A stretch of DNA of 64,000 nucleotides, from positions 124,001-188,000 of the forward strand of contig JACREF010000009.1 in the NCBI GenBank assembly GCA_016218365.1. Reading direction: 5' to 3'. A program made the translations under genes and the position numbers. Shown here piece after piece: positions 1 to 64,000 of this stretch (positions within the stretch are counted from its first letter, which is position 1; every line of letters begins with the position of its first letter). Origin of the DNA: Gammaproteobacteria bacterium (GTDB taxonomy: Bacteria; Pseudomonadota; Gammaproteobacteria; SZUA-140). The notes beneath the pieces are model-generated. The model was not told the origin of the DNA. It saw only the letters and a list, made by a program, of their open reading frames with translations, and searched no databases.

Positions 1-235
1 CCTGGGCATCGGCTTGGCTCAGCCGTTCACGGATCAGTGCCAGTACGATCTCGTCCGACACCAGATGGCCCGCATCCATCGCCGCCTTGGCCTGTATGCC
101 CAGCGGGGTCTGGGAGCTGACTGCCTCGCGCAGGATGTCTCCGGTGGAGATCTGGGGGATGTGATAACGCTCAGACAGCAGTTTGGATTGGGTACCTTTT
201 CCTGACCCTGGAGCACCCAGCATGATGATTCTCAT
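1..235 (-). CDS. adk: Adenylate kinase, N-terminal part (runs off the window)
   Basis: Adenylate kinase interconverts ATP + AMP and 2 ADP in the cytoplasm. Only the first 78 codons are present; the gene continues beyond base 1. The start is the ATG at 233-235 (minus strand), giving [16 protein letters not shown], with the P-loop GAPGSGKGT at residues 7-15. This is followed by the AMP-binding segment [12 protein letters not shown] and the start of the NMP-bind region ([15 protein letters not shown]), all in the family's usual order. The gene is divergent from ppa. The identity is secure from these motifs; the C-terminal lid cannot be judged. Confidence 0.95.
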
Positions 236-447
236 TTTGCGCTCACCCTCTTGTTGTATCGTGAAAACTGATTCCGATCGATCTATAAGCTGTTAGCTGA
301 TTGATTCTGTTAAAGAACACCCCAAGGCTTGGGCCGCAGCCCTGCCGCTGTGCCGGGGGGTGCTCTAGTACATTACCGGATGCTTATAACGTTTTTTTGT
401 TGCCATTGGAAGAGGTGGCTGTATGGGCTGGACAGGGGCTCCTCCTG

Positions 448-453
448 TATAAT
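448..453 (+). promoter_or_regulatory. Candidate -10 box for ppa
   Basis: A perfect TATAAT lies 41 bases upstream of the ppa start codon. No convincing -35 hexamer sits 16-18 bases upstream (GGGCTG is the best fit), so this is a partial sigma-70 promoter call. The rest of the 236-494 gap shows no further structure I would defend. Confidence 0.4.
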
Positions 454-494
454 CGCCTGCCAAATCAATCCGCGTCGTATCTAAGGAGCAAAAG

Positions 495-1019
495 ATGAGT
501 CTGGATAAGGTGCCCGCCGGGCGTGATCTGCCAAATGATGTCAATGTCGTGATCGAGATCCCTGCCAACAGTGATCCGATCAAATACGAGGTCGACAAGG
601 AAAGCGGGGCGATCTTCGTTGACCGCTTCATGGCGACGCCGATGTTCTATCCCTGTAATTATGGCTATGTGCCGCATACGCTGTCGCAGGACGGTGATCC
701 GGTTGATGTGCTTGTTGTCACCCCGTATCCGTTGCTGAGCGGCTCAGTGATCCGGGTACGTCCGGTCGGTGTCCTGAAGATGGAAGATGAGTCGGGTCTG
801 GATGCCAAGGTGGTTGCAGTCCCGGTTGCCAAGCTGACCTCATTGTACGATCACATCAAGACTACCGATGACCTGCCAGCGCTGCTGAAGGCGCAGATCA
901 CCCATTTCTTTGAGCACTACAAGGAGTTGGAGAAAGGGAAATGGGTCAAGGTGCAGGGTTGGGGCGGCTTGGACGAGGCGCGCCAGGAGATCCGCGACAG
1001 CTACGCCCGCGCTCAGTAA
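495..1019 (+). CDS. ppa: Inorganic pyrophosphatase
   Basis: Soluble family I pyrophosphatase, which hydrolyses PPi to 2 Pi with Mg2+ and pulls biosynthetic reactions forward in the cytoplasm. The 174-residue length matches the bacterial hexameric enzymes (E. coli 176). Visible landmarks are [10 protein letters not shown] (36-45), [13 protein letters not shown] (51-63) and the metal-binding signature DGDPVDVL (66-73). An AAGGAG ribosome-binding site sits just upstream of the ATG, and a TATAAT lies about 40 bases upstream. It is apparently monocistronic and divergent from adk. Nothing is unusual. Confidence 0.97.
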
Positions 1020-1047
1020 CTGCAATACCGCGCATTACCAACCGTAC

Positions 1048-1072
1048 CGCCGCCCGGGTTTTCAGGGCGGCG
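1048..1072. terminator. Hairpin downstream of ppa
   Basis: A perfect 8-bp stem (CGCCGCCC / GGGCGGCG, 1048-1055 and 1065-1072) with a 9-base loop starts 29 bases after the ppa stop. No T-run follows on either side, so it is a structured ppa 3' end or a weak terminator rather than a classical intrinsic one. Confidence 0.35.
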
Positions 1073-1206
1073 AGCTTGCCATGTCACAATATGGCGCTTG
1101 TATCCAAGCTGCACGCTGAGACGGTGCTGGTTGGGGTCGTCCCGTCATGAAACTGGGGGATTATCACATGTCCGCCCGTTTCGGTGGGCCCGCCACAGGA
1201 GCAGGG

Positions 1207-1413
1207 CTAGTCGCGTTTCAGCGTGTATTCGGTGCCGCAGTATGGACAGACGGCCCGACCTGATTCCTCGATGGGCAGGTAGACGCGCGGATGCGAGTTC
1301 CACAATGTCATGCTGTCCAGTGGGCAATGCAGCGGCAGTTCTGCCACAGCGATTTCAAACCGTTGATGGCGGCGCGGCGTTCGTTGCGAGTCTTGTGCCA
1401 TGGTCTGAGCCAT
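1207..1413 (-). CDS. Small zinc-finger protein (zf-CHCC type)
   Basis: A 68-residue protein whose C-terminal half carries the CHCC zinc-finger signature: C30 (LPLHCPL), H41 (SHPRVYLPI), then C56 and C59 (CPYCGTEY). This domain is shared with the NDUFS6 subunit of mitochondrial complex I and with small free-standing proteobacterial proteins; the bacterial role is not established. The residue order C-x10-H-x14-C-x2-C is exactly as expected. The N-terminus is basic and probably disordered. It is a single gene facing ppa. A zinc-binding accessory role is likely, but no specific function can be given. Confidence 0.8.
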   Translation of the reverse strand: MAQTMAQDSQRTPRRHQRFEIAVAELPLHCPLDSMTLWNSHPRVYLPIEESGRAVCPYCGTEYTLKRD

Positions 1414-1630
1414 CCATTGAGTGGGATCGGTGGCCTATTCTCATCAGCCGCCGCCGGTTTTGCAAGCGCAAGCTAGAGTGGAAATGCTGAAGTATTACAG
1501 GGGGCTGACCACGGAGGCTTGTAATAAATAACTTTGTTTATCAGTAGATTGTATTTGGATTGTGCCGGCTCCGGTTTCAATGGGCAGTCAGGTTTTGATA
1601 TACTGCCTTATAACTAAGGACGGATATTTT

Positions 1631-2005
1631 ATGTACGACACATCCAAAAGATTCGTATTTGATGACTGGGCCCAACTGGCGGCGACGGATCCCGAGGCCT
1701 TTGAACTCAGGCGCAAGCGGGCCATCCAGGCCCTGCTGACGCAGGCACCGGCAGATATTCGCCGCCGGCTGGAGGGCTTGCAATGGAAGGTCGACATGGT
1801 GCGTCAGCGCAGTCGTGATCCGCAACATGCCTGTGCCCAGCTGTTTTCGATGATGTGGGATTCGGTGTATGGCGGCGATGGCCTGCTGAATGCCCTCAGC
1901 ATGGATGAAGAGACCTATCGGCAACGGGCCAGCAAACGGATGGGCGAGGCAACGTTGCTGTCCTTCAGTACCCATGTCAAGCGGCAGGAAACAGCGGACG
2001 CCTGA
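1631..2005 (+). CDS. DUF3135 family protein
   Basis: A 124-residue soluble protein resembling the gammaproteobacterial DUF3135 family (start FDDWAQLAATDPEAFELRR, later CAQLFSMMWDSVYG). The ATG at 1631 was chosen because AAGGACGG lies just upstream; an upstream in-frame start at 1562 would add 23 residues with no family resemblance. It is alpha-helical in appearance, with no signal peptide or membrane segment. It ends 3 bases from the convergent patatin gene. Function unknown. Confidence 0.75.
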   Translation: MYDTSKRFVFDDWAQLAATDPEAFELRRKRAIQALLTQAPADIRRRLEGLQWKVDMVRQRSRDPQHACAQLFSMMWDSVYGGDGLLNALSMDEETYRQRASKRMGEATLLSFSTHVKRQETADA

Positions 2006-2008
2006 GAT

Positions 2009-3184
2009 TCAGATGGATTCGTAAGGTTTGCTGGTATCCAGAAATGCCAGTAACTGTTCCTTGACCTGCAAGGTATCCTGATAGCCTAGAGCTATCAATT
2101 CTCTACAGAATTCTTTCTCAAACAGCAGGTAACTGATCAGGGTCGCCCCGTGTTTCTGGGAGGCGCCGACACCCTTGAGGATGAAGCGCATGCCGCGTGG
2201 CAGCAGGTGCAGGTGCTTGAGCGCGATCTCGTCAATGCTCTGGCTGGGCGAGATGGTCAACACATCGATCGGGCGCAAGGTAACGCCATCCTGTTGCCGG
2301 CGTTCCTCGGGGATCAGGCGGATGGTCTTGTTGATCCGTTCCAGCCGTTCCAGATCGGTATACAGGCTGTCGAGAAAGATACTGCTCAATACATGGCTGG
2401 CCACCTGGGCCACGGTGGGATAGCCGCGGACCTGTTCGCGCGAGAACGGGATCTCCTCGCGCTTGCGGATCCCGACCACCAGCAGGCGGTCTGCACCGAG
2501 GTGCACCGCAGGGCTGAGCGGGGCGATCTGGCGCATCGAGCCGTCACCAAAAAACTCCCGGTTCAGCCTGATCGCTGCGAATATGAACGGTATCGCCGAC
2601 GAGGCCATCAGGTGATCCACAGTGATGTTTTCAGCACAGCCAAGGCGCCGCTCCCGGTTCCACGACGTGAGTCCGGGGTGCCCCTGGAAAAAGGTGACGG
2701 ACTGACCGGAGTCATAGCCCGAGGCCGTGATACCCAGTGCCTTGATCAGCCCGGCATCAATGGATTGCTGGATCTTGTCACAGGGCAGGTAACGCTCAAG
2801 CAGCGGCCGCAATGGCTTGCGATCCAGCAGTGCATACGGGTTGTAACGGCCCAGACCGCCCAGCATCAACGCGGCCAACCAGTGAGCGCCGGTCTTCAGC
2901 AGACCACCGGCGTCAGATATGAATACCTGATCGACATGGAAGTTCTCCCATACCCGGCCTATGCGTAATACCCCTTTGCGGAAATTATCAGCATGTATCG
3001 CCAGCGCCACGGCATTGATCGAGCCGGCTGACGTGCCGGTGATGATAGGAAACGGGTTGGGGGCATGTCTGGGCAGCAGTTGGGCGACGGCCTTCAGAAC
3101 TCCGACCTGATAGGCGGCTCGCGCCCCGCCACCTGGCAGGACCAGACCCAGATTGTTCGCAGCAGGCGCCGTGGTAGTGTTCAT
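2009..3184 (-). CDS. Patatin-like phospholipase
   Basis: A predicted serine acyl hydrolase of the patatin family (391 residues). The oxyanion-hole stretch LPGGGARAAYQVGVL (residues 16-30), the nucleophile elbow GTSAG (Ser52) and the catalytic-dyad Asp in DGS (Asp214) are all present, so the protein should be active on acyl esters or phospholipids. There is no signal peptide, so it is probably cytoplasmic or membrane-peripheral. The C-terminal third (about 230-391) has no recognised domain. It is transcribed alone toward the DUF3135 gene. The lipid substrate cannot be read from the sequence. Confidence 0.88.
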   Translation of the reverse strand: MNTTTAPAANNLGLVLPGGGARAAYQVGVLKAVAQLLPRHAPNPFPIITGTSAGSINAVALAIHADNFRKGVLRIGRVWENFHVDQVFISDAGGLLKTGAHWLAALMLGGLGRYNPYALLDRKPLRPLLERYLPCDKIQQSIDAGLIKALGITASGYDSGQSVTFFQGHPGLTSWNRERRLGCAENITVDHLMASSAIPFIFAAIRLNREFFGDGSMRQIAPLSPAVHLGADRLLVVGIRKREEIPFSREQVRGYPTVAQVASHVLSSIFLDSLYTDLERLERINKTIRLIPEERRQQDGVTLRPIDVLTISPSQSIDEIALKHLHLLPRGMRFILKGVGASQKHGATLISYLLFEKEFCRELIALGYQDTLQVKEQLLAFLDTSKPYESI

Positions 3185-3252
3185 GTCAGGTTATCAATAT
3201 GAGCCTGAACTACTTATCGGCGGATGAGACTGATTCCGGATCAACCGCCATC

Positions 3253-3291
3253 AAAAAGCAAAGGCCACACCGGGTAAGCAGGGTGGCCTTT
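3253..3291 (-). terminator. Intrinsic terminator of the alpha-carbonic anhydrase gene
   Basis: On the minus strand a 9-bp stem (AAAGGCCAC / GTGGCCTTT; arms 3260-3268 and 3283-3291) is followed by GC and five T residues (3253-3257). It begins 21 bases past the stop codon of the carbonic anhydrase gene. Confidence 0.75.
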
Positions 3292-3312
3292 GGGGATAAG
3301 GACAGGCAATGA

Positions 3313-4083
3313 TCAGTGGGTCTTGACGTGACGGCCGTGCAGCGGCTGGACCGGACGGGCGTTCATTGGGAAGATCTTGGTGAAGGCCGCGATCTGGGCC
3401 TCAGAGAGCTCGATCGGCTGTTTCAGCACCATCCAGTTGACCCCTTCGCTGCAAGGCGGGGTGGTCAGGGAGCCGGAGTAATTGAAGTAGCTCAGGCCGG
3501 ACGGTATCAGGTTGGCAGCATTGATCTCGGTAGCCACCTCTTTTTTGCCTTCAGTTGCCGGCATGTTATCCCAGATGGCCTGGATGGTCGGGTTTGCCTT
3601 GCCTTTCTGCAACGATACATCGATGACGCCCAGTTTGCCGTCCTCGTCCTTGTGCACAAAATGGATCACCATGTCGGCAGGCTTGCCGTTGAAGGTGTGT
3701 TCGCTGGGGGCGTGAAAATGGAACTGCAGCAGCGAGTATTTCTTGCCATCGACCTCGATCTGGCTGCCGTTGCTGTAGTTGACCTGGATCGTATGGCCAT
3801 TGTTGACGACGGTCAGTGGGCCGGGCTTATAGGCCACGCTGATCGCAGGCAGTGAGGCATCCACCGTAGCGCCGATATCGATCGGCGACTGCTGCTGACC
3901 ATCCTTGCACAGGTGGTAGTCTTCCTTCAGATCACCCCAGTGGCTGGGGGCGCCGACCCCTTCGTAACCCCAATGGATCTCGTGATGGTTGTGTGAGCTG
4001 GCCTCGGCCAATACCGGAGCGTTGATGGTCAGTGCAAAAGTTGCCGTTGCGACCAAGGCAAGGGCAGAGTGACGCAGTTTCAT
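3313..4083 (-). CDS. Alpha-class carbonic anhydrase, exported
   Basis: Zinc enzyme for reversible CO2 hydration, predicted periplasmic. The start is the ATG at 4081-4083, preceded by GGGGGAA; it gives a signal peptide (MKLRHSALALVATATFALTI, cleavage near VLA-EA) and 256 residues. An in-frame extension to 4191 would bury the signal peptide and is rejected. Zinc ligands H122 and H124 (QFHFHAPSEHT) and H141 (VIHFVHK) are present, as are the substrate-pocket TTPPCSEGV and the C59/TTPPC cysteine pair expected to form the family disulfide. It has its own terminator. It lies downstream of ubiD on the same strand, but a 129-base gap suggests a separate promoter. Confidence 0.95.
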   Translation of the reverse strand: MKLRHSALALVATATFALTINAPVLAEASSHNHHEIHWGYEGVGAPSHWGDLKEDYHLCKDGQQQSPIDIGATVDASLPAISVAYKPGPLTVVNNGHTIQVNYSNGSQIEVDGKKYSLLQFHFHAPSEHTFNGKPADMVIHFVHKDEDGKLGVIDVSLQKGKANPTIQAIWDNMPATEGKKEVATEINAANLIPSGLSYFNYSGSLTTPPCSEGVNWMVLKQPIELSEAQIAAFTKIFPMNARPVQPLHGRHVKTH

Positions 4084-4212
4084 GGTTCCCCCATTCAAAA
4101 ACAAATTGTTAAAGGCATTTGGAGTAAATGTAAAAGAACGTAACATTTTACTCAGAGCGTATCTTTTACCTTGGGGGGAGGCTTTTCGCAAGTAGCCGCA
4201 GAGCGAAGTGGC

Positions 4213-5679
4213 TTAGTCGATCGCCAGCTCGGACCAGATTTGATCAATCTTCTGCCGGATGGCCTTATCCATCTGGATGGGTCTGCCCCATTCACGCTGG
4301 GTCTCGCCCGGCCATTTGTTTGTGGCATCAAGGCCGATCTTCGAGCCGAGCCCGGAGACCGGGGAGGCAAAATCCAGATAGTCGATCGGGGTGTGTTCGA
4401 TGATCGTGGTGTCGCGCGCCGGGTCCATGCGCGTCGTCATGGCCCAGATGATATCCTTCCAGTCACGGATATTGATGTCCTCATCGGTGACGACGATGAA
4501 CTTGGTATACATGAATTGGCGCAAAAAGGACCACAAGCCCATCATCACCCGCTTGGCATGGCCGGGATATTGCTTGCGGATGCTGATGCAAGCCATGCGG
4601 TAGGAACAACCCTCCGGCGGCAGATAAAAATCGACGATCTCCGGAAACTGTTTCTGCAATATCGGTACAAAGACCTCGTTCAGCGCAACGCCGAGCACCG
4701 CCGGTTCATCCGGCGGCCGGCCGGTATAGGTGCTGTGATAGATCGGGTTGTCACGGTGGGTAAGAGTCTGGATGGTGAATACCGGAAACCTTTCAACTTC
4801 ATTGTAATAGCCGGTGTGGTCGCCAAACGGCCCTTCGTTGGCCATCTCTCCCGGGTGAATGACCCCTTCGAGCACGATCTCGGCCGAGGCCGGCACCTGC
4901 AGCTCTGAGTCCTGGCACCGGACCAGTTCGGTCTTGGAACCGCGCAGCAGGCCGGCAAAGGCATATTCAGACAGGGCATCGGGCACCGGGGTGACGGCGG
5001 CGAGGATCGTTGCCGGGTCGGCGCCCAGTACCACTGCAACAGGAAATGGTTCACCGGGGCGCAGCTGTTGCCAGTCACGCAGGTCCTGTGCGCCGCCGCG
5101 CTGCGGCAGCCAGCGCATGATGACCTTGTCGCGGGCGATGACCTGCTGACGATAGATGCCAATGTTCTGCCGCGGTTTGTGCGGACCGCGGGTGATAACC
5201 AAGCCCCAGGTGATCAGCGGTCCGGCATCACCAGGCCAGCAGGTCTGGACCGGCAGCGTGCCCAGGTCGATGTCGCTGCCGCGCAGGATGTTCTGCTGGC
5301 ACGGCGCCTGGGACAGGATCTTCGGCGCCATGGTCAGCGCCTGCCTGAGCAGCGGTAATTTGTCCCAGGCGTCGCGCAGGCCCTGTGGCGGCTCGGGCTC
5401 CTTCAGCGCGGCCAGTAGCCGGCCTATGTCACGCAGCGCCTCGGTGTTATCGGCGCCCATGCCGAGGGCGACCCGGCGTGGTGTGCCAAACAGGTTGCCG
5501 AGGACCGGGACATCGAAGCCGTCAGGGTTTTCGAACAGCAGGGCCGGGCCATGGCGGCGTAGCGTCCGGTCGCAGACCTCGGTCATCTCGAGTCGCGGGC
5601 TGACCGGGTGGCTGATGCGTTTCAGCTCGCCCAGTTGTTCGAGCTGGGCCAGGAAATCACGCAAGTCGCGGTATGTCAT
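4213..5679 (-). CDS. ubiD: UbiD, 4-hydroxy-3-polyprenylbenzoate decarboxylase
   Basis: Prenylated-FMN-dependent decarboxylase removing CO2 from 3-polyprenyl-4-hydroxybenzoate in ubiquinone synthesis. The 488-residue length matches E. coli UbiD (497). The start [19 protein letters not shown] and the conserved active-site block [11 protein letters not shown], with its acidic residues, are typical. The C-terminal helix region ([14 protein letters not shown]) also fits. No ubiX, the maker of the prenyl-FMN cofactor, is in the window. It sits between xth and the carbonic anhydrase on the minus strand. Confidence 0.96.
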
Positions 5680-5740
5680 CGTGGTGTAACATCCAGGGTG
5701 TCAGGTAAGAGAGGATGAGCCGCCTTGCAGCGTACCGTGG

Positions 5741-6508
5741 TCATTGAAATTCCGCTACCACCGGGGCATGGTCCGATGGCCGTTCCCAGCCGCGCGGTGT
5801 TTTGTCGATCCACGAGCGATGATGGCGGCCATACAGCGCCGTCGAGGCGAGCGTCAGATCGATGCGCAACCCCAGATTGCGCTTGAAGCCGTTAAGCCGG
5901 TAATCCCACCAGCTGAACTCATTCCCCTCCGGTGCTGATTGCCGGTAGCTATCGATCAGGCCCAGATCAAGCAAGGCCCTCAGGGCCTGCCGCTCTGCAG
6001 TGCTGCACAGGATCTGTTCGTGCCAGGCGGCGGGATCGTGGACGTCGGCATCGGCAGGCGCGATGTTGAAGTCGCCGAGCAGTATCAGTTGCGGGTGGGC
6101 CGCGATCTCCTGCTTCAGAAACATTGCCAGATGGTGCAGCCATGCCAGTTTATAACTGTATTTTTCCGACCCGACACTCTGGCCATTGGGCACATAGACG
6201 TTGACCACGCGTAACTCGCCGTAAGAGGCGGCGAGCAACCGGCGTTGCGGATCATCCATGCCGGGCAGCGCATCAATAATGTTGCTGGGGGGTGCGCGGC
6301 TCAGCATGGCCACACCGTTATAGGTCTTTTGGCCATTGCAGATCGCCTGATAGCCGGCATCGGCCAGTTCCTGATATGGAAAGGCATCGTTCTGCAGCTT
6401 GATTTCCTGCAGTGCAACGATGTCAGGGTGTTCGGATGCACACCACTGCAGCAGTTGCGGCAGGCGGACGCGCAGTGAATTGACGTTCCAGCTGGTGATC
6501 TTGACCAT
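5741..6508 (-). CDS. xth: Exodeoxyribonuclease III (AP endonuclease)
   Basis: Mg2+-dependent AP endonuclease / 3'-5' exonuclease of base-excision repair (255 residues from the ATG at 6506-6508). The start MVKITSWNVNSLRVRLPQLL is canonical; an upstream in-frame ATG at 6565 would add a Cys-rich 19-residue tail unlike the family. Catalytic motifs are present in order: LQEIK (metal Glu), LGDFNIAPADADVHDP (Asp/Asn), and PSDHAPV with the catalytic His near the C-terminus. It lies 61 bases upstream of ubiD and is divergent from the fad operon. Confidence 0.95.
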   Translation of the reverse strand: MVKITSWNVNSLRVRLPQLLQWCASEHPDIVALQEIKLQNDAFPYQELADAGYQAICNGQKTYNGVAMLSRAPPSNIIDALPGMDDPQRRLLAASYGELRVVNVYVPNGQSVGSEKYSYKLAWLHHLAMFLKQEIAAHPQLILLGDFNIAPADADVHDPAAWHEQILCSTAERQALRALLDLGLIDSYRQSAPEGNEFSWWDYRLNGFKRNLGLRIDLTLASTALYGRHHRSWIDKTPRGWERPSDHAPVVAEFQ

Positions 6509-6817
6509 GATGTACGCGAGTTGTTGTCTGCCGGCATTGTGACAGCTGCAGGTGGTGTTTGTCATGGGTCATTTTTTGATAACCACATGATAACTCGTGG
6601 GAATTGCTTTCGATGCGCGTTTAGAAAAGTGGGGTGGCGCCGATAGTTCTAGCAGTGCAATAGCCTGAAGGTGTAATCGGCGCCTGTACTGCCACCAGAG
6701 ACAATCAAGAAAAAGGGTGACAAAACAGATGGTAACGTTAATATGGAAAGGCTGGGCAAGCGCAGAAGTGTCCGGCGCTGCAACAGGGAAGGATTACGCT
6801 ACGACAGGGATCTTGCC
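6509..6817. other. Divergent intergenic region between xth and fadE
   Basis: About 310 bases separate the divergent xth and fadE starts and should hold both promoters. I see no confident -35/-10 pair. The only clear structure is a 9-bp inverted repeat at 6636-6684 (listed separately), which is a plausible regulator site for the fad operon. Confidence 0.5.
6636..6684. repeat. Inverted repeat GGCGCCGAT / ATCGGCGCC upstream of fadE
   Basis: Two perfect 9-base arms (6636-6644 and 6676-6684) are separated by 31 bases. The spacing, about four helical turns between arm centres, suits paired operator half-sites better than an RNA hairpin. The sequence does not resemble an E. coli FadR site. A regulatory role is inferred only from position. 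Confidence 0.45.
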
Positions 6818-9247
6818 ATGACGACACTGTTATGGGTGACAGGGTTGATCACGGTGCTGGCGTTTGCCGCCTATCACCGTATGACTATCGTGTACTGGGT
6901 GCCGATGATGGCTGGGTATATGGTGTTGTGGACCCTCGCCGCCTCCACTGGCGCTGTATTGATGGCCACGTGGTCAGTGTTTGCCGTTATTGTGCTGATT
7001 GCGGGGCTGGCCCCGCTACGCCGGGGGCTGATCAGCGGGCCGCTGCTGGCGGTGTTCCGTCGCATCATGCCGGCGATGTCGCAGACCGAGCGCGATGCGC
7101 TGGAGGCCGGCACCGTGTGGTGGGACGGCGAGTTGTTCAGTGGCCGCCCGGACTGGGCCACCTTGCTGGCCTACCCGCAGTCGCGATTGAGCAGCGAGGA
7201 ACAGGTCTTCATCGATGGTCCGGTCGAACAGCTGTGCCGGATGCTCGATGACTGGCAGATCAGTGAGGAACTGCATGACCTGCCGCCCGAGGTCTGGCAG
7301 TTCATCAAGGATCATGGTTTCTTCGGCATGATCATCCCGAAGGAATACGGTGGCCTGGCATTCTCGGCGCGTGCCCATTCCGAGGTGGTGATGAAGATCT
7401 CGACCCGCAGCATCACGGCCGCGGTCACCGTCATGGTGCCCAACTCGCTGGGGCCGGCCGAACTGTTGATGCATTACGGAACCCCGGAACAAAAACAACA
7501 TTACCTGCCGCGGCTGGCGCGCGGACTTGAAGTGCCGTGTTTTGCCCTGACCGGTCCCGAGGCAGGCAGTGATGCCGGGTCGATCCCTGACCGTGGTGTG
7601 GTATGCCGCGGCCAGTTTGACGGTCGCGAGGTGTTGGGCATCCGTCTGAACTGGGACAAGCGTTATATCACGCTGGGCCCTGTCGCGACCCTGCTGGGGC
7701 TTGCCTTCAAGTTGCAAGATCCGGATCAGCTGCTTGGCACGCAGCAGGACATCGGCATCACGCTGGCCCTGATCCCGACGACGACACCGGGGGTATGGAT
7801 AGGCCATCGTCACATGCCATTGAACATCCCGTTCATGAATGGCCCGAACCGCGGCAAGGATGTGTTCATCCCGATGGACTGGGTCATTGGTGGCCAGGCG
7901 CAGGTCGGCAATGGCTGGCGGATGCTGATGGAATGTCTGGCGGCCGGACGCTCGATCTCACTGCCGGCGCTCAGCACCGGCGCCGGCAAGCTGGCAGGCC
8001 GGGCCACCGGCGCCTATGCCCGGATCCGCAAACAGTTCAAGACGCCGATCGGCCAGTTTGAAGGGGTGGAAGAGGCGCTGGCACGCATCGCCGGCAATGC
8101 CTATGCAATGGATGCGGCACGCTGCCTGACGGTGCTGGCCGTTGATCTGGGTGAAAAGCCTTCGGTGGTGTCGGCGATCGCCAAATACAACCTGACCAGT
8201 CGCATGCGCCAGGTGATCAATGACGCCATGGATATACAGGGCGGCAGCGGCATCTGCCTGGGTCCGCGCAATCTGATCGGTCGTGCCTATCAATCAATAC
8301 CAATCAGCATCACCGTCGAGGGCGCAAACATCCTGACCCGTACGATGATCACCTATGGGCAAGGCGCCATCCGTTGTCACCCGTATGTGCTGGCCGAGAT
8401 GCGGGCTGCCCAGGAAGGAGACAAGGTGCGTGCGCGGGCGGATTTTGATCGGGCATTGTTCGGCCATATCGGCTTTGCCATCAGCAATGGCGTGCGCGCC
8501 TGGTGGCTAGGGATTACGGCTGCCCGGTTGTGTCGTTCGGCCGGGCATGGCGTTACCCGGCGTTACCTGCAGCAGCTGACGCGGATGAGTGCGGCGTTTG
8601 CCCTGGTGTCCGATGTCTCGATGCTGACACTGGGCGGTGATCTGAAGCGGCGCGAGAAATTGTCGGGTCGGCTTGCCGATGTCCTCAGTCAGCTGTATAT
8701 CGTGTCGGCGATCGTAAAACGTTACGAGGATCAGGGTTGCCAATCCGAGGATCTGCCGTTGATGCGCTGGGCCTGTGATGATGCGCTGTTGACCTTGCAG
8801 GCCAGCCTGGATGGGCTGATCAGCAATTTCCCGAATCGTTTTGCCGCAGCATTGCTGCGGGGACTGGTCTTTCCGTTGGGCCTGTCATTCAAGGGTCCGA
8901 GTGATGCGCTGGGTCATCAGGTGGTGCAGGTGCTGTTGTCGCCATCCGCCGCCCGCGATCGTCTGACCGCCGGTGTCTTTACCAGTCGCGATCCGCAGCA
9001 GGCCATCGGCCGGCTGGAACTGACGCTGGACAAGGTGGTGGCTGCCGAACCGGTTGAGAAGAAGTTGCGGGTCGGGGTCAGGAGCCGCCTCCTGCCGCGC
9101 TTGCCGGAAGAGCAGCTGATCGAACCGGGCCTGCAGCAGGGCGTGATCGATGCAGCCGAGGCCGCTGTCCTGCGCGCGGCGATCGCTGCGCGTCGCGATG
9201 CAATCCAGGTCGATGATTTTCCCGCGAACTACTGGCAACGAGGATAA
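6818..9247 (+). CDS. fadE: FadE-type acyl-CoA dehydrogenase
   Basis: Catalyses the first oxidation step of beta-oxidation (acyl-CoA to trans-2-enoyl-CoA, FAD-linked). It closely follows E. coli FadE through its length (809 versus 814 residues). Two or three N-terminal membrane helices span about residues 1-70. They are followed by the FadE-specific block ending in PDWATLLAYPQ, then the dehydrogenase domain with PCFALTGPEAGSDAG, and ITVEGANILTRTMI around the catalytic Glu region. The ATG at 6818 (AGGGA upstream) reproduces the short FadE N-terminus; an in-frame ATG at 6743 adds a basic 25-residue tail. It is first gene of a five-gene block, 5 bases ahead of the thiolase. Confidence 0.95.
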   Translation: MTTLLWVTGLITVLAFAAYHRMTIVYWVPMMAGYMVLWTLAASTGAVLMATWSVFAVIVLIAGLAPLRRGLISGPLLAVFRRIMPAMSQTERDALEAGTVWWDGELFSGRPDWATLLAYPQSRLSSEEQVFIDGPVEQLCRMLDDWQISEELHDLPPEVWQFIKDHGFFGMIIPKEYGGLAFSARAHSEVVMKISTRSITAAVTVMVPNSLGPAELLMHYGTPEQKQHYLPRLARGLEVPCFALTGPEAGSDAGSIPDRGVVCRGQFDGREVLGIRLNWDKRYITLGPVATLLGLAFKLQDPDQLLGTQQDIGITLALIPTTTPGVWIGHRHMPLNIPFMNGPNRGKDVFIPMDWVIGGQAQVGNGWRMLMECLAAGRSISLPALSTGAGKLAGRATGAYARIRKQFKTPIGQFEGVEEALARIAGNAYAMDAARCLTVLAVDLGEKPSVVSAIAKYNLTSRMRQVINDAMDIQGGSGICLGPRNLIGRAYQSIPISITVEGANILTRTMITYGQGAIRCHPYVLAEMRAAQEGDKVRARADFDRALFGHIGFAISNGVRAWWLGITAARLCRSAGHGVTRRYLQQLTRMSAAFALVSDVSMLTLGGDLKRREKLSGRLADVLSQLYIVSAIVKRYEDQGCQSEDLPLMRWACDDALLTLQASLDGLISNFPNRFAAALLRGLVFPLGLSFKGPSDALGHQVVQVLLSPSAARDRLTAGVFTSRDPQQAIGRLELTLDKVVAAEPVEKKLRVGVRSRLLPRLPEEQLIEPGLQQGVIDAAEAAVLRAAIAARRDAIQVDDFPANYWQRG

Positions 9248-9252
9248 CATTC

Positions 9253-10554
9253 ATGACGCAGCATACCCCTATCGGTGGTCGCCCGGTGTTTGTTGTCGAC
9301 GGTAGCCGTACACCCTTTCTGAAGGTCAAGGGCAGGCCGGGACCGTTTCGGGCCTCGGATCTGGCGCTGGGTGCCGCGCGCCCGCTGCTGGCGCGCATGC
9401 CATTTGAACCCGCTGAACTCGATGAGGTGATACTCGGCTGTGTGATGCCAGGCCCTGACGAGGCCAATATTGCCAGGATCGTCGCCCTGCGCGCCGGTTG
9501 TGGACAGCGTGTCACCGCCTGGACCGTGCAACGCAATTGTGCCTCCGGCATGCAGGCACTGGACTGCGCCTACAGCAACATCGCCAATGGTCGCTCCGAG
9601 CTGATCCTGGCCGGCGGGACTGAATCAATGAGCCATGCGCCGTTGCTGCTGTCGACCGAGATGGTGACCTGGCTGGCGGAATGGAACAAATGCAAAACCA
9701 TTGGGCAGCGCATACATGTGTTGCGTCACCTCAAGCCGAAGTATCTGCAACCGATCATTGGCCTGTTGCGCGGTCTGACCGATCCGGTGGTCGGGCTGTC
9801 GATGGGGCAGACAGCAGAAAACCTGGCGCATCGATTCTCCATCTCGCGGCTGCGCATGGATGAGTTCGCCGTCAACAGCCATCTGCGGTTGGGGCGGGCG
9901 CAGGATGAGGGTTACCTGCGTGAGATCGAGACGCTTTATGATGCGGCAGGCAAGGTCTATGCGCAGGATGATGGCCTGCGCCGTGACTCGACCGTCGACA
10001 AGCTTGCTACGCTGGCGCCGGTATTTGACCGAAAGTTTGGCCATGTCACGGCCGGCAACAGCGCACAGGTGACCGATGGCGCAGCGTTGCTGGTGCTGGC
10101 GAGTGAGCAGGCGGTCGATAAATATAAGTTGCCAGTGCTGGGGCGGATTGTCGACAGCCAGTGGGCCGGGCTCGATCCGTCGCAGATGGGCCTGGGACCG
10201 GCACATGCGATGGCACCGTTGCTATCGCGTCATGGCCTGACCATCCCCGATATCGATTACTGGGAGATCAACGAGGCGTTCGCCACTCAGGTGCTGGCCT
10301 GCGTCGAGGCCTGGAAGAGTGCCGACTATTGCCGCAACGAACTTGGCCTGAGTGACGCCCTGGGTGAGATCGACAATGAACGGCTCAACATCGATGGAGG
10401 CGGAGTGAGTCTAGGACATCCGGTGGGCGCCAGCGGGGCGCGCATCGTGTTGCACCTGTTGCAGGTGCTGGCACGCAACAATGCCCGGCGTGGCATCGCC
10501 AGCCTGTGTATCGGTGGTGGCCAGGGCGGTGCCATGATGGTTGAAAGACTCTAA
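9253..10554 (+). CDS. Acetyl-CoA C-acyltransferase (thiolase, FadI-like)
   Basis: Thiolytic cleavage of 3-ketoacyl-CoA to acetyl-CoA plus shortened acyl-CoA, the last step of beta-oxidation. The 433 residues match the longer FadI subclass better than FadA (about 390). The nucleophilic Cys96 lies in RNCASGMQAL. INEAFATQ, the catalytic-His block GGGVSLGHPVGASG and the terminal CIGGGQGGAMM are all intact. It is sandwiched between fadE and the fadJ-like gene with gaps of 5 and 13 bases, so it is surely co-transcribed. FadI is the best guess, but the gene order fadE-thiolase-fadJ differs from the E. coli fadIJ locus. Confidence 0.93.
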   Translation: MTQHTPIGGRPVFVVDGSRTPFLKVKGRPGPFRASDLALGAARPLLARMPFEPAELDEVILGCVMPGPDEANIARIVALRAGCGQRVTAWTVQRNCASGMQALDCAYSNIANGRSELILAGGTESMSHAPLLLSTEMVTWLAEWNKCKTIGQRIHVLRHLKPKYLQPIIGLLRGLTDPVVGLSMGQTAENLAHRFSISRLRMDEFAVNSHLRLGRAQDEGYLREIETLYDAAGKVYAQDDGLRRDSTVDKLATLAPVFDRKFGHVTAGNSAQVTDGAALLVLASEQAVDKYKLPVLGRIVDSQWAGLDPSQMGLGPAHAMAPLLSRHGLTIPDIDYWEINEAFATQVLACVEAWKSADYCRNELGLSDALGEIDNERLNIDGGGVSLGHPVGASGARIVLHLLQVLARNNARRGIASLCIGGGQGGAMMVERL

Positions 10555-10567
10555 TCCGGAGGCAGGC

Positions 10568-12616
10568 ATGACCGAATCAAACACTACTTCTTGCCACTGG
10601 CATCTCGAACGTGACCAGGCTGGCATAGCCTGGCTGAGGATTGATGTTGCCGATGGCAATGTCAACGTGCTGTCACTTGCGGTCATCAGCGAATTGCAAC
10701 AGAAGGTCGACGAGCTGGTCAGGAACCCGCCGCGTGGCCTGATCATCCATTCCGGCAAGCCAAATGGTTTTATTGCCGGGGCCGACATCAAGAGTTTTCT
10801 CGGCATGAAGAGCGAGCAGGAGGCCGCCGAGTTCATGCGCGGTGTGCACACGGTCTTTGATCGCCTCGAATCATTGTCATGTCCAACAGTCGCCGCCATC
10901 CATGGGTTTTGCCTCGGCGGCGGCCTCGAGCTGGCACTGGCCTGTCATTACCGTGTTGCCGATGAGGATCAGGGGACGCGCATCGGTCTGCCGGAGGTGT
11001 TGCTGGGCATCCATCCGGGGTTCGGCGGCACGATGCGGTCGATACGGCTGATCGGGGTCCCCGCTGCGATGGATCTGATGCTGAGCGGGCGTCCACTCAG
11101 TGCGCGTGCGGCGGCCAAGCTCGGGCTCATCGATCATGCGGTGCCACAGCGCCATTTGTTGCGCGCGGCGCGGATGCTGGTGCTGGATCCACCGCAACGG
11201 CGCCAACTGAAGCCATGGTTGAAAAGCTTGAATCTGCCGTTGCTGCGGCCGTTGCTGGCCCGCTATTTGCGCCGCCAGGTGGCCAGCCGTGCCAACCGTG
11301 AGCACTATCCTGCGCCCTATGCGATGATCGATTTGTGGGAACGTAATGCCAGCGATCCAAAATCGATGCTGGCTGACGAGGCGGCATCGGTGGCGCATCT
11401 GGTCATGGGCGACAGCGCCCAGAATCTGATCCGGGTATTCTTTCTGCAGGAACGGCTCAAGGCAGCTGGCCGTGACAGTCGCTTCAAGGCGCAGCGGGTG
11501 CACGTGATCGGCGCCGGGGTCATGGGTGGCGACATCGCGGCCTGGTGCGCGCTGCAGGGTCTGATGGTGACCTTGCAGGATCAGTCGCCGGAACGCATCG
11601 CCCCGGCAGTGAAGCGTGCCGCACAGCTGTTCAGCAAAAAGCTCAAGCAGCCCCGTCTGGTGCAGGCCGCACTGGACCGGCTGATACCGGATGTCGCCGG
11701 GCAGGGGGTGCCGCATGCCGACGTCATCATCGAGGCGATCTTCGAGAACGCCGAGGCCAAGCAGGCCTTGTATCGTACCCTGGAGCCACGGATGAAGCCG
11801 GGTGCGATCCTGGCGACCAATACCTCCAGCATCCCGCTGCAGACATTGACGCCGGCGCTGCAGCACCCGCAACGGCTGGTCGGGCTGCATTTTTTCAATC
11901 CGGTGGCCAAGATGCAGCTGGTTGAGATCGTCCACAGTCCGCAGACCGATGAACAGGTGGTGCGCGATGCCAGCGCCTTTGCCCGCCAGATTGGCAAGCT
12001 GCCGCTGGCCGTAACCAGCACGCCAGGATTTCTGGTCAATCGCATCCTGATGCCTTATCTGCTGGAGGCGGTTGAACTCGAGAGCGAAGGCGTCAGACCG
12101 GAGCTGATCGACCGCGCCGCGGTTGCCTTCGGCATGCCGATGGGGCCGATCGAGCTGGCCGACACCGTTGGTCTCGATATCTGCCTGTCGGTGGCAGAGA
12201 TCCTGGGCCAGAGCCTGGGCAATGCCAGGGTGCCGGCGCGGCTGCGCGCACTGGTCAGCGAGGGTCGGCTTGGCCGCAAGAACGGCCAGGGATTTTACAG
12301 TTATCGCAACGGTGAGCCGGTCAAGGCCAGGATCAGCGCTGGGATGACATTACCGGCCGATGTGACCGATCGCATGATGCTGCGCCTGCTCAATGAGGCC
12401 ATGGCCTGTCTGCGCGGGCACGTCGTTGAAGATGAAGACCTGCTTGATGCCGGCATCATCTTCGGTACCGGGTTTGCGCCATTCCGTGGCGGGCCGCTGC
12501 ATCATGTGCGTGAGCGAGGCATCAGTGCGTTGCGCGGCAGGCTGGAAGAGCTGGCGCGGAACCACGGGGCGCGTTTTACGCCGGATGAGGAATGGCAAAG
12601 GCTGCAGGCTCTCTGA
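10568..12616 (+). CDS. fadJ: Enoyl-CoA hydratase / 3-hydroxyacyl-CoA dehydrogenase fusion (FadJ-like)
   Basis: Bifunctional beta-oxidation protein of 682 residues. The N-terminal crotonase domain has GFIAGADIKSF, the oxyanion-hole HGFCLGGGLELAL and GLPEVLLGIHPGFGG with its catalytic Glu. The NAD-binding domain starts at residue 311 (VHVIGAGVMGG) and contains the dehydrogenase signature GLHFFNPVAKMQLVEI. A C-terminal dehydrogenase domain follows. The ATG at 10568 is preferred because GGAGGC precedes it; an ATG at 10541 overlaps the thiolase. It forms the expected trifunctional partner of the thiolase upstream and ends 17 bases before the acyl-CoA synthetase. Confidence 0.93.
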   Translation: MTESNTTSCHWHLERDQAGIAWLRIDVADGNVNVLSLAVISELQQKVDELVRNPPRGLIIHSGKPNGFIAGADIKSFLGMKSEQEAAEFMRGVHTVFDRLESLSCPTVAAIHGFCLGGGLELALACHYRVADEDQGTRIGLPEVLLGIHPGFGGTMRSIRLIGVPAAMDLMLSGRPLSARAAAKLGLIDHAVPQRHLLRAARMLVLDPPQRRQLKPWLKSLNLPLLRPLLARYLRRQVASRANREHYPAPYAMIDLWERNASDPKSMLADEAASVAHLVMGDSAQNLIRVFFLQERLKAAGRDSRFKAQRVHVIGAGVMGGDIAAWCALQGLMVTLQDQSPERIAPAVKRAAQLFSKKLKQPRLVQAALDRLIPDVAGQGVPHADVIIEAIFENAEAKQALYRTLEPRMKPGAILATNTSSIPLQTLTPALQHPQRLVGLHFFNPVAKMQLVEIVHSPQTDEQVVRDASAFARQIGKLPLAVTSTPGFLVNRILMPYLLEAVELESEGVRPELIDRAAVAFGMPMGPIELADTVGLDICLSVAEILGQSLGNARVPARLRALVSEGRLGRKNGQGFYSYRNGEPVKARISAGMTLPADVTDRMMLRLLNEAMACLRGHVVEDEDLLDAGIIFGTGFAPFRGGPLHHVRERGISALRGRLEELARNHGARFTPDEEWQRLQAL

Positions 12617-12633
12617 GCATTGAGGGGGCTTGG

Positions 12634-14436
12634 ATGATGGAAACGGGTAGCGAGGTCATAACACCGGGGCAGGCGAAGACGCTGGATGGCTTGTTTCGCT
12701 TGCGGGCCCAGCGCAGCCCTGACGCTGTGGCCTATCGTTATTATGATGACGTCGAGATGCAGTGGTGTCAGATCACGTGGTCGGAGCTGGCGCTACGCGT
12801 CGCCCGGTGGCAGACGGCATTGGGCAATGAGCGTCTCGATGCCGGCTCACGGGTGGCGGTGTTGCTGCGCAACTGCTGTGAGTGGGTGATCTATGAGCAG
12901 GCGGCGCTGGGTCTGGGTCTGGTGGTGGTGCCTCTTTATGCCAATGACCGGCCGGACAATATCGCCTATATCCTGAATGAGACCCAGGCACGGGTATTGC
13001 TGATCGAGGGTCACGAGCACTGGCTGGCATTGCGTGCGTCATTGCAAACGGTTGCAGCGTTGCAAAGGATCGTTACGCTTGGGCAGATCGGCGACCGCAG
13101 TGACCTGCGATTGGCAGTCGTTCATGACTGGCTGCCTGGGCAGGGCGCAGCAGTGCCGGAACACCGCGGCAGCGCTGACGCGCTTGCGACCATCGTTTTT
13201 ACCTCAGGGACCACCGGTCGGCCCAAGGGGGTCATGCTCAGTCATCGCAACATCCTCGAGAATGCCGGCGCCTGTCAGGCCTGTGTCACTGTTTATAGTG
13301 ATGATGTGTTTCTGTCGTTTCTGCCGCTGTCGCATATGTTTGAACGCACTGTTGGTTATGTGTTGCCGATGATGGCGGGTGCGACGGTGGCCTTTGCGCG
13401 TTCGATTCCACAGTTGAGTGAAGACCTGGTGACGATACAGCCAACGATCCTGATCTCGGTGCCGCGAATCTACGAGCGTGTCTACGGCCGCATCCAGGAT
13501 CAGCTGGCCACCCGGTCTGTTATCGCGCGCCAGCTGTTTGGCCTGGCCGTTGCCGTCGGCTGGCGGGAGTTCGAATATCGTCAGCAACACAGGGGATGGT
13601 CTGCCACGTTGCTGTTATGGCCTGTGCTGAAGAAGCTGGTGGCCGACAAGGTCATGGCGCGCCTCGGCGGCAGGGTGCGGATTGCTGTTTGTGGTGGTGC
13701 GCCCCTGTCATCAGGTGTGGCGCGGTTGTTTATCGGTCTGGGCCTGAATCTGCTGCACGGCTATGGCATGACCGAGACCGGTCCGGTGATCGCCGCGAAT
13801 TCAACGCGCAACAATATCCCGGCCAGTGTCGGCCCGGCCTTGCAAGGGATCGAGGTGCGGATTGCCGAAAACGGTGAGCTGATGACACGTTCGGCCTGCG
13901 TGATGCTTGGTTACTGGAACAATCCCCAGGCAACAAGGGATATCATCGAGGCAGATGGTTGGTTGCATACCGGCGACCGGGCGCGCATCGAACATGGGCA
14001 TATCTTCATCACCGGTCGGGTCAAGGAGATCATCGTCATGTCAAATGGTGAGAAGGTGCCGCCGGCGGATATCGAAATGGCCATCACCGCCGATCCGATG
14101 ATCGATCAGGCCTTGGTGATCGGTGAAGGCAGGCCGTATCTGGCGGCGCTGCTGGTGTTGAATCAGCAGAAATGGCCGGCGTTTGCCGCGCAGTTGGGAC
14201 TCAATCCTGCGGCATCTGACGTATTGTCAGATGCCCGGTTGAGCAATGCAGTAGTGCAGCGTGTCGCCGAGCATATGCAAGGGTTTCCTGGGTATGCATC
14301 GGTCCGTCGTGTGGCGTTGTTGCGGGAGCCGTGGACCGTCGATAATGGTCTGCTGACACCGACGCTGAAGCTGAAGCGCAACTCCTTGGTGGAGCGTTAT
14401 GCCAGCCAGGTCGATGCCCTGTATCAGGGGCATTGA
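12634..14436 (+). CDS. Long-chain acyl-CoA synthetase (AMP-forming)
   Basis: Activates fatty acids to acyl-CoA through an acyl-adenylate, feeding the preceding beta-oxidation genes. The 600-residue ANL-superfamily protein has the phosphate-binding loop TSGTTGRPKGV from residue 190, the YGMTETGP motif, and the hinge region GWLHTGDRARIEHG. The subsequent KEIIVMSNGEKVPPADIE is the form seen in eukaryote-like long-chain synthetases (FAA1/ACSL group) rather than classical E. coli FadD. The start is the ATG at 12634 with GAGGGGG just upstream. An earlier in-frame ATG overlaps fadJ. It is fourth in the fad block. Chain-length preference cannot be read from sequence. Confidence 0.9.
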   Translation: MMETGSEVITPGQAKTLDGLFRLRAQRSPDAVAYRYYDDVEMQWCQITWSELALRVARWQTALGNERLDAGSRVAVLLRNCCEWVIYEQAALGLGLVVVPLYANDRPDNIAYILNETQARVLLIEGHEHWLALRASLQTVAALQRIVTLGQIGDRSDLRLAVVHDWLPGQGAAVPEHRGSADALATIVFTSGTTGRPKGVMLSHRNILENAGACQACVTVYSDDVFLSFLPLSHMFERTVGYVLPMMAGATVAFARSIPQLSEDLVTIQPTILISVPRIYERVYGRIQDQLATRSVIARQLFGLAVAVGWREFEYRQQHRGWSATLLLWPVLKKLVADKVMARLGGRVRIAVCGGAPLSSGVARLFIGLGLNLLHGYGMTETGPVIAANSTRNNIPASVGPALQGIEVRIAENGELMTRSACVMLGYWNNPQATRDIIEADGWLHTGDRARIEHGHIFITGRVKEIIVMSNGEKVPPADIEMAITADPMIDQALVIGEGRPYLAALLVLNQQKWPAFAAQLGLNPAASDVLSDARLSNAVVQRVAEHMQGFPGYASVRRVALLREPWTVDNGLLTPTLKLKRNSLVERYASQVDALYQGH

Positions 14437-14437
14437 T

Positions 14438-14827
14438 ATGGTGGGTCTAATCGATAGCGGGCAACAGCCTACCACACGGATCCTGGCGATGCCGCGCGAT
14501 ACCAACCCGGCCGGTGACATCTTTGGTGGCTGGATCATGTCACAGGTTGATATTGCCGCGAGTATCGTCGCTCACCGTCGCGCCCGGGGACGGGTCGTCA
14601 CCGTCGCTGTCAACGAGTTCCAGTTTCATCAGCCGGTGTTTGTCGGGGATGTCGTCAGCTGTTACGCGCAGGTGGCCGGGGTGGGTACGACCTCGTTGAC
14701 GGTCCAGGTCGAGGTTTATGCCGAGCGCAACCGTGGCACGCTGCAGCCGATCAAGGTCACCGAGGCAAGGCTGACCTTTGTCGCTGTTGATGAGCAACGC
14801 AACAAACGTCCAGTGCCGGCAGAATGA
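14438..14827 (+). CDS. Hotdog acyl-CoA thioesterase (YciA-like)
   Basis: Hydrolyses acyl-CoA to free acid and CoA. The 129-residue single hotdog domain carries the YciA/BACH-type core: TRILAMPRDTNPAGDIFGGW with the catalytic Asp, then DIAASIVAHRRARGRVVTVA and the FQFHQPVFVGDVVSCYA strand. The ATG at 14438 follows the acyl-CoA synthetase stop by one base, so it is translationally coupled and is the last gene of the fad block. Its presence suggests overflow control of acyl-CoA. It converges with prlC. Confidence 0.9.
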   Translation: MVGLIDSGQQPTTRILAMPRDTNPAGDIFGGWIMSQVDIAASIVAHRRARGRVVTVAVNEFQFHQPVFVGDVVSCYAQVAGVGTTSLTVQVEVYAERNRGTLQPIKVTEARLTFVAVDEQRNKRPVPAE

Positions 14828-14839
14828 TCCCTCAGGCAG

Positions 14840-16879
14840 TCAAGCCGTCAATCCGCTATGGCGCAGCAGGGCGTCGATCTGCGGTTCGCGGCCACGGAAC
14901 TCGATAAACATCTCCATTGGTTCGCGGGAACCCCCTTGTTCCAGTACTGCGCTCATAAACTGTCGACCGGTCTCGGCATCGAAGATCCCGCGTTCCTCAA
15001 ACAGTGAAAAGGCATCACTGGACAGCACCTCGGCCCATTTATAGCTGTAATAGCCTGCCGCATAACCTCCGGCAAAGATGTGGGAGAAGCTGTGCGGGAA
15101 GCGGTTGAAGGATGGCGGGCGTATCACGGCCACCTCGTTGCGTACCTCGTCCAGCAGTTGATAGATCTGCGCGCCCTTGGCCGGATCGTATTCGAGGTGC
15201 AGCCGGAAATCGAACAGCGCAAATTCGATCTGCCTCACCATCTGCATGCCGGACTGGAAATTCCTTGCGGCCAGCAGCCGTGAAAACAGCTGCTCCGGCA
15301 GCGCTGCGCCGCTCTGGTAATGACCAGAGACCAACGGCAGGGCATCGGGCTCCCAGCACCAGTTTTCCATGAACTGGCTCGGCAGTTCAACGGCATCCCA
15401 GGCGACACCGTTGATGCCGGAGATGCCCGGATGATCGATCAGGGTCAGCATGTGATGCAGGCCGTGACCGAATTCATGGAACAGTGTCGTGACCTCCTGG
15501 TGGGTAAACAGCGCCGGGGCATCACCGAGTGGCGGCGAAAAGTTGCAGGTCAGGAATGCCACCGGTGTCTGCGCCTCTTCGTCATGGCGCATCCTCAGGA
15601 TGCATTCATCCATCCAGGCCCCGCCCCGTTTGTTTGGCCGTGCATACAGATCAAGATAGAATTGCCCGCGCAAGATGCTGTCACGATCATGTACCGAAAA
15701 AAAACGGACATCCGGATGCCAGCGTGGGATATCGTGCTGTTCGGTGACTGTCAGGCCATACAGCCGATTGACCACGGCAAACATGCCATCAAGGACGCGA
15801 TGCGCGGGAAAGTACGGCTTGAGTTGTTCCTGGGAGATCGAAAACTGCTGCTGGCGCAGCTTTTCTGAATAGTACGTGACATCCCAGGCCTCGGGATCGC
15901 TGCAGCCCAGCGCCGCGGCATGGTTGCGCAGTTCATCCATCTCCTGGCGCGCGATCGGCAGCGAACGGCGGGCCAGGTCGCGCAGGAACGTGACGACATC
16001 CTGCGTGTGCTGTGCCATCTTGGTTGCCAGCGAGCGTTCGGCATAATTGGCAAAGCCCAGCAGCTGCGCCTCGGCGTGGCGCAGCTCCAGCAGGCGGGCC
16101 ATCACCTCGCTGTTATCCCAGCGCCCGGCATCCGGCCCGGCGTCCGAGGCGCGGGTCACATACGCCGTATAGACCTGCCGGCGCAGCTCGCGGGAATCGG
16201 CATAGGTCATCACTGCGATATAACACGGAAACTCGAGCGTGACCAGCCAGCCCTGCAGGCCGCGGTGCGCTGCGGCCTGCAGCATCAGGCCGCGGCTGGA
16301 CTCCGGGATACCGGCCAGTTCGCGTTCATCGGTGATCAGCGTGGTCCAGGCATGGGTTGCATCAAGCAGGTTCTGCTCAAATCTGGCGTGTAATTCTGAA
16401 ATCTGCTGCATCAGATCCTTGTAGCGATCCTTGTCTGTGGTCGTCAGCGCGACACCTGATAGCCGGAAGTCGCGCAAGGTATTGTCGAGCAGCTTGCGCT
16501 GCGGGGGCGTCAGCCGGGCGTATTCCGGGCCCTCGGCCAGCGCGCAATAGGCCTGATAAAGAGCGCTGTTCTGTCCCAGCTCGGTGGTATAGGCGCTGAT
16601 CTTCGGCAGGCAGGCGTTGTAGACGGCACGCAGTTCAGCGCTGTTTACAACCGCATTCATATGGGCAACTGGCGCCCAGGTGCGCGACAGGCGTTCACCG
16701 AGACGTTCCAGCGGGCGGACCAGTGAAGACCAGCGGTGAGGTGTGGGCATGGCAAGCAGCGCGGCGATGGCCTGGCGGTTTTCGGCCAGCACCTGATCGA
16801 TGGCCGGTTCGACATGCTCCGGACGGATCTGGTCAAAACATGGCAGGCCGTTGTGCTTGAGCAGGGGGTTGTCGGTCAT
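14840..16879 (-). CDS. prlC: Oligopeptidase A (M3 metallopeptidase)
   Basis: Cytoplasmic zinc oligopeptidase that clears signal-peptide fragments and other short peptides. The 679 residues match E. coli PrlC (680). The zinc site HEFGH is at residues 468-472, followed by the conserved GINGVAWDAVELPSQFMENW-type block with the third metal ligand. It begins MTDNPLLKHNGLPCFDQI, typical of the family. It is transcribed alone, divergent from the gamma-carbonic anhydrase gene. Confidence 0.96.
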   Translation of the reverse strand: MTDNPLLKHNGLPCFDQIRPEHVEPAIDQVLAENRQAIAALLAMPTPHRWSSLVRPLERLGERLSRTWAPVAHMNAVVNSAELRAVYNACLPKISAYTTELGQNSALYQAYCALAEGPEYARLTPPQRKLLDNTLRDFRLSGVALTTTDKDRYKDLMQQISELHARFEQNLLDATHAWTTLITDERELAGIPESSRGLMLQAAAHRGLQGWLVTLEFPCYIAVMTYADSRELRRQVYTAYVTRASDAGPDAGRWDNSEVMARLLELRHAEAQLLGFANYAERSLATKMAQHTQDVVTFLRDLARRSLPIARQEMDELRNHAAALGCSDPEAWDVTYYSEKLRQQQFSISQEQLKPYFPAHRVLDGMFAVVNRLYGLTVTEQHDIPRWHPDVRFFSVHDRDSILRGQFYLDLYARPNKRGGAWMDECILRMRHDEEAQTPVAFLTCNFSPPLGDAPALFTHQEVTTLFHEFGHGLHHMLTLIDHPGISGINGVAWDAVELPSQFMENWCWEPDALPLVSGHYQSGAALPEQLFSRLLAARNFQSGMQMVRQIEFALFDFRLHLEYDPAKGAQIYQLLDEVRNEVAVIRPPSFNRFPHSFSHIFAGGYAAGYYSYKWAEVLSSDAFSLFEERGIFDAETGRQFMSAVLEQGGSREPMEMFIEFRGREPQIDALLRHSGLTA

Positions 16880-17017
16880 CGGCGCTCCAATGAAGTGAGG
16901 AAAGGGTGTTGGTCTGTGGGAAAACTAATGTAACATGTTTGTCCGAATGGCAGGACGCAGTGCTTATTTTGCATCGTGCCGCAGCTTGTTGTCACCGGGG
17001 TGCTGTCAGGGGGTGAT

Positions 17018-17551
17018 ATGACTGTCCGCAGTTATCAGGGCATAAGCCCGCGCATCGCAGCCTCGTCGTATGTTGATGAGGCCGCGGTGGTTATCGGTGA
17101 TGTCACGATCGGCGACGATGCCTCGCTGTGGCCAATGGTGGTGGCACGCGGCGATGTACAGAAGATCAGTATTGGTGCCCGTACCAATATCCAGGATGGC
17201 TCCATACTGCATGTCACCTCTGACAACCGTTTCACGCCGGGGGGCTATGCGTTGACGATCGGCGATGACGTGACGGTAGGTCATGGGGTGATCCTGCATG
17301 CCTGTGCCGTGGGTAACTGGGTGCTGGTGGGCATGGGCTCAACCGTGATGGACGGGGCGGTGGTTCAGGATCGGGTGATGATCGGTGCCGGGTCGCTGGT
17401 CACCCCGGGCAAGGTGCTGGAGAGCGGCTATCTGTATGTGGGCAGTCCGGCCCGCCGGCTGCGACCGTTGCAACAGGCCGAGCTGGACTATCTGGAGTTC
17501 TCATCGCGCCATTATGTGGAACTGAAGAACCGTCACCTGCAACGGCGCTGA
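17018..17551 (+). CDS. yrdA: Gamma-carbonic-anhydrase family protein (YrdA)
   Basis: A trimeric left-handed beta-helix protein of 177 residues built from hexapeptide repeats. The three zinc-type histidines are in SILHVTSD and VGHGVILHAC, and ESGYLYVGSPARRLRPL near the end is nearly identical in pattern to E. coli YrdA. The ATG at 17018 follows a GGGGG stretch; an in-frame start at 16976 adds 14 residues outside the family. Carbonic anhydrase activity has not been shown for all members. It converges with the alpha/beta hydrolase gene (5-base gap). Confidence 0.92.
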   Translation: MTVRSYQGISPRIAASSYVDEAAVVIGDVTIGDDASLWPMVVARGDVQKISIGARTNIQDGSILHVTSDNRFTPGGYALTIGDDVTVGHGVILHACAVGNWVLVGMGSTVMDGAVVQDRVMIGAGSLVTPGKVLESGYLYVGSPARRLRPLQQAELDYLEFSSRHYVELKNRHLQRR

Positions 17552-17556
17552 GCACG

Positions 17557-18375
17557 TCAGTGGGTGGAGACGGAGCCGATGAATTCAGCGATGCCCTGCC
17601 GGTAGACCGGGCCGGAGTGCAGATAACCGGCGTAGTGGTTGCCGGCGATCTGCAATAACCTTTTTTCGCCCCTGATCTCTGCCAGCAATTGTTCGGCATG
17701 GTGATACGGGATGACCTCGTCGTCAGATCCATGAATGACCAGTATCGGGCAGCGCACCTGGCGCAGATAGTGACGAACCGGGTAGTGAAAACGTGCAATC
17801 CATTTGATCGGCAGGTAGCGGTAGCGTCGGGCAGCGACCTCGGGCAATGACGTGAAGGTTGATTCAACGATCAGTGCCTGCGGGGTGTGACGGGCGGCCA
17901 GATGGGCGCCGATCGCGGCTCCCAGCGACCGGCCATGGATGATAATGTCGGCCGGAGCGAGTTTTCTGGTTTGTATCAGATAGTCCCATGCCGCCAGCGC
18001 ATCGAGATAGGTGCCATGCTCGCTGGGCCTGCCGCTGCTGCGGCCATAGCCGCGATAATCGAACAGCAGAATATTGAGCCGCAGCGACTGGTACATGGCG
18101 ATGGTGTCGATCAGGTCTGAGATATTGCCGCGCGTGCCGTGACAGAACAACACGGTGTGACGGGTGTCCGGGCTCGGCACATACCAGCCGTGTAATGTCT
18201 CGCCATCTCCGGTGGTCAGCGTCAGTTCCTCGAATGGCCAGCCATGCTGCGCCGGGGTCGAGTGCAGCGTTGGGCTGGGCAGGTACAGGCGGCTGGCCTG
18301 GCGCACAGAGAACACCAGTACCAGTATCAGGTAGCCCAGGGTGCCCGCCGCAGCAATGTAAACCAGCATCATCAT
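17557..18375 (-). CDS. Membrane-anchored alpha/beta hydrolase
   Basis: A serine hydrolase of 272 residues with an N-terminal membrane helix (MMMLVYIAAAGTLGYLILVL), placing the enzyme on the periplasmic side or tethered at the membrane. The catalytic triad is readable: nucleophile in GRSLG, Asp in IHGSDDEVIPYHH, His in NHYAGYL. An oxyanion motif (FCHGTRGN) precedes. It resembles the BEM46/ABHD13-like family. The start is one of three tandem ATGs (18369-18375); a TTG at 18417 would add 14 residues. The substrate is unknown. Confidence 0.85.
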   Translation of the reverse strand: MMMLVYIAAAGTLGYLILVLVFSVRQASRLYLPSPTLHSTPAQHGWPFEELTLTTGDGETLHGWYVPSPDTRHTVLFCHGTRGNISDLIDTIAMYQSLRLNILLFDYRGYGRSSGRPSEHGTYLDALAAWDYLIQTRKLAPADIIIHGRSLGAAIGAHLAARHTPQALIVESTFTSLPEVAARRYRYLPIKWIARFHYPVRHYLRQVRCPILVIHGSDDEVIPYHHAEQLLAEIRGEKRLLQIAGNHYAGYLHSGPVYRQGIAEFIGSVSTH

Positions 18376-18516
18376 CAATAGATCGCACCAGCTGTCGATA
18401 TTAGTGTATCGGCCCAACCGGCTGAATTATAGCCCGGCCAGTCTTGTTTCAGCGGGTGTTTCACGTATACATTACAGCGAGTTGCAGTATCATGCAGTGA
18501 TCTTTACGAGGGGCAG

Positions 18517-19440
18517 ATGACAATCAGTATCGAATCGAAGTTTCTGGGGGCGATGTTGGGCGCGGCACTGGGTGACGCCGTGGGCGCACTGGCGGCGCGT
18601 TATCCTGACAAGGAAACGCTGATTCGGCATGTGGATGCCAGCAGCTGCCTGAATTACACCGCCGACACCGTGATGGCGGTGGCGCTGGCTGAACATATCC
18701 TCGACAAGCGCGATGTCAACACCCAGGGGCTGGGCGATAAGTTTCTGGAACATTTCCGGGACAAGCCGTGGGAGCGGCAGGGCGCCAAGGCCCCGCAGCT
18801 CTATACCATCGTCAAGCAGGAGCGGGTCGGGTATATCTATGCGGCGCGGCGGTTGTTTGGTGGCGAGGGATCGTTCGGTAATGGTGCCGCGATGCGCGTC
18901 ACACCGGTCGGATTGTTTTTCCACCGTTCGCCGGGGTTGTATGCCAAGGCCCAGGCCTCTGCCGAGGTGACCCACACCCATCCGGTTGGTATCGACGGGG
19001 CTGCGGTGTTTGCCAGGGCGCTGGCGATGATGGTCGATGCCAACCCGCAGCGGCCGTTTTCCCCGCATGCCTTTGTCGAGGACCTGATTGGATTTGCCCG
19101 TACTGATGTCATCAAGCGCCAGTTGGCGCTGGTGGTCGAGCTGCTGGAGAAGCAGACCGATCCTGAAGAGGCGGCGCGGCAGATCGGCAACCGTGTCATT
19201 GTCCAGGAATCGATGCCGCTGGCATTGTTCTGTTTTCTGCATTTCCCGCGCAGTTATCTGGAGTGTCTGCTTGATTCGATCCTGCTCGGCGGCAAGCGCC
19301 AGGCGATGGGTGCCATGGTCGGTGCCGTCAGCGGCGCCTATCTTGGACTGGAATCGATCAGCGAAGTCTGGCGCAACAAGCTGGAAGACAATCTGCACAT
19401 CGAGACGCTGGCGCGCGAACTTGCTGCCCGTGCCCCGTGA
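18517..19440 (+). CDS. ADP-ribosylglycohydrolase-fold protein lacking metal ligands
   Basis: A 307-residue protein of the DraG/ARH fold, whose active members remove ADP-ribose from proteins with two Mg2+ ions. The fold signatures are clear (FLGAMLGAALGDAVGAL at 8-24; GSFGNGAAMRVTPVGL). The metal-binding motifs are degenerate: the usual T-D-D-T reads TADT, and the usual C-terminal G-G-D-T-D-T reads GGKRQA. So this copy may not hydrolyse ADP-ribose and could be a binding protein. The start has GAGGGG upstream. It is a single gene convergent with aroE. The motif comparison is from memory of the family, not from an alignment. Confidence 0.85.
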   Translation: MTISIESKFLGAMLGAALGDAVGALAARYPDKETLIRHVDASSCLNYTADTVMAVALAEHILDKRDVNTQGLGDKFLEHFRDKPWERQGAKAPQLYTIVKQERVGYIYAARRLFGGEGSFGNGAAMRVTPVGLFFHRSPGLYAKAQASAEVTHTHPVGIDGAAVFARALAMMVDANPQRPFSPHAFVEDLIGFARTDVIKRQLALVVELLEKQTDPEEAARQIGNRVIVQESMPLALFCFLHFPRSYLECLLDSILLGGKRQAMGAMVGAVSGAYLGLESISEVWRNKLEDNLHIETLARELAARAP

Positions 19441-19450
19441 TCTGAACGTC

Positions 19451-20299
19451 TCACATCGTGCGCAGTCTGGCCAGTACCGGCGCGGTATCGGGCCGGACAT
19501 TGCGCCATAATAAAAACGATTCTGCGGCCTGCTCGACCAGCATGCCAAGACCGTCCAGTAGATGATCGGCACCCTGCTGCCGGGCCCACTGCAGAAATAC
19601 CGTCAGGCCCTTGCCATACATCATGTCATAACACCAGCTGTCAGGACCGATGATCTGCGGCGGCAGCGGCGGCAGCTCGTCATGCAGGCTTGCCGCCGTG
19701 CCGTTGATGATCAGGTCAAAACGGTCGACAGGGATGTCAGCGAAACCGCCGGCCTGCAGCGTCAGCCGATCGCTTGAGAATGCGGATGCCAGCGCCGCTG
19801 CACGGTCCGGGGTGCGGTTGGCGATGTAGATCTGCCGCGGATGGTGTGCCAGCAAGGGATGCAGGATGCCGCGTACCGCGCCGCCGGCGCCGAGGATCAA
19901 GATCTTCTTGCCGGTGAGGATGCCCTGATGGTTGACGGTGATGTCGCGCACCAGGCCGATACCGTCAGTGTTGTGCCCATAACGGCGGCCGTCAACGGTG
20001 AATAACAGCGTGTTGACCGCGCCGGCGCGCTCGGCCTCCAGGCTCAGCTCGTCGGACAGTTCCCAGGCGTCACGCTTGAACGGGACAGTGATGTTCAGAC
20101 CCTTGCCGCCGCCGGCCTGGAAGTTGCCCACCGCCGGCGCCAGCCCGCCGGCATCGACCTGGATCGCGGTATAGATTAGCTGTTGACGCGTCTGCCTGGC
20201 AAACTCGGCATGGATCAACGGTGATTTGCTGTGTGCGATCGGATTGCCGATCACTGCGTATTGCTCAGGTGTGTTGTCGAAATCAAATAATGAGGACAT
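19451..20299 (-). CDS. aroE: Shikimate dehydrogenase
   Basis: NADPH-dependent reduction of 3-dehydroshikimate to shikimate in aromatic amino-acid synthesis. The 282 residues show the substrate site [15 protein letters not shown] (about 19-33), the catalytic Lys in [11 protein letters not shown], and the nucleotide-binding [11 protein letters not shown]. The start is the ATG at 20297-20299; a longer in-frame start at 20359 precedes the family's N-terminus. It lies 98 bases downstream of yjbQ on the same strand. Confidence 0.95.
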
Positions 20300-20397
20300 G
20301 ATGCGTTCCGGCGCCGGGCTGATGATTGACACCTTAAGAAAGCTGCTGGAATAAAGCAAGGTACCGTATCAGGGTTGGCAGGTGATGGGCGTGCCGC

Positions 20398-20808
20398 TCA
20401 ATCCCGCTGCAGATGCAACACCAGCTGGCGGCGGGTTGGCGGGTGACGGTGTTCCCATAGATACAGCGCCTGCCAGGTGCCCAGTGCCAGTCGGTGGTCG
20501 AGGATCGGGATCGCCAGCGAGGTCGCGGTCAATACATTCTTGATGTGTGACGGCATGTCATCCGGCCCCTCTTGGGTGTGGGTATACAGTGGATCGTTTT
20601 CCGGCACCAGTCGATTGAGCCAGTGCTGCAGGTCGGTGCGCACCGCAGGATCGGCATTTTCCTGGATCGTCAGGCTGGCCGAGGTGTGCTGGAGGAACAC
20701 CGTGCACAGGCCGCTGGTAATGTGTTGGCCTGCGATGGCCGCGTTGATGTCGGCAGTGATGTCATGCAGTCCGGCGCGGGGCGCCAGGATGGCGCAGCGG
20801 ATGATCAT
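20398..20808 (-). CDS. yjbQ: YjbQ family protein (UPF0047)
   Basis: A 136-residue protein of the YjbQ/UPF0047 fold. It contains GLCTVFLQHTSASLTIQENA and the conserved His-rich end LALGTWQALYLWEHRHPPT. Some family members show weak thiamine-phosphate synthase activity, but the physiological role is unsettled. It is divergent from the heme/SUMF1 gene, with only 38 bases between starts, so their promoters must overlap. Confidence 0.9.
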   Translation of the reverse strand: MIIRCAILAPRAGLHDITADINAAIAGQHITSGLCTVFLQHTSASLTIQENADPAVRTDLQHWLNRLVPENDPLYTHTQEGPDDMPSHIKNVLTATSLAIPILDHRLALGTWQALYLWEHRHPPTRRQLVLHLQRD

Positions 20809-20846
20809 GTTATGATAAACGCCTCGGCAATTTTCAGGGTGTTCAG

Positions 20847-21857
20847 GTGTCGCGCAAGCATAACATGAATGGCTGGTGGCGCGGCGTGGCGCTGCTGCTG
20901 TGCTGGGGCAGCAGCGCAGTCATGCTGGCCTCGGCGGATGCGCTGGATGCCGCCCATCATGGCCGGGATAACAGCTGCAGGCTGTGTCATGGCGAACAGC
21001 GGATGCCGGCGCCTGATGCCAGCGCCAAGTGTGTCCAGTGTCATCAGCATAAAAAAGTGCCGTCAACCGTGTCCAGTCAGGCCGGGGTTCGTGGGCACCG
21101 CCTCGGTCTGGCCAGCATCGACTATCCGCCCGGATTGCGGCTCGGTGATCGCCCCAATGAGATGGTGTTGATCGCGGCCGGCCCGTTCATCATGGGCAGC
21201 AATTCCCGGCTTGAGGATGAGGGGCCGGAACAGCGTGTGGCATTGCCGGCCTATTACATCGATCGCTATGAGGTCACCAATCTGCAATATCAGCGCTTCA
21301 TCAATGACACTGGTCACCGCTCCCCGGGCCATTTTTCCAGCCGCCGTTACCCGCAAGGCAAGGCCGATCATCCGGTGACCTTTGTGTCCTGGCAGGATGC
21401 GCAGGATTATTGCCAGTGGGCCGGCAAGCGCCTGCCGGACGAGGCCGAATGGGAGAAGGCGGCGCGCGGCAGCGATGGCCGGATCTTTCCATGGGGCAGT
21501 GAGTTTGATATCAGTGCGGCCAATACACCGGTACGCTGGGCCAGTCTGGGGCAGGACGGCGATACGACACCGGTCGGGGCCTTTCCACGTGGCCGCAGCC
21601 CTTACGGGCTTGATGACATGTCGGGCAATGTCTGGGAGTGGACGGCCTCGTGGTATCAGCCGCATCCCGGCAATCACCATCCTTCCGAAAATTATGGCGA
21701 GATCTACAAGGTGTTGAAGGGTGGCTCGTGGTGGGATTGTTCCTATTACAAGTGTGGCATCTCGGCGCCGGCCTTCAATCGCAGTTTTTTCAATCCGCGG
21801 GTACGCAACTCCAGTTTTGGCTTTCGCTGTGCTCGTGACGCGGGCAAGGGGCGGTGA
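20847..21857 (+). CDS. Exported SUMF1-domain protein with two N-terminal heme c motifs
   Basis: A 336-residue fusion. After a signal peptide (about 1-30) come two CXXCH motifs, CRLCH (44-48) and CVQCH (62-66), predicted to hold covalent heme c. A complete formylglycine-generating-enzyme-like (SUMF1) domain follows (about 104-332), with IDRYEVTNLQYQRF, GKRLPDEAEWEKAARG, MSGNVWEWTASWY and the end GFRCARD. Within the last block, Cys298 and Cys303 form a C-x4-C pair spaced like the catalytic cysteines of formylglycine-generating enzyme. GTG start at 20847; an ATG at 20865 is possible. It overlaps the next SUMF1 gene by four bases. No sulfatase is nearby, so the target is unknown; a redox or electron-transfer link is inferred. 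Confidence 0.85.
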   Translation: MSRKHNMNGWWRGVALLLCWGSSAVMLASADALDAAHHGRDNSCRLCHGEQRMPAPDASAKCVQCHQHKKVPSTVSSQAGVRGHRLGLASIDYPPGLRLGDRPNEMVLIAAGPFIMGSNSRLEDEGPEQRVALPAYYIDRYEVTNLQYQRFINDTGHRSPGHFSSRRYPQGKADHPVTFVSWQDAQDYCQWAGKRLPDEAEWEKAARGSDGRIFPWGSEFDISAANTPVRWASLGQDGDTTPVGAFPRGRSPYGLDDMSGNVWEWTASWYQPHPGNHHPSENYGEIYKVLKGGSWWDCSYYKCGISAPAFNRSFFNPRVRNSSFGFRCARDAGKGR

Positions 21858-22786
21858 CGGGGATAAACACTCTATGCCGGTTGCTGGCAGGGCTGCTGGC
21901 CGTATTGCCGTTCCCGGTTGTTGGCGACGAGATGGTGACGATCCCCGCCGGTCCGTTTGTCATGGGCAGCGACCTTGGTGATGCCCAGTCCCGGCGCAGC
22001 ACTGAGGCCGGCCTTGGCAAGCCGTTGTATCTCGATGAGCAGCCGGCACATCGGGTGAACCTGCCTGGTTATCAGATCGATCGCCGGGAAGTGACCAACG
22101 CCGATTACCGGCGCTTTGTCATCGCAAAGAATTATCAGGTCCCTGAGGCCTGGCAGGGCAACGGCTATCTGCTGACCCGTAATATCCTTGATATCGCCAA
22201 TCTGCCGACCCTGCGTCGCCTCGCTGCCGAAACCTTCCATATCGATGCCGACACCCGCCGCATGACGCGTCAGGCCTTGCTGACGGCCATGGAGAACCGT
22301 CGCAGTGAGTTTGATGTCCTGCCGGTGACAGATATCAGCTGGCATGAGGCCCGTGACTATTGTGTCTGGGCCGGCAAACGGCTGCCGAGCGAGGCGGAGT
22401 GGGAGAAGGCTGCCCGTGGCAACGATGGTCGTCACTATCCGTGGGGCAATGACTGGCATCCCGATTATGCCAATGCCGGCAGTGGCGACTGGGAGCACGG
22501 GGTTGCGCCGGTTGGCTCCTATCCCAAGGGTGATTCGCCGTATGGCGTTGCTGACCTGGCCGGCAATGTCATGGAATGGGTCGAGGATGCCTACCGGCCC
22601 TATCCAGGCAGCGCGTATCAGTCAGCGGCCTTTGCTGGAGATTACCGGGTGGTGCGCGGCGGTGGCTGGGGTGGTTACGGGCACTACACGCTGAGTCATT
22701 TCTATCGCAGTGCCTACCGCTTTTATCTGGCGTCGGGATCGCGTTTTCCTGATCTGGGCGTTCGCTGTGCGCGAGACCTCAGGTAA
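21854..22786 (+). CDS. Exported SUMF1-domain protein
   Basis: A 310-residue SUMF1/FGE-like protein with a short signal peptide (MTGINTLCRLLAGLLAVLPF). It shares EMVTIPAGPFVMGSD, QIDRREVTNADYRRF, GKRLPSEAEWEKAARG, LAGNVMEWVEDAY and GVRCARD with the upstream gene. It lacks the heme motifs and the C-x4-C pair: the corresponding region reads RGGGWGGYGHYTLSHF. It has an insertion of about 50 residues (about 100-150) before the second half. The GTG start overlaps the upstream stop (GTGA), so the two are translationally coupled. It may be a non-catalytic partner of the first protein; this is inference. Confidence 0.85.
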   Translation: MTGINTLCRLLAGLLAVLPFPVVGDEMVTIPAGPFVMGSDLGDAQSRRSTEAGLGKPLYLDEQPAHRVNLPGYQIDRREVTNADYRRFVIAKNYQVPEAWQGNGYLLTRNILDIANLPTLRRLAAETFHIDADTRRMTRQALLTAMENRRSEFDVLPVTDISWHEARDYCVWAGKRLPSEAEWEKAARGNDGRHYPWGNDWHPDYANAGSGDWEHGVAPVGSYPKGDSPYGVADLAGNVMEWVEDAYRPYPGSAYQSAAFAGDYRVVRGGGWGGYGHYTLSHFYRSAYRFYLASGSRFPDLGVRCARDLR

Positions 22787-22796
22787 CCGCGCAGTT

Positions 22797-23141
22797 TCAG
22801 TCGCCGTCGCCGCCTGGTGTCGGGGTATAGATCGTCGATGGGAATGGCATCACATTGCCGTCCTTGGTGGAGAGCGGGATGATCTTGCCATTACCCTGTT
22901 TCTCGACCTCGTCGATGCGGATGATCGCATGCATCGGGATATAGCTGCGGACGGTGTTCTGAAACTCGGTCTTCAGTTTTTCCTCCGACGGATCGACGAC
23001 CACCGAGGTCTTTTCGCCAAACAGCAGGTTCTCGACCTCGATGAAGCCGTACATCTCCCCTTGATAGATATTGCGGGCATAGATTTCATAGACCTTGCCC
23101 TGATTGACAAAGATGACCTTGAAGATGTTCTGGTTGCTCAT
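22797..23141 (-). CDS. DUF1820 family protein
   Basis: A 114-residue cytoplasmic protein matching the proteobacterial DUF1820 family (KVIFVNQGKVYEIYARNIY; FIEVENLLFGEKTSVVVDP). It is conserved, soluble and of unknown function. It starts at the ATG at 23139-23141. It converges with the second SUMF1 gene and lies 99 bases downstream of the peroxidase gene on the same strand, separated from it by a strong hairpin. Confidence 0.85.
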   Translation of the reverse strand: MSNQNIFKVIFVNQGKVYEIYARNIYQGEMYGFIEVENLLFGEKTSVVVDPSEEKLKTEFQNTVRSYIPMHAIIRIDEVEKQGNGKIIPLSTKDGNVMPFPSTIYTPTPGGDGD

Positions 23142-23197
23142 GGCGGACGGCTTTATAGCGGGGATGTCGCAGGAATTCTAACACAATCAGCACGGGG

Positions 23198-23226
23198 CCG
23201 GGCGGAGACAGCAGGTCTCCGCCCGG
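23198..23226. terminator. Strong hairpin between the cytochrome c peroxidase and DUF1820 genes
   Basis: A perfect 12-bp stem (CCGGGCGGAGAC / GTCTCCGCCCGG) with a 5-base loop lies 14 bases past the peroxidase stop (minus strand). No T-run follows, so it may be a transcript-stabilising structure or a non-canonical terminator. Confidence 0.5.
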
Positions 23227-23240
23227 TCGCGATTTGGAGG

Positions 23241-24269
23241 TCAGTGGATATCGACGATGCTGCGGTTGGTACTGTCCGGCAGATGCGGCATGGTCTGGGC
23301 CGGGAATTCGCCGGTCAGTGAATTCAGGAAGGCAACGATGGCATCGACCTGGCTGTCCTGCAGCCGCAGGTTCAGCTGGGTGCTGGCCATGACGCGTACC
23401 GCCTCGGCCAGGTTCTCGACCGAGCCATTATGGAAATACGGCGCCGTCAGCGCCACGTTGCGCCAGGTTGGTACCCGCCACATGTGCTGGTCTTCGTCCT
23501 TGCCGGTGACATTGGCGCGGCCCTTGTCGGCATCGAGCTGGTATTTGCTGATGTACGGGCTGTCGGCATAGGTCGGGAATTTCTGGTAGAAACCCTGGCC
23601 GGCAGGCAGTGCCGGGCCGGCAAAGGCCGGGCCGTTATGGCAGCCGGTGCAGCCCAGCTTGGTGACCAGCTCCAGCCCTTCGCGGGCCTCGCGGCTCAAT
23701 GCCTTCTTGTCGCCTTTTTCATAGCGGTCATAGGCGCTGTTCGGGGTGATCAGCGTCCGCTCGTAGCTGGCGATGGCGCGGGCGAGGTTGTCATAGCTGA
23801 GGGCATCCTTGCTGCCGAATACAGCAGAAAACTGTTCGACATAACCGGGCAGGCCCTTCAGCCGGCTGATTACCGCGGCCTGGCTGGTCATGCCCATCTC
23901 GATCGGATTCAAGATCGGGCCCTTGGCCTGGTCTTCCAGTGTTGCGGCCCGTCCGTCCCAGAACTGGGCGCTGAGGAAGGCGGCATTCCATACCGTGGGC
24001 GCCGAGCGCCCGCCCTTCTGACCACCGACTCCGACCGATACCGAGCGGTTGTCGGTGCCGCTGGCCATCACGTTGTGGCAGCTGTTGCATGACACGGTGC
24101 CGTCGATCGATAGCCGCGGGTCGAAGAACAGCGCCTTGCCCAAGGCGATCTTGGCCTCGGACTGCGGGTTGTCGGCCGGGACCGGCGCCGCCGGGGGCAG
24201 CGCATCGGCATACAGTCGCGCGCCGCATAACAGCGCCAGTGCGGCAATACCGATCTTGATCTTGGTCAT
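23241..24269 (-). CDS. Di-heme cytochrome c peroxidase (CCP/MauG family)
   Basis: Periplasmic peroxidase reducing H2O2 to water with electrons from small cytochromes. The 342 residues start with a signal peptide (about 1-22). Two heme c sites follow: CNSCH (61-65) and CTGCH (207-211). The intervening calcium/heme-contact block (NAAFLSAQFWDGRAATLEDQ) and the C-terminal VALTAPYFHNGSV are classical for bacterial CcpA rather than MauG. Two upstream genes on the opposite strand also encode exported, partly heme-binding proteins, suggesting a periplasmic redox neighbourhood. It has no close operon partner. Confidence 0.93.
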   Translation of the reverse strand: MTKIKIGIAALALLCGARLYADALPPAAPVPADNPQSEAKIALGKALFFDPRLSIDGTVSCNSCHNVMASGTDNRSVSVGVGGQKGGRSAPTVWNAAFLSAQFWDGRAATLEDQAKGPILNPIEMGMTSQAAVISRLKGLPGYVEQFSAVFGSKDALSYDNLARAIASYERTLITPNSAYDRYEKGDKKALSREAREGLELVTKLGCTGCHNGPAFAGPALPAGQGFYQKFPTYADSPYISKYQLDADKGRANVTGKDEDQHMWRVPTWRNVALTAPYFHNGSVENLAEAVRVMASTQLNLRLQDSQVDAIVAFLNSLTGEFPAQTMPHLPDSTNRSIVDIH

Positions 24270-24340
24270 TTCAGAATCCCTCCATTAGGCTTGTTGTCGC
24301 TGACGATGAGATTCAGTCTAGGACTTCATGGCAGCAAATA

Positions 24341-25291
<951 letters not shown>

Positions 25292-25320
25292 TTATAGAGC
25301 CAGTGTACAGCGTCGGGCAG

Positions 25321-25905
25321 TCACCCGTGGCGGATGACCTGCCCGGTGATGATGTCACGTATCTCAGTGGGCCGCGCCTGGCCGCCGACCGGGCCGTGCA
25401 GGATATAGTCCACGGCATGGGCGCCAAGCCGGTGGCGCACCTGCAAGGCCGTGCGTGCCGCGCGCTGGCCGCTGCGGTTGGCACTGGTCGAGGTCAGCGC
25501 GCAGCTGGTGCGCTGACACAAGGCGCGGGCGATCGGGTGAGCGGTGACGCGCACTGCAATACTGCTGTGCCGGCCACGTAACCACGGCGGGGTGGTGGGC
25601 CTGCATGGCAACAGCCAGGTGTGCGGGCCGGGCCAGCTGGTGAACAGGGTATCCCGCTGGGCGGGGGACAGCCTGGTGATATCCACATACGGGCGCAACT
25701 GCTCGAAGTCACTGGCAATCAGGATCAGCCCCTTGTCGGCCGGGCGCTGCTTGATCGCAAGCAGGTGTTGTACGGCCTGCGGATTCAGCGGGTCACAGCC
25801 CAGGCCAAACACCGCCTCGGTCGGATAGGCGATGATCCCGCCGTGTTCAATGACCTGACTGGCCTGGTTGATCCGCCATAATACAGTACGTGGTAACGGC
25901 TTCAA
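25321..25905 (-). CDS. tsaC: Threonylcarbamoyl-AMP synthase
   Basis: Makes threonylcarbamoyl-adenylate from threonine, bicarbonate and ATP for the t6A37 modification of ANN-decoding tRNAs. The 194-residue YrdC-fold protein has GIIAYPTEAVFGLGCDP, the KQRPADKGLILIA loop and STSANRSGQ, as in E. coli TsaC (190). The only sensible start is a TTG at 25903-25905, which overlaps the purE stop (TTGA), so translation is probably coupled to purE. Confidence 0.93.
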   Translation of the reverse strand: MKPLPRTVLWRINQASQVIEHGGIIAYPTEAVFGLGCDPLNPQAVQHLLAIKQRPADKGLILIASDFEQLRPYVDITRLSPAQRDTLFTSWPGPHTWLLPCRPTTPPWLRGRHSSIAVRVTAHPIARALCQRTSCALTSTSANRSGQRAARTALQVRHRLGAHAVDYILHGPVGGQARPTEIRDIITGQVIRHG

Positions 25906-26408
25906 TCGGAGAATTGTTGCTGTACGGCGGCGTTCTTGGCCGCGATGTCACGGGCAGTGGTCTCGCGCTCGTCCAACAAGCGCTGGGCCAGCGCGGGATC
26001 GGACAGTGCGATGATCTGCGCTGCCAGGTAGGCGGCGTTCTTCGCGCCCGCCTTGCCGACGGCCACCGTCGCGACCGGGATGCCGCCGGGCATCATCACC
26101 GTCGACAACAACGCATCCATCCCCTGCAGCGGGCCGGCATCCAGCGGTACGCCGATGACCGGTTTGACGGTGTTGGCGGCCACCGCACCGGCCAGGTGGG
26201 CGGCCAGGCCCGCTGCCGCGATGAAGACCTGGCAGCCGCGGGCGTCGGCATCGACGACATAGTCATGGGTCTGGACCGGCGTGCGGTGCGCCGAGGATAT
26301 CCGCACCTCGCTGCGGATGCCCAGCGCCTTCAGCGTGTCGATGGTGGTCTTCATCGTCGGCAGGTCGCTGTCCGAGCCCATCAATATTGCAACAAACGGT
26401 GTACTCAT
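25902..26408 (-). CDS. purE: N5-carboxyaminoimidazole ribonucleotide mutase (PurE)
   Basis: Converts N5-CAIR to 4-carboxy-AIR in purine synthesis. The 168-residue protein begins [19 protein letters not shown] with the substrate site, followed by SAHRTP and [10 protein letters not shown]-like turns ([15 protein letters not shown]). Its usual partner purK is not adjacent; instead tsaC overlaps by four bases. purD lies 158 bases upstream on the same strand, with a 129-bp mobile element in between. Confidence 0.95.
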
Positions 26409-26436
26409 AGCCGCATCCTCAGCAGGGTTGGTTTAG

Positions 26437-26565
26437 GGATGCTCTGATTAATTCGCATTGTCGTCATGCCCGCGGAAGCGGGCATCCATAACTACCTGTA
26501 ATACCTGGATTCCCGCTTTCGCGGGAATGACGGCCGTAGTAATTTTTGAATTAATCAGAGTTTCC
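26437..26565. mobile_element. 129-bp MITE with REP-like core, between purE and purD
   Basis: Imperfect 18-bp terminal inverted repeats (26437-26454, GGATGCTCTGATTAATTC; 26548-26565, its complement with two mismatches) are flanked by a 4-bp direct repeat TTAG (26433-26436 and 26566-26569), the expected target-site duplication. Inside are two 8-bp-stem hairpins of the REP type (ATGCCCGC/GCGGGCAT at 26466-26485 and ATTCCCGC/GCGGGAAT at 26509-26528), in mirror orientation, so the whole element is a large imperfect palindrome. No coding capacity. The purD stop codon (TAA) lies within the right-hand TTAG duplication. A transposase in trans is inferred. Confidence 0.85.
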
Positions 26566-27849
26566 TTAGTGTTGTTCGCGGGCGATGGCACGATAGCCGA
26601 TGTCGGAGCGGCAATATCTGCCTTGCCACTGTATTGACTGCAACCGCTGATAGGCGCGGCGCTGCGCCTCGGCGACCGAAATGCCCAGTGCACAGACGCA
26701 CAGCACCCGCCCGCCGGCCGTGATCACCTGGCCATCGTGTTCAGCGGTCCCGGCATGAAAGACCTTGCTGTCGGCGAGTTCGCCGTCCAGGCCGTGGATG
26801 ACATCACCCTTGCGGTAGTGATCCGGATAACCGCCGGCCGCCAGCACCACACCCAGCGCCGGGCGCGGATCCCACTCGATACTGGCCAGATCGAGCTGAC
26901 CGGCGACCGCCAGCTCGCATAATTCAACCAGATCGGATCTGAGCCGCATCATGATCGGTTGGGTCTCCGGGTCGCCAAAGCGGCAGTTGAACTCGAGCAC
27001 CTTCGGCGTGCCATCGGCGGCGATCATCACGCCGGCATAGAGAAAGCCGGTGTAGGTGATGCCGTCGGCCTGCATGCCGTGCACCGTCGGTTCGATGACC
27101 TCGCGCATGATGCGGGCGTGGATGTCGGCGGTGACGACCGGGGCCGGAGAATAGGCACCCATGCCGCCGGTATTCGGGCCGCGGTCCCCGTCATCGCGCG
27201 CCTTGTGATCCTGCGAGGTGGCCATCGGCAGGATATGTCTGCCATCGGACATGACGATGAAGCTCGCCTCCTCGCCATATAAAAATTCCTCGATGACGAC
27301 ACGGTGGCCGGCGGCGCCAAAGGCATTGCCGGCCAGCATGTCGGTGACGGCGGCGATCGCCTGCTGCTCGCTGTGAGCCAGGATCACGCCCTTGCCGGCC
27401 GCCAGGCCATCGGCCTTGACGACGATCGGCGCGCCGCGCTGCCTGATATAGGCCGTGGCGGCCTCGATGTCGGTGAAGGTCGCATAGGCGGCGGTCGGGA
27501 TCCGGTGACGGGCCAGAAAGTCCTTGGCAAACCCCTTGGAACCCTCCAGCTGCGCCGCGGCCTTGGTCGGCCCGAAGCAGCGCAGGCCATGGGCGCGGAA
27601 GCTGTCGACAACGCCCAGCACCAGCGGCGCCTCGGGTCCGACGATGGTCAGATCGATGGCGCGTGCCTTTGCAAACGCGACCAGTGCCGGGACGTCGTCG
27701 GCGGCAATCTCGACATTTTCCACCTTGGGCTCACGGGCGGTGCCGGCATTGCCGGGCGCGACAAAGACCCGGGTCACCCGCTGGGATTGTGCCGCCTTCC
27801 ATGCCAGCGCATGCTCGCGGCCGCCGCCGCCTATGATCAGGATTTTCAT
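26566..27849 (-). CDS. purD: Phosphoribosylamine-glycine ligase
   Basis: ATP-dependent joining of glycine to phosphoribosylamine in purine synthesis. The 427-residue ATP-grasp protein starts [20 protein letters not shown] and contains the ATP-grasp segments [29 protein letters not shown] and [13 protein letters not shown]. It matches E. coli PurD in length (429). Its stop codon abuts the MITE, so the last codon or two may have been changed by that insertion. purH, normally its direct neighbour, is 5 kb away behind two foreign-looking genes. Confidence 0.96.
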
Positions 27850-27985
27850 GGTGCTGTGTTTTCGATGAGGCTATCGGTGAGACTGGATAAAGTGCAAAAG
27901 CATAGCCTATCTGATCCGTCCGGTCATCTGTGTTGCGGTGATCAACATGAGTACTGATAAATCAATAGGATGACCACGAATCGCG

Positions 27986-28014
27986 TTGTTGGTCGAGGGG
28001 TGCTTCTGTATAAT
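27986..28014 (+). promoter_or_regulatory. Sigma-70 type promoter for the large repeat-protein pair
   Basis: TTGTTG (27986-27991) and a perfect TATAAT (28009-28014) are separated by exactly 17 bases. The promoter lies about 70 bases upstream of the first large exported gene and on the same strand. Confidence 0.65.
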
Positions 28015-28084
28015 CGAACTTATATATTCTCCCTCTATCTAAGGAATAGTGATCAGAACCTGGGTAGCAGGCCTTAGGTATCGG

Positions 28085-30880
28085 ATGTTGTTGATGAATC
28101 CCACATCATGGATCGGTTTGATTGTGCTGGGCATGGCCATGATGGTGGGTGGCTCGGGGTTGGCCGCGCCTGTGGCGACAACCGCGTTATGGGAGGCCAA
28201 CGGTCCGGTGGACTCGACGGCGCTGTCCCCTGATGGCAAGACCTTGTATCTGGGCGGCAGCTTCAGCTATGTCGGGCCGCACAGCGGTGCCGCAACTGTG
28301 CTCGAGGCAGACGGCCAGTTTCAGGCCGCGTCCTCGTTGCTCGAAGGCAAGGTGTACAGTGTCGCCGCCGATAGCAGCGGCGGCTGGTATGTCGGCGGTG
28401 ATTTCAGCATAGCTGGTGCCGCTAGAAATCTTGTGCATATCGATCAAACCGGCGTTTTATTGCCATGGAGTCCGGTGGCCAGTCAGCCGGTCAATGTCGT
28501 GCGTTATGTGGGCGGCCAGCTGTTTGTCGGCAGCGATACCGCGTTGACCGAATACAATACCACGACAGGTGCAGCGGTGTGGACGGTGGCCAGCAATGGC
28601 CGGGTGCTGGCGCTGGCGGTGTCCGGCGCGTCGTTGTATGTCGGTGGCGAGTTCACGACCTTGGGTGGTTCCTCGCGGAGTCATCTGGCGAGGGTTGATG
28701 TCTCGGCGGCGCCCGCAACGATAACTGTTGATCCCGCATGGCAACCAGTTCTGGGGTCAGCGTTATCGGTACGCGCATTGGCCATCGATAGCCTTGGTGG
28801 TTGGATATATGCCGCAGGGAGTTTTACCGTCGGCGGCGGCGCGCGCACCAACATCACGCGCGTTGACGCAGCGACCGGTGTAATAGACAGCTGGGGCGCC
28901 TCATGCAGCGGCGGCGCGGTTTATGATCTGGCGCTGGCCTCATCAAGCATATTTGTCGCCGGAGAATTTACCTCCTGCGGCGGGAGCGGTGCATATCTGG
29001 CCGAATTGAATGCGGCGGGTGCACAAACCATCTGGTCGCCGCAGCCTGACGCCCCGGTTCATGCGCTGGCCTTGTCCGCGGGCGGGACAGCGTTGTATGC
29101 AGGTGGTGTTTTCCGGCAGATGACAGCTGCAGGCTTGCTGCGCCATCACCTCGCTGGATTTTTGATCAGTGATGGCATGGTACAGCTCGAGCCAGGCTGG
29201 CAGCAGATGGTCGGTGGTGATGTGCGTGCCTTGTCAGCCGTCAATGGTCCAAGGCTGTTCATCGGCGGTGACTTCACATCGGCCGGAGGCGTGGCGCGCA
29301 ATAACCTGGCGGCGCTGGATGTCGAATCAATCAGCCCGACCTTTGGCAAGGCAAGCCTATGGAATCCATCGGCGAACGCAGCAGTCCATGTCGTGCGGGT
29401 TGAACCCAGCACCGGCTCGATCTATGTCGGCGGGGAGTTTTCTTCGATCGGGTCCGCGTTCCGCACCGGCGTGGCAGCGCTGAAACCAGTGACCGGTGTG
29501 GCCTACAGCGAGTGGAACGCCCGGTTCAATGCCGGCGCCAAGGTCTATGCGCTGGAGTTGTCCAGTCGTGGCACTGTGTTGGCGGGCGGGTTGTTTACTT
29601 CAGTCGTCGGCAGCGCGACCCGCAATAATCTGGTCGAGATCAGTCTGATCGGCGCCCGGATCGAGACCTTGATGATGGATATTCAGGGTGGGGCGGTCCG
29701 CACGCTGCAGATCCTTGAAGGCAGGGTCTTTGTCGGTGGGGACTTCACCGCCATTTCTGGCAAGCCGCGTAACCACCTTGCTGCCGTCAGCATCACAACG
29801 TTGAGGCTTGAAGACTGGCAGCTTGACTGCGATGGCCCGGTGTATGCGCTGCGTTTGACCGCGGACGGGAAGGCGTTGCTGGTAGGGGGTGATTTTACGC
29901 AGGTCGGTACTGTGGCGCGCCGTTATCTGGCGCGCGTCGATCCGCTGAGCCCCGCCGTGGCATCCTGGAATGCGGAGGTCGATGGCGGGCCGGTTACCAC
30001 AATGACTATTTCGGCCGATCGGTCAATACTGTATCTGGGCGGGACGTTTACGACTATTCATTCAAGCGCGTACCCCTCGCTGGCGGCCCTGTACCTGGCG
30101 AATACCACGCCGCTGATTTGGAACCCGATCGTCAACGGGGCTGTCAATGATCTGCGGTTGTCGAATGATGGCAGTAAGTTGTATGTGGCAGGCGCTTACA
30201 GCAGGATGGATGTTAACCGTTCGCACATCGTCGAGACCACCACGTTTCCGTCCGAGACCACCCCGCCACTCACAACCGCCAGCCTGGCCGACAACGTCGC
30301 CTATAACGGGATTACGATCAGACCGGTAGAATTGGTGTGTGATGACGGCATCGGGTCTGGCTGTGCGGCAACCTATTACACCTTGGATGGTACGGACCCG
30401 GATCCTGCCACCTCACCGGAGTATGTCGACGCGATTACGCTCAGAAGCCCCACCACGCTGAAATTCCTGTCAGTTGATTATGCGGGCAACACCGAGTCGT
30501 CGATCAATCAGCGGGTGTATACCATCGAGGCAGATGCCCCGTTGACCACGGCGAGCCCTGAGACCAGGACGTTCAATGACAAGCAGCTCGTCGTGACCTT
30601 GAGCTGTCGTGATGATAGCTCCGGGTGTGCCGCCACCTATTACACCACCGATGGCAGCAAGCCGACGACGGCATCCACTCGCTATACCGGACCGCTCATA
30701 TTGACGCAAACGACGCTGCTACGGTTTTTTTCCGTTGATCAGGCAGGAAATGTCGAGGCTCCAAAGCGCGAGAACTATATCAGTAATCGTGGTGGATTCG
30801 GGGCCGTCGGCGGTCAGCTTCTGTTAGGGCTGCTGGTGATGGTGGTGTGGCGGCAATCCCGTCCGATGGTGCTGCGATGA
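28085..30880 (+). CDS. Large exported beta-propeller-like repeat protein with chitobiase-type C-terminal modules
   Basis: About 931 residues from the ATG at 28085; a GTG at 28049 and an ATG at 28094 are alternatives. A signal-like N-terminus (WIGLIVLGMAMMVGG) is followed by roughly 14 repeats of the pattern Y-V-G-G-[DE]-F-T-x2-G-G-x2-R-x2-L-A-x2-D, resembling delta-60 / DUF5122 propeller repeats. Two C-terminal modules of the chitobiase/hexosaminidase C-terminal type follow (YYTLDGTDPDP and YYTTDGSKPTT, each with flanking Cys pairs). The end is GGFGAVGGQ, then a hydrophobic helix and basic residues, a membrane or sorting tail. It is translationally coupled (ATGA) to a shorter paralogue. A surface-exposed role is inferred; the function is unknown. 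Confidence 0.8.
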   Translation: MLLMNPTSWIGLIVLGMAMMVGGSGLAAPVATTALWEANGPVDSTALSPDGKTLYLGGSFSYVGPHSGAATVLEADGQFQAASSLLEGKVYSVAADSSGGWYVGGDFSIAGAARNLVHIDQTGVLLPWSPVASQPVNVVRYVGGQLFVGSDTALTEYNTTTGAAVWTVASNGRVLALAVSGASLYVGGEFTTLGGSSRSHLARVDVSAAPATITVDPAWQPVLGSALSVRALAIDSLGGWIYAAGSFTVGGGARTNITRVDAATGVIDSWGASCSGGAVYDLALASSSIFVAGEFTSCGGSGAYLAELNAAGAQTIWSPQPDAPVHALALSAGGTALYAGGVFRQMTAAGLLRHHLAGFLISDGMVQLEPGWQQMVGGDVRALSAVNGPRLFIGGDFTSAGGVARNNLAALDVESISPTFGKASLWNPSANAAVHVVRVEPSTGSIYVGGEFSSIGSAFRTGVAALKPVTGVAYSEWNARFNAGAKVYALELSSRGTVLAGGLFTSVVGSATRNNLVEISLIGARIETLMMDIQGGAVRTLQILEGRVFVGGDFTAISGKPRNHLAAVSITTLRLEDWQLDCDGPVYALRLTADGKALLVGGDFTQVGTVARRYLARVDPLSPAVASWNAEVDGGPVTTMTISADRSILYLGGTFTTIHSSAYPSLAALYLANTTPLIWNPIVNGAVNDLRLSNDGSKLYVAGAYSRMDVNRSHIVETTTFPSETTPPLTTASLADNVAYNGITIRPVELVCDDGIGSGCAATYYTLDGTDPDPATSPEYVDAITLRSPTTLKFLSVDYAGNTESSINQRVYTIEADAPLTTASPETRTFNDKQLVVTLSCRDDSSGCAATYYTTDGSKPTTASTRYTGPLILTQTTLLRFFSVDQAGNVEAPKRENYISNRGGFGAVGGQLLLGLLVMVVWRQSRPMVLR

Positions 30881-33081
30881 AGTTGCGCTACGCTGGTTTA
30901 ATGCTATGGCTGGGCCTGTTGTCGACGCAGCTGCTGCACGCCGGTTCATTGCCAGAGGTACCACCGGCACCTGTTTACCCCAATGGACCGGTTACCGCAG
31001 CGATCATCGATCAGCAAGAGATTTATGTCGCGGGTGGTTTTTCCGCGGTGACCTACCGCTGCCAGGCACAAGGTTTTTGTACTGACACCGTGCTGGGTGT
31101 TGGTAGCCTGATCGCCAATGATCTGCGCAGTGGGGCGATCAAGAGCGCAGCAAACCTTGAGCGATGGAAATCACCTGTACTGATCGATGAGTCTGTGGTG
31201 ATCAATACGCTGGAGGTGGACCACAATCGCGGATGGTTGATCGTCGGCGGCAGTTTCCAGACCTTCGGCGGGCTCGCCCGCAATGGCCTGGCTGCGATAC
31301 GCCTGGATACCGGCGCGCTGGTGGCCAGCTGGAACCCGTCAACCGGGAATTCAAGCTCTGAGCCAGTTACCGTCAATGACCTTGAGTGGTCTGCAGATGG
31401 TCAGACCTTGTATGTCGCGGGCAATTTTATCCGTTTCGCCGGCCTGCCGCGCCAGCATCTGGCCGCGGTCGACATGTCAGATGGCAGCGTGACTGCCTGG
31501 AATCCGCAGCCGGATGGCCCTGTCCATGTGCTGGCACGTGATGCTGACGGCGCCACCCTGTATGCGGGCGGCAGCTTTGGTGTCATCGGCGGGCAGCAAC
31601 GCAGATTACTGGCCAGCATCACGCTGTATAACCAGGGGTTGGCCCAGGCATGGGAGCCCCAGCTGGCCGGAACCGCCGTGTACGCGCTGCTGCGTGATGG
31701 CAACAGATTATATGTTGGCGGGCAATTCACTACCCCGCGCAACAATCTGGCCGCGTTCGATCTCACAACACATGCCCTGTTGCCCTGGAATCCCGATATC
31801 AACGGAAGGATCAACACGCTGGCGTTAAATGGTGATGGTTCACGGCTGTTTGCTGGCGGCAGCTATACGCAGGTGGGTGGGCAATCGCGGAACAATCTGG
31901 CGATGATTTCAACTGCAGATGCGGTGTTGCAGGCCTGGGATCCTTCCGCATCGATGACTGGCGGTGAGGTGAAGCAGCTGCTGTTTCACAAAATGAACTA
32001 TTTTGCGGCGCCCATTTTCAATGCGGATGAATACCTTGATCACCTGCTGGTGATGGGTTCGTTTTTCGGTGTAGGCGCGCCGGTGCCGAATAGTCTGGAT
32101 TATTACCAGGGTTACATGCTGGAACCGCCGAAGACCGTGGCCAGCCCGTTGACGGGTGCCTTTCAGTCGGCAGCGTGGAATAACGGGCAGATTGCGCTGA
32201 GTTGTACCAGCTATACAGGTGGCATCTGCGCGAAGATTTCCTATTCGCTGGATGAGGGCGTTTCGTTTCAGGACTATGCAGGACCTATTTCGGCGTGCGG
32301 GGTTTCGCCATGTACTCAACACCTTCGTTACCGCGGCATAGACGTGGAGGGCAACAGCGAGGCCTTGCATGATGAGGTCTTTGTCCGCGATGATGAGCCA
32401 CCAGTGACAGTCGCTGACCCCCATGGCCTTGCCATGGGGGTCAAGAACTATCAGCCCATCGCATTGAACTGTACCGACAGCGGCGACGCCGGTTGTGACA
32501 AGATTTATTACACCGTGGATGGTTCAGAGCCAACCCTGCCGCCAGGGGCGACCCAGAAGCTCTATGACCAGGCAATAGATCTTGGCGGTGACCAGGTCTA
32601 TACGTTGAAGTTCATGGCGGTCGACAAGGCGGGCAACGCCGAGATCCCTCATTCAGAGATCTATACTATCGATCGCGTACCGCCGGAGGTCATTGTTGCG
32701 CCCGGTGCCGGGGTCTACAGCGCGCCGATCACGGTGGAACTGCGCTGCGCCGATTGCCAGCAGGTTAACGGGTTGCCGCGCATTTATTATACAGTCGATG
32801 GCACGGCACCATTTGACCCGCTCACGATGGACTCACTTACCCCCCAGCCTTCTGATACGGCGATCCCCTATACCACGCCGATCTTGATCAGCAATGCCAC
32901 GCTGCTGCGGCTGATGTCGTTTGACGATGTTGGCAATGTGACCGAGGGGATGGGGGGGATCTATACCTTTATCGACACCCAGCCGGAGCGGCGTGTCGGC
33001 TTCGGTGCGGCGAGTGAGGGGATGCTGGCGCTGCTGGCCGCGGCGGTTGTGATGCTGCGCCGTCGTCGCCTTCCGGCATAA
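30877..33081 (+). CDS. Second exported propeller-like repeat protein with chitobiase-type modules
   Basis: 734 residues; the ATG at 30877 overlaps the previous stop (ATGA). Signal peptide [20 protein letters not shown]. The first half carries repeats like those of the upstream protein ([43 protein letters not shown]). The second half carries three chitobiase-type modules ([34 protein letters not shown]). It ends [14 protein letters not shown]...MLRRRRLPA: a GFGA motif, a membrane helix and an Arg cluster, the same plan as its neighbour's tail. The tail resembles sorting tripartite signals such as GlyGly-CTERM but is not an exact match. Function unknown; probably a surface partner of the first. 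Confidence 0.8.
32415..32443. repeat. Perfect 13-bp inverted repeat inside the coding region
   Basis: TGACCCCCATGGC (32415-32427) and GCCATGGGGGTCA (32431-32443) are separated by three bases, giving a very stable hairpin in the mRNA. It falls in the codons for [13 protein letters not shown], at the junction before the [12 protein letters not shown] module, where a repeat insertion or a pausing structure is conceivable. Confidence 0.7.
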
Positions 33082-33111
33082 ATCCGATCAGCGGGCTGTC
33101 TCAGCAAGCTG

Positions 33112-34683
33112 TCAGTGCCGGAAATGCCGCATGCTGGTGAATACCATTGCGATACCGTGTTCATCGGCGGCAGCGATGACCTCAGCATCACGCATCGAGC
33201 CACCGGGCTGGATCACGGCGGTGATGCCCGCTTCGGCGGCGCTGTCCAGTCCGTCGCGGAACGGGAAGAAGGCGTCGGAGGCCATGACAGAGCCGGCGAC
33301 CTGCAGGCCGGCATCGGCGGCCTTGATCGCGGCGATCCGTGCGCTGTAGACCCGGCTCATCTGTCCGGCACCGATGCCGATGGTCATGCCATGCTTGCCG
33401 TAGACGATGGCGTTGGACTTGACGTATTTGGCCACCTTCCAGGTAAACAACAAGTCGTCCAGCTCCTGATCGCTGGGCCGGCGTTGGGTAACAAGCCTGA
33501 GCGCACTCCTTTCAACCATGCCATGATCCTGATCCTGCACCAGCAGTCCACCGGTGACGCGGCGGTAATCGAGGCTGGCCGGATAGCTGCCGTGCCAGGG
33601 TTCGCAGACCAGCATCCTGACATTGGCCTTTTGCGCCAGCAATGGCAGCGCGTCATCATTGATGCCGGGGGCGATGATGACCTCGACAAACTGCTGTGTG
33701 AGGATTGCCTGGCAGGTTATGGCGTCGAGCGGACGGTTGAAGGCGATGATGCCACCAAAGGCCGAGGTCGGATCGGTGGTGTAGGCGCGGTTGTAGGCCT
33801 GCAGCAGATCACTGCCCAGTGCGACACCGCACGGATTGGCGTGCTTGACGATGACGCAGGCCGGCTGATCGGCAAATACCTTGACGCACTCCAGTGCGGT
33901 GTCGGCATCGGCGATGTTGTTGAAGGATAATTCCTTGCCCTGGATCTGGCGGGAGCGGGCTACACTGGGTTGATGGTCGCGTGGATCGGTGTAGAACGCG
34001 GCCCGCTGATGCGGATTCTCGCCATAGCGCAGGTCCTGGGCCTTGACGAAATGAAGGTTGCAGGTGCGCGGGAAGGCGTCGGGCGTGTCATGGCCGCTGG
34101 TCAATCGTCCGAGATAATTGGCGATGGCGCCGTCGTATTGTGCGGTATGTTCGAAGGCCTTGACCGCCAGCGAGAAACGCAAGGCAGCGCTGACGGCGCC
34201 GTGATGGTTCGTCATGTCAGCGATGACGGCCTGGTAATCCTGATGATCAACGACGATGGTGACATGGGCATGGTTCTTCGCCGCAGCGCGGACCATCGTC
34301 GGCCCGCCGATATCGATGTTCTCTATGGCGGTCGGCAGGTCACAGCCCGGCCGGGTCACCGTCTGCTCGAACGGATATAGGTTGACGACCACCAGATCGA
34401 TGGTGGCTATGCCGTTTTTTGTCATCACCATATCATCGATGCCGCGCCGGCCGAGGATGCCGCCATGAATCTTCGGGTGCAGCGTCTTGACGCGGCCATC
34501 CATCATCTCCGGAAAGCCGGTGTAGTCGGCAACCTCGATGACCGGCAGGCCATGGTCTGCCAGCAGTTTCGCCGTGCCGCCGGTAGACAATAATTCGACG
34601 CCCAGCTCATGCAGACGGCGGGCAAAGGCAACCGCCCCGGTCTTGTCAGAGAGACTGATCAGGGCGCGTTTGATCGGGGACAT
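33112..34683 (-). CDS. purH: Bifunctional AICAR transformylase / IMP cyclohydrolase
   Basis: Performs the last two steps of IMP synthesis. 523 residues (E. coli 529). The N-terminal cyclohydrolase (MGS-like) domain starts [20 protein letters not shown] and includes STGGTAKLL and [13 protein letters not shown]. The C-terminal transformylase has [25 protein letters not shown] and the end [20 protein letters not shown]. It follows fis by 54 bases on the same strand, as in the usual dusB-fis-purH order. Downstream, purD is displaced by the two large repeat genes. Confidence 0.97.
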
Positions 34684-34737
34684 GCGGTATCCTGTGACGG
34701 GCAGATCCTGATCGGCCGGAAACTCTCTGGCCGGTGA

Positions 34738-35028
34738 TCAGGTGTTGAGGTCGTACTTTTCGAGTTTTTTGCGCAGCGTGGCCCGGTTCAGGCCCAGCAT
34801 CCTGGCCGCCTTGCTCTGGTTGCCGCGGGTGTAGGTCATGACATGACGCAGCAGCGGCGCCTCGACCTCCTGCAGCACCATCTCATAGAGCTCAGTGGGC
34901 TGCTGGCCTTGCAGGTCCATGAAAAACAGCTGCAGCGCGGTGTCCACGCAGGTGGCAACCGGCTTGCTGCGACGTTCACTGATGATCTCTTCAGTCTGGA
35001 TCAGCGCAGTATTATTCTGTGTATTCAT
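34738..35028 (-). CDS. fis: Fis nucleoid-associated DNA-binding protein
   Basis: 96 residues with the C-terminal Fis helix-turn-helix ([21 protein letters not shown], about 73-92), shared with NtrC-type activators. Fis bends DNA and stimulates growth-phase-dependent promoters. The ATG start overlaps the dusB stop by four bases, the classical dusB-fis arrangement of gammaproteobacteria. The N-terminal half has the [16 protein letters not shown] helix of the dimer interface. Confidence 0.96.
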
Positions 35029-36011
35029 GCGGCGAGTTCCGTCTGTTCGATGAGTTGATCAAAGTAGGCCCTGATTTGAACGAGCTGTTGCTCGGCATTT
35101 TCTACATTGTTGATGGTGTCGCGGAATACCGCGCCCCCTCGTTGGCCCTTGCTGTACCATGAGATGTGTTTGCGCGCCATCCGTACGCCTGTGTATTCGC
35201 CGTAGAAATCGTACAAATGTCCGACATGCTCCAGCATGATATCGCGTATTATCGCTATCTGAGGCTCGGGTAGCAACTGTCCGGTCTGCAGATAATGACT
35301 GATATTATTGAAGATCCACGGCCGCCCTTGCGCCGCCCGCCCGATCATCACGGCATCCGCGCCGGTATACTCAAGCACGTAGCGGGCCTTGCGCGCTGAA
35401 TCGATATCACCGTTGGCGATCACCGGTATCGCAACACTCGCCTTGATATCCCGGATAGTATCGTATTCTGCTGTCCCATGGTAGGCGCAGGCGCGGGTCC
35501 GGCCGTGGACCGCCAAGGCCTGAATGCCGGCCTGCTCGGCGATGCGGGCGATCGTGACCCCGTTGCGGTTCTGGGCGTCCCAGCCGGTACGTATTTTTAA
35601 CGTTACCGGGATATCCACGGCCCGAACGACGCCCTCGAGTATCCTTCCCACCAGCACCTGGTCCTTCAGCAATGCCGAACCGGCCATGACATTGCAGACC
35701 TTTTTGGCCGGGCAACCCATGTTGATGTCGATGATCTGGGCGCCGTGGTCGGCATTGTGGCGTGCCGCATCGGCCATCAGGGCCGGGTCGGCGCCGGCGA
35801 TCTGCACCGAACGGGGCTCGATTTCACCGTCATGATTGGCTCGGCGCAAGGTTTTCTGGCTGCCGCGCAACAGTGAGTTGCAGGTGACCATCTCGGAGAC
35901 GGCCATGCCGGCCCCCAAGCGCTTGCATAACTGGCGGAACGGGCGGTCGGTGACGCCGGCCATCGGCGCCAGGATCAGGTTGTTGCTGAGCGTGTAGGGT
36001 CCTATTTTCAT
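35025..36011 (-). CDS. dusB: tRNA-dihydrouridine synthase B
   Basis: FMN/NADPH-dependent reduction of U17-type uridines in the tRNA D-loop. 328 residues. The N-terminal TIM barrel shows [19 protein letters not shown], the catalytic Cys in [11 protein letters not shown], and TLKIRTGWD and [15 protein letters not shown]. The C-terminal helical domain begins near 250. It is first gene of the dusB-fis-purH transcript, with its ATG at 36009-36011 and AT-rich sequence upstream. Confidence 0.96.
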
Positions 36012-36043
36012 TGAAATTCAGTGTTTAATATAAATCGGTAAAG

Positions 36044-36070
36044 AAAAAAAGGGGCCGCCTGTCAGGGGCG
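36044..36070 (-). terminator. Possible terminator between the DUF3426 gene and dusB
   Basis: On the minus strand a short stem (CGCC / GGCG with a 7-base loop) is followed by GCCCC and seven T residues (36044-36050). It would end transcription from prmA/DUF3426 before dusB. The stem is short, so the call is tentative. Confidence 0.35.
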
Positions 36071-36148
36071 CATGTAAAACCATTCTTATGATACCCCTTA
36101 ATCATGTGCTTATAAAGTCAGCAGTGGTGACCGCAGGGTCTGTCGAGG

Positions 36149-36793
36149 TCAAAAGAGCGAAAATTCATAATTGATGGCCGCAGCGCCCGGGTCAGCCAAT
36201 TCCAGCCGGGCGAGGACAGCCTGACCCGCCGGGATGCCGGTGGCCGGGTCAAGCCGCTGTTGCAGGTATTCAGCGGGTCGAAAGCGGCGCTGGGCAACGA
36301 TCCGACCCTCGAGATCAGAAAAGCTCAGCATCAGGTCAGGGTAGCGTTGGGGGTAACCACCAAGGTTGTGCAGCGTGACGGTGATCAGCAGGCTATGGGC
36401 ATACTGCGGGTGACTGGCGATCGCCCGTTCTTCGATCTTGATCATGTCCAGTTTGTGTAACAGCGGCAGTGTGCAGCCGCCGAGACGACACAACAACTGC
36501 AGTCCGGGCCGCCACAGGTCGTGTTGGGCCAGTCGATCACGGTTGAAATAGCCATATTGTGCAACGAGGCCTGTTATCAACAGAGCGGCGCAGAGCGCCA
36601 GCCAGACCGCTGGTCGGTGCGATGACAACACAGGCGCATGTTCCACGGCTGTGGCTTCCGTGTTGCTTGCAGCAGGTTGATCTATCGGGTTGTTCAAGGG
36701 GGTGCTGCAGCGTGGGCAGGCGCCACCATTGCCGTCATCGGCGATCTCGACCAGGGTCTGGCAATGCGGGCAATGGATGATACGGGTGAACAT
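36149..36793 (-). CDS. Zinc-ribbon membrane protein, DUF3426 family
   Basis: 214 residues with an N-terminal zinc ribbon (CPHCQTLV ... CPRCSTPL, about 8-33), a linker, one membrane helix (WLALCAALLITGLVAQYGYF, about 64-83) and a C-terminal DUF3426 domain with immunoglobulin-like strands (SLLITVTLHNLGGYPQRYPDL). In gammaproteobacteria this gene commonly follows prmA, as here (12-base gap). The function is unknown; topology suggests a cytoplasmic zinc ribbon and a periplasmic C-terminal domain. Confidence 0.85.
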   Translation of the reverse strand: MFTRIIHCPHCQTLVEIADDGNGGACPRCSTPLNNPIDQPAASNTEATAVEHAPVLSSHRPAVWLALCAALLITGLVAQYGYFNRDRLAQHDLWRPGLQLLCRLGGCTLPLLHKLDMIKIEERAIASHPQYAHSLLITVTLHNLGGYPQRYPDLMLSFSDLEGRIVAQRRFRPAEYLQQRLDPATGIPAGQAVLARLELADPGAAAINYEFSLF

Positions 36794-36805
36794 GCGGCAG
36801 TTACT

Positions 36806-37699
36806 TTACTCTTTGCGTCGCGCCGCAAGGCACAGCCAGTCCTCACGCTGCTGCTGCCAGATAAAATCAAACCAGCGGCGGTAACTGCCCTGCAGGGCCG
36901 GACCCTGTGGGCTCAGCAGGCCGGACAGCACCAAGCTGCCACCAGGTTTGACGAGTTGCGCCAATTGTGGCGCTAGGTCTGCCAGCGGGCCAGCCAGGAT
37001 GTTGGCCAACACAGTGTCGGCGGCGATGGCGGGCAGGTCGGCGGGCAGATAGCCATGGATCAGATGATCGACATGATTGCGGCGGGCATTATCTGCGGTT
37101 GCCAGCAGTGCCTGGTGATCGATGTCCACGGCTGCGACCTGGCGGGCACCGAGGCGGGCGGCAGCGATGGCCAGGATGCCGGAGCCGCAACCATAATCGA
37201 TGACATGGTGGTCGGTGACAGCATGACTGTCCAGCCACTCCAGGCACAAGGCGGTGGTGGGGTGGGTGCCGGTGCCAAACGCCAGGCCTGGATCCAGCAT
37301 GATATTGACGGCAGTGGGGTCAGGCGGCTGATAGGCCGTTGGGCAGATCCACAACCGCTGACCAAAGCGCATCGGCCGGAAATGGGCTAGCCACACCCGT
37401 TCCCAGTCCTGGTTGGCCAGGCGTTTGACATGACAGGCCGGCATGTCTTGGCCCTGCAGGGCGTGTTGGATGTGTTGCAGTACGCCACTGACATCGGTGT
37501 CGGCGTCGAACAGGCCGATGACACAGGTATCCGACCACAACGGCTCGCTGCCGAGCGGTGGTTCGTAGATCGCTTCATCGCCGCGATCCTGCAACGTCAC
37601 GGCCAGTGCGCCGGTCTCGCTGAGCAGGTCGGCGATCAGGCCGGCATTGTCCGGGCGGGCATCGAACAGGATCTGCAGCCATTGCGGAGAGGTGGTCAT
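36806..37699 (-). CDS. prmA: Ribosomal protein L11 methyltransferase
   Basis: SAM-dependent trimethylation of ribosomal protein L11. 297 residues. The N-terminal substrate-recognition domain includes WERVWLAHFRPMRFG. The catalytic domain contains MLDPGLAFGTGTHPTTALCL, the SAM loop VIDYGCGSGILAIAA and VLANILAGPL. The start is MTTSPQWLQILF at 37697-37699. It is first in the prmA-DUF3426 pair. The accB/accC genes often found upstream of prmA are absent; an outer-membrane-type gene is there instead, on the other strand. Confidence 0.96.
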   Translation of the reverse strand: MTTSPQWLQILFDARPDNAGLIADLLSETGALAVTLQDRGDEAIYEPPLGSEPLWSDTCVIGLFDADTDVSGVLQHIQHALQGQDMPACHVKRLANQDWERVWLAHFRPMRFGQRLWICPTAYQPPDPTAVNIMLDPGLAFGTGTHPTTALCLEWLDSHAVTDHHVIDYGCGSGILAIAAARLGARQVAAVDIDHQALLATADNARRNHVDHLIHGYLPADLPAIAADTVLANILAGPLADLAPQLAQLVKPGGSLVLSGLLSPQGPALQGSYRRWFDFIWQQQREDWLCLAARRKE

Positions 37700-37884
37700 C
37701 AGCGGATACCGGACTGGACATGGCTCAATCTAGCAGAAAGGGCTGCCCTGCACCATGTTGGGAGCGGGTTCACATTTTAGTGTTGCAACATGGTGGATGG
37801 GTTGATTATCGGCCTTGCACTGCAACCATATTGGGATTAATTTCGTCCTTCATCGGAAATCTAAATTTAGTGGAGGCTGTGATC

Positions 37885-38619
37885 ATGTTCAAGTCGATGC
37901 GTGCAGTGACAATGATGGCGGCGCTGCTGGCGACCCAGGCTTGGTCACCGGCCCAGGCTGCGGTGAGTGATATCCTGTTGCAGTTTCAGAATACCGAGCA
38001 GGCGGCGTTTAATTCCTTTATCGATGATCTGGGCATGATCGTGGCCTATAACCCGGTTGCGCCGGCCGAACCCTATGGCATCACCGGCTTTGACATTGGC
38101 ATTGCCTTGTCGAGTGTCGAGGTCGATGCCACGGTGTGGCAGGGCGCAATGGCTGGCGTCCCGTCATCGATCCCGGTGCCGAAGCTGATGGTGCGTAAGG
38201 GCCTGCCGCTGGGCATCGATGTGGGCATTGAATATACGCAGGTGCCCGGCAGTAATATCACGATCACGGGTGGCGAGCTGCGTTACGCGCTGCTTGACGG
38301 CTCGACGACGCTGCCGGCAGTCAGCCTCAGCGGCCAGATGAGCAATCTGAGCGGTGTTGATGACGTCGACGTGTCGACCTATGGGCTGGATCTGGCCGTC
38401 AGCAAGGGGATTGCGATGTTGACGCCGTATGCCGGGATCGGCCAGGTCTGGGTCGATGGCAAGGATAATCGCGCAGGAGGTCTGGCAGACCACAGTGCAT
38501 CGCTGACCCGCTATTATGCCGGCGCCAAGTTCAGTTTCCTGCCGTTTATGAATATGGTGGCCCAGGCGGACATGGGCGCCGTGCAGGGGTATTCGGTACG
38601 TCTCAACGTCGGCTTCTGA
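37885..38619 (+). CDS. Probable small outer-membrane beta-barrel protein
   Basis: 244 residues from the ATG at 37885, which has a strong GGAGG upstream; an upstream in-frame ATG at 37720 lacks a signal peptide at its start. The signal peptide (MFKSMRAVTMMAALLATQAW, cleavage near AQA-AV) is followed by alternating hydrophobic/polar strands (GLPLGIDVGIEYTQVPG; LTRYYAGAKFSFLPFMNMVA). It ends SVRLNVGF, with the terminal Phe of BAM substrates. There may be a distant similarity to DUF6588-type proteins, but I do not recognise the family with certainty. It is monocistronic, between divergent prmA and convergent topA, with its own terminator. Confidence 0.7.
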   Translation: MFKSMRAVTMMAALLATQAWSPAQAAVSDILLQFQNTEQAAFNSFIDDLGMIVAYNPVAPAEPYGITGFDIGIALSSVEVDATVWQGAMAGVPSSIPVPKLMVRKGLPLGIDVGIEYTQVPGSNITITGGELRYALLDGSTTLPAVSLSGQMSNLSGVDDVDVSTYGLDLAVSKGIAMLTPYAGIGQVWVDGKDNRAGGLADHSASLTRYYAGAKFSFLPFMNMVAQADMGAVQGYSVRLNVGF

Positions 38620-38641
38620 GCCGGCTGGCGATGTCTGCAGA

Positions 38642-38666
38642 CCCCGCATCGTTGCGCGGGGTTTTT
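38642..38666 (+). terminator. Intrinsic terminator after the barrel gene
   Basis: A 6-bp GC stem (CCCCGC / GCGGGG, 38642-38647 and 38656-38661) is followed directly by five T residues, 22 bases after the stop codon. Confidence 0.85.
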
Positions 38667-38729
38667 AATTTTTTGATCGGGACGTACTCCTGAGCGAGAT
38701 GCGGCGTGGCGCACCCGAGGCGGAGTTCG

Positions 38730-41039
38730 TTATTGCGAATCGCCGTCCTTTTCAAACGGCGCCTTGTAACCGCATCCTTCCTGAGGGCAGACCAGCTCGC
38801 TGCCGCTGCGTTTGGTGACCTTGACGGTCAGGATCGGCCAGTTACATTGCGGACATTGCTGCGCGACCGGTTCGTTCCAGGTCGCGTATTCACAATCGGG
38901 GTAGGTGGAGCAGGAATAGAAGACCTTGCCACGGCGCGATTTGCGCTGCAGCATCGTGCCCTTGTTGCAGGTCGGGCAGGTGATCTTGGTGTCCTGGGGT
39001 TTTGCCAGCGGCTCGATGTGGCGGCACTCCGGGTAGTTGCTGCAGCCAATGAACTTGCCATAGCGGCCATGACGGATGAGCAGCTGCCCCTGACACTCTG
39101 GACAGGTGCGGTCGGCAATGGCCTCTTCCTGTTCCTTGGAGTCGCCCTCCTCATTCAGACTGCGGGTGTAATCACATTCCGGGAAACCGGTGCAGCCGAT
39201 GAAGCGGCCGCGGCGCCCGAGCCGGATCGATAAGGGTTTGCCGCATTTGGGGCAGGCCTCATCAAGCGCCTCCTGGGTCACATCCTTGCGTTGGACCGAG
39301 TGCTCCTTGTCATCAACCAGCTGTTTGAAGGGTTGCCAGAATGCCTTTAACAACGGCACCCAGTCCTGCTCGCCGCGCGATACGGCATCCAGCTCATCCT
39401 CGAGATGGGCGGTGAAGTCGTAATCGACATACTGGGTGAAGTGTTCGGTCAGGAACTTGTTGACGATGCGCCCGACATCGGTCGGGCGGAAGCGTTTCTT
39501 GTCCAGTTCGACGTATTCCCGCGCCTGCAGTGTCGCGATGATCGAGGCATAGGTCGACGGGCGGCCGATGCCGTGTTCCTCAAGGGCACGGATCAGGCTG
39601 GCCTCGCTGTAACGCGGCGGCGGCTCGGTGAAATGCTGCTCGGGGACGATGTGCTGCAATGCAATGGCTTCACCCTCCTCCATCAGCGGCAGGATGCGTT
39701 CACGTTCTTCATCCTCCTCTGCCACATGGGCGGCATCATCGACGTCTTCCTGGTAGACGGTCATGAAGCCGGGATGGACGATGGTCGAGCCGGTGGCGCG
39801 GAACGTATTGCCATCACCTGCTGTCAGGTCAATGCTGACGGTGTCGATGGTGGCATGAATCATCTGGCAGGCGATGGCGCGCTTCCAGATCAGGTTGTAG
39901 AGCTTGTACTGATCCGCGGCCAGGTGTTGCTTGATATCGTCCGGGTGGATCTCCGCCGAGGTCGGGCGGATGGCCTCATGGGCCTCCTGGGCATTTTTTG
40001 CCCGGGTTTTGTAATGGCGCGGCTCATCCGGCAGATTATCCTTGCCGTAACGTTCGCTGATATGCCGGCGCAGGTCATCCAGTGCCTCCTGGGCCAGGTT
40101 GACCGAATCGGTACGCATGTAGGTGATCAGGCCCACCGCGCCATCACCGATGTCGATCCCTTCATACAACTGTTGTGCGGCGCGCATGGTGCGTTGGGCC
40201 GAGAACCCCAGCTTGCGGGCGGCCTCCTGCTGTAATGTCGAGGTGATGAACGGTGGCGCAGGATTGCGCTTGCGTTGTTTCTTTTCGATCTTTTGTACCG
40301 TCAGTTTTCCCTGCGCAGCCTGGCGCAGCGCGGCCTCTGCCGCCTTGGCCTCGGTCGCGGTCGTCACGCTGAACTGAGACAGCTTCTCGCCTTTCAGGTG
40401 GGTCAGCCGGGCCGCAAACTCGCTGCCATCCTTGAGCAGCTTGGCTGAGATGGTCCAGTATTCGCGCGGCTTGAAGGCCTCGATCTCCAGTTCGCGCTCC
40501 ACAATCATCCGCAGCGCCGGGCTTTGTACCCGGCCGGCAGACAGGCCGCGGCGGATCTTTTTCCACAGCAGCGGCGACAGGTTGAAGCCGACCAGATAAT
40601 CAAGGGCGCGCCGCGCCTGTTGCGCATTGACCAGGTCCATCGACAGCTCCCGGGGGTGCTCAATGGCCTCCTTGATCGCGCGCTTGGTGATTTCGTTGAA
40701 GACCACACGATGCGTGGTCTTGCCATCCAGCAGCCCGCGTTCCTTCAGGATCTCGAACAGGTGCCAGGAGATGGCCTCGCCCTCGCGGTCCAAGTCGGTG
40801 GCCAGATACAGCTCATCGGCCTTATGCATCGCCTTGGCCAAGGCTTCAATATGCTTGCTGTTCTTGTCGATGATCTGGTAGTTCATCGCAAACTCATGCT
40901 CGGTATCGACGGCGCCTTCCTTCGGGATCAGGTCGCGCACATGTCCGTACGAGGCCAAGACCTGGAAACCACGGCCCAGGTATTTCTTGATGGTCTTGGC
41001 CTTGGCCGGCGATTCAACGATGACGAGATGGGTGGTCAT
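38730..41039 (-). CDS. topA: DNA topoisomerase I
   Basis: Type IA topoisomerase relaxing negative supercoils. 769 residues, shorter than E. coli TopA (865). The Toprim domain starts MTTHLVIVESPAKAKTIKKYL with the acidic DLDREGEA motif. The catalytic Tyr307 lies in LITYMRTDS. Four C-terminal zinc ribbons follow (CPKCGKPL, CPECQGQL, CPTCNKGT, CPQCNWPI, each with a second Cys pair). It is followed in the transcription direction by a converging barrel gene. Upstream on the same strand are smg and dprA, the common gammaproteobacterial order. Confidence 0.97.
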   Translation of the reverse strand: MTTHLVIVESPAKAKTIKKYLGRGFQVLASYGHVRDLIPKEGAVDTEHEFAMNYQIIDKNSKHIEALAKAMHKADELYLATDLDREGEAISWHLFEILKERGLLDGKTTHRVVFNEITKRAIKEAIEHPRELSMDLVNAQQARRALDYLVGFNLSPLLWKKIRRGLSAGRVQSPALRMIVERELEIEAFKPREYWTISAKLLKDGSEFAARLTHLKGEKLSQFSVTTATEAKAAEAALRQAAQGKLTVQKIEKKQRKRNPAPPFITSTLQQEAARKLGFSAQRTMRAAQQLYEGIDIGDGAVGLITYMRTDSVNLAQEALDDLRRHISERYGKDNLPDEPRHYKTRAKNAQEAHEAIRPTSAEIHPDDIKQHLAADQYKLYNLIWKRAIACQMIHATIDTVSIDLTAGDGNTFRATGSTIVHPGFMTVYQEDVDDAAHVAEEDEERERILPLMEEGEAIALQHIVPEQHFTEPPPRYSEASLIRALEEHGIGRPSTYASIIATLQAREYVELDKKRFRPTDVGRIVNKFLTEHFTQYVDYDFTAHLEDELDAVSRGEQDWVPLLKAFWQPFKQLVDDKEHSVQRKDVTQEALDEACPKCGKPLSIRLGRRGRFIGCTGFPECDYTRSLNEEGDSKEQEEAIADRTCPECQGQLLIRHGRYGKFIGCSNYPECRHIEPLAKPQDTKITCPTCNKGTMLQRKSRRGKVFYSCSTYPDCEYATWNEPVAQQCPQCNWPILTVKVTKRSGSELVCPQEGCGYKAPFEKDGDSQ

Positions 41040-41101
41040 GCAAGTGTGGTCACACGGCGCTGGTAGGTTGTGCAGGCATCGGGGGAGGCTGTCGGGTTGG
41101 T

Positions 41102-41587
41102 CTAGTGCAGCAGGCCGACGCGCTGGTCGAAGACCACATCTTCCAGCCAGGTGTAGGCGGTTTCATGGCCAGGCTGATTGAACAGGATCATCAGCAACAC
41201 CCATTTGAACCGGTCAAGGTCAAGCTCACCGCACTCCAGTGCCATGGCGCTGGCGATGATCATCTCGCGGGTGGCGCTGTTGATGATGCCGTTTTGTTCG
41301 AGGAACAGCAGAAAACCCCGGCACTCTATATTAAGCACGGCCAGCTCGGCGCTCGAGAAGATGCGCGCCGACGGCTGGCGCCTACCCTGGGCCCAGTCCG
41401 TCAGGACCGGACGGCTGCTCAGCTCATCCAGCCAGCCCAGCGCGCGCTCTATGTCATGTTCGCGGAAGCCGGCTTCGGACAGGTGCGCCTTCAATGTTGA
41501 TTCATCGGGGTCCGCGGAGGCGTGATCATCGCCTTCCATGTAGTGTTCGACCAGATAGATCAGGACATCGAGCATGGTTTCTTTCAT
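41102..41587 (-). CDS. smg: Smg family protein (DUF494)
   Basis: 161 residues, mostly helical. It starts MKETMLDVLIYLVEHYMEGD and contains ECRGFLLFLEQNGIINSATR and LDRFKWVLLMILFNQPGHE, aligning by eye with E. coli Smg (157). The ATG at 41587 follows GAGG; a second ATG four codons later would match the E. coli length better. It lies 9 bases after dprA and 62 bases before topA on the same strand. Function unknown despite its constant linkage with dprA. Confidence 0.92.
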   Translation of the reverse strand: MKETMLDVLIYLVEHYMEGDDHASADPDESTLKAHLSEAGFREHDIERALGWLDELSSRPVLTDWAQGRRQPSARIFSSAELAVLNIECRGFLLFLEQNGIINSATREMIIASAMALECGELDLDRFKWVLLMILFNQPGHETAYTWLEDVVFDQRVGLLH

Positions 41588-41596
41588 CAGGCCTCT

Positions 41597-42712
41597 TTAT
41601 TTGGTTCGCAGGTAACCGCCGCCTGGTGACAAAACGACCAGCTGCTCAAGTTCCAGCATCAGCAGGATGGAGGAAACCTTTTCAGCCGTCAATCCACTGC
41701 GGGTGATGACGACATCTACAGGGATCGGCTCCGGGCCGAGACTATTTAGCACCTTTTGCGGATCACCTTCAAGATTTCTCTGGACCTGATCTGCGGGCCG
41801 CGTGGTTTCAGGGAGAGCGCAGTGCTGAGCGGCAAACGGAATTTCCTCAAGGATATCAGAGCACTCCTCTACCAGTTTGGCGCCAATACGGATCAAGGCA
41901 TGGCAGCCGGATGACAAGGGATTGCGGATCGATCCAGGGATTGCAAACACCTCGCGCCCCTGTTCGAGGGCCAGCCGGGCCGTGATCAGCGAGCCGCTGC
42001 GCCGCGCCGCCTCGACGACCAGTATTCCGAGGCTCAGGCCGCTGATGATCCGGTTGCGGCGTGGAAAATGTTCGGCCCGGGGTGGGGTGCCGACCGGAAA
42101 CTCACTGACAACGGCGCCGGTTGCGGCAATGCTGTTGGCCAGTTCACCGTGGCTGGCCGGATAGATCCGGTCCAGGCCGGCGCCGGTGATCGCCAGTGTC
42201 ACGCCGCCCGCTGACAATGCCCCGTGATGGCTGGCGGCATCGATGCCAAGCGCCAGACCGCTGGTGATGGCGAGGCCGTGGCGGGCAAGCTGCGCGGCAA
42301 ACTCGTGGGCCAGCTCCCGGCCGGTGGGTGTCGGATTGCGGCTGCCGACGATGGCCAGTTGCGGCCGATGCAGTTGCGCAGGATGGCCGGTGATAAACAG
42401 CACGGGCGGCGGGGCGTGGATCTCGCGCAATTGCGCCGGGTAGGCCGGATCACGGAGACTGATGATGTAGCGGTCGGAGGCGGCGTCGCACCAGACCAGG
42501 TCGCGTTCGACAGCATGCCAGTCGGGTTGTTGCAGATAGCGCTGGGTGATTTCGGGCAGCGCTCGGCGTTGTGGCAGCCCGCGCTCCTCAAACAACTGCT
42601 GCAGCGCAGGCAGTGCATTGCTCAGCCGTTGCAGCTGTACCGGACCCAGCCCGGGTGCATGCAGCAGCGCCAGCATGCAGTCCAGCTCGCTGCGGGAACT
42701 AACAGTCTCCAT
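41597..42712 (-). CDS. dprA: DNA processing protein DprA
   Basis: Loads RecA onto incoming single-stranded DNA during natural transformation. 371 residues. An N-terminal helical SAM-like domain is followed by the Rossmann-like core with LAIVGSRNPTPTGRELA, SGLALGIDAASHHGAL and FPRRNRIISGLS. The C-terminal winged-helix domain occupies about 310-371. It lies between the LysM gene and smg on the minus strand; the gap to the LysM gene is 42 bases. Presence of dprA alone does not prove competence. Confidence 0.95.
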   Translation of the reverse strand: METVSSRSELDCMLALLHAPGLGPVQLQRLSNALPALQQLFEERGLPQRRALPEITQRYLQQPDWHAVERDLVWCDAASDRYIISLRDPAYPAQLREIHAPPPVLFITGHPAQLHRPQLAIVGSRNPTPTGRELAHEFAAQLARHGLAITSGLALGIDAASHHGALSAGGVTLAITGAGLDRIYPASHGELANSIAATGAVVSEFPVGTPPRAEHFPRRNRIISGLSLGILVVEAARRSGSLITARLALEQGREVFAIPGSIRNPLSSGCHALIRIGAKLVEECSDILEEIPFAAQHCALPETTRPADQVQRNLEGDPQKVLNSLGPEPIPVDVVITRSGLTAEKVSSILLMLELEQLVVLSPGGGYLRTK

Positions 42713-42754
42713 GTCTTCAGTGCCTCCATTCCTTGGAGTGTTATCACACCCTGT

Positions 42755-43855
42755 TCAGGGCGCGCTGACGCTATCCTTTACCCTTAATTCCTTCAGTGAT
42801 TCCATGACCAGGGCGTAGCTAACCTTGGCGAAGGGGCGGATGATCATGACAGACCCGAGACGCTGGCCCGGTACCGTGACGCTGGAACGCAGATTGGACG
42901 TGTAGTGGTCCTTCATGCGGCTGTCCTGCTGATGTGCCATCAGCACATGGCCGACCTCCAGCCCATGGTTGAGTCCAACATTCAGCACGACGATCTGATA
43001 CTGTCCGGCCATGTTATTGCCATCCAGTATCGATATGATCTTGCCGCGGACCGCCTGGTCGGGCACATGGGGCAGAAAGTGCCGCGGGACGGTGTCCTGT
43101 TGCGTTGGGACCAGCCGGTCACCTGAGCGGACCTCATGTGTGGCATCAACGATGTCCAGTACCGCCGGGTCTCCGGAGCGGGCGACGCTCGCCTCGCCGA
43201 TATGCAAGGCCTCATAACCGAGCAAGCGCTTGTTGTCCGGGTCAACATAGGCCTTGCCCTGACGCAGGATGCTCCAGTTGGCGGCAGGGTTCTTGCCCAG
43301 GCCGCGGGCATGGACCTGCTCCTTGGAGGCGCTGATCAGTTTATTGTCTGCCGCGGAGAGGACATATGCCGTCTTGCCCAGCTCGGATTTGTCTACGACA
43401 CGCGGAAATTGCAGGAATTTGTCCAGGATGTCATCGGCCACGGTCGGGATGGCGGCGGTTTCGGGCAATGCCGTGCTGTAAACGCGCGGCTCCAGCCGGA
43501 GCACACCCTGTGGCGCGGCGTCATCCTGATGCGGGGGCGCAGCCTGTGGTTGAGGTGCCGGCTCCGGGCCGCGCGTGATGGCAATCCTGGGTTGCCCATC
43601 CACATAATGAAAACGGATGCTGTCACCGGGCAGGATCAGATGCGGGTTGGGGATCTCGGGGTTGACCTGCCAGATGTCAGGCCAGCGCCACGGATCCTGC
43701 AGAAACATCGACGAGATCCCCCACAAGGTATCGCCACGTTTGACGGTGTATTGTTCAGGGTGGTCGGCGCGTAGCGCCGGCGGATCGATAGCCCCGTAGC
43801 CGGGCGGCGGCAGTATCAACAAGGCCAGCAGGCCGCAGAGCAAGGTGGTGCGCAT
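42755..43855 (-). CDS. Exported LysM-domain protein
   Basis: 366 residues from the ATG at 43853-43855; an in-frame start at 43885 would place basic residues before the signal peptide. The signal peptide is MRTTLLCGLLALLILPPPGY. A LysM module follows at about 35-85 (YTVKRGDTLWGISSMFL; WPDIWQVNPEIPNPH), predicted to bind peptidoglycan. The remaining 270 residues include a segment like the family found next to dprA in gammaproteobacteria (VGHVLMAHQQDS). It is divergent from def with 131 bases between starts. The role is cell-wall related by domain and unproven. Confidence 0.9.
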   Translation of the reverse strand: MRTTLLCGLLALLILPPPGYGAIDPPALRADHPEQYTVKRGDTLWGISSMFLQDPWRWPDIWQVNPEIPNPHLILPGDSIRFHYVDGQPRIAITRGPEPAPQPQAAPPHQDDAAPQGVLRLEPRVYSTALPETAAIPTVADDILDKFLQFPRVVDKSELGKTAYVLSAADNKLISASKEQVHARGLGKNPAANWSILRQGKAYVDPDNKRLLGYEALHIGEASVARSGDPAVLDIVDATHEVRSGDRLVPTQQDTVPRHFLPHVPDQAVRGKIISILDGNNMAGQYQIVVLNVGLNHGLEVGHVLMAHQQDSRMKDHYTSNLRSSVTVPGQRLGSVMIIRPFAKVSYALVMESLKELRVKDSVSAP

Positions 43856-43986
43856 GTGGATAGACCTTTGTCGGTAACCGATCATCAGCTGAAAAGATTC
43901 CCCTTATGTAGCGGGATTCTGGCACAATCCTTTATGATTTTCCTGTGTTGCGTCAAGTTGATTTTTCAGCGTCCGGATACCCCGAC

Positions 43987-44490
43987 ATGGCCATCCTTCA
44001 TATCCTGCATTATCCCGATGAACGGCTGCGCCGCAAGGCGGTGCCGGTAACCTCATTCGGTCCCCCGTTGCAGCGGCTGATCAGTGATATGCTCGAGACC
44101 ATGTATGATGCCCCCGGGGTTGGTCTTGCCGCTCCCCAGGTCGACGTCGATCAGCGCCTGCTGGTCATCGATATCAGTGAGGATCGCAGCCGGCCGCTGT
44201 GTCTGATCAATCCCGAGATCCTGGAGTGCAGTGATTCCGAGCAGATGGAGGAGGGGTGTTTGTCGGTACCCGGCGTCTATGAGAAGGTCGAGCGGGCGGC
44301 GTGGGTGCGGGTACGGGCCCAGGATCGTGATGGCACGTCATTTGAGCTCGAGGCCGATGGTTTGCTGGCAGTGTGTATCCAGCATGAGATCGATCACCTG
44401 GAAGGCAAATTATTTGTCGATTATCTGTCGTCGCTGAAACGCAAACGCCTCGACAAGCGCCTGGACAAGATGCGCCGGCATAATATGTGA
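43987..44490 (+). CDS. def: Peptide deformylase
   Basis: Removes the formyl group from nascent protein N-termini, Fe2+/Zn2+ dependent. 167 residues from the ATG at 43987. All three family motifs are present: [16 protein letters not shown] (metal Cys) and the metal site HEIDH (133-137). The operon continues with fmt, whose possible GTG start overlaps this stop. An in-frame start at 43945 would add 14 residues not seen in the family. Confidence 0.97.
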
Positions 44491-44510
44491 TCGGGCGTAC
44501 GGAGCTACGG

Positions 44511-45452
44511 ATGACTGCTGCATTGAAGATCGTTTTTGCCGGTACGCCGGAGTTTGCGGCCGCCAGCCTGCAGGCCGTCCTCGATGGCCGGCATCAGGTG
44601 CTGGCGGTCTATACCCAGCCGGACCGGCCGGCCGGCCGCGGCCGCCAGCTGCTGGCCAGCCCGGTCAAGCAGCTGGCCCTGCGTCACGGCTTGCCCGTTT
44701 GTCAGCCGCAGGGCCTGCGTCAGCCCGAAGTGCAGCAGCAGCTGCGATCCTGGGACGCGGATCTGATGATCGTCGTGGCTTATGGCCTGTTATTGCCGCC
44801 GGCGGTGTTGCAGATACCGAGGCTGGGGTGCATCAATGTACACGCCTCGTTATTGCCACGCTGGCGCGGGGCGGCCCCGATCCAGCGCGCGATCATGGCC
44901 GGGGATACCGAAACCGGCATCACCATCATGCAGATGGATCAGGGGCTGGATACCGGTCCGATGCTGATGTCGCGCCGTTGCCCGATCCACGGCGATGACA
45001 CCGGCGGTACGCTGCATGATCGACTGGCGCGACTGGGGGCAGAACTGCTGCTGGAGGTGCTGGAGCGCGTCGCCACAACCGAGGTCGCCGCGACACCGCA
45101 GGAGCAGGACCGGGCCTGTTATGCCGCCAAGCTGGACAAGGAAGAGGCCTGTATCGACTGGTCACGCCCGGCCGTGGAGCTGGAGCGGATGGTGCGGGCC
45201 TTTGATCCGTGGCCAGTGGCGTATACCTCTCTCGGTCAGCTTCGGTTGCGGGTCTGGCAGGCCGAGCTCTGTGGCGGTGCGAAGGGTGCGCCGGGCACTG
45301 TGATCGGCGTCGGCCGGGCAGGCATCGAGGTGGCCTGTGGTCATGGCAGCCTGCGCTTGCAGCAGCTGCAGTTGCCAGGCGGTAAACGGATCACCGCTCG
45401 CGACTTTCTCAATGCCCATGCGCTACAGCCTGGCCAGGTGCTGGGGGGCTGA
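44511..45452 (+). CDS. fmt: Methionyl-tRNA formyltransferase
   Basis: Formylates initiator Met-tRNA with 10-formyl-THF. 313 residues (E. coli 315). The N-terminal domain has KIVFAGTPEFAAASLQAVL, the SLLPRWRGAAPIQRA active-site block with catalytic Asn/His/Asp elements and the loop ITIMQMDQGLDTGPML. The C-terminal OB-like domain begins near 205. The ATG at 44511, with GGAG six bases upstream, is preferred to the GTG at 44487. The stop overlaps the rsmB start by one base. Confidence 0.97.
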   Translation: MTAALKIVFAGTPEFAAASLQAVLDGRHQVLAVYTQPDRPAGRGRQLLASPVKQLALRHGLPVCQPQGLRQPEVQQQLRSWDADLMIVVAYGLLLPPAVLQIPRLGCINVHASLLPRWRGAAPIQRAIMAGDTETGITIMQMDQGLDTGPMLMSRRCPIHGDDTGGTLHDRLARLGAELLLEVLERVATTEVAATPQEQDRACYAAKLDKEEACIDWSRPAVELERMVRAFDPWPVAYTSLGQLRLRVWQAELCGGAKGAPGTVIGVGRAGIEVACGHGSLRLQQLQLPGGKRITARDFLNAHALQPGQVLGG

Positions 45453-46783
45453 TGGGACGTCGTCCATCCGGCGTCGCGACCTCGGATGATCCCCGCGTTA
45501 TTGCTGCCCGCTGTCTTGTCGAGCTGACAACGGAGCATCGTTCGCTGTCCCAATTATTGCCAGCGTACCTGGCGGGACTGGAGCCGACCACACGGGCCCT
45601 GGTGCAGGAGCTGTGTTTTGGCGTTGCCCGTTGGCATAGCCGCCTGGAGTATCTCGCCACTCAGCTGCTGGAGCGGCCGCTCAGGGGGCGCGACGCGGAT
45701 GTCCAGATGTTGATCCTGATCGGGATCTACCAACTTATATATATGCGGATCGCCGCGCATGCGGCCGTGGACCAGACCGTGGCCGCGGCGGGACATCTGG
45801 GCAAGGGCTGGGCGCGGGGGCTGGTCAATGCGGTGTTGCGCAACCTGCAGCGTCGTCGCGAGGAATTGCTGGCCGGGGCCGAGCAGGATGCCGTGGCGCG
45901 CTGGGCACACCCGGCATGGTGGCTGACGCGCTTGCAGCAGGCATGGCCGGCCGACTGGACAACGATCCTGGAGGCCAATAATTCCCGGCCGCCGATGACC
46001 CTGCGTATCAACATGGCGCGTACAACCCGCCAGCTTTATCTGCAGCGCTTGCTGCAGGCGGGTATCGCGGCCGACGAGGTGGCGGCAGTGCCGTCGGCGC
46101 TGACGCTGCATCAGCCGATGGACGTTGCCCGGTTGCCGGGTTTTGCCGAGGGCGATGTGTCGGTGCAGGATGCAGCCGCACAACTCGCGGCACCGCTGCT
46201 GGCGCCGCTGCCGGGAGAGCGGGTGCTTGATGCCTGTGCTGCGCCCGGCGGCAAGACCTGTCATGTGCTGGAGTGTCAGCCTGCGCTGGCCGCGCTGCTG
46301 GCGCTGGATCATGATCCGCAGCGTTTGCACCGCATCAGCGAAAACTTGCAGCGGACAGGGGTGCGGGCGGATCTGGTGTGCGCTGATGCCGCCGTTCCCG
46401 CCACCTGGTGGGACGGGGTCCCTTTTGATCGCATCTTGCTTGATGCCCCCTGTTCGGCAAGCGGTATCATCCGCCGCCACCCGGATATCAAATTATTAAG
46501 GCAGCCGGCGGATATCAGTGCATTGGTGATCCAGCAACGCTTGATCCTCGATGCGCTGTGGGGTGCGCTCAGGCCGGGCGGTTTGCTGTTGTATGTGACC
46601 TGTTCCATACTACCTGAGGAGAACACCGAGCAGATGATAGCGTTCATGGCGCGACATCCGGAGGCGACCGAGGGCGGCATTGATGCCAGCTGGGGTCGGC
46701 CGATGGCGGTTGGGCGTCAGATACTCAGCGGGGATCAGGGGATGGACGGTTTCTATTATGCCGCGCTGCGCAAACGGCCGTGA
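45452..46783 (+). CDS. rsmB: 16S rRNA (cytosine-967-C5)-methyltransferase
   Basis: SAM-dependent m5C967 methylation of 16S rRNA. 443 residues. The N-terminal NusB-like domain (about 10-140) is followed by the methyltransferase core with VLDACAAPGGKTCHVLE, DAPCSASGIIRRHPDIK and the catalytic Cys384 in VTCSILPEEN. The ATG shares one base with the fmt stop (TGATG), and the DUF4390 gene begins at its stop codon. This def-fmt-rsmB operon is standard for the class. Confidence 0.96.
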   Translation: MGRRPSGVATSDDPRVIAARCLVELTTEHRSLSQLLPAYLAGLEPTTRALVQELCFGVARWHSRLEYLATQLLERPLRGRDADVQMLILIGIYQLIYMRIAAHAAVDQTVAAAGHLGKGWARGLVNAVLRNLQRRREELLAGAEQDAVARWAHPAWWLTRLQQAWPADWTTILEANNSRPPMTLRINMARTTRQLYLQRLLQAGIAADEVAAVPSALTLHQPMDVARLPGFAEGDVSVQDAAAQLAAPLLAPLPGERVLDACAAPGGKTCHVLECQPALAALLALDHDPQRLHRISENLQRTGVRADLVCADAAVPATWWDGVPFDRILLDAPCSASGIIRRHPDIKLLRQPADISALVIQQRLILDALWGALRPGGLLLYVTCSILPEENTEQMIAFMARHPEATEGGIDASWGRPMAVGRQILSGDQGMDGFYYAALRKRP

Positions 46784-47388
46784 GCATGACCCGATCTGAG
46801 GGTGGGAGGTGGTGGATTCTGCCTAGCCCGAGATGGCGCGGCTGGATCTGCGGCATCGTGCTGGGTTTCGCGCCACTGGCGGCTTGCCTTGCCGCGCCGT
46901 CGGTGACTATTGACAGTGTACGAGCCAGTCGTGATGAGGCCGTCTATTATCTTGACCTGCGGTTGGGTTACCAATTGAGTGATGCAATGCGCGATGCCGT
47001 GCTGAACGGGATGGCGCTGACCTTTCTGGTTGAGATCGAGTTGCTGCGGGAACGGAAGTATGCCTGGGACAGCACTGTGGCCACATTGGAACAGCGTTAT
47101 CGGATCAGCCATCAGACATTAACAGGCAACTATCTGGTACAGAATCTCAACAGCGGTGCGCAACATATCCTGCCGACGCTGGAGGCGGCGTTGTCGGTCG
47201 CCGGGATCGTGACTCGGCTGCCGGTGATCGATCGAAACCTGCTGGAGGAAGGTGAGCGTTATTATGGCAGGGTGCGCGCTGGTCTGGATGTCGATGATCT
47301 GCCGATTCCATTGCGGCTGCAATCCTACCTGGCGATGGCGCCGGGCTGGAATATGAGCAGTGATTGGGTGTCATGGAAGTTGCCGTGA
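46780..47388 (+). CDS. Exported DUF4390 protein
   Basis: 202 residues. It starts with GTG at 46780 overlapping the rsmB stop, or ATG at 46786. An N-terminal membrane or signal segment (GWICGIVLGFAPLAACLAAP) precedes a DUF4390-type domain with YLDLRLGYQLSDAMRDAVLNG and LLRERKYAWDSTVATLEQRY. Genes of this family usually sit between rsmB and the NtrY-type kinase, as here; the kinase start lies inside its last codons. Function unknown, probably periplasmic. Confidence 0.85.
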   Translation: MSMTRSEGGRWWILPSPRWRGWICGIVLGFAPLAACLAAPSVTIDSVRASRDEAVYYLDLRLGYQLSDAMRDAVLNGMALTFLVEIELLRERKYAWDSTVATLEQRYRISHQTLTGNYLVQNLNSGAQHILPTLEAALSVAGIVTRLPVIDRNLLEEGERYYGRVRAGLDVDDLPIPLRLQSYLAMAPGWNMSSDWVSWKLP

Positions 47389-49616
47389 TCCGTCGCCTGG
47401 GTACAGGCATCGTGCCGGCGATTGTGCTGTGCGGATTATTACTGGTCTCACTCTATTTGATGAGTGCGGCAACCCAGAACTCGGAGCAGTTCAGTCGCCT
47501 GTATTTCACCCTGCTGCTGATCAATGTGTTGGGGCTGATTACCCTGGTGATCTTGATTGGCTTTAATATTGTGCGGCTGTTGCGTCAATACCGCCATCGG
47601 GCAGTGGGTTCACGGCTGACATTGCGGCTGGTGATATTGTTCAGCCTGCTGGCACTGTTGCCGGTGTCGATACTGTATTATTTTTCGCTGCAGTTTATCC
47701 AGCGTGGCATCGATAGCTGGCTGGATGTCAGGGTCGAGCAGGCACTTGACGGCGCTCTGGAGGTCAGCCGTGCTTCGCTGGATAATCGCAGGCAGGAATT
47801 GCTGGCGCATACTGACCAGATGGCGCTGGAGTTGCGAGCCGTGCCTCCGCTGCAGCTGCCAGCGCAGCTGCAATCACTGCGCAGCAAGCATCAGGCCCAG
47901 GAGCTCGGATTGCTGTCTCGCAGCGGCCGTCTGGTTGCGTTCGCACCCACCCCGGAAAATCCTGCCATACCTTCGGTTCCGGTAGAGCTGCTGGTGCAGG
48001 AGTTTGCAAAGGGGGCGGGCTATCTGAGTATCGAGGATGCCGGAAACGGCACATTCCGCATTCGTGTCCTGGCCGATGCTGGCATCAGCAGTGATGGTGG
48101 TGAGCCGCTGCTGCTGTATGCAGTATTTCCGGCGACCGATCGCGCCACCATACTGGCGGGCAATATGCAGTCCGCCTATGCCGAGTACAAGAAGGTTATC
48201 CTGTTGCGGGATCCGCTCAAATTCAGTTTTACACTGACATTGTCATTAATCCTGTTGCTGACGCTGCTGGCAGCGGTATGGGCGGCATTTTTTGCCGCGC
48301 GCCGTCTGGTGGCGCCGATACGGGTGCTGGCGATCGGCACCCGGGCCGTGGCCTTCGGGGACTACAATAAACGGTTGCCGCAGCATGGGCATGACGAGCT
48401 CGGCTTTCTTGTTGAGTCGTTCAACGAAATGACGCGTCGCATCGCCGAGGCCAGTGACGAAACCGAGCGCAGTCGTCAGCAGGTTGAGCGGGAACGCGCC
48501 TATCTGCGCGCGGTATTGGGCCGGTTGTCTTCCGGCGTGTTAACCCTCGATCTGCACGGCGCGGTGCGGACGGCCAACAGCGCTGCGGGTCAGATCCTGG
48601 CAGTTGAGTCCCGGGAGTTGATCGGTCTGTCACTGCAGCAATTTTCCGCTGTGCGTAACTGGCTCGGGATGTTTGCCGGCCAGATCCAGTCTCATGTTGC
48701 CGGAGACGAGGCCGAATGGCGCGAAGAGATCCGGATCTCTACAGATAACGGCCAGAAGGTGCTGATTTGCGCGGGTACCCGTTTGTCATCGCTCACCGGC
48801 CGGCATGCCGGACAGGTGATCGTTTTCGAGGATGTGACGGCCCTAGTGCAGGCGCAACGCGATGCGGCCTGGGGTGAGGTGGCGCGGCGTCTGGCGCATG
48901 AGATCAAGAACCCGTTAACACCGATCCAGTTATCTGCCGAACGGTTGCGTCACAAATACCTTGCCAAACTGGCGCCGGCGGATGCCGAGGGTTTTGATCG
49001 CCTGACCTATACCATCGTCCAGCAGGTCGAGGCCATGAAAGAGATGGTCAATGCCTTCAGTGATTATGCGCGCGCGCCACAGCTGCAGCTGAAAAAATTG
49101 CAGCTTAATACACTGGTTGAAGAGATACTGGTGTTATACCGCGAGGGTGGATGCCATGCCCGGCTGGTGGCGGCCTATGGTGAGGGGTTGCCGGAAGTGG
49201 CCGTTGATGCCGGGAGGATCCGGCAGTTGTTACATAATCTGATCAAGAATGCGCTGGAGGCATTTGGGGCCGTAGGTGTGGATCAGGGCGAGATCAGCGT
49301 GACTACCCGGCGGATTAGTGAAGCAGGTCGTGAGCGGATCGAGCTTGCGGTAACTGATAATGGTCCGGGCATTCCTGCGGAGATACTGGAGCATCTGTTC
49401 GAGCCCTATGTGACGGTCAAGGCGCGCGGCAGTGGACTGGGCATGGCGGTAGTCAAGAAGATTGTTGAGGAGCATGCCGGCACCGTGTGGGCGCGTAATA
49501 ACGAAGGAGGTGGTGCCACGGTGATCGTGCAGTTGCCCGTCGAGGCCCTGTCGCGTACTCAGGATGCAGAGCATCGGGCTGCGGCACAGTCACGGGTTGC
49601 AGGAGGCAACAGATGA
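47373..49616 (+). CDS. ntrY: NtrY-type membrane sensor histidine kinase
   Basis: 747 residues. Two or three N-terminal membrane helices come first (AIVLCGLLLVSLYLMSA; LLLINVLGLITLVILIGFNI), then a periplasmic sensor region of about 160 residues and another helix (LTLSLILLLTLLAAVWAAFF). A HAMP linker, a PAS domain (about 380-480), the phosphoacceptor His509 in RRLAHEIKNPLTPIQL, and an ATPase domain with NLIKNALEAFG, DNGPGIPAE and GSGLGMAVVKKI follow. The ATG at 47373 lies within the DUF4390 gene. The stop overlaps the ntrX start (ATGA). It is predicted to phosphorylate the NtrX-like protein; the signal is unknown. Confidence 0.93.
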   Translation: MEVAVIRRLGTGIVPAIVLCGLLLVSLYLMSAATQNSEQFSRLYFTLLLINVLGLITLVILIGFNIVRLLRQYRHRAVGSRLTLRLVILFSLLALLPVSILYYFSLQFIQRGIDSWLDVRVEQALDGALEVSRASLDNRRQELLAHTDQMALELRAVPPLQLPAQLQSLRSKHQAQELGLLSRSGRLVAFAPTPENPAIPSVPVELLVQEFAKGAGYLSIEDAGNGTFRIRVLADAGISSDGGEPLLLYAVFPATDRATILAGNMQSAYAEYKKVILLRDPLKFSFTLTLSLILLLTLLAAVWAAFFAARRLVAPIRVLAIGTRAVAFGDYNKRLPQHGHDELGFLVESFNEMTRRIAEASDETERSRQQVERERAYLRAVLGRLSSGVLTLDLHGAVRTANSAAGQILAVESRELIGLSLQQFSAVRNWLGMFAGQIQSHVAGDEAEWREEIRISTDNGQKVLICAGTRLSSLTGRHAGQVIVFEDVTALVQAQRDAAWGEVARRLAHEIKNPLTPIQLSAERLRHKYLAKLAPADAEGFDRLTYTIVQQVEAMKEMVNAFSDYARAPQLQLKKLQLNTLVEEILVLYREGGCHARLVAAYGEGLPEVAVDAGRIRQLLHNLIKNALEAFGAVGVDQGEISVTTRRISEAGRERIELAVTDNGPGIPAEILEHLFEPYVTVKARGSGLGMAVVKKIVEEHAGTVWARNNEGGGATVIVQLPVEALSRTQDAEHRAAAQSRVAGGNR

Positions 49617-50986
49617 AGCTGCCATATATTCTGGTCGTTGATGATGAGCCGGATATCCGTGCCCTGGTACAGGAGATCCTTGAGGATGAAGGTTATCAGG
49701 TGGCCACCGCCGAGAATGGCGAGCAGGCGCGCCGGCTGCGTCGCAAGCGCAGGCCCGATTTGATCCTGCTTGATATCTGGATGCCTGATATTGATGGCAT
49801 CAGCCTGTTGCGTGAATGGGTGGGGGATGCACACTATGCGCCGGTGGTCATGATCTCCGGTCACGGTACGCTGGAGATGGCGGTCGAGGCGTTACGCCTC
49901 GGCGCCCACGATTTTCTCGAAAAACCGCTATCGACAGCCAAACTGTTGCTGACTGTACGGCGGGTGCTGGAGCTGGAGCAGCTAAAACGCGAAAATCGTG
50001 GCTTGCGCAGCGCAGGCTTGCTGCAACAGGAACCCATTGGCCGCAGTACCCAGATGATAGCCTTGCGGGATCAGGTGCAGCGTATGGCCAGGCATAATGC
50101 CTGGGTGTTGCTGAGTGGTGAGCCGGGTTCGGGATTGAGCCTGTTCGCACGTTATCTGCATCGGTGCAGCGGCCGCGCAGCGGGGCCGTTTGTTGTGCTC
50201 AGGGTGGCAGCTCTTTCCGATGACCCCGCCGCTGTGGAGTTATTTGGTTCCGAGCGCAATGGCAAGATTCAGTATGGTTTGTTCGAGCAGGCCAATGGCG
50301 GCACGCTGTTTCTCAGTGAGATTGCCGATATGGCGCCAGCGATCCAGGCCCGCCTGCTGAGCATCCTCGAGAACCGCAGCCTGGTACGTGCGGGTGGGAG
50401 TGAAGAGGTGGCCCTGGATGTGCGGATTGTTGTTGCAACCCACAAGGATCTGGCGCTGGAGGTTCAGCAGGGACGGTTCCGCGGGGATCTGTATTATCAG
50501 CTGAATGTATTGCCTGTGGTGGTGCCGCCGTTACGCAAACACCCTGACGACATACCGGAGCTGATACGGCATTTCATCGGGTTCTTTGCCGAGCATGACG
50601 GCTTGCGGGCGCGGGATGTCGACCCTATGGCCCTGGAGCGGCTGCGCCAGTATCCGTGGCCGGGTAATGTGCGGGAGCTCAAGAATCTGGTGCAGCGGCT
50701 GCTGATACTTGTCCAGGGTGCCGGGATCACTCTGGCCGATGTCGAGGTCGCACTGGGTCAGTCCGCCGCCAGGGATGACCATGTGCCGGCAGAATATTTT
50801 CTGCCATTGCGCGAGGCGCGCGCCAGCTTCGAAAAAGGCTATATTGAGTACCACTTGCAACACAGCGATGGAAACATTGTCCAGGTGGCACGTCAGGCCG
50901 GCATTGAGCGTACCCATTTGTACCGCAAGTTGCGGGCGTTGGGCATCAAGGCGTTACGTGAGGATGCCGAGAGGTCTGGCGGGTGA
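49613..50986 (+). CDS. ntrX: NtrX-like response regulator with degenerate AAA+ domain
   Basis: 457 residues. The receiver domain has phosphoacceptor Asp54 and Lys104. The central AAA+ domain (about 141-370) and C-terminal Fis-type helix-turn-helix (GNIVQVARQAGIERTHLYRK) follow the NtrC plan. However, Walker A reads GEPGSGLS (169-176), with Leu in place of the catalytic Lys. Walker B is LFLSEI (Ser235 for Asp). The GAFTGA loop that contacts sigma-54 is absent (ELFGSERNGKIQYGLFEQA). It is therefore unlikely to act as a sigma-54 activator; DNA binding and phosphorylation by NtrY could still regulate conventional promoters. Strong AGGAGG upstream. Confidence 0.9.
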   Translation: MKLPYILVVDDEPDIRALVQEILEDEGYQVATAENGEQARRLRRKRRPDLILLDIWMPDIDGISLLREWVGDAHYAPVVMISGHGTLEMAVEALRLGAHDFLEKPLSTAKLLLTVRRVLELEQLKRENRGLRSAGLLQQEPIGRSTQMIALRDQVQRMARHNAWVLLSGEPGSGLSLFARYLHRCSGRAAGPFVVLRVAALSDDPAAVELFGSERNGKIQYGLFEQANGGTLFLSEIADMAPAIQARLLSILENRSLVRAGGSEEVALDVRIVVATHKDLALEVQQGRFRGDLYYQLNVLPVVVPPLRKHPDDIPELIRHFIGFFAEHDGLRARDVDPMALERLRQYPWPGNVRELKNLVQRLLILVQGAGITLADVEVALGQSAARDDHVPAEYFLPLREARASFEKGYIEYHLQHSDGNIVQVARQAGIERTHLYRKLRALGIKALREDAERSGG

Positions 50987-51035
50987 TGAATTATCCATTC
51001 ACTTTCCGCGGTGGCAGGATTAAGATAGCCGCGCG

Positions 51036-52409
51036 ATGAAAATTATTATACTGGGTGCCGGGCAGGTCGGGTCGTCGGTAGCGGAGAATCTGTCACGCGA
51101 GGCGAACGACATCACGGTTGTTGATAATAACTATGAATTACTGTCCAAGCTGCAGGACCGTCTGGATATCAGTACGGTGCATGGTCACGCCGCCCACCCC
51201 GATATCCTGCGTCAGGCCGGGGCCGATGATGCCGACATGATCATCGCGGTGACCAACAGTGATGAAACCAATATGGTGGCCTGTCAGGTCGCCTACACGC
51301 TGTTTCATACCCCGACCAAGATTGCCCGGGTACGGTCGCGCAGTTACCTCGACCAGCCGCAACTGTTTACCCAGGAGGCGCTGCCGGTCGACATGCTGAT
51401 CAGTCCCGAGCAGGCGGTCATCGATCAGGTGCAGCGGCTGATTGAATTTCCCGGGGCCTTGCAGGTGCTGGACTTTGCCGATGGCCGGGTTCGGCTGGTA
51501 GCAGTACGGGCCTATTACGGTGGTCCGCTGGTGGGCCATGAATTGCGCGAGCTGGGCGGACATATGCCCAACATCCAGACCCGGGTGGCCGCGATCTACC
51601 GGCGCGGTGAATCGGTGATCCCGCAGGGTGATACGGTGATTGAGGTGGACGATGAGGTGTTCTTTGTTGCGGCCAAGGGACATATCCGTGAGGTCATGAG
51701 CGAGTTGCGCCGTCTCGATCGACCGGTCAAGAAGGTGATGCTGGTGGGCGGCGGCAATATCGGCCGCGGCCTGGCGCGGGCGCTGGAGGGCAAATATCAG
51801 GTCAAGTTGATCGATCATAATGCGCAGCGGGTCGAGCAGCTGTCTTCGGAGCTGGAACGGACGCTGGTGCTGCTGGGTGATGCCGCCAGTGAAGAGTTGC
51901 TGCGCGAGGAGAATATCGAGAATGTCGATGTCTTCTGCGGCGTCACCAATGATGATGAGGTAAATATCCTGTCGGCGATGCTGGCCAAGAGGCTGGGCGC
52001 CAAGAAGGTCATGAGCTTGATTAACCGGACCGCCTATGTTGACCTGGTGGAGAGTAGTGATATCGATATTGCGATCTCGCCGCATCAGGCGACGATCGGC
52101 GGGCTGCTGGCCCATGTGCGGCGCGGCGATGTCGTGGTTGTGCATTCATTGCGCCGCGGCGCGGCCGAGGCGATCGAGGCCGTGGCGCACGGTGACATGA
52201 ATTCCTCCAAGGTGGTCGGGCGCGCCATCGAGGATATCCGGTTGCCACCGGCTACTACCATTGGCGCCATAGTGCGTGGTGACCAGGTGATCATTGCCCA
52301 TCACGACACTGTGATCGAGTCCGAGGACCATGTCGTGCTGTTTCTGGTCGATAAAAAACACATCGCCGAGGTCGAAAAGCTGTTCCAGGTCGGGGTGACC
52401 TTTTTGTGA
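51036..52409 (+). CDS. trkA: Trk potassium uptake regulatory subunit TrkA
   Basis: Peripheral NAD(H)/ATP-binding subunit that gates the Trk K+ channel. 457 residues (E. coli 458) made of two RCK units. The first nucleotide site is [17 protein letters not shown] at the N-terminus, the second is [18 protein letters not shown] (about 230-248). It lies 49 bases after ntrX and 18 bases before trkH, the expected pairing of channel and regulator. Confidence 0.97.
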
Positions 52410-52427
52410 GCAGCATGTAGCAGCATC

Positions 52428-53873
52428 ATGCAGCGTAAGGCTATACAGCGTTTTACCGGGATATTGCTGATTGTTTTCAGCCTGACACTGCTGCCCTCGA
52501 TCCTTCTGGCATGGATCAATGATGAGGAATCCCTGACCGGATTCGCCTTGTCGTTGCTGGTCACGGCGGGATCTGGGTTGGTGCTGTGGTGGCCGGTGCG
52601 CAATTATGCGCGTGAACTGCAGGTGCGGGACGGTTTCGGCATTGTCGCCATCTTCTGGCTGGCACTGGGGCTGTATGGCGGTATCCCGTTTCTGTTTAAT
52701 CCCGGGGTGCCGCTGGTCGATGCCTTTTTTGAAACGGTATCGGGTCTGACCTCGACCGGCTCGACGGTCTTCATCGGTCTGGACAAGCTGCCGCTGTCGA
52801 CATTGTATTACCGTGCCCAGCTTGAATGGGTGGGCGGAATCGGCGTCGTCGTTCTGGCGATCGCGGTGTTGCCGATGCTCGGTATCGGGGGCATGCAGCT
52901 CTACCGGGCCGAGACCCCAGGGCCGATGAAGGACAGCAAGCTGACGCCGCGCATCACCGAGACCGCAAAGGCCTTGTGGTATGTCTATCTGGGGTTGACG
53001 GTGGCCTGCGCCGGTGGTTACTGGCTGGCCGGCATGGATGTCTTCGATGCGATCTGTCACGCCTATGCGACGGTGTCGCTGGGCGGCTTCTCGACCCACG
53101 ATGCCAGCTTCACCTATTTCAACAATGTCTGGATCGATGTGGTCTGCATGGTGTTCATGGTGCTGGCCGGCGTCAACTTCGCGGTGCATTTCCTGGCATG
53201 GCGCGGGCTGAGCCTGAAGCCATATAAAAATGATCCCGAATTTCTCACCTATATCCTGATCCTGTCCGTGGCAGGCCTGCTGGTGGTGCTCGGCCTGTAT
53301 CTGCACGGCGTCTACCCGACCTGGGGTGATGCCGCCCGCTTCGGGCTGTTCAATTTCATCTCGGTGGCGACCACCACCGGCTTTGTGTCCGCCGATTTTC
53401 CGAGCTGGCCGGCCTTTGTCCCGGCACTGATGTTCATGACCAGTTTCATTGGCGCCTGTGCCGGGTCGACCGGTGGCGGCCTGAAGGTGATACGGGTATT
53501 GATGCTGGTCCGTCAGGGGATGCGCGAGGTGCGGCGGCTGATCCACCCCAATGCCCAGTTCCCGGTCAAGATCGGCGGCGTGCCGTTGACCAGCCGTGTC
53601 ATCAGTGCGGTGTGGGGTTTCTTTGCATTGTATATCGCCAGCTATGGCCTGTTGTCGCTGGCGGTGGCGGCCACCGGGCTGGATTACGTGACCGCCTTTT
53701 CGGCCGTGGCCGCCTGTTTGAACAATGCCGGCGTGGGCCTGGGGGCGGTCAGCGCCAACTTTGCCGGCCTCAGTGACACGGCCAAATGGATATTGAGCTT
53801 TGCGATGTTGCTGGGCCGGCTGGAGATCTTCACAGTGTTAGTGCTGTTGATGCCTGAGTACTGGAGGCACTGA
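52428..53873 (+). CDS. trkH: Trk potassium uptake channel TrkH
   Basis: Inner-membrane K+ translocating subunit, 481 residues (E. coli TrkH 483). It has about ten membrane helices with four selectivity-filter loops; readable examples are GLTSTGSTVF, ATVSLGGFSTHDASF, SVATTTGFVSADF and ACLNNAGVGLG. The CAGSTGGGLKVIRVL linker is also present. The ATG at 52428 lies 18 bases after trkA, and a methyltransferase gene begins three bases after its stop. Confidence 0.97.
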   Translation: MQRKAIQRFTGILLIVFSLTLLPSILLAWINDEESLTGFALSLLVTAGSGLVLWWPVRNYARELQVRDGFGIVAIFWLALGLYGGIPFLFNPGVPLVDAFFETVSGLTSTGSTVFIGLDKLPLSTLYYRAQLEWVGGIGVVVLAIAVLPMLGIGGMQLYRAETPGPMKDSKLTPRITETAKALWYVYLGLTVACAGGYWLAGMDVFDAICHAYATVSLGGFSTHDASFTYFNNVWIDVVCMVFMVLAGVNFAVHFLAWRGLSLKPYKNDPEFLTYILILSVAGLLVVLGLYLHGVYPTWGDAARFGLFNFISVATTTGFVSADFPSWPAFVPALMFMTSFIGACAGSTGGGLKVIRVLMLVRQGMREVRRLIHPNAQFPVKIGGVPLTSRVISAVWGFFALYIASYGLLSLAVAATGLDYVTAFSAVAACLNNAGVGLGAVSANFAGLSDTAKWILSFAMLLGRLEIFTVLVLLMPEYWRH

Positions 53874-53876
53874 TCC

Positions 53877-54455
53877 ATGAATGACGAGACGCGGGATAAA
53901 TGGGATGCTGTCTACGACGCGAGAGATGTGGCAGCAGCCGAACCGGCGCGGGTCCTGGTTGAATATGTCCATCTGCTACCAAAAAGCGGTCAGGCGCTGG
54001 AGGTTGCCTGCGGCCGCGGGGGCAATGCGGTATATCTGGCGCGGCATGGCTTGCAGGTGACGGCGTGGGACATATCGCCGGTGGTCGTTGATAAGCTGCG
54101 GCACTATGCTGAACAGCAGCAGCTCGATCTGCATGCCGCGGCGCGGGATCTGCGTCAGCACCCCCCAATCCCAGGGAGTTTTGATGTCATAGTCGTGACC
54201 CACTTTCTTGATCGATCGCTGATCCCGGCACTGATCGATGCATTGCGCCCGGGGGGGCTGATGTTCTATCAGACCTTCACTAGGTCGTGCGTCAGCGCTG
54301 CCGGGCCCAGTAATCCCGAGTTTCGCCTGGCCGATAATGAGCTGCTGGTTTTGTTCGGCGGTTTCCGGCTCCTTGCCTACCGTGACGAGGGGCGGGTTGG
54401 AGACCTGGGCCGCGGATTCAGGGATCTGGCGCTGATCGTGGCACAGAAGATATGA
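53877..54455 (+). CDS. Class I SAM-dependent methyltransferase (TehB-like)
   Basis: 192 residues with a SAM-binding motif I in ALEVACGRGGNAVYLARHG, motif II at VTAWDISPVVVDKL and a post-motif FDVIVVTHFLDRSLIP. It resembles small tellurite-resistance-type (TehB) or thiopurine methyltransferase-like proteins. It is probably co-transcribed with trkH. The substrate is unknown. Confidence 0.85.
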   Translation: MNDETRDKWDAVYDARDVAAAEPARVLVEYVHLLPKSGQALEVACGRGGNAVYLARHGLQVTAWDISPVVVDKLRHYAEQQQLDLHAAARDLRQHPPIPGSFDVIVVTHFLDRSLIPALIDALRPGGLMFYQTFTRSCVSAAGPSNPEFRLADNELLVLFGGFRLLAYRDEGRVGDLGRGFRDLALIVAQKI

Positions 54456-54605
54456 ATCAATGGCATGCGAGGGAAAAATGTTGTTTAAGCATCCTATAAC
54501 GTAAGGTTCGAGGTTGTCGCAATTATTTAACTATATGTTATTTAAAGATTATATTCTGCGTCTGGTGTAATTGCTCAGGGGGCATCATGCCTTGACAGTA
54601 ACGGG

Positions 54606-54634
54606 TTGACACGGATAATATTAATCGTCACTAT
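54606..54634 (+). promoter_or_regulatory. Candidate promoter for the exported-protein gene
   Basis: A perfect -35 box TTGACA (54606-54611) is followed after 17 bases by a weak -10 (CACTAT, 54629-54634). The weak -10 and the adjacent tandem repeat suggest that an activator is needed. The surrounding 54456-54687 gap is AT-rich and otherwise empty. Confidence 0.4.
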
Positions 54635-54645
54635 TCGTCAGTATA
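54626..54645. repeat. Tandem 10-base direct repeat over the -10 region
   Basis: CGTCACTATT and CGTCAGTATA (8 of 10 identical) stand head to tail, one helical turn apart, 43 bases upstream of the start codon of the exported protein. This layout suits a regulator binding one DNA face. Confidence 0.4.
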
Positions 54646-54687
54646 GGCCAGAGAAAGTGGCAGTAGAAATTCCACCAGGGGGGTTAT

Positions 54688-55743
54688 ATGAAGTTAGGTA
54701 AAGCGATCAAGCTGGTAACCATCATCAGCGTCCTGCCTGTCGGTAGTGCGTTTGCCTTGGGATCGGGCGACTTCCAGAAGTTTAAGGCAGCAACCGGCAC
54801 CATAACGAGCTCGCTCTGTACTGGTACTAACGGGTTAACCTGCCAAGTGATTAATAGTGGCGCAGGTTTCCTGCAGGAGCAGGTCACTGAGACCCTCTCA
54901 GGTGGTGTGGTAAATAAATATATTCATACGATCATCACCGAGCAGACTGCAGGTGACGCTGCAGGTACTGTCGCTAGCCTCCTGCCCTACAGTGATGAGA
55001 GCTTTGTCCGCGCCGATGGCACCAATCCGGGCATCCTATCCAAGCAGACGGTTGTTGATACCGCAAAGAATTTCAACAGTTCAACCAGTCTGAGTACCGG
55101 GTGGGCGGGTAGTGTAGTGGCTGGCAAGAATATCAATAAGCTGGTCATCGATCAGGGCTTTACCGATTATGGCAAGCTCAAGTATGCCAATGGTAACCCG
55201 GTCAAGAACGACGGTGATTCATTCTCCAATCATTTCACCCTTGCGTTGGACAGTGATGCAGCGACAAGCGCGGTACTGGGTAAGAACATGACCCTAGACC
55301 AGCTCGTTGAAATGGGGAATGGTGGTACGCTGGCCAATGATGCCTTGGTAGCTGGCACGGCCAATACGACAGACATACAGCGCTTTACTGCCAGTATGCT
55401 GCAGGGCACGGTTCTGCCTGCATCGGGCAGCATTGATCTGGGCGCTGATACTAACGGCGTTGATCCTGCTGCTGTGGCATGGAATAACAGCGGTGCTACC
55501 AATATCAGTGGCGACTCTGTGATGTTGGTGTGGTTAGGTCAAGGTGTAAACCTTAGTACGGGCACCACGCTTGATATGTCCAATTTTGGTTTTGAAAGTG
55601 TTAGTGCCAATGTTCAGGGTGTAGCGACGACAGCGAGCACCTATTCTAGGACGGCGGCGGGCGGTGGTGCTCCGTTTGTTTGGGATACTGCATTTGGAGT
55701 AACAAATCCGATTACATTGCCAGCCCTGAATTCGATCCCCTGA
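54688..55743 (+). CDS. Exported protein of unknown family
   Basis: 351 residues with a clear signal peptide (MKLGKAIKLVTIISVLPVGS, cleavage near AFA-LG) and a GGGGGG ribosome site at the ATG. The mature protein is rich in Gly, Thr, Asn and Ser with many short beta-type stretches and two close Cys (TSSLCTGTNGLTCQV), possibly a disulfide. It has no membrane anchor, sorting tail or recognised domain. A strong hairpin follows. It heads the envelope cluster and may be its secreted substrate or a surface structural protein; this is inference from position. Confidence 0.65.
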   Translation: MKLGKAIKLVTIISVLPVGSAFALGSGDFQKFKAATGTITSSLCTGTNGLTCQVINSGAGFLQEQVTETLSGGVVNKYIHTIITEQTAGDAAGTVASLLPYSDESFVRADGTNPGILSKQTVVDTAKNFNSSTSLSTGWAGSVVAGKNINKLVIDQGFTDYGKLKYANGNPVKNDGDSFSNHFTLALDSDAATSAVLGKNMTLDQLVEMGNGGTLANDALVAGTANTTDIQRFTASMLQGTVLPASGSIDLGADTNGVDPAAVAWNNSGATNISGDSVMLVWLGQGVNLSTGTTLDMSNFGFESVSANVQGVATTASTYSRTAAGGGAPFVWDTAFGVTNPITLPALNSIP

Positions 55744-55766
55744 TCGCGCATAACTGTTGTTGAATC

Positions 55767-55794
55767 GACAAGGGCACCTTCGGGTGCCCTTGTC
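55767..55794. terminator. Hairpin after the exported-protein gene
   Basis: A perfect 12-bp stem GACAAGGGCACC / GGTGCCCTTGTC with a stable TTCG tetraloop, starting 24 bases after the stop codon. Only three Ts follow (ATTTGC), so termination may be partial, giving high expression of the first gene and lower expression of the rest. Confidence 0.6.
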
Positions 55795-55882
55795 ATTTGC
55801 GGCGAACGCAATTGGGATTCCACTGTTATACATGATAGTATTATGTATAACGTTTTTCATCGCAGGGTGGCGGGATTTTGTT

Positions 55883-56839
55883 ATGTCAGTAATTAGATAT
55901 GCAACAGTGCTGATGATGATGCTGATTGCTAGTGGCGTCATTGCGGAGTCAATGGCCCCAGCAGCAGATAACATTTCAGGTGAAGAAGTGTTTCGAAAGT
56001 GTGGGTATAAATATCCTGGCAAGGATCAGGTATCCAGGTTTACGGTATTGCTACGTAATGATGATGGTCAGGTCAAGAAAAGCGAATATATAAGGGTCTG
56101 GAAGGATTTTGACGGCATTGACCAAATTGCCGATAAGATGCTGCTGTTTACCATCTATCCACCTGACGCCAAGGGCGCCTCATTTATGCGCGTGGCTTAT
56201 ACCAAGGAGCAGCAATATAAGGTTGATCAGTGGATTTATCTGCCGGTGCTGAAAAAGATCCGGCGCGTTACGGTGCGAGACCCTGGCGATAGTTTTCTGA
56301 ATTCAAACCTGACCTACGCAGATGTTGCCATGCGGGCGCTGGAGGATGACACGCATAAACTGTTGGGAGTAAAAAAGGTCAAGGACTTGGAATTTTATGT
56401 TGTAGAGAGTATCCCAAGAGAAACGAAACCTTTATACAGTAAGCGAGTGTTCTGGTTTGAGAAGACGGTAGATTGGAAAGATTGTTCAAATGTTCGTATA
56501 GATTATTATGATACCAAAGGCGAGCTGCAGAAGGAGCAGTTCATTAAGTGGCAGCGCGTCGGCGACGCATGGATATGGGACCGGGTCTTGGTGCGTAATA
56601 GGCAAAACCAAAGCGCATCCGTATTTGAGCTGAGTGGTGTCAGGATAAATACCGGCATACGTGAGGATGTCTTTAGCGAGCGTAGTCTGGTGCAGGGTCT
56701 GAAGCTGGAGGGTGGGGGTGAAGACTCCCCGGCATCGAGGGAAGATGGCAAGAAAGGTGAGGGCACTGGAGATGTGCCAGCTGCAGCAGTAACAAATAAT
56801 GTTCTTGACGGCAGTGCTGAGGGCGCAGCCAGAAAGTGA
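55883..56839 (+). CDS. LolA-like outer-membrane lipoprotein-sorting family protein
   Basis: 318 residues from the ATG at 55883, chosen because it begins a signal peptide (MSVIRYATVLMMMLIASGVI, cleavage near IAE-SM). The fold is the LolA-like type (PF17131 style): LFTIYPPDAKGASFMRVAY, QWIYLPVLKKIRRVTV and FLNSNLTYADVAMR are characteristic. Such proteins usually accompany RND/MMPL lipid transporters and DUF1302/DUF1329 porins; no RND gene is present here. The C-terminal 45 residues are charged and low-complexity. A periplasmic lipid or lipoprotein carrier role is inferred. Confidence 0.8.
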   Translation: MSVIRYATVLMMMLIASGVIAESMAPAADNISGEEVFRKCGYKYPGKDQVSRFTVLLRNDDGQVKKSEYIRVWKDFDGIDQIADKMLLFTIYPPDAKGASFMRVAYTKEQQYKVDQWIYLPVLKKIRRVTVRDPGDSFLNSNLTYADVAMRALEDDTHKLLGVKKVKDLEFYVVESIPRETKPLYSKRVFWFEKTVDWKDCSNVRIDYYDTKGELQKEQFIKWQRVGDAWIWDRVLVRNRQNQSASVFELSGVRINTGIREDVFSERSLVQGLKLEGGGEDSPASREDGKKGEGTGDVPAAAVTNNVLDGSAEGAARK

Positions 56840-56895
56840 TCGATGTGAAAGAGCGCTGTTGTATGGACGAGTAGTTAAATCGTGTTATACTTTGT

Positions 56896-56909
56896 CTAAC
56901 ACTTGTTAG
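56896..56909. promoter_or_regulatory. Palindromic operator candidate upstream of the ribbon-helix-helix gene
   Basis: CTAACA-CT-TGTTAG is a perfect palindrome with 6-base arms. It sits 12 bases before the start codon of the next gene and just after a -10-like TATACT (56886-56891). Position and symmetry fit an autoregulatory site for that gene's product. Confidence 0.5.
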
Positions 56910-56920
56910 GCGGAGGCGAT

Positions 56921-57367
56921 ATGATAAACATGAACGAAATGACAAAAAAGATGCGCGTAGAAGCGCGTAGACATGGCGAGTCTATGCGAGATCAGGCAAG
57001 GGCAGCAGCGCAGCTGAGAAAAGAGGAGTACCTTGGTGCTCGCGTGCCTAGGGAGTTAAAGGATAGGGTTATAGCGCATGCAAATTCTCTTGGCATCCCG
57101 GTATCAATCCTGATCAGGAATATTCTGGAAGAGAGTTTTAAAAAGCCGCTTGTGTCAAGTAGTGGCAATAGTGCTGGCCAAGGCTTGGTTGCAGGTGAGG
57201 GGAAATATCCGGGCGTATTAGGCTGGGAGCGTATCACACTGAACCGTGGTATGAGTTGTGCGTCATGTGGCAAAAGGATGAGTCAGGGTGGAGAGGCAAC
57301 ACTTGGGGTTGGCCAGCCAGGGGAAGGGTATGTGATCCTGTGTGGCGATTGCAAAATCAGTTATTAA
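56921..57367 (+). CDS. Ribbon-helix-helix protein with C-terminal zinc ribbon
   Basis: 148 residues; the ATG at 56921 has GGAGGCG upstream. Residues 38-72 read LGARVPRELKDRVIAHANSL followed by IPVSILIRNILEESF: a beta strand and two helices as in Arc/MetJ-type DNA-binding dimers. The C-terminus has CASC (113-116) and CGDC (141-144), a four-Cys zinc ribbon. The basic helical N-terminus may extend the dimer. A perfect palindrome overlies its promoter region, so autoregulation is likely. The DUF1302 gene starts inside its 3' end. I know no described family with this pairing; the role as cluster regulator is inferred. Confidence 0.7.
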   Translation: MINMNEMTKKMRVEARRHGESMRDQARAAAQLRKEEYLGARVPRELKDRVIAHANSLGIPVSILIRNILEESFKKPLVSSSGNSAGQGLVAGEGKYPGVLGWERITLNRGMSCASCGKRMSQGGEATLGVGQPGEGYVILCGDCKISY

Positions 57368-58824
57368 AGTATGTTCTGGTTGGGGCGCTGGTCTGCATAA
57401 GTGATGCAGCACTGGCGGATGACCAGACCCCTGATGATGTAATTAATGACATTGTCGGTGAGGTCAGCGCGACCAGGGAGCAGCCGCGTCCATGGACGTC
57501 AAAACTGTTTCATGGCTATATCAAGAACGAAACGGCCTTCCGCTATGATGAGCCAAGATCAATCACCAAGTTGAGAAATATCCTGTATCTGGAGCGAGAG
57601 GGGCAGCTGACAGAAAAGGTCAGGACGAAGATTTCAGGCTGGTATTATTACGATTTTGCATATGATCTGTTTGACTACCAGACGATAGCGGCTCGCTCTG
57701 TGCGAGACGCGAATCAGCCGTTGGTTTTCATCGAAAACCTGGGCAGGCAACGTGATAGCAATGTAGCAGAAATAAAGGAGTTGTATGCCGAATATAACAG
57801 TGAAAAGTTGGATATCAGGATTGGTAAGCAATATGTAATATGGGGTGTTATTGATGGGATCAGGATAGTAGATGAAATAAACCCCCAGAACTTTCGTGAG
57901 TTGATATTACCTGACCTGATTGATTATAGAATTCCATTATGGACAGCCAAGCTGGACTACTATTCAAATTCTGCCAAATGGGAGATGCTGTGGATACCGG
58001 ACCTGCGATTTCATAAGCCAGCGCCGCAAGGGTCTGAGTGGGAGCTTTTGCAGGAAGTGCCGAACACGCGTTATCCAGACCCGGGCCGACTTGAGAATTC
58101 GGAGCTTGGATACAGGGTAACCTGGAATATCTTCGATGGCGAGGCATCGCTCAGCCACTTTATTACCTGGGATGATTTCCCGGTGATTTTCAGAAATATT
58201 GCAATGGACTCGGCAATTTCTCCTGAGTTCTACCCGACGTTTACCAGAATAAATATCTTTGGCGCGACCTATCTGCGAGATATTGGCCCAGGAATTCTTA
58301 AGGCAGAGCTGGCGTATGTGCCAGATAAGTATTTCGGAATTGCCAATGATACAGATCTCGATGGTGATGGATATCTCGATTATGAAGGTGAATTGCAGCG
58401 ACGCCATATTCGATGGGCACTGGGATATGAGTTTAGTTTCAAAGGGATCGATTTTTCGCCAGCTGTTACTCAATGGATAATTGATAATTATCACCCAAAG
58501 ATGATTCAAAAACAGAATGATACTACCCTAACGCTTTACATGAGGAAGCCTGTCCCTGAGAAGTCAATGGTATTTCAGATGTTAATAATAGATCTGAATA
58601 GTCTAAATGAGTTATATCTGAAGCCAAAGATTACTATCATGCTTTCAGACAGCTTTCAGGTTGGATTTGGACTAGATCTATTTTACGGGGAAAAATCCTC
58701 ACTAGGTGTTGCGACTGGCGCTGCAACAATATCTGGAATTAACAGTCTGGAGCAGAGCGCACAATTTTTCGGGAATTTTTACAATAATGACCGCGTGTTT
58801 GCTGAATTTAAATATTCATTTTGA
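57340..58824 (+). CDS. DUF1302-like outer-membrane porin
   Basis: About 494 residues. No ATG fits; the best start is GTG at 57340, giving a signal peptide (MWRLQNQLLKYVLVGALVCI, cleavage near ALA-DD) with AGGGGAAGGG upstream, and overlapping the regulator gene by 28 bases. The body has DUF1302-type strands such as ELYAEYNSEKLDIRIGKQYV, with VIWGVIDGIRIVDEINPQNF following at once. It ends VFAEFKYSF with the C-terminal Phe of BAM substrates. The family forms large pores often linked to hydrophobic compounds. Codon use is AT-richer than that of the flanking core genes. Confidence 0.8.
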   Translation: MWRLQNQLLKYVLVGALVCISDAALADDQTPDDVINDIVGEVSATREQPRPWTSKLFHGYIKNETAFRYDEPRSITKLRNILYLEREGQLTEKVRTKISGWYYYDFAYDLFDYQTIAARSVRDANQPLVFIENLGRQRDSNVAEIKELYAEYNSEKLDIRIGKQYVIWGVIDGIRIVDEINPQNFRELILPDLIDYRIPLWTAKLDYYSNSAKWEMLWIPDLRFHKPAPQGSEWELLQEVPNTRYPDPGRLENSELGYRVTWNIFDGEASLSHFITWDDFPVIFRNIAMDSAISPEFYPTFTRINIFGATYLRDIGPGILKAELAYVPDKYFGIANDTDLDGDGYLDYEGELQRRHIRWALGYEFSFKGIDFSPAVTQWIIDNYHPKMIQKQNDTTLTLYMRKPVPEKSMVFQMLIIDLNSLNELYLKPKITIMLSDSFQVGFGLDLFYGEKSSLGVATGAATISGINSLEQSAQFFGNFYNNDRVFAEFKYSF

Positions 58825-58861
58825 AGGCATTCGCTGTCGCGAATATGGCAAGGGTGCGGGC

Positions 58862-59767
58862 GTGCGCGGGTATGCATTTTTCTTGGTTAGGTTGATGCTT
58901 GTATTGTCAATGGTCTTGGAGGCATCAATGGCTCATTCCGCGTCGCGACATTGGAAGGTGTCCCCGATGTTGGGAATAGCCAGCCCAGAATTCCATGATC
59001 TCGGGAAATATGAGTTCAAGGCAGATATGCCCTCGGCAGGAAATATTATTCTGGATAATGAAACCAATATTAGGGTTGATTTCATGCTGGTTAATGACCT
59101 GCCAAGAATCAGCTATGGAACATTGGCAGGAGCTGAGATATCAACGCAGCTTGACGATAGAAATGATGTGATATTCGGATTGAGCAGTTGGGAGGGAGGA
59201 AGCGGATCCCGGGTGAGGGTCAAGATACCATTCCAGGGTGTGATGAGTGATACGGCCTTTGAACGGACCGGAAATATTTCATATACCCAGTATAGCCTTG
59301 GCTGGCGACACTATTATATGAATAATAATGCTGCATGGAGATGGAGTTATAAGCTTGCTGTTCATGAAATATTTGATATTGATTTCAAGGAGCGCATGGT
59401 ATTCGCATTTGCAAGCGGCCCTGCGGCAGGCTTCAAAAGAGTAGTTGTGATGGAGTCTCAGGGGGCCGGGATGATGGCCATAGAGGCGGGTTTGGGCGCA
59501 GAGAAATCAATGAATAGATGGTTGTCATTTGGCATGGATGCGGGCTATCTGCAAGGTGTCAGGCGTGTGGTGCTGAATAATGGAACGATGAAAACAAACT
59601 TCCAGGAAGAGGCGTCGGGCAGCGATTATTTGCAGATCAAGTTGCCGGCCCAATTAGGCCCTGATGGTAGTCTGGGATACCTGGTGTCGGGTACTGATGT
59701 ATATAAAAAGATGAGGATGAATGTAGATGGCTGGCAGATCGTATTCAAGGTGAACTTCCATTACTGA
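58862..59767 (+). CDS. Envelope protein of unknown family, probable outer-membrane barrel
   Basis: About 301 residues from GTG at 58862 (AAGGG upstream); longer in-frame starts lie inside the previous gene. A hydrophobic leader (GYAFFLVRLMLVLSMVLEAS, cleavage near AHS-AS) precedes a body of alternating strands (YTQYSLGWRHYYMNNNAAW; RWLSFGMDAGYLQGVRRVVL). It ends IVFKVNFHY with a terminal aromatic residue. This points to an outer-membrane barrel of roughly 12 strands. I recognise no family. It sits between the DUF1302 porin and the TPR-barrel protein with gaps of 37 and 54 bases, so all three are probably co-transcribed. Confidence 0.65.
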   Translation: MRGYAFFLVRLMLVLSMVLEASMAHSASRHWKVSPMLGIASPEFHDLGKYEFKADMPSAGNIILDNETNIRVDFMLVNDLPRISYGTLAGAEISTQLDDRNDVIFGLSSWEGGSGSRVRVKIPFQGVMSDTAFERTGNISYTQYSLGWRHYYMNNNAAWRWSYKLAVHEIFDIDFKERMVFAFASGPAAGFKRVVVMESQGAGMMAIEAGLGAEKSMNRWLSFGMDAGYLQGVRRVVLNNGTMKTNFQEEASGSDYLQIKLPAQLGPDGSLGYLVSGTDVYKKMRMNVDGWQIVFKVNFHY

Positions 59768-59821
59768 TATGAATTTGCGCGATATTGTCCAGATTAATTT
59801 GATCCTGAAGGCGGGCTTGCC

Positions 59822-62494
59822 GTGATTGCAAGGGCATTGATGATATCTATAATGCTGTTTTATCCCGTAGTGGACAGTATTGCCGCCGCTCCGACAACGT
59901 CGGAAAGATTGGCGGAGTCCGACCATCTTATCAACAGAGGAATTTATAAAGATGCTGAGGTGATCCTGGGAGAGATTCTGGCGATTGAGCCGAACAATTC
60001 GGCCGCAATCTATCAAAGTGGTGTGATAGCAGTACGAGAAGGCCGACTTGATGACGGGCAGATATGGATAAGGCGCGCCATAGAGCTGGAGCCGCTAAGG
60101 GTAGAGTTCCGGGTTGCCCTGGCGTCAGTTTATCAATTCAAGGGCCTGTTTACTGAGGCGCTTCAGGAGTATCAGCAGATCATGTTGCTTGCCGCCAAAG
60201 ACGATGTTTTCTATAAATTAGCTAGAAAAGAATCGAGATATATTATCGCGACTGAAAACGCAAAAAAGGGTGATTATGCTACTGCTGCCGAGTTATTTAC
60301 ATGGTTGGTCGATGAATATCCAGATGACATCAGAAGTCGCTATAGCCTTGGAGTAGCCAAGCTGTATCTTGGAAAAATTGATGAGGCGATAATCGACTTT
60401 AACGCCGTTATAGATCTATCGCCCGATTATGTGGATGTGTACTTCGCACTTGCTGACGTCTATTACAAGACCGGTAGAATACCAGATTCTGTTGAAACCA
60501 TGCAGCGCTTACTGAATCGTGGTGATAAAGTTCCATCTGAAGCAAAGCAGCGTGCTCAGATCAAGATTAATCTGACCGAGGCCGCAGCAATCCTTGAGCA
60601 GGGCAATGCCGAGGATGCGCTAGCCATATTCAAGGCGGTTCTGTTAATTGACCCAGCGAATCAGGTGGCCGCAATCGGCAAGGGCAGGGCTGAGATCGAG
60701 CTTAAAGAATACGATGCAGCAATAATTACCTTAGGAAAGGTTATTGATAGATATGGCAAAGACCCGGCGGCACAATATTATTATGCTATTGCCCAGATTA
60801 GGCGTGGCAATATGGATGAAGGAATTCAAAAGCTATACGTCATGAAGGATGACATAACTCAGGGAAGATATGGGGAAATGGCTCAGCATGAGATTGATGT
60901 GCTGGCGCGTGACCCGAGGTACCGCGAAAGGATCAGCGAGCAGATGATAAATATTGCCAGAGAACGCTTGGCATCTGATCCTCATGATGCATCAGCACGA
61001 AAAATTCTTGCTGATGATTATGCGAGGAAGGGGGATTTGGTTAATGCGCGCATGGAATATGACCAATTGCTTGCGGGAGATGAGAATAATCTATTGTTTA
61101 GAGTCATGCTCGGCCAGTTAAATGAAGGGCTCGGTGACTATGGGCAGGCAATTGATCATTATGCACGAGCGGTGGCGCTCACGATGGATTCTTCGCTTGC
61201 CGAGCAAGGTGGGCGAATGTTGCTGCTGACAGCAGCACGCAGGATGTATCAGGAGAAAAACTATACTCAGGCGCTAGAGCTTGCGACTCGGGCCCGAGGG
61301 CTCGACCCTGGAAATCCAGATATACTGTTCATGCTGGGTATGATCGACATTCAACTGGGAAGAACTAAAGAGGCAATTGACGAACTTAGCATGTTGCTGC
61401 AAATGGCCCCTGAACATGTCGGGGCGCGGATTAATTTGGCGTTTAGCCTCGAACAGATTGGGCGTGAAGAAGACGCGCTGATTGAGTATCAGAACCTCCT
61501 TAAACAGAAAGAGCTTGGGGATGAGTATAGAATGATGGTGGTCGACCGCGTTGATGTGGTGGAGAGAATGCTGATGGGGCTGAGCGGTAGTTTCAGCTAT
61601 TCACTAGGTGTTACTGATAACGTTAGTCTAAGCAAACACAAAGAGAGTGATCTGCGCTCTGATCTTGCCTTCAATATGGGGTATAACTATAAGGATGAAA
61701 ACGGCGTTAAGTGGAGGATGGCGCTGTCGCCAAGTTATACCAGTTATCATGTTGGTCAGTATGATTATTTTAATTCGGTAAGCTCATTGAGTGCTGCGAC
61801 AAGTGAATGGTATGGATTCAAGTTTAATGCTGGCTTGACGCATAATCTGTCACGCGGGGTCCTTGATCAGCACAGTTTGATGGAGTCAGTGTCGGCAAGC
61901 CTTGGTGGTCAGAGGAGTCTATACCTGCCTGTCGTATATAATCCAACTGGATTGAAAAAAGGACTTGCTACGGTGTCCATTAATCTTGCAAGGACCGATT
62001 CTGAGAATATAGCCACTCCGGCATTGAGCGCCTATGTTACTGCTATTAACCTTTCTTTGAACCAGTCTGTTGGAAGCAGCGACAGCATTGAGGCTTCCTA
62101 TGACTATTCCATTTCTGATAACAAATATAATCAGGGAACTGATTACGCTAACACTTCATATGGCATTACGCTGGGGATTGAGCATGCCTTTCAGGCCGGT
62201 ATTGTCGGCAAGGCGGGTTATAGCTATGCCAAGATATTGTATGGATATCCGGATTCATATACCAAGTACAAACAGTATCGGACCAATGATCATCATGGGC
62301 TGGACCTGAGTGGATCATATAGTTTCCGAGGGAGGCTGCGTTTTTATGTAAACCTATCCTTGGTTATTAACCAATCTGATCTACCGGTGGGCTTCTCGCT
62401 ATCGCCTCAGAATGTCATCCAGGGACAGCAGAGCTTTTCGTTGGGAAGTTATAACGCGACCACCCTGTCAACAGGTATGGTGATGGGGTTTTAA
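59822..62494 (+). CDS. TPR protein with C-terminal outer-membrane barrel
   Basis: 890 residues; GTG start at 59822 with AAGGCGGG upstream. After a signal peptide (ALMISIMLFYPVVDSIAA) come many tetratricopeptide repeats (about 30-585; for example GIYKDAEVILGEILAIEPNN, GLFTEALQEYQQIMLLAAKD). A C-terminal region of about 290 residues consists of amphipathic strands (SFSYSLGVTDNVSLSKHKES; LRFYVNLSLVINQS) ending TGMVMGF. The layout matches outer-membrane exporters such as BcsC/PgaA and the Slam lipoprotein assemblers, but no specific signature was recognised. It is the largest gene of the cluster and probably its scaffold or translocon. Confidence 0.75.
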   Translation: MIARALMISIMLFYPVVDSIAAAPTTSERLAESDHLINRGIYKDAEVILGEILAIEPNNSAAIYQSGVIAVREGRLDDGQIWIRRAIELEPLRVEFRVALASVYQFKGLFTEALQEYQQIMLLAAKDDVFYKLARKESRYIIATENAKKGDYATAAELFTWLVDEYPDDIRSRYSLGVAKLYLGKIDEAIIDFNAVIDLSPDYVDVYFALADVYYKTGRIPDSVETMQRLLNRGDKVPSEAKQRAQIKINLTEAAAILEQGNAEDALAIFKAVLLIDPANQVAAIGKGRAEIELKEYDAAIITLGKVIDRYGKDPAAQYYYAIAQIRRGNMDEGIQKLYVMKDDITQGRYGEMAQHEIDVLARDPRYRERISEQMINIARERLASDPHDASARKILADDYARKGDLVNARMEYDQLLAGDENNLLFRVMLGQLNEGLGDYGQAIDHYARAVALTMDSSLAEQGGRMLLLTAARRMYQEKNYTQALELATRARGLDPGNPDILFMLGMIDIQLGRTKEAIDELSMLLQMAPEHVGARINLAFSLEQIGREEDALIEYQNLLKQKELGDEYRMMVVDRVDVVERMLMGLSGSFSYSLGVTDNVSLSKHKESDLRSDLAFNMGYNYKDENGVKWRMALSPSYTSYHVGQYDYFNSVSSLSAATSEWYGFKFNAGLTHNLSRGVLDQHSLMESVSASLGGQRSLYLPVVYNPTGLKKGLATVSINLARTDSENIATPALSAYVTAINLSLNQSVGSSDSIEASYDYSISDNKYNQGTDYANTSYGITLGIEHAFQAGIVGKAGYSYAKILYGYPDSYTKYKQYRTNDHHGLDLSGSYSFRGRLRFYVNLSLVINQSDLPVGFSLSPQNVIQGQQSFSLGSYNATTLSTGMVMGF

Positions 62495-62628
62495 TCATGC
62501 TGCAGCAAACAGCTCTTTCCGGGCTGTTATCATGATCTCCCTGCCCCAGAAGGGTCATCGGGTGCGTTGTGCGGCCGGGCGCGGCCCTTGCTTGGTGTTG
62601 TACGCGCGCCGCCAGCATCAGGATTGTA

Positions 62629-63381
62629 TCAGTCGCGCAATGCCTTGAAGGCAGTGACAGCCCATATTAATGTTGCGGTTGCAAAGATCGACATCAGGAT
62701 CAACCCCTTGATGAACAGATGGCTGTCTACCGGTGTGGTCAGGATGGCGCGTACCGCATCGACGGCATAACTGATCGGATTGATCACAGAGATATACTGA
62801 ATCCACTTGGGAATAAACTGCTCCGGGACCAGTGCCGACGAGAAAAACATCAGCGGCAGCGTCATCAGGTTGCCTATCATGACCAAGGGCTCTTCACGTT
62901 GCAGCGTGATGGCAAAGCCATTGGAGATGGCCGCAAAACCGATGCCGAGCAGAAATACAATCAGCAGACCCAGCAGGATATTGATCGGGTTCATCGAGAT
63001 CGTTGAACCCATTGACCAGGCAACAATCAGGATGATCAGTGTTTGCGCCAGCACCTGGACCGCGGAATGGAGTACCCGGCTCAGGACGATGGCAACGCGT
63101 GATACCGGCGCCACCAGCATCTTGTCCACGGTGCCAGAGGAGATCTCGCGCAGCAGGCTGACGCCTGACCACGAAGAACCAAACAGTACCGTCATGATCA
63201 GGATACCCGGGACCATGAAGTCGACATAATTGCCATCAGACTTTTGTACGAAGGCACCAAACAGCTGGCCGAAGATGACCAGCCAGATCATCGGCTGGAT
63301 CAGGGTGAATAATGACCACAGCGGCATGCGCAGGGTGATGGTCATGTATTTCTTGAACAGATACCAGGTATCGGAAATCAC
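62629..63381 (-). CDS. ABC-2 type transporter permease
   Basis: 250-residue inner-membrane protein with six predicted helices, such as LFTLIQPMIWLVIFGQLFGA and LAQTLIILIVAWSMG. The ABC-2 signature region PLMFFSSALVPEQFIPKWIQ is followed by ISVINPISYAVDAVRAIL. The start is GTG at 63379-63381. It follows the ATPase gene by 35 bases, so the two form one exporter. This family exports polysaccharides, lipids, drugs or heme-like compounds; the substrate is not evident. Confidence 0.92.
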   Translation of the reverse strand: MISDTWYLFKKYMTITLRMPLWSLFTLIQPMIWLVIFGQLFGAFVQKSDGNYVDFMVPGILIMTVLFGSSWSGVSLLREISSGTVDKMLVAPVSRVAIVLSRVLHSAVQVLAQTLIILIVAWSMGSTISMNPINILLGLLIVFLLGIGFAAISNGFAITLQREEPLVMIGNLMTLPLMFFSSALVPEQFIPKWIQYISVINPISYAVDAVRAILTTPVDSHLFIKGLILMSIFATATLIWAVTAFKALRD

Positions 63382-63416
63382 GCGTGTTCTCCTGAGTGTT
63401 GGGTTGAGTGGACCGG

Positions 63417-64000
63417 TCAGCCTTTCCAGTCATCTTTTTTTGGCTTGCCGTCCTTGTCCACCCATTCATTGCCTTGCCAGTTCGGATCCTTGCCCCAGTC
63501 GCCCTGTTGCTGGCCTTCTTTATCGACCCATTCATTGCCCTTCCAGTTGTCGGGCGTGCTGTCAGTGGTTTGTTGCGGCTTTCCTTGCCAGTCAGCTTTG
63601 GGTTTGCCGCTCGGGTCTACCCATTCATTGCCTTGCCAGTTCGGGTCCTTGCCCCAGTCGCCCTTCTGGCTGCCATCGGGGCTGACCCATTCGTTGCCTT
63701 GCCATTGTTCCTTGGTCTGCGTGGCAGCGGGCTGTTCCTTGGGTTTGCCATCCTTGTTGACCCACTCGTTGCCCTGCCAGTTCGGGTCATTGCCCCAGTC
63801 GGTTTTCTGGGTGCCATCGGGGTTGACCCATTCATTGCCTTGCCAGGCTGAGCCATCACCGGCTTCATCCTCCCCGTCACCGGCCCACTTCTTCCAGTTG
63901 CCACCACCACCCTTGCCGGCCCATTGTTTCCACCACTCATCCTGACCCTCATCATCCTTTTTCTCCAGCATGCTGGTGCCGGTGTATTTGAGGAAGACAT
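63417..64000 (-). CDS. C-terminus of an ABC transporter ATPase carrying a Trp-rich repeat tail (partial)
   Basis: The reading frame enters at the window edge and ends at TGA 63417-63419, about 193 codons. The first visible residues VFLKYTGTS fit the end of DrrA/CcmA-type ABC ATPases (usual form E-D-V-F-L-x-x-T-G), which suits the permease gene directly downstream. After this normal end the protein continues for about 180 residues: an acidic/Trp segment (EWWKQWAGKGGGGNWKKWAG), then six copies of W-[QK]-G-N-E-W-V each followed by a short D/G/K-rich linker. The catalytic motifs lie outside the window, so the ATPase call rests on the end motif and the neighbour. The tail is highly charged, probably disordered and cytoplasmic. 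Confidence 0.75.
   Translation of the reverse strand, partial: VFLKYTGTSMLEKKDDEGQDEWWKQWAGKGGGGNWKKWAGDGEDEAGDGSAWQGNEWVNPDGTQKTDWGNDPNWQGNEWVNKDGKPKEQPAATQTKEQWQGNEWVSPDGSQKGDWGKDPNWQGNEWVDPSGKPKADWQGKPQQTTDSTPDNWKGNEWVDKEGQQQGDWGKDPNWQGNEWVDKDGKPKKDDWKG
63461..63846. repeat. Six in-frame WQGNEWV-coding repeats
   Basis: Six near-identical 20-base blocks begin at about 63461, 63527, 63620, 63686, 63761 and 63827, spaced about 66, 93, 66, 75 and 66 bases apart. Two linker types alternate: one ends DWG-[NK]-DPN, the other starts GKPK, so the true unit is a pair. Their high identity at nucleotide level suggests recent expansion. Confidence 0.9.

Follow-up and report, generated by a model that had tools for sequence, protein, structure and literature searches.

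Between purD and purE, in a gammaproteobacterial genome of 2.26 Mb (33 contigs, 97% complete), lies a 129-bp stretch with the outward appearance of a small transposable element, set directly against the purD stop codon. It raises the questions of what this stretch is, which enzyme could have moved it, and what the hairpins within it are. Coordinates given without a contig refer to the window, the whole 64,000-nucleotide stretch of DNA that was analysed.

Structure of the purD–purE insertion

The element (26437–26565) is enclosed by two copies of TTAG, found at 26433–26436 and 26566–26569 as the original prediction had them. Its 18-bp ends, GGATGCTCTGATTAATTC on the plus strand (26437–26454) and GGAAACTCTGATTAATTC on the minus strand (26548–26565), agree at 16 of 18 positions when read inwards, and the proposed imperfect terminal inverted repeats are therefore real. 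The interior contains two hairpins running in opposite directions, ATGCCCGC-GGAA-GCGGGCAT (26466–26485) and ATTCCCGC-TTTC-GCGGGAAT (26509–26528). Each is part of a longer unit (26462–26488 on the plus strand and 26506–26532 on the minus strand) with a CGTC tag, an 8-bp stem, a 4-base loop and a CCA tail, and the two units are mirrored with their tags outwards. The mirrored REP-type hairpins of the original prediction can thus be sharpened to a fit with CGTC-1 REPs, which the available part of PMC3733652 defines by a CGTC tag, an 8-bp stem, a 4-base loop and a CCA-type tail. The same source describes CGTC elements as mostly HH dimers, and the arrangement seen here corresponds to one if the paper's 'head' is taken to be the tagged side. 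The element folds better than any of 200 shuffled versions, both as DNA (z = -7.1) and as RNA (z = -6.6). An Rfam search of window positions 25800–28100 gave nothing above gathering score, the best match being DUF3577 RNA (25.4 bits vs 42.6, E 0.067).

The stretch is short, is bounded by terminal inverted repeats, has TTAG to its left and right and contains no transposase gene, and the genome holds multiple copies of it together with an autonomous element with matching ends. It is a MITE, and by mechanism probably an ordinary one.

The flanking genes, purD (26566–27849, 427 aa) and purE (25902–26408, 168 aa), both have NCBIfam matches and are both on the minus strand, with purE 24 bp from the left TTAG; the gap would be these 24 bp without the element and one TTAG. 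The TAA stop of purD (minus strand) lies inside the right TTAG, so the proposed insertion at the 3' end of the gene stands as to position, but purD has not been shortened, because target duplication restores the stop and the protein ends at about the same place as in relatives. The element can enter this gap without damage to either gene, the YTAR target coinciding with a stop that is regenerated. Relatives, L037 and L040 among them, have a purE-like start close behind purD and lack this element there (by eye; the nearest genomes belong to other genera). In G004 and G008 (L033, L036), relatives that share another genus, purD is closely followed by a CGTC-type hairpin that lacks IS5-type ends.

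A family of copies with 4-bp duplications

BLAST of the element against its own genome gives 69 matches, and the objection that there might be no further copies falls away. Matches to the end core CTCTGATTAATTC at two mismatches or fewer number 131 in the genome, against one for the reversed pattern. Pairing of ends on the fetched stretches yielded 46 raw pairs, which were reduced by hand to 40 elements: seven pairs that spanned two elements or were nested in a kept one were dropped, and a decayed A copy with non-identical flanks (C18:39832) was added. The set comprises 26 A elements (long and decayed forms included), 12 B elements, one B/A composite and one insertion sequence (IS). B elements are about 150 bp long and have the same ends and duplications without a CGTC hairpin. 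The composite (G000:C25:28355-28628) combines a left end of type B with a right end of type A, adjoins a gene stop, and may have moved as one unit; it was kept for its CTAA on both sides, and its inner A part (CGCA/CTAA) was dropped.

Identical 4-bp flanks are present in 31 of the 40 elements and absent from nine, a proportion that flatters the family because the pairing demanded the outermost G at both ends and so excluded decayed copies (C23:11446, C11:9629, C30:1325 and C25:101641, for example), leaving the better-kept ones. When the right flanks were shuffled 5000 times, a mean of 7.6 and a maximum of 15 of the 40 were identical, and agreement does not extend outwards, as the next 4 bp differ in all 40. 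Perfect duplications are TTAA (13), TTAG (4), CTAA (2), CTAG (1) and others (11), with YTAR making up 20 of the 31.

Nested insertions supply empty sites. A B element (C30:12687-12835) sits in a TTAA inside an A-type end; with it removed and the flanks closed up at a single TTAA, 44 of 48 bases are the same as in intact A copies. In the relative G009, element L253 lies within a member of another family (by eye). Contigs end within B-type elements in five cases (C1:1-142, C21:1-141, C19:14034-14178, C23:196875-197020 and C26:80732-80875); the repeat thus interrupts the assembly, and the number of copies counted is a minimum.

An IS5-family element with matching ends

The transposase search of the genome covered PF01609 and PF01797, and the PF01609 profile occurs once. 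It belongs to an intact IS of 1171 bp (C14:14001-15171) with an uninterrupted 319-aa transposase, which also matches the IS5-family profile NF033581 (349 bits, cut-off 140). A motif R(3)E(6)K, which we take to be an IS5-family mark, is visible in this protein. The ends of the IS are GGAACCTCTGATTAATT(T/C), also written GGAACCTCTGATTAATTT/C, and ATAA stands on both sides. A transposase with matching ends was among the things that the original prediction had looked to, and this one intact element, which shares the MITE ends and has a 4-bp duplication, supplies it. Together with the copy family, the 31 exact duplications and the empty sites at nested insertions, it bears out the reading of the 129-bp stretch as a MITE with a 4-bp duplication.

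The C14 element is likely to be the mover of the MITEs, judging from sequence. Its own duplication is ATAA, against YTAR in the 20 perfect duplications counted above, and IS5 insertions are described as duplicating YTAR in the available part of PMC10359306. Beyond the 18-bp ends, comparison of the IS with the A and B elements gave no significant match, so the pairing of IS and MITEs draws on ends and target only. An origin of the MITEs by internal deletion of an IS was dropped. Against the IS as mover is that it is single-copy and its MITEs are many. The relative G004 has a transposase 64% identical to this one between similar ends. A search for solved structures related to the transposase by sequence found none at E 0.01. 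A further IS candidate, G274:C101:22793-24030 (L213), was rejected, as it is a 216-aa ORF with a MITE copy on each side.

CGTC units within the family

The genome has 62 CGTC palindromes. Among 50 taken from these, 39 have an end core within 330 bp on both sides, six have one and five have none, although at least one of these five (C22:39141) apparently has an end that has decayed. In an alignment of 17 elements from four genomes, eight of 34 pairs have changed on both sides, three of them in the ends and five in the hairpins. Covariation in this alignment is 0.116, compared with 0.047 for shuffled and at most 0.050 for slid versions; the structure was that of the first sequence, a choice that gives it an advantage over the slid versions, and the G012 row is without the left end.

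Insertion next to gene stops

Seven of the 40 elements abut a gene stop, and whether this is an excess depends on the null. Non-genic YTAR sites abut a stop at 6 of 47 positions in the window (Fisher's one-sided P 0.37) and at 32 of 477 across all stretches fetched (P 0.02). With the comparison restricted to the perfect-YTAR elements, of which 6 of 20 abut a stop, P against these two sets is 0.09 and 0.002. Stretches were fetched where elements lie, and fewer genes were called in them (203 of 680 YTAR sites are genic, compared with 98 of the window's 145); the null derived from them therefore exaggerates the excess. Genes were called by a codon-usage scorer; six of the seven stop-abutting genes, purD included, have family matches, and the C25 gene has none. 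With P ranging from 0.37 to 0.002, the excess is no more than suggestive, and it might be due to selection against insertions within genes.

CGTC units and their ends in other genomes

Of 369 genomes of the class, 50 contain the pattern GGNNNCTCTGATTAATTC at least once, and the matches listed include none to the control. In 20 stretches fetched by choice from 14 genomes, both ends are present in 16 (ten genomes). One of these (L213) spans two elements, and identical 4-bp flanks are found in seven of the other 15. Their interiors differ: G128 and G277 have CGTC dimers or CGTC-tagged palindromes, G274, G117, G162, G228, G076 and G212 have a different interior of about 90–260 bp, that of G098 is another palindrome, and G369 has almost nothing (41 bp). 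CGTC-tagged palindromes, some with longer loops, also lie within IS5-type ends in G012 (L084) and in the Acidiferrobacteraceae MAG HyVt-429 (L061). The HyVt-429 stretch contains a similar MITE (L061 2471-2660) with a TTAG duplication directly at a gene stop, the gene before it being presumably sucD-like.

Seven copies with IS5-type ends were fetched from G009, and each contains CGTC-tagged palindromes and is flanked by a 4-bp duplication. The same genome has a second MITE family (L238-L243, L245-L248) of about 150 bp, in which CTTGAGAGTRCCGAG ends, unrelated to the IS5-type ends, surround CGTC dimers. There are 46 matches to CTTGAGAGTRCCGAG in G009 at two mismatches or fewer, vs seven for the reversed control. 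Exact 7-bp duplications, one of them AT-rich, flank four of nine two-ended fetched copies, and the other five are without (by eye). CGTC dimers with no end core at three mismatches or fewer occur in G100, G073 and G217 (L230-L232), and G325 has a CGTC dimer with a single end.

Origin and possible role of the element

The REP dimer might itself be the moving unit, spread by a REP-associated tyrosine transposase (RAYT), in which case the outer repeats would be incidental. In favour of this, the genome does encode a RAYT (C22:239364-239894; NF047646, 135.5 bits against a cut-off of 80), together with a Y1 protein whose weaker match (43.5 bits) falls below the cut-off, and neither the five palindromes mentioned above nor the dimers of L230-L232 are accompanied by end cores. 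However, the exact 4-bp duplications are located at the outer ends, 39 of the 50 palindromes sit between two end cores, and the B elements have these ends and duplications with no CGTC hairpin. The RAYT gene, moreover, lies between two copies of a different palindrome that contains GTAG, and the nearest CGTC palindromes found are 0.75 kb downstream of it, in a MITE; RAYT was rejected as the mover. We consider spread of the dimer by a RAYT highly improbable. Another reading attributes the ends and the duplication to chance and accepts only a BIME-like REP pair as the real feature. CGTC dimers do occur alone in other genomes, but the copy family and its duplications contradict this reading, as does the presence of GGNNNCTCTGATTAATTC in 50 genomes of the class, and we give it practically no credence. 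The RAYT gene (L234 1417-1947, G000:C22) has inverted copies of the GTAG palindrome on both sides and forms a REPtron-like unit.

A separate matter is whether the element has been kept as a regulatory RNA hairpin that attenuates or stabilises the purD–purE mRNA, as the original prediction had suggested. Its transcript should fold into one long strong hairpin, and such a structure might either attract a ribonuclease or stabilise the RNA. The strength of the predicted RNA fold, the compensated stems across aligned elements, the hairpins after purD in G004 and G008 and the somewhat frequent position of perfect-YTAR elements at stops are all consistent with such a role. Against it, no terminator or promoter pattern was found in 26350–26650, the stem compensation runs across copies at unrelated sites and so reflects the element and not the purD–purE pair, and placement after stops is equally explained by selection against insertions inside genes. 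An RNA role at this site is hypothetical, and we think it rather unlikely that the element is kept for one.

The element is very probably a non-autonomous IS5-type MITE moved by the C14 IS, with a mirrored CGTC-1 REP dimer as its cargo. The IS transposase would recognise the 18-bp MITE ends, a mobilisation in trans that we infer from the shared ends, and would insert the MITE at AT-rich 4-bp targets, mostly YTAR (TTAA, TTAG, CTAA, CTAG), duplicating them; the REP dimer in the interior would thereby gain mobility. At purD the target would have been the tetranucleotide of the stop codon, with the duplication preserving the stop. Such an insertion would have added 129 bp and one TTAG between purD and purE, which lie on one strand, and the transcript should fold; any effect on the purD–purE mRNA is speculative.

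REP hairpins are common small bacterial repeats, and the available text of PMC3733652 knows of no mobilising enzyme for the CGTC superfamily. CGTC REPs are said there to seem without a dedicated transposase, and the paper asks if other transposases mobilise them. The MITE was correctly recognised in the original prediction; its CGTC cargo is unusual and bears on that question. It may be, and we hold the chances to be about even, that CGTC REPs spread in this bacterial class by enclosure between the ends of unrelated insertion sequences, IS5-type in one system and CTTGAGAGTRCCGAG in a second, with the dimer as a modular cargo that is captured repeatedly. Repeated capture of this kind, if true, would answer the mobilisation question left open in 2013, and the presence in one genome of an intact IS5-family transposase and dozens of MITEs, many with CGTC-1 dimers, makes that question testable.

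Comparison with known systems

The openly licensed PMC literature yielded no report of CGTC REPs as MITE cargo, only PMC3733652 for CGTC repeat or REP names, and, for the end core as a string, matches on other subjects only, as judged by title. The element resembles IS5-family ISs and their MITEs in having a matching intact IS, a 4-bp and mostly YTAR duplication and short inverted repeats starting with GG, but its interior is a REP dimer and not a shrunken copy of the IS. It differs from the GTAG REP/RAYT system in that its units carry CGTC instead of GTAG and the RAYT is flanked by another palindrome pair. The Chunjie MITE of Geobacter, as described in the available part of PMC10969869, is 235 bp at full length and of another family. 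QMITE2 of Coxiella burnetii is likewise a REP-containing MITE, is found mainly in 3' untranslated and intergenic regions, and has inserts listed as stop-codon suppliers, but it has a GTAG REP, 7–11 nt duplications and other ends (PMC5896051, in the part available). Closest in their interior are the CGTC-1 REPs, including neisserial dRS3, which share the tag, 8-bp stem, 4-base loop, CCA tail and mirrored dimers. CGTC-1 dimers in H. neapolitanus all lie within 41-bp palindromes, and the accessible portion of the paper does not call these MITEs and names no IS (PMC3733652). Here, in contrast to the CGTC-1 REPs described there, the units are enclosed by transposon ends with target duplications.

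Follow-up and report, generated by a model that had tools for sequence, protein, structure and literature searches.

ATPases of ABC transporters are usually thought of as compact engines. Members of the DrrA family (TIGR01188), such as those of Streptomyces DrrAB and Mycobacterium tuberculosis DrrABC, share an ATPase core with a YSGGM signature, a C-terminal domain, an LDEVFL-like motif and an adjacent permease, and the known proteins end shortly after that motif, an early stop that is usual for the family and not strictly defining. M. tuberculosis DrrABC exports PDIM together with the RND protein MmpL7 and the lipoprotein LppX, and removal of the DrrA C-terminal domain harms this export, the authors of that work proposing that the domain binds substrate (PMC11539658). 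The extreme C terminus of the same protein is short and was modeled as flexible, possibly touching the opposite NBD (PMC11539658). Rv1747 is an example of an ABC transporter that can be clustered through a disordered module on its cytoplasmic side (PMC10906006). Here we describe a subfamily of DrrA-type ATPases in which the short end is replaced by a long tryptophan-rich tail. Searches of the literature, which took in few subscription papers, found no DrrA or other ABC ATPase with a tryptophan-rich tail, nor any paper with the string WAGKGG.

An in-frame extension on a DrrA-type ATPase

The window analyzed here is a stretch of 64,000 nucleotides (positions 124001-188000 of G000:C24), at the end of which a minus-strand frame (63417-63998) is open without a stop. 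Extended past base 64000, this frame gives a single uninterrupted protein of 498 aa (G000:C24:187417-188913) that holds, all in one frame, a Walker A motif (GPNGAGKST), the signature YSGGM, a Walker B motif (VLFLDEP) and, upstream of the tail, the DrrA-type end LDDVFLKYTG. Its core matches TIGR01188 (drrA) over profile positions 1-302 of 302 with a score above the curated cutoff (331.8 versus 312.45 bits), and it also matches PF00005 and the DrrA C-terminal domain PF13732 in Pfam. A preliminary description of this DNA had read the end of an ABC exporter ATPase as running straight into a series of repeats; the motifs found beyond the window edge bear this out, and there is neither a stop nor a frame change between the ATPase and the repeats. 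The protein is a DrrA-type ABC-2 exporter ATPase that, instead of ending shortly after the LDEVFL-like motif, continues into an in-frame C-terminal Trp-repeat tail of 184 aa, attached at about the same point as the extreme C terminus of M. tuberculosis DrrA.

An ATG at the very start of the tail (63971), by which the tail is also listed as an ORF of its own, might be taken to mean that the repeats come from another reading frame or protein. The probability of such an artifact is close to nil: the frame is open across the core-tail junction in 34 homologous genes, and the Met at 63971 is replaced in many homologs, by Ile, Leu or others, so that a separate start is not conserved. A separate gene or frame error is rejected at the sequence level by the continuous frame in the window protein and its homologs.

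The permease adjacent to the ATPase has drrB as its best NCBIfam match, with a score below the cutoff of that model. The preliminary description had further noted that the permease lacks a matching extension, and this extends beyond the 250 aa of the present protein to nearly all related loci (about 250-255 aa). A permease homolog is found in all 23 ATPase-holding loci of the cluster; at locus G004, automatic gene picking showed an overlapping frame at the permease. By analogy with the described DrrA systems, the ATPase-permease pair of the window is a putative drug or lipid exporter, probably acting on a lipid or other hydrophobe.

Table 1. Features of the ATPase locus, in window coordinates
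Feature	Position	Strand	Remarks
DrrA-type ATPase core, C-terminal end (VFLKYTGTS)	63972..64000	-	Core runs on to G000:C24:188913
Trp-rich C-terminal tail, 184 aa	63417..63971	-	In frame with ATPase
Anchor WWKQWAGKGGGGNWKKW	63885..63935	-	WW..WAGK[GD]G in 34/34 homologous tails
Repeat 1, WQGNEWV	63825..63845	-	Pair 1
Repeat 2, WQGNEWV	63759..63779	-	Pair 1
Repeat 3, WQGNEWV	63684..63704	-	Pair 2
Repeat 4, WQGNEWV	63618..63638	-	Pair 2
Repeat 5, WKGNEWV	63525..63545	-	Pair 3
Repeat 6, WQGNEWV	63459..63479	-	Pair 3
ABC-2 permease, DrrB-like, 250 aa, tail-less	62629..63381	-	About 36 bp downstream of ATPase; PF01061, E 3.6e-32
Large TPR protein (c5)	59822..62494	+	Convergent neighbor in 15 loci
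c4 protein, about 300 aa	58877..59767	+	No Pfam match; neighbor in 15 loci; start codon uncertain
DUF1302 protein (c12)	57256..58824	+	PF06980, E 2e-10; start codon uncertain
LolA_like/DUF1329-like protein (c17)	55757..56839	+	PF17131, E 2e-37

Anatomy of the tail

Six W[QK]GNEWV units arranged in doubles had been reported for this tail, and we recovered them as three pairs within the 184 residues, the spacing being 22 residues within a pair and 25 and 31 residues between pairs. The corresponding DNA array has a TRF score of 202 at a match of only 67%. Codon comparison of the repeats gave pS 0.67 and pN 0.18 within the gene (pN/pS about 0.27) and pS 0.72 and pN 0.19 between genomes. Because the synonymous difference within the gene (0.67) exceeds the nonsynonymous one (0.18), it is the peptide that is kept, as opposed to DNA copied recently, and the repeat codons are under purifying selection. 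Judged by conservation across the homologous tails, the most conserved part is the anchor WWxQWAGKGG...W...W, absent from the preliminary description, the GNEWV repeat being one lineage's version of the sequence beyond it. The pattern WW..WAGK[GD]G lies 12-15 residues past the DrrA motif in every tail, with two further anchor tryptophans 12-15 and 15-21 residues on from its first W.

Tails across the subfamily extend 88-333 residues past the DrrA motif, the point near which known DrrA proteins end. Tryptophan makes up 9.5% of the tails versus 0.68% of the cores in the 34 proteins and stays near 7-13% in each tail; other hydrophobic residues are scarce, with Phe and Tyr at 0.1% each, Ile at 0.5% and no Cys. 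Distances of 3, 5, 8 and 13 between tryptophans are enriched and those of 2, 6, 7 and 10 depleted, in counts to which within-tail repeats contribute and which are not independent. By the charge-hydropathy boundary, each of the 34 tails is classed as disordered and none of the cores is. AlphaFold2 modeled the tail alone with low confidence (pLDDT 45.8), placing short weak strands in the GNEWV pairs, and reached 62.5, again a model of low confidence, for the GNEWV pairs with a three-row pair alignment. Judged from composition only, the tail is predicted to be mostly disordered, and it is likely to be cytoplasmic; the weak strands leave open that the GNEWV pairs form a folded repeat.

The tail has no model describing it in Pfam, NCBIfam or PHROG, so that a whole ATPase subfamily carries a fixed extension lacking from these collections. 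Wzt likewise bears a C-terminal extension on the ATPase of an ABC-2 exporter; that extension is a folded substrate-binding domain, whereas the present one looks disordered, and searches of ten tails gave no Pfam match to a recognizable folded domain of the Wzt type. Like the phosphorylated regulatory module of Rv1747, the tail is probably a disordered part of an ABC transporter that lies in the cytoplasm; neither an FHA domain nor a known phospho-switch was seen in it.

Every tail is net acidic (-3 to -32), only the anchor being near neutral or basic. This bears on the idea that the Trp/Lys anchor is inserted into the inner leaflet beside the pump, with weak interfacial contacts contributed by the distal repeats. 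Tryptophan prefers the membrane interface, WWKQWAGKGGGGNWKKW contains lysines and the ATPase sits against the membrane, all of which would fit such surface anchoring; we nonetheless regard it as rather improbable, as the acidity of all of the tails disfavors contact with the anionic inner leaflet.

Distribution, descent and rewriting of the tail

Homologs were sought with the tail-less core, a query blind to the tail, in a sample of 369 genomes from across the class, which to judge by gene content is probably Gammaproteobacteria. A close core homolog (54-69% identity excluding the query, in frames that all exceed 413 aa) is held by 24 of these genomes, four of them from the window's own family, and the tail is present in all 24. 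In that family, 15 of 20 genomes have the close core, with the tail in all 14 whose sequence continues past it; in G006 the tail is cut by the contig end. A fifteenth own-family tail, in G012 (L009, G012:C205), starts at a contig edge and is split over two frames, through either an assembly error or a real frameshift. The class sample and the own family together provide 34 tailed proteins from nine families. Among 94 relatives, a gap in similarity separates these from the rest, with nothing between E values of 5e-117 and 3e-58; identity falls to 35-44% in the next homologs beyond it, whose frames are 309-384 aa long. When the 34 tailed cores were placed in a tree with 14 tail-less relatives, which end soon after the DrrA motif, a 100/99 branch set the tailed group apart from them. 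By these sequence comparisons, the tailed ATPases constitute a distinct subfamily in part of the class, every member found having the extension, and the simplest reading would be one gain of the tail with no loss seen. The earlier statement that the family lacks such tails accordingly stands for DrrA ATPases at large and fails here, where every close homolog found has one.

The conservation of the tail may partly reflect shared ancestry, its carriers being largely one lineage: in an rpoB tree, 17 of the 20 tailed genomes tested fall together (SH-aLRT 92), and the members of families f53 and f76 stand apart, in weakly placed positions. To look for the anchor outside the class, a degenerate DNA pattern for it was run against 398 genomes of the phylum and retrieved the own genome and one probable chance match, a weak result given the few genomes of tailed families in that sample. 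A phage or plasmid origin of the tailed ATPase was considered and rejected, since PHROG gave no match and the plasmid matches were only to DrrA cores, from Streptomyces, Nocardia, Nonomuraea and haloarchaea.

Beyond the anchor, the repeats come in two dialects. The first, resembling W.[GN]N[ED]W, occurs in the window's own family, in f76 and in one f81 member; the second, W[ST].EE..W (also written W(S/T)xEExxxW), occurs in f22, in one f53 member and in the other f81 member. The pattern W.[GN][NST][EDQHK]W is found 46 times beyond the anchor in the 34 tails, versus a mean of 0.3 in shuffled sequences, and units of the second dialect 27 times, versus 0.06. The two f81 proteins, from different genera, share the same anchor, and yet that of G223 (L071) carries WQGNDW pairs and that of G099 (L074) eleven W[ST]xEE units. 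Within the own family, WKNSDW/WQNNEW takes the place of GNEWV in eight species of genus g3, and the GNEWV copy number in six species is 6, 5, 4, 2, 7 and at least 2. Across the sampled sequences, the repeat unit is rewritten between lineages and tryptophan content stays, which makes the tails a natural experiment on which features of a disordered region evolution preserves.

Such variation in copy number (2 to 7) and in unit sequence could mean that only the anchor acts, locally and for example on the other NBD, and that the distal repeats, prone to slippage, are filler that a disordered tail can tolerate. Tryptophan, however, is a costly residue with a single codon that readily turns into a stop, because of which its loss would be expected from neutral sequence. 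Its level in every tail and the low pN/pS of the repeats both speak against weak constraint, and we consider an expansion of this kind quite improbable.

A further alternative is that the tryptophans serve as aromatic platforms on which the molecule to be exported, be it a glycan, a glycolipid or a choline-like head group, is bound in the cytoplasm and handed over to the permease, in the manner of the carbohydrate-binding domain of Wzt. The proposal made for the C-terminal domain of M. tuberculosis DrrA (PMC11539658) lends this some support, as does a likeness of the GNEWV pairs to choline-binding repeats (PF19085, 4cnl) in Trp/Gly spacing, with possible short hairpins: phmmer matched the whole sequence to 4cnl (E 5.5e-4), and Pfam Choline_bind_2 matched below its cutoff (E 0.023 and 0.011). 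The likeness is, however, confined to two GNEWV tails, single stretches giving E values of 0.04 or worse, and the tails of the second dialect show none of it, although one ligand should need one fold. PF19085 scores 15.4 and 16.4 bits on the tails against a gathering score of 27, and membership in the choline-binding modules was rejected on these scores. Choline-binding modules, moreover, act outside the cell, and an extracellular place is unlikely for a tail fused to a cytoplasmic ATPase. Capture of the substrate by the tail appears unlikely.

Candidate function and gene neighborhood

The preliminary description had proposed that the repeat might bind a substrate, a partner or the membrane surface, all of which are still candidate roles, or that it might restrict movement of the exporter, which is a conjecture. 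We tentatively favor a role for the tail as a multivalent, disordered tether of tryptophans, serving to cluster exporters and/or to bind a partner or substrate near the entrance of a pump that would feed a lipid relay. The tether is preferred to substrate capture because different repeat units replace each other over evolution, and to membrane binding because all of the tails are acidic. The anchor would dock at a fixed site of the exporter, which might be the opposite ATPase subunit, the coupling face of the permease or the inner leaflet, and the distal tryptophans would act as spaced stickers making several weak contacts at once, by which exporters would be clustered and/or a partner protein held near the pump entrance. 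If the number and spacing of tryptophans are what mainly matters, the intervening sequence could drift and new repeat units replace old ones. The GW/WG-repeat Argonaute hooks (GW182, NRPE1) similarly pair a disordered chain and conserved tryptophans with drifting spacers; these are unrelated eukaryotic proteins that might work alike, and no Argonaute partner is implied for the tail. It is possible, if doubtful, that the WWxxWAGK dock and the Trp-dominated disordered chain together represent an undescribed interaction module, a multivalent hook that would act from the cytoplasm to organize the machinery of lipid export in the envelope. For exporters of the DrrAB type in Gram-negative bacteria, the tail is a candidate for the handle by which partners or cargo are found.

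The pump itself would pass a lipid or another hydrophobic molecule to a relay in the envelope made up of the LolA-like, DUF1302 and TPR proteins and, where present, MMPL, a role comparable to that of DrrABC-MmpL7-LppX for PDIM. Like that system, the locus has a LolA_like gene and, in many relatives, an MMPL gene, which suggests a functional parallel between the two. In the same convergent orientation as the TPR protein, the MMPL pump is found in 12 loci, and DUF1302 and LolA_like proteins in fewer. The window genome, G003 and G004 have no MMPL gene between those for DUF1302 and c4, the position that it occupies in g3 and other families. Because several families have the ATPase without an adjoining MMPL/TPR/c4 set, that set is not essential at the same locus.

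A profile of the c4 protein, for which Pfam and NCBIfam gave no match, hits 24 of the 369 class genomes, and these are precisely the genomes with the tailed ATPase. There are two paralogs of c4, one of which usually adjoins the ATPase locus. Only lower-scoring copies occur in the f37, f75 and f76 genomes, where they lie away from the locus of the ATPase that these genomes hold, and in G001, G008 and G009, own-family genomes without a tailed ATPase. We therefore discount the co-occurrence, which would at best weakly suggest linkage, because c4 has two paralogs and the rpoB tree shows mostly shared ancestry; as proof of linkage it was rejected on these grounds and on that of the lower-scoring copies.

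Some further observations concern the surroundings of the ATPase. The conserved set at 55757-62494 of the window (LolA_like, DUF1302, MMPL in some relatives, c4 and TPR) resembles the DrrABC-MmpL7-LppX lipid-export set. The own genome has a second copy of c4 at G000:C25:28632-29585. A small protein with weak CopG/Arc similarity is encoded at 56903-57367 on the plus strand of the window; its place between LolA_like and DUF1302 is conserved in three genomes of the family.
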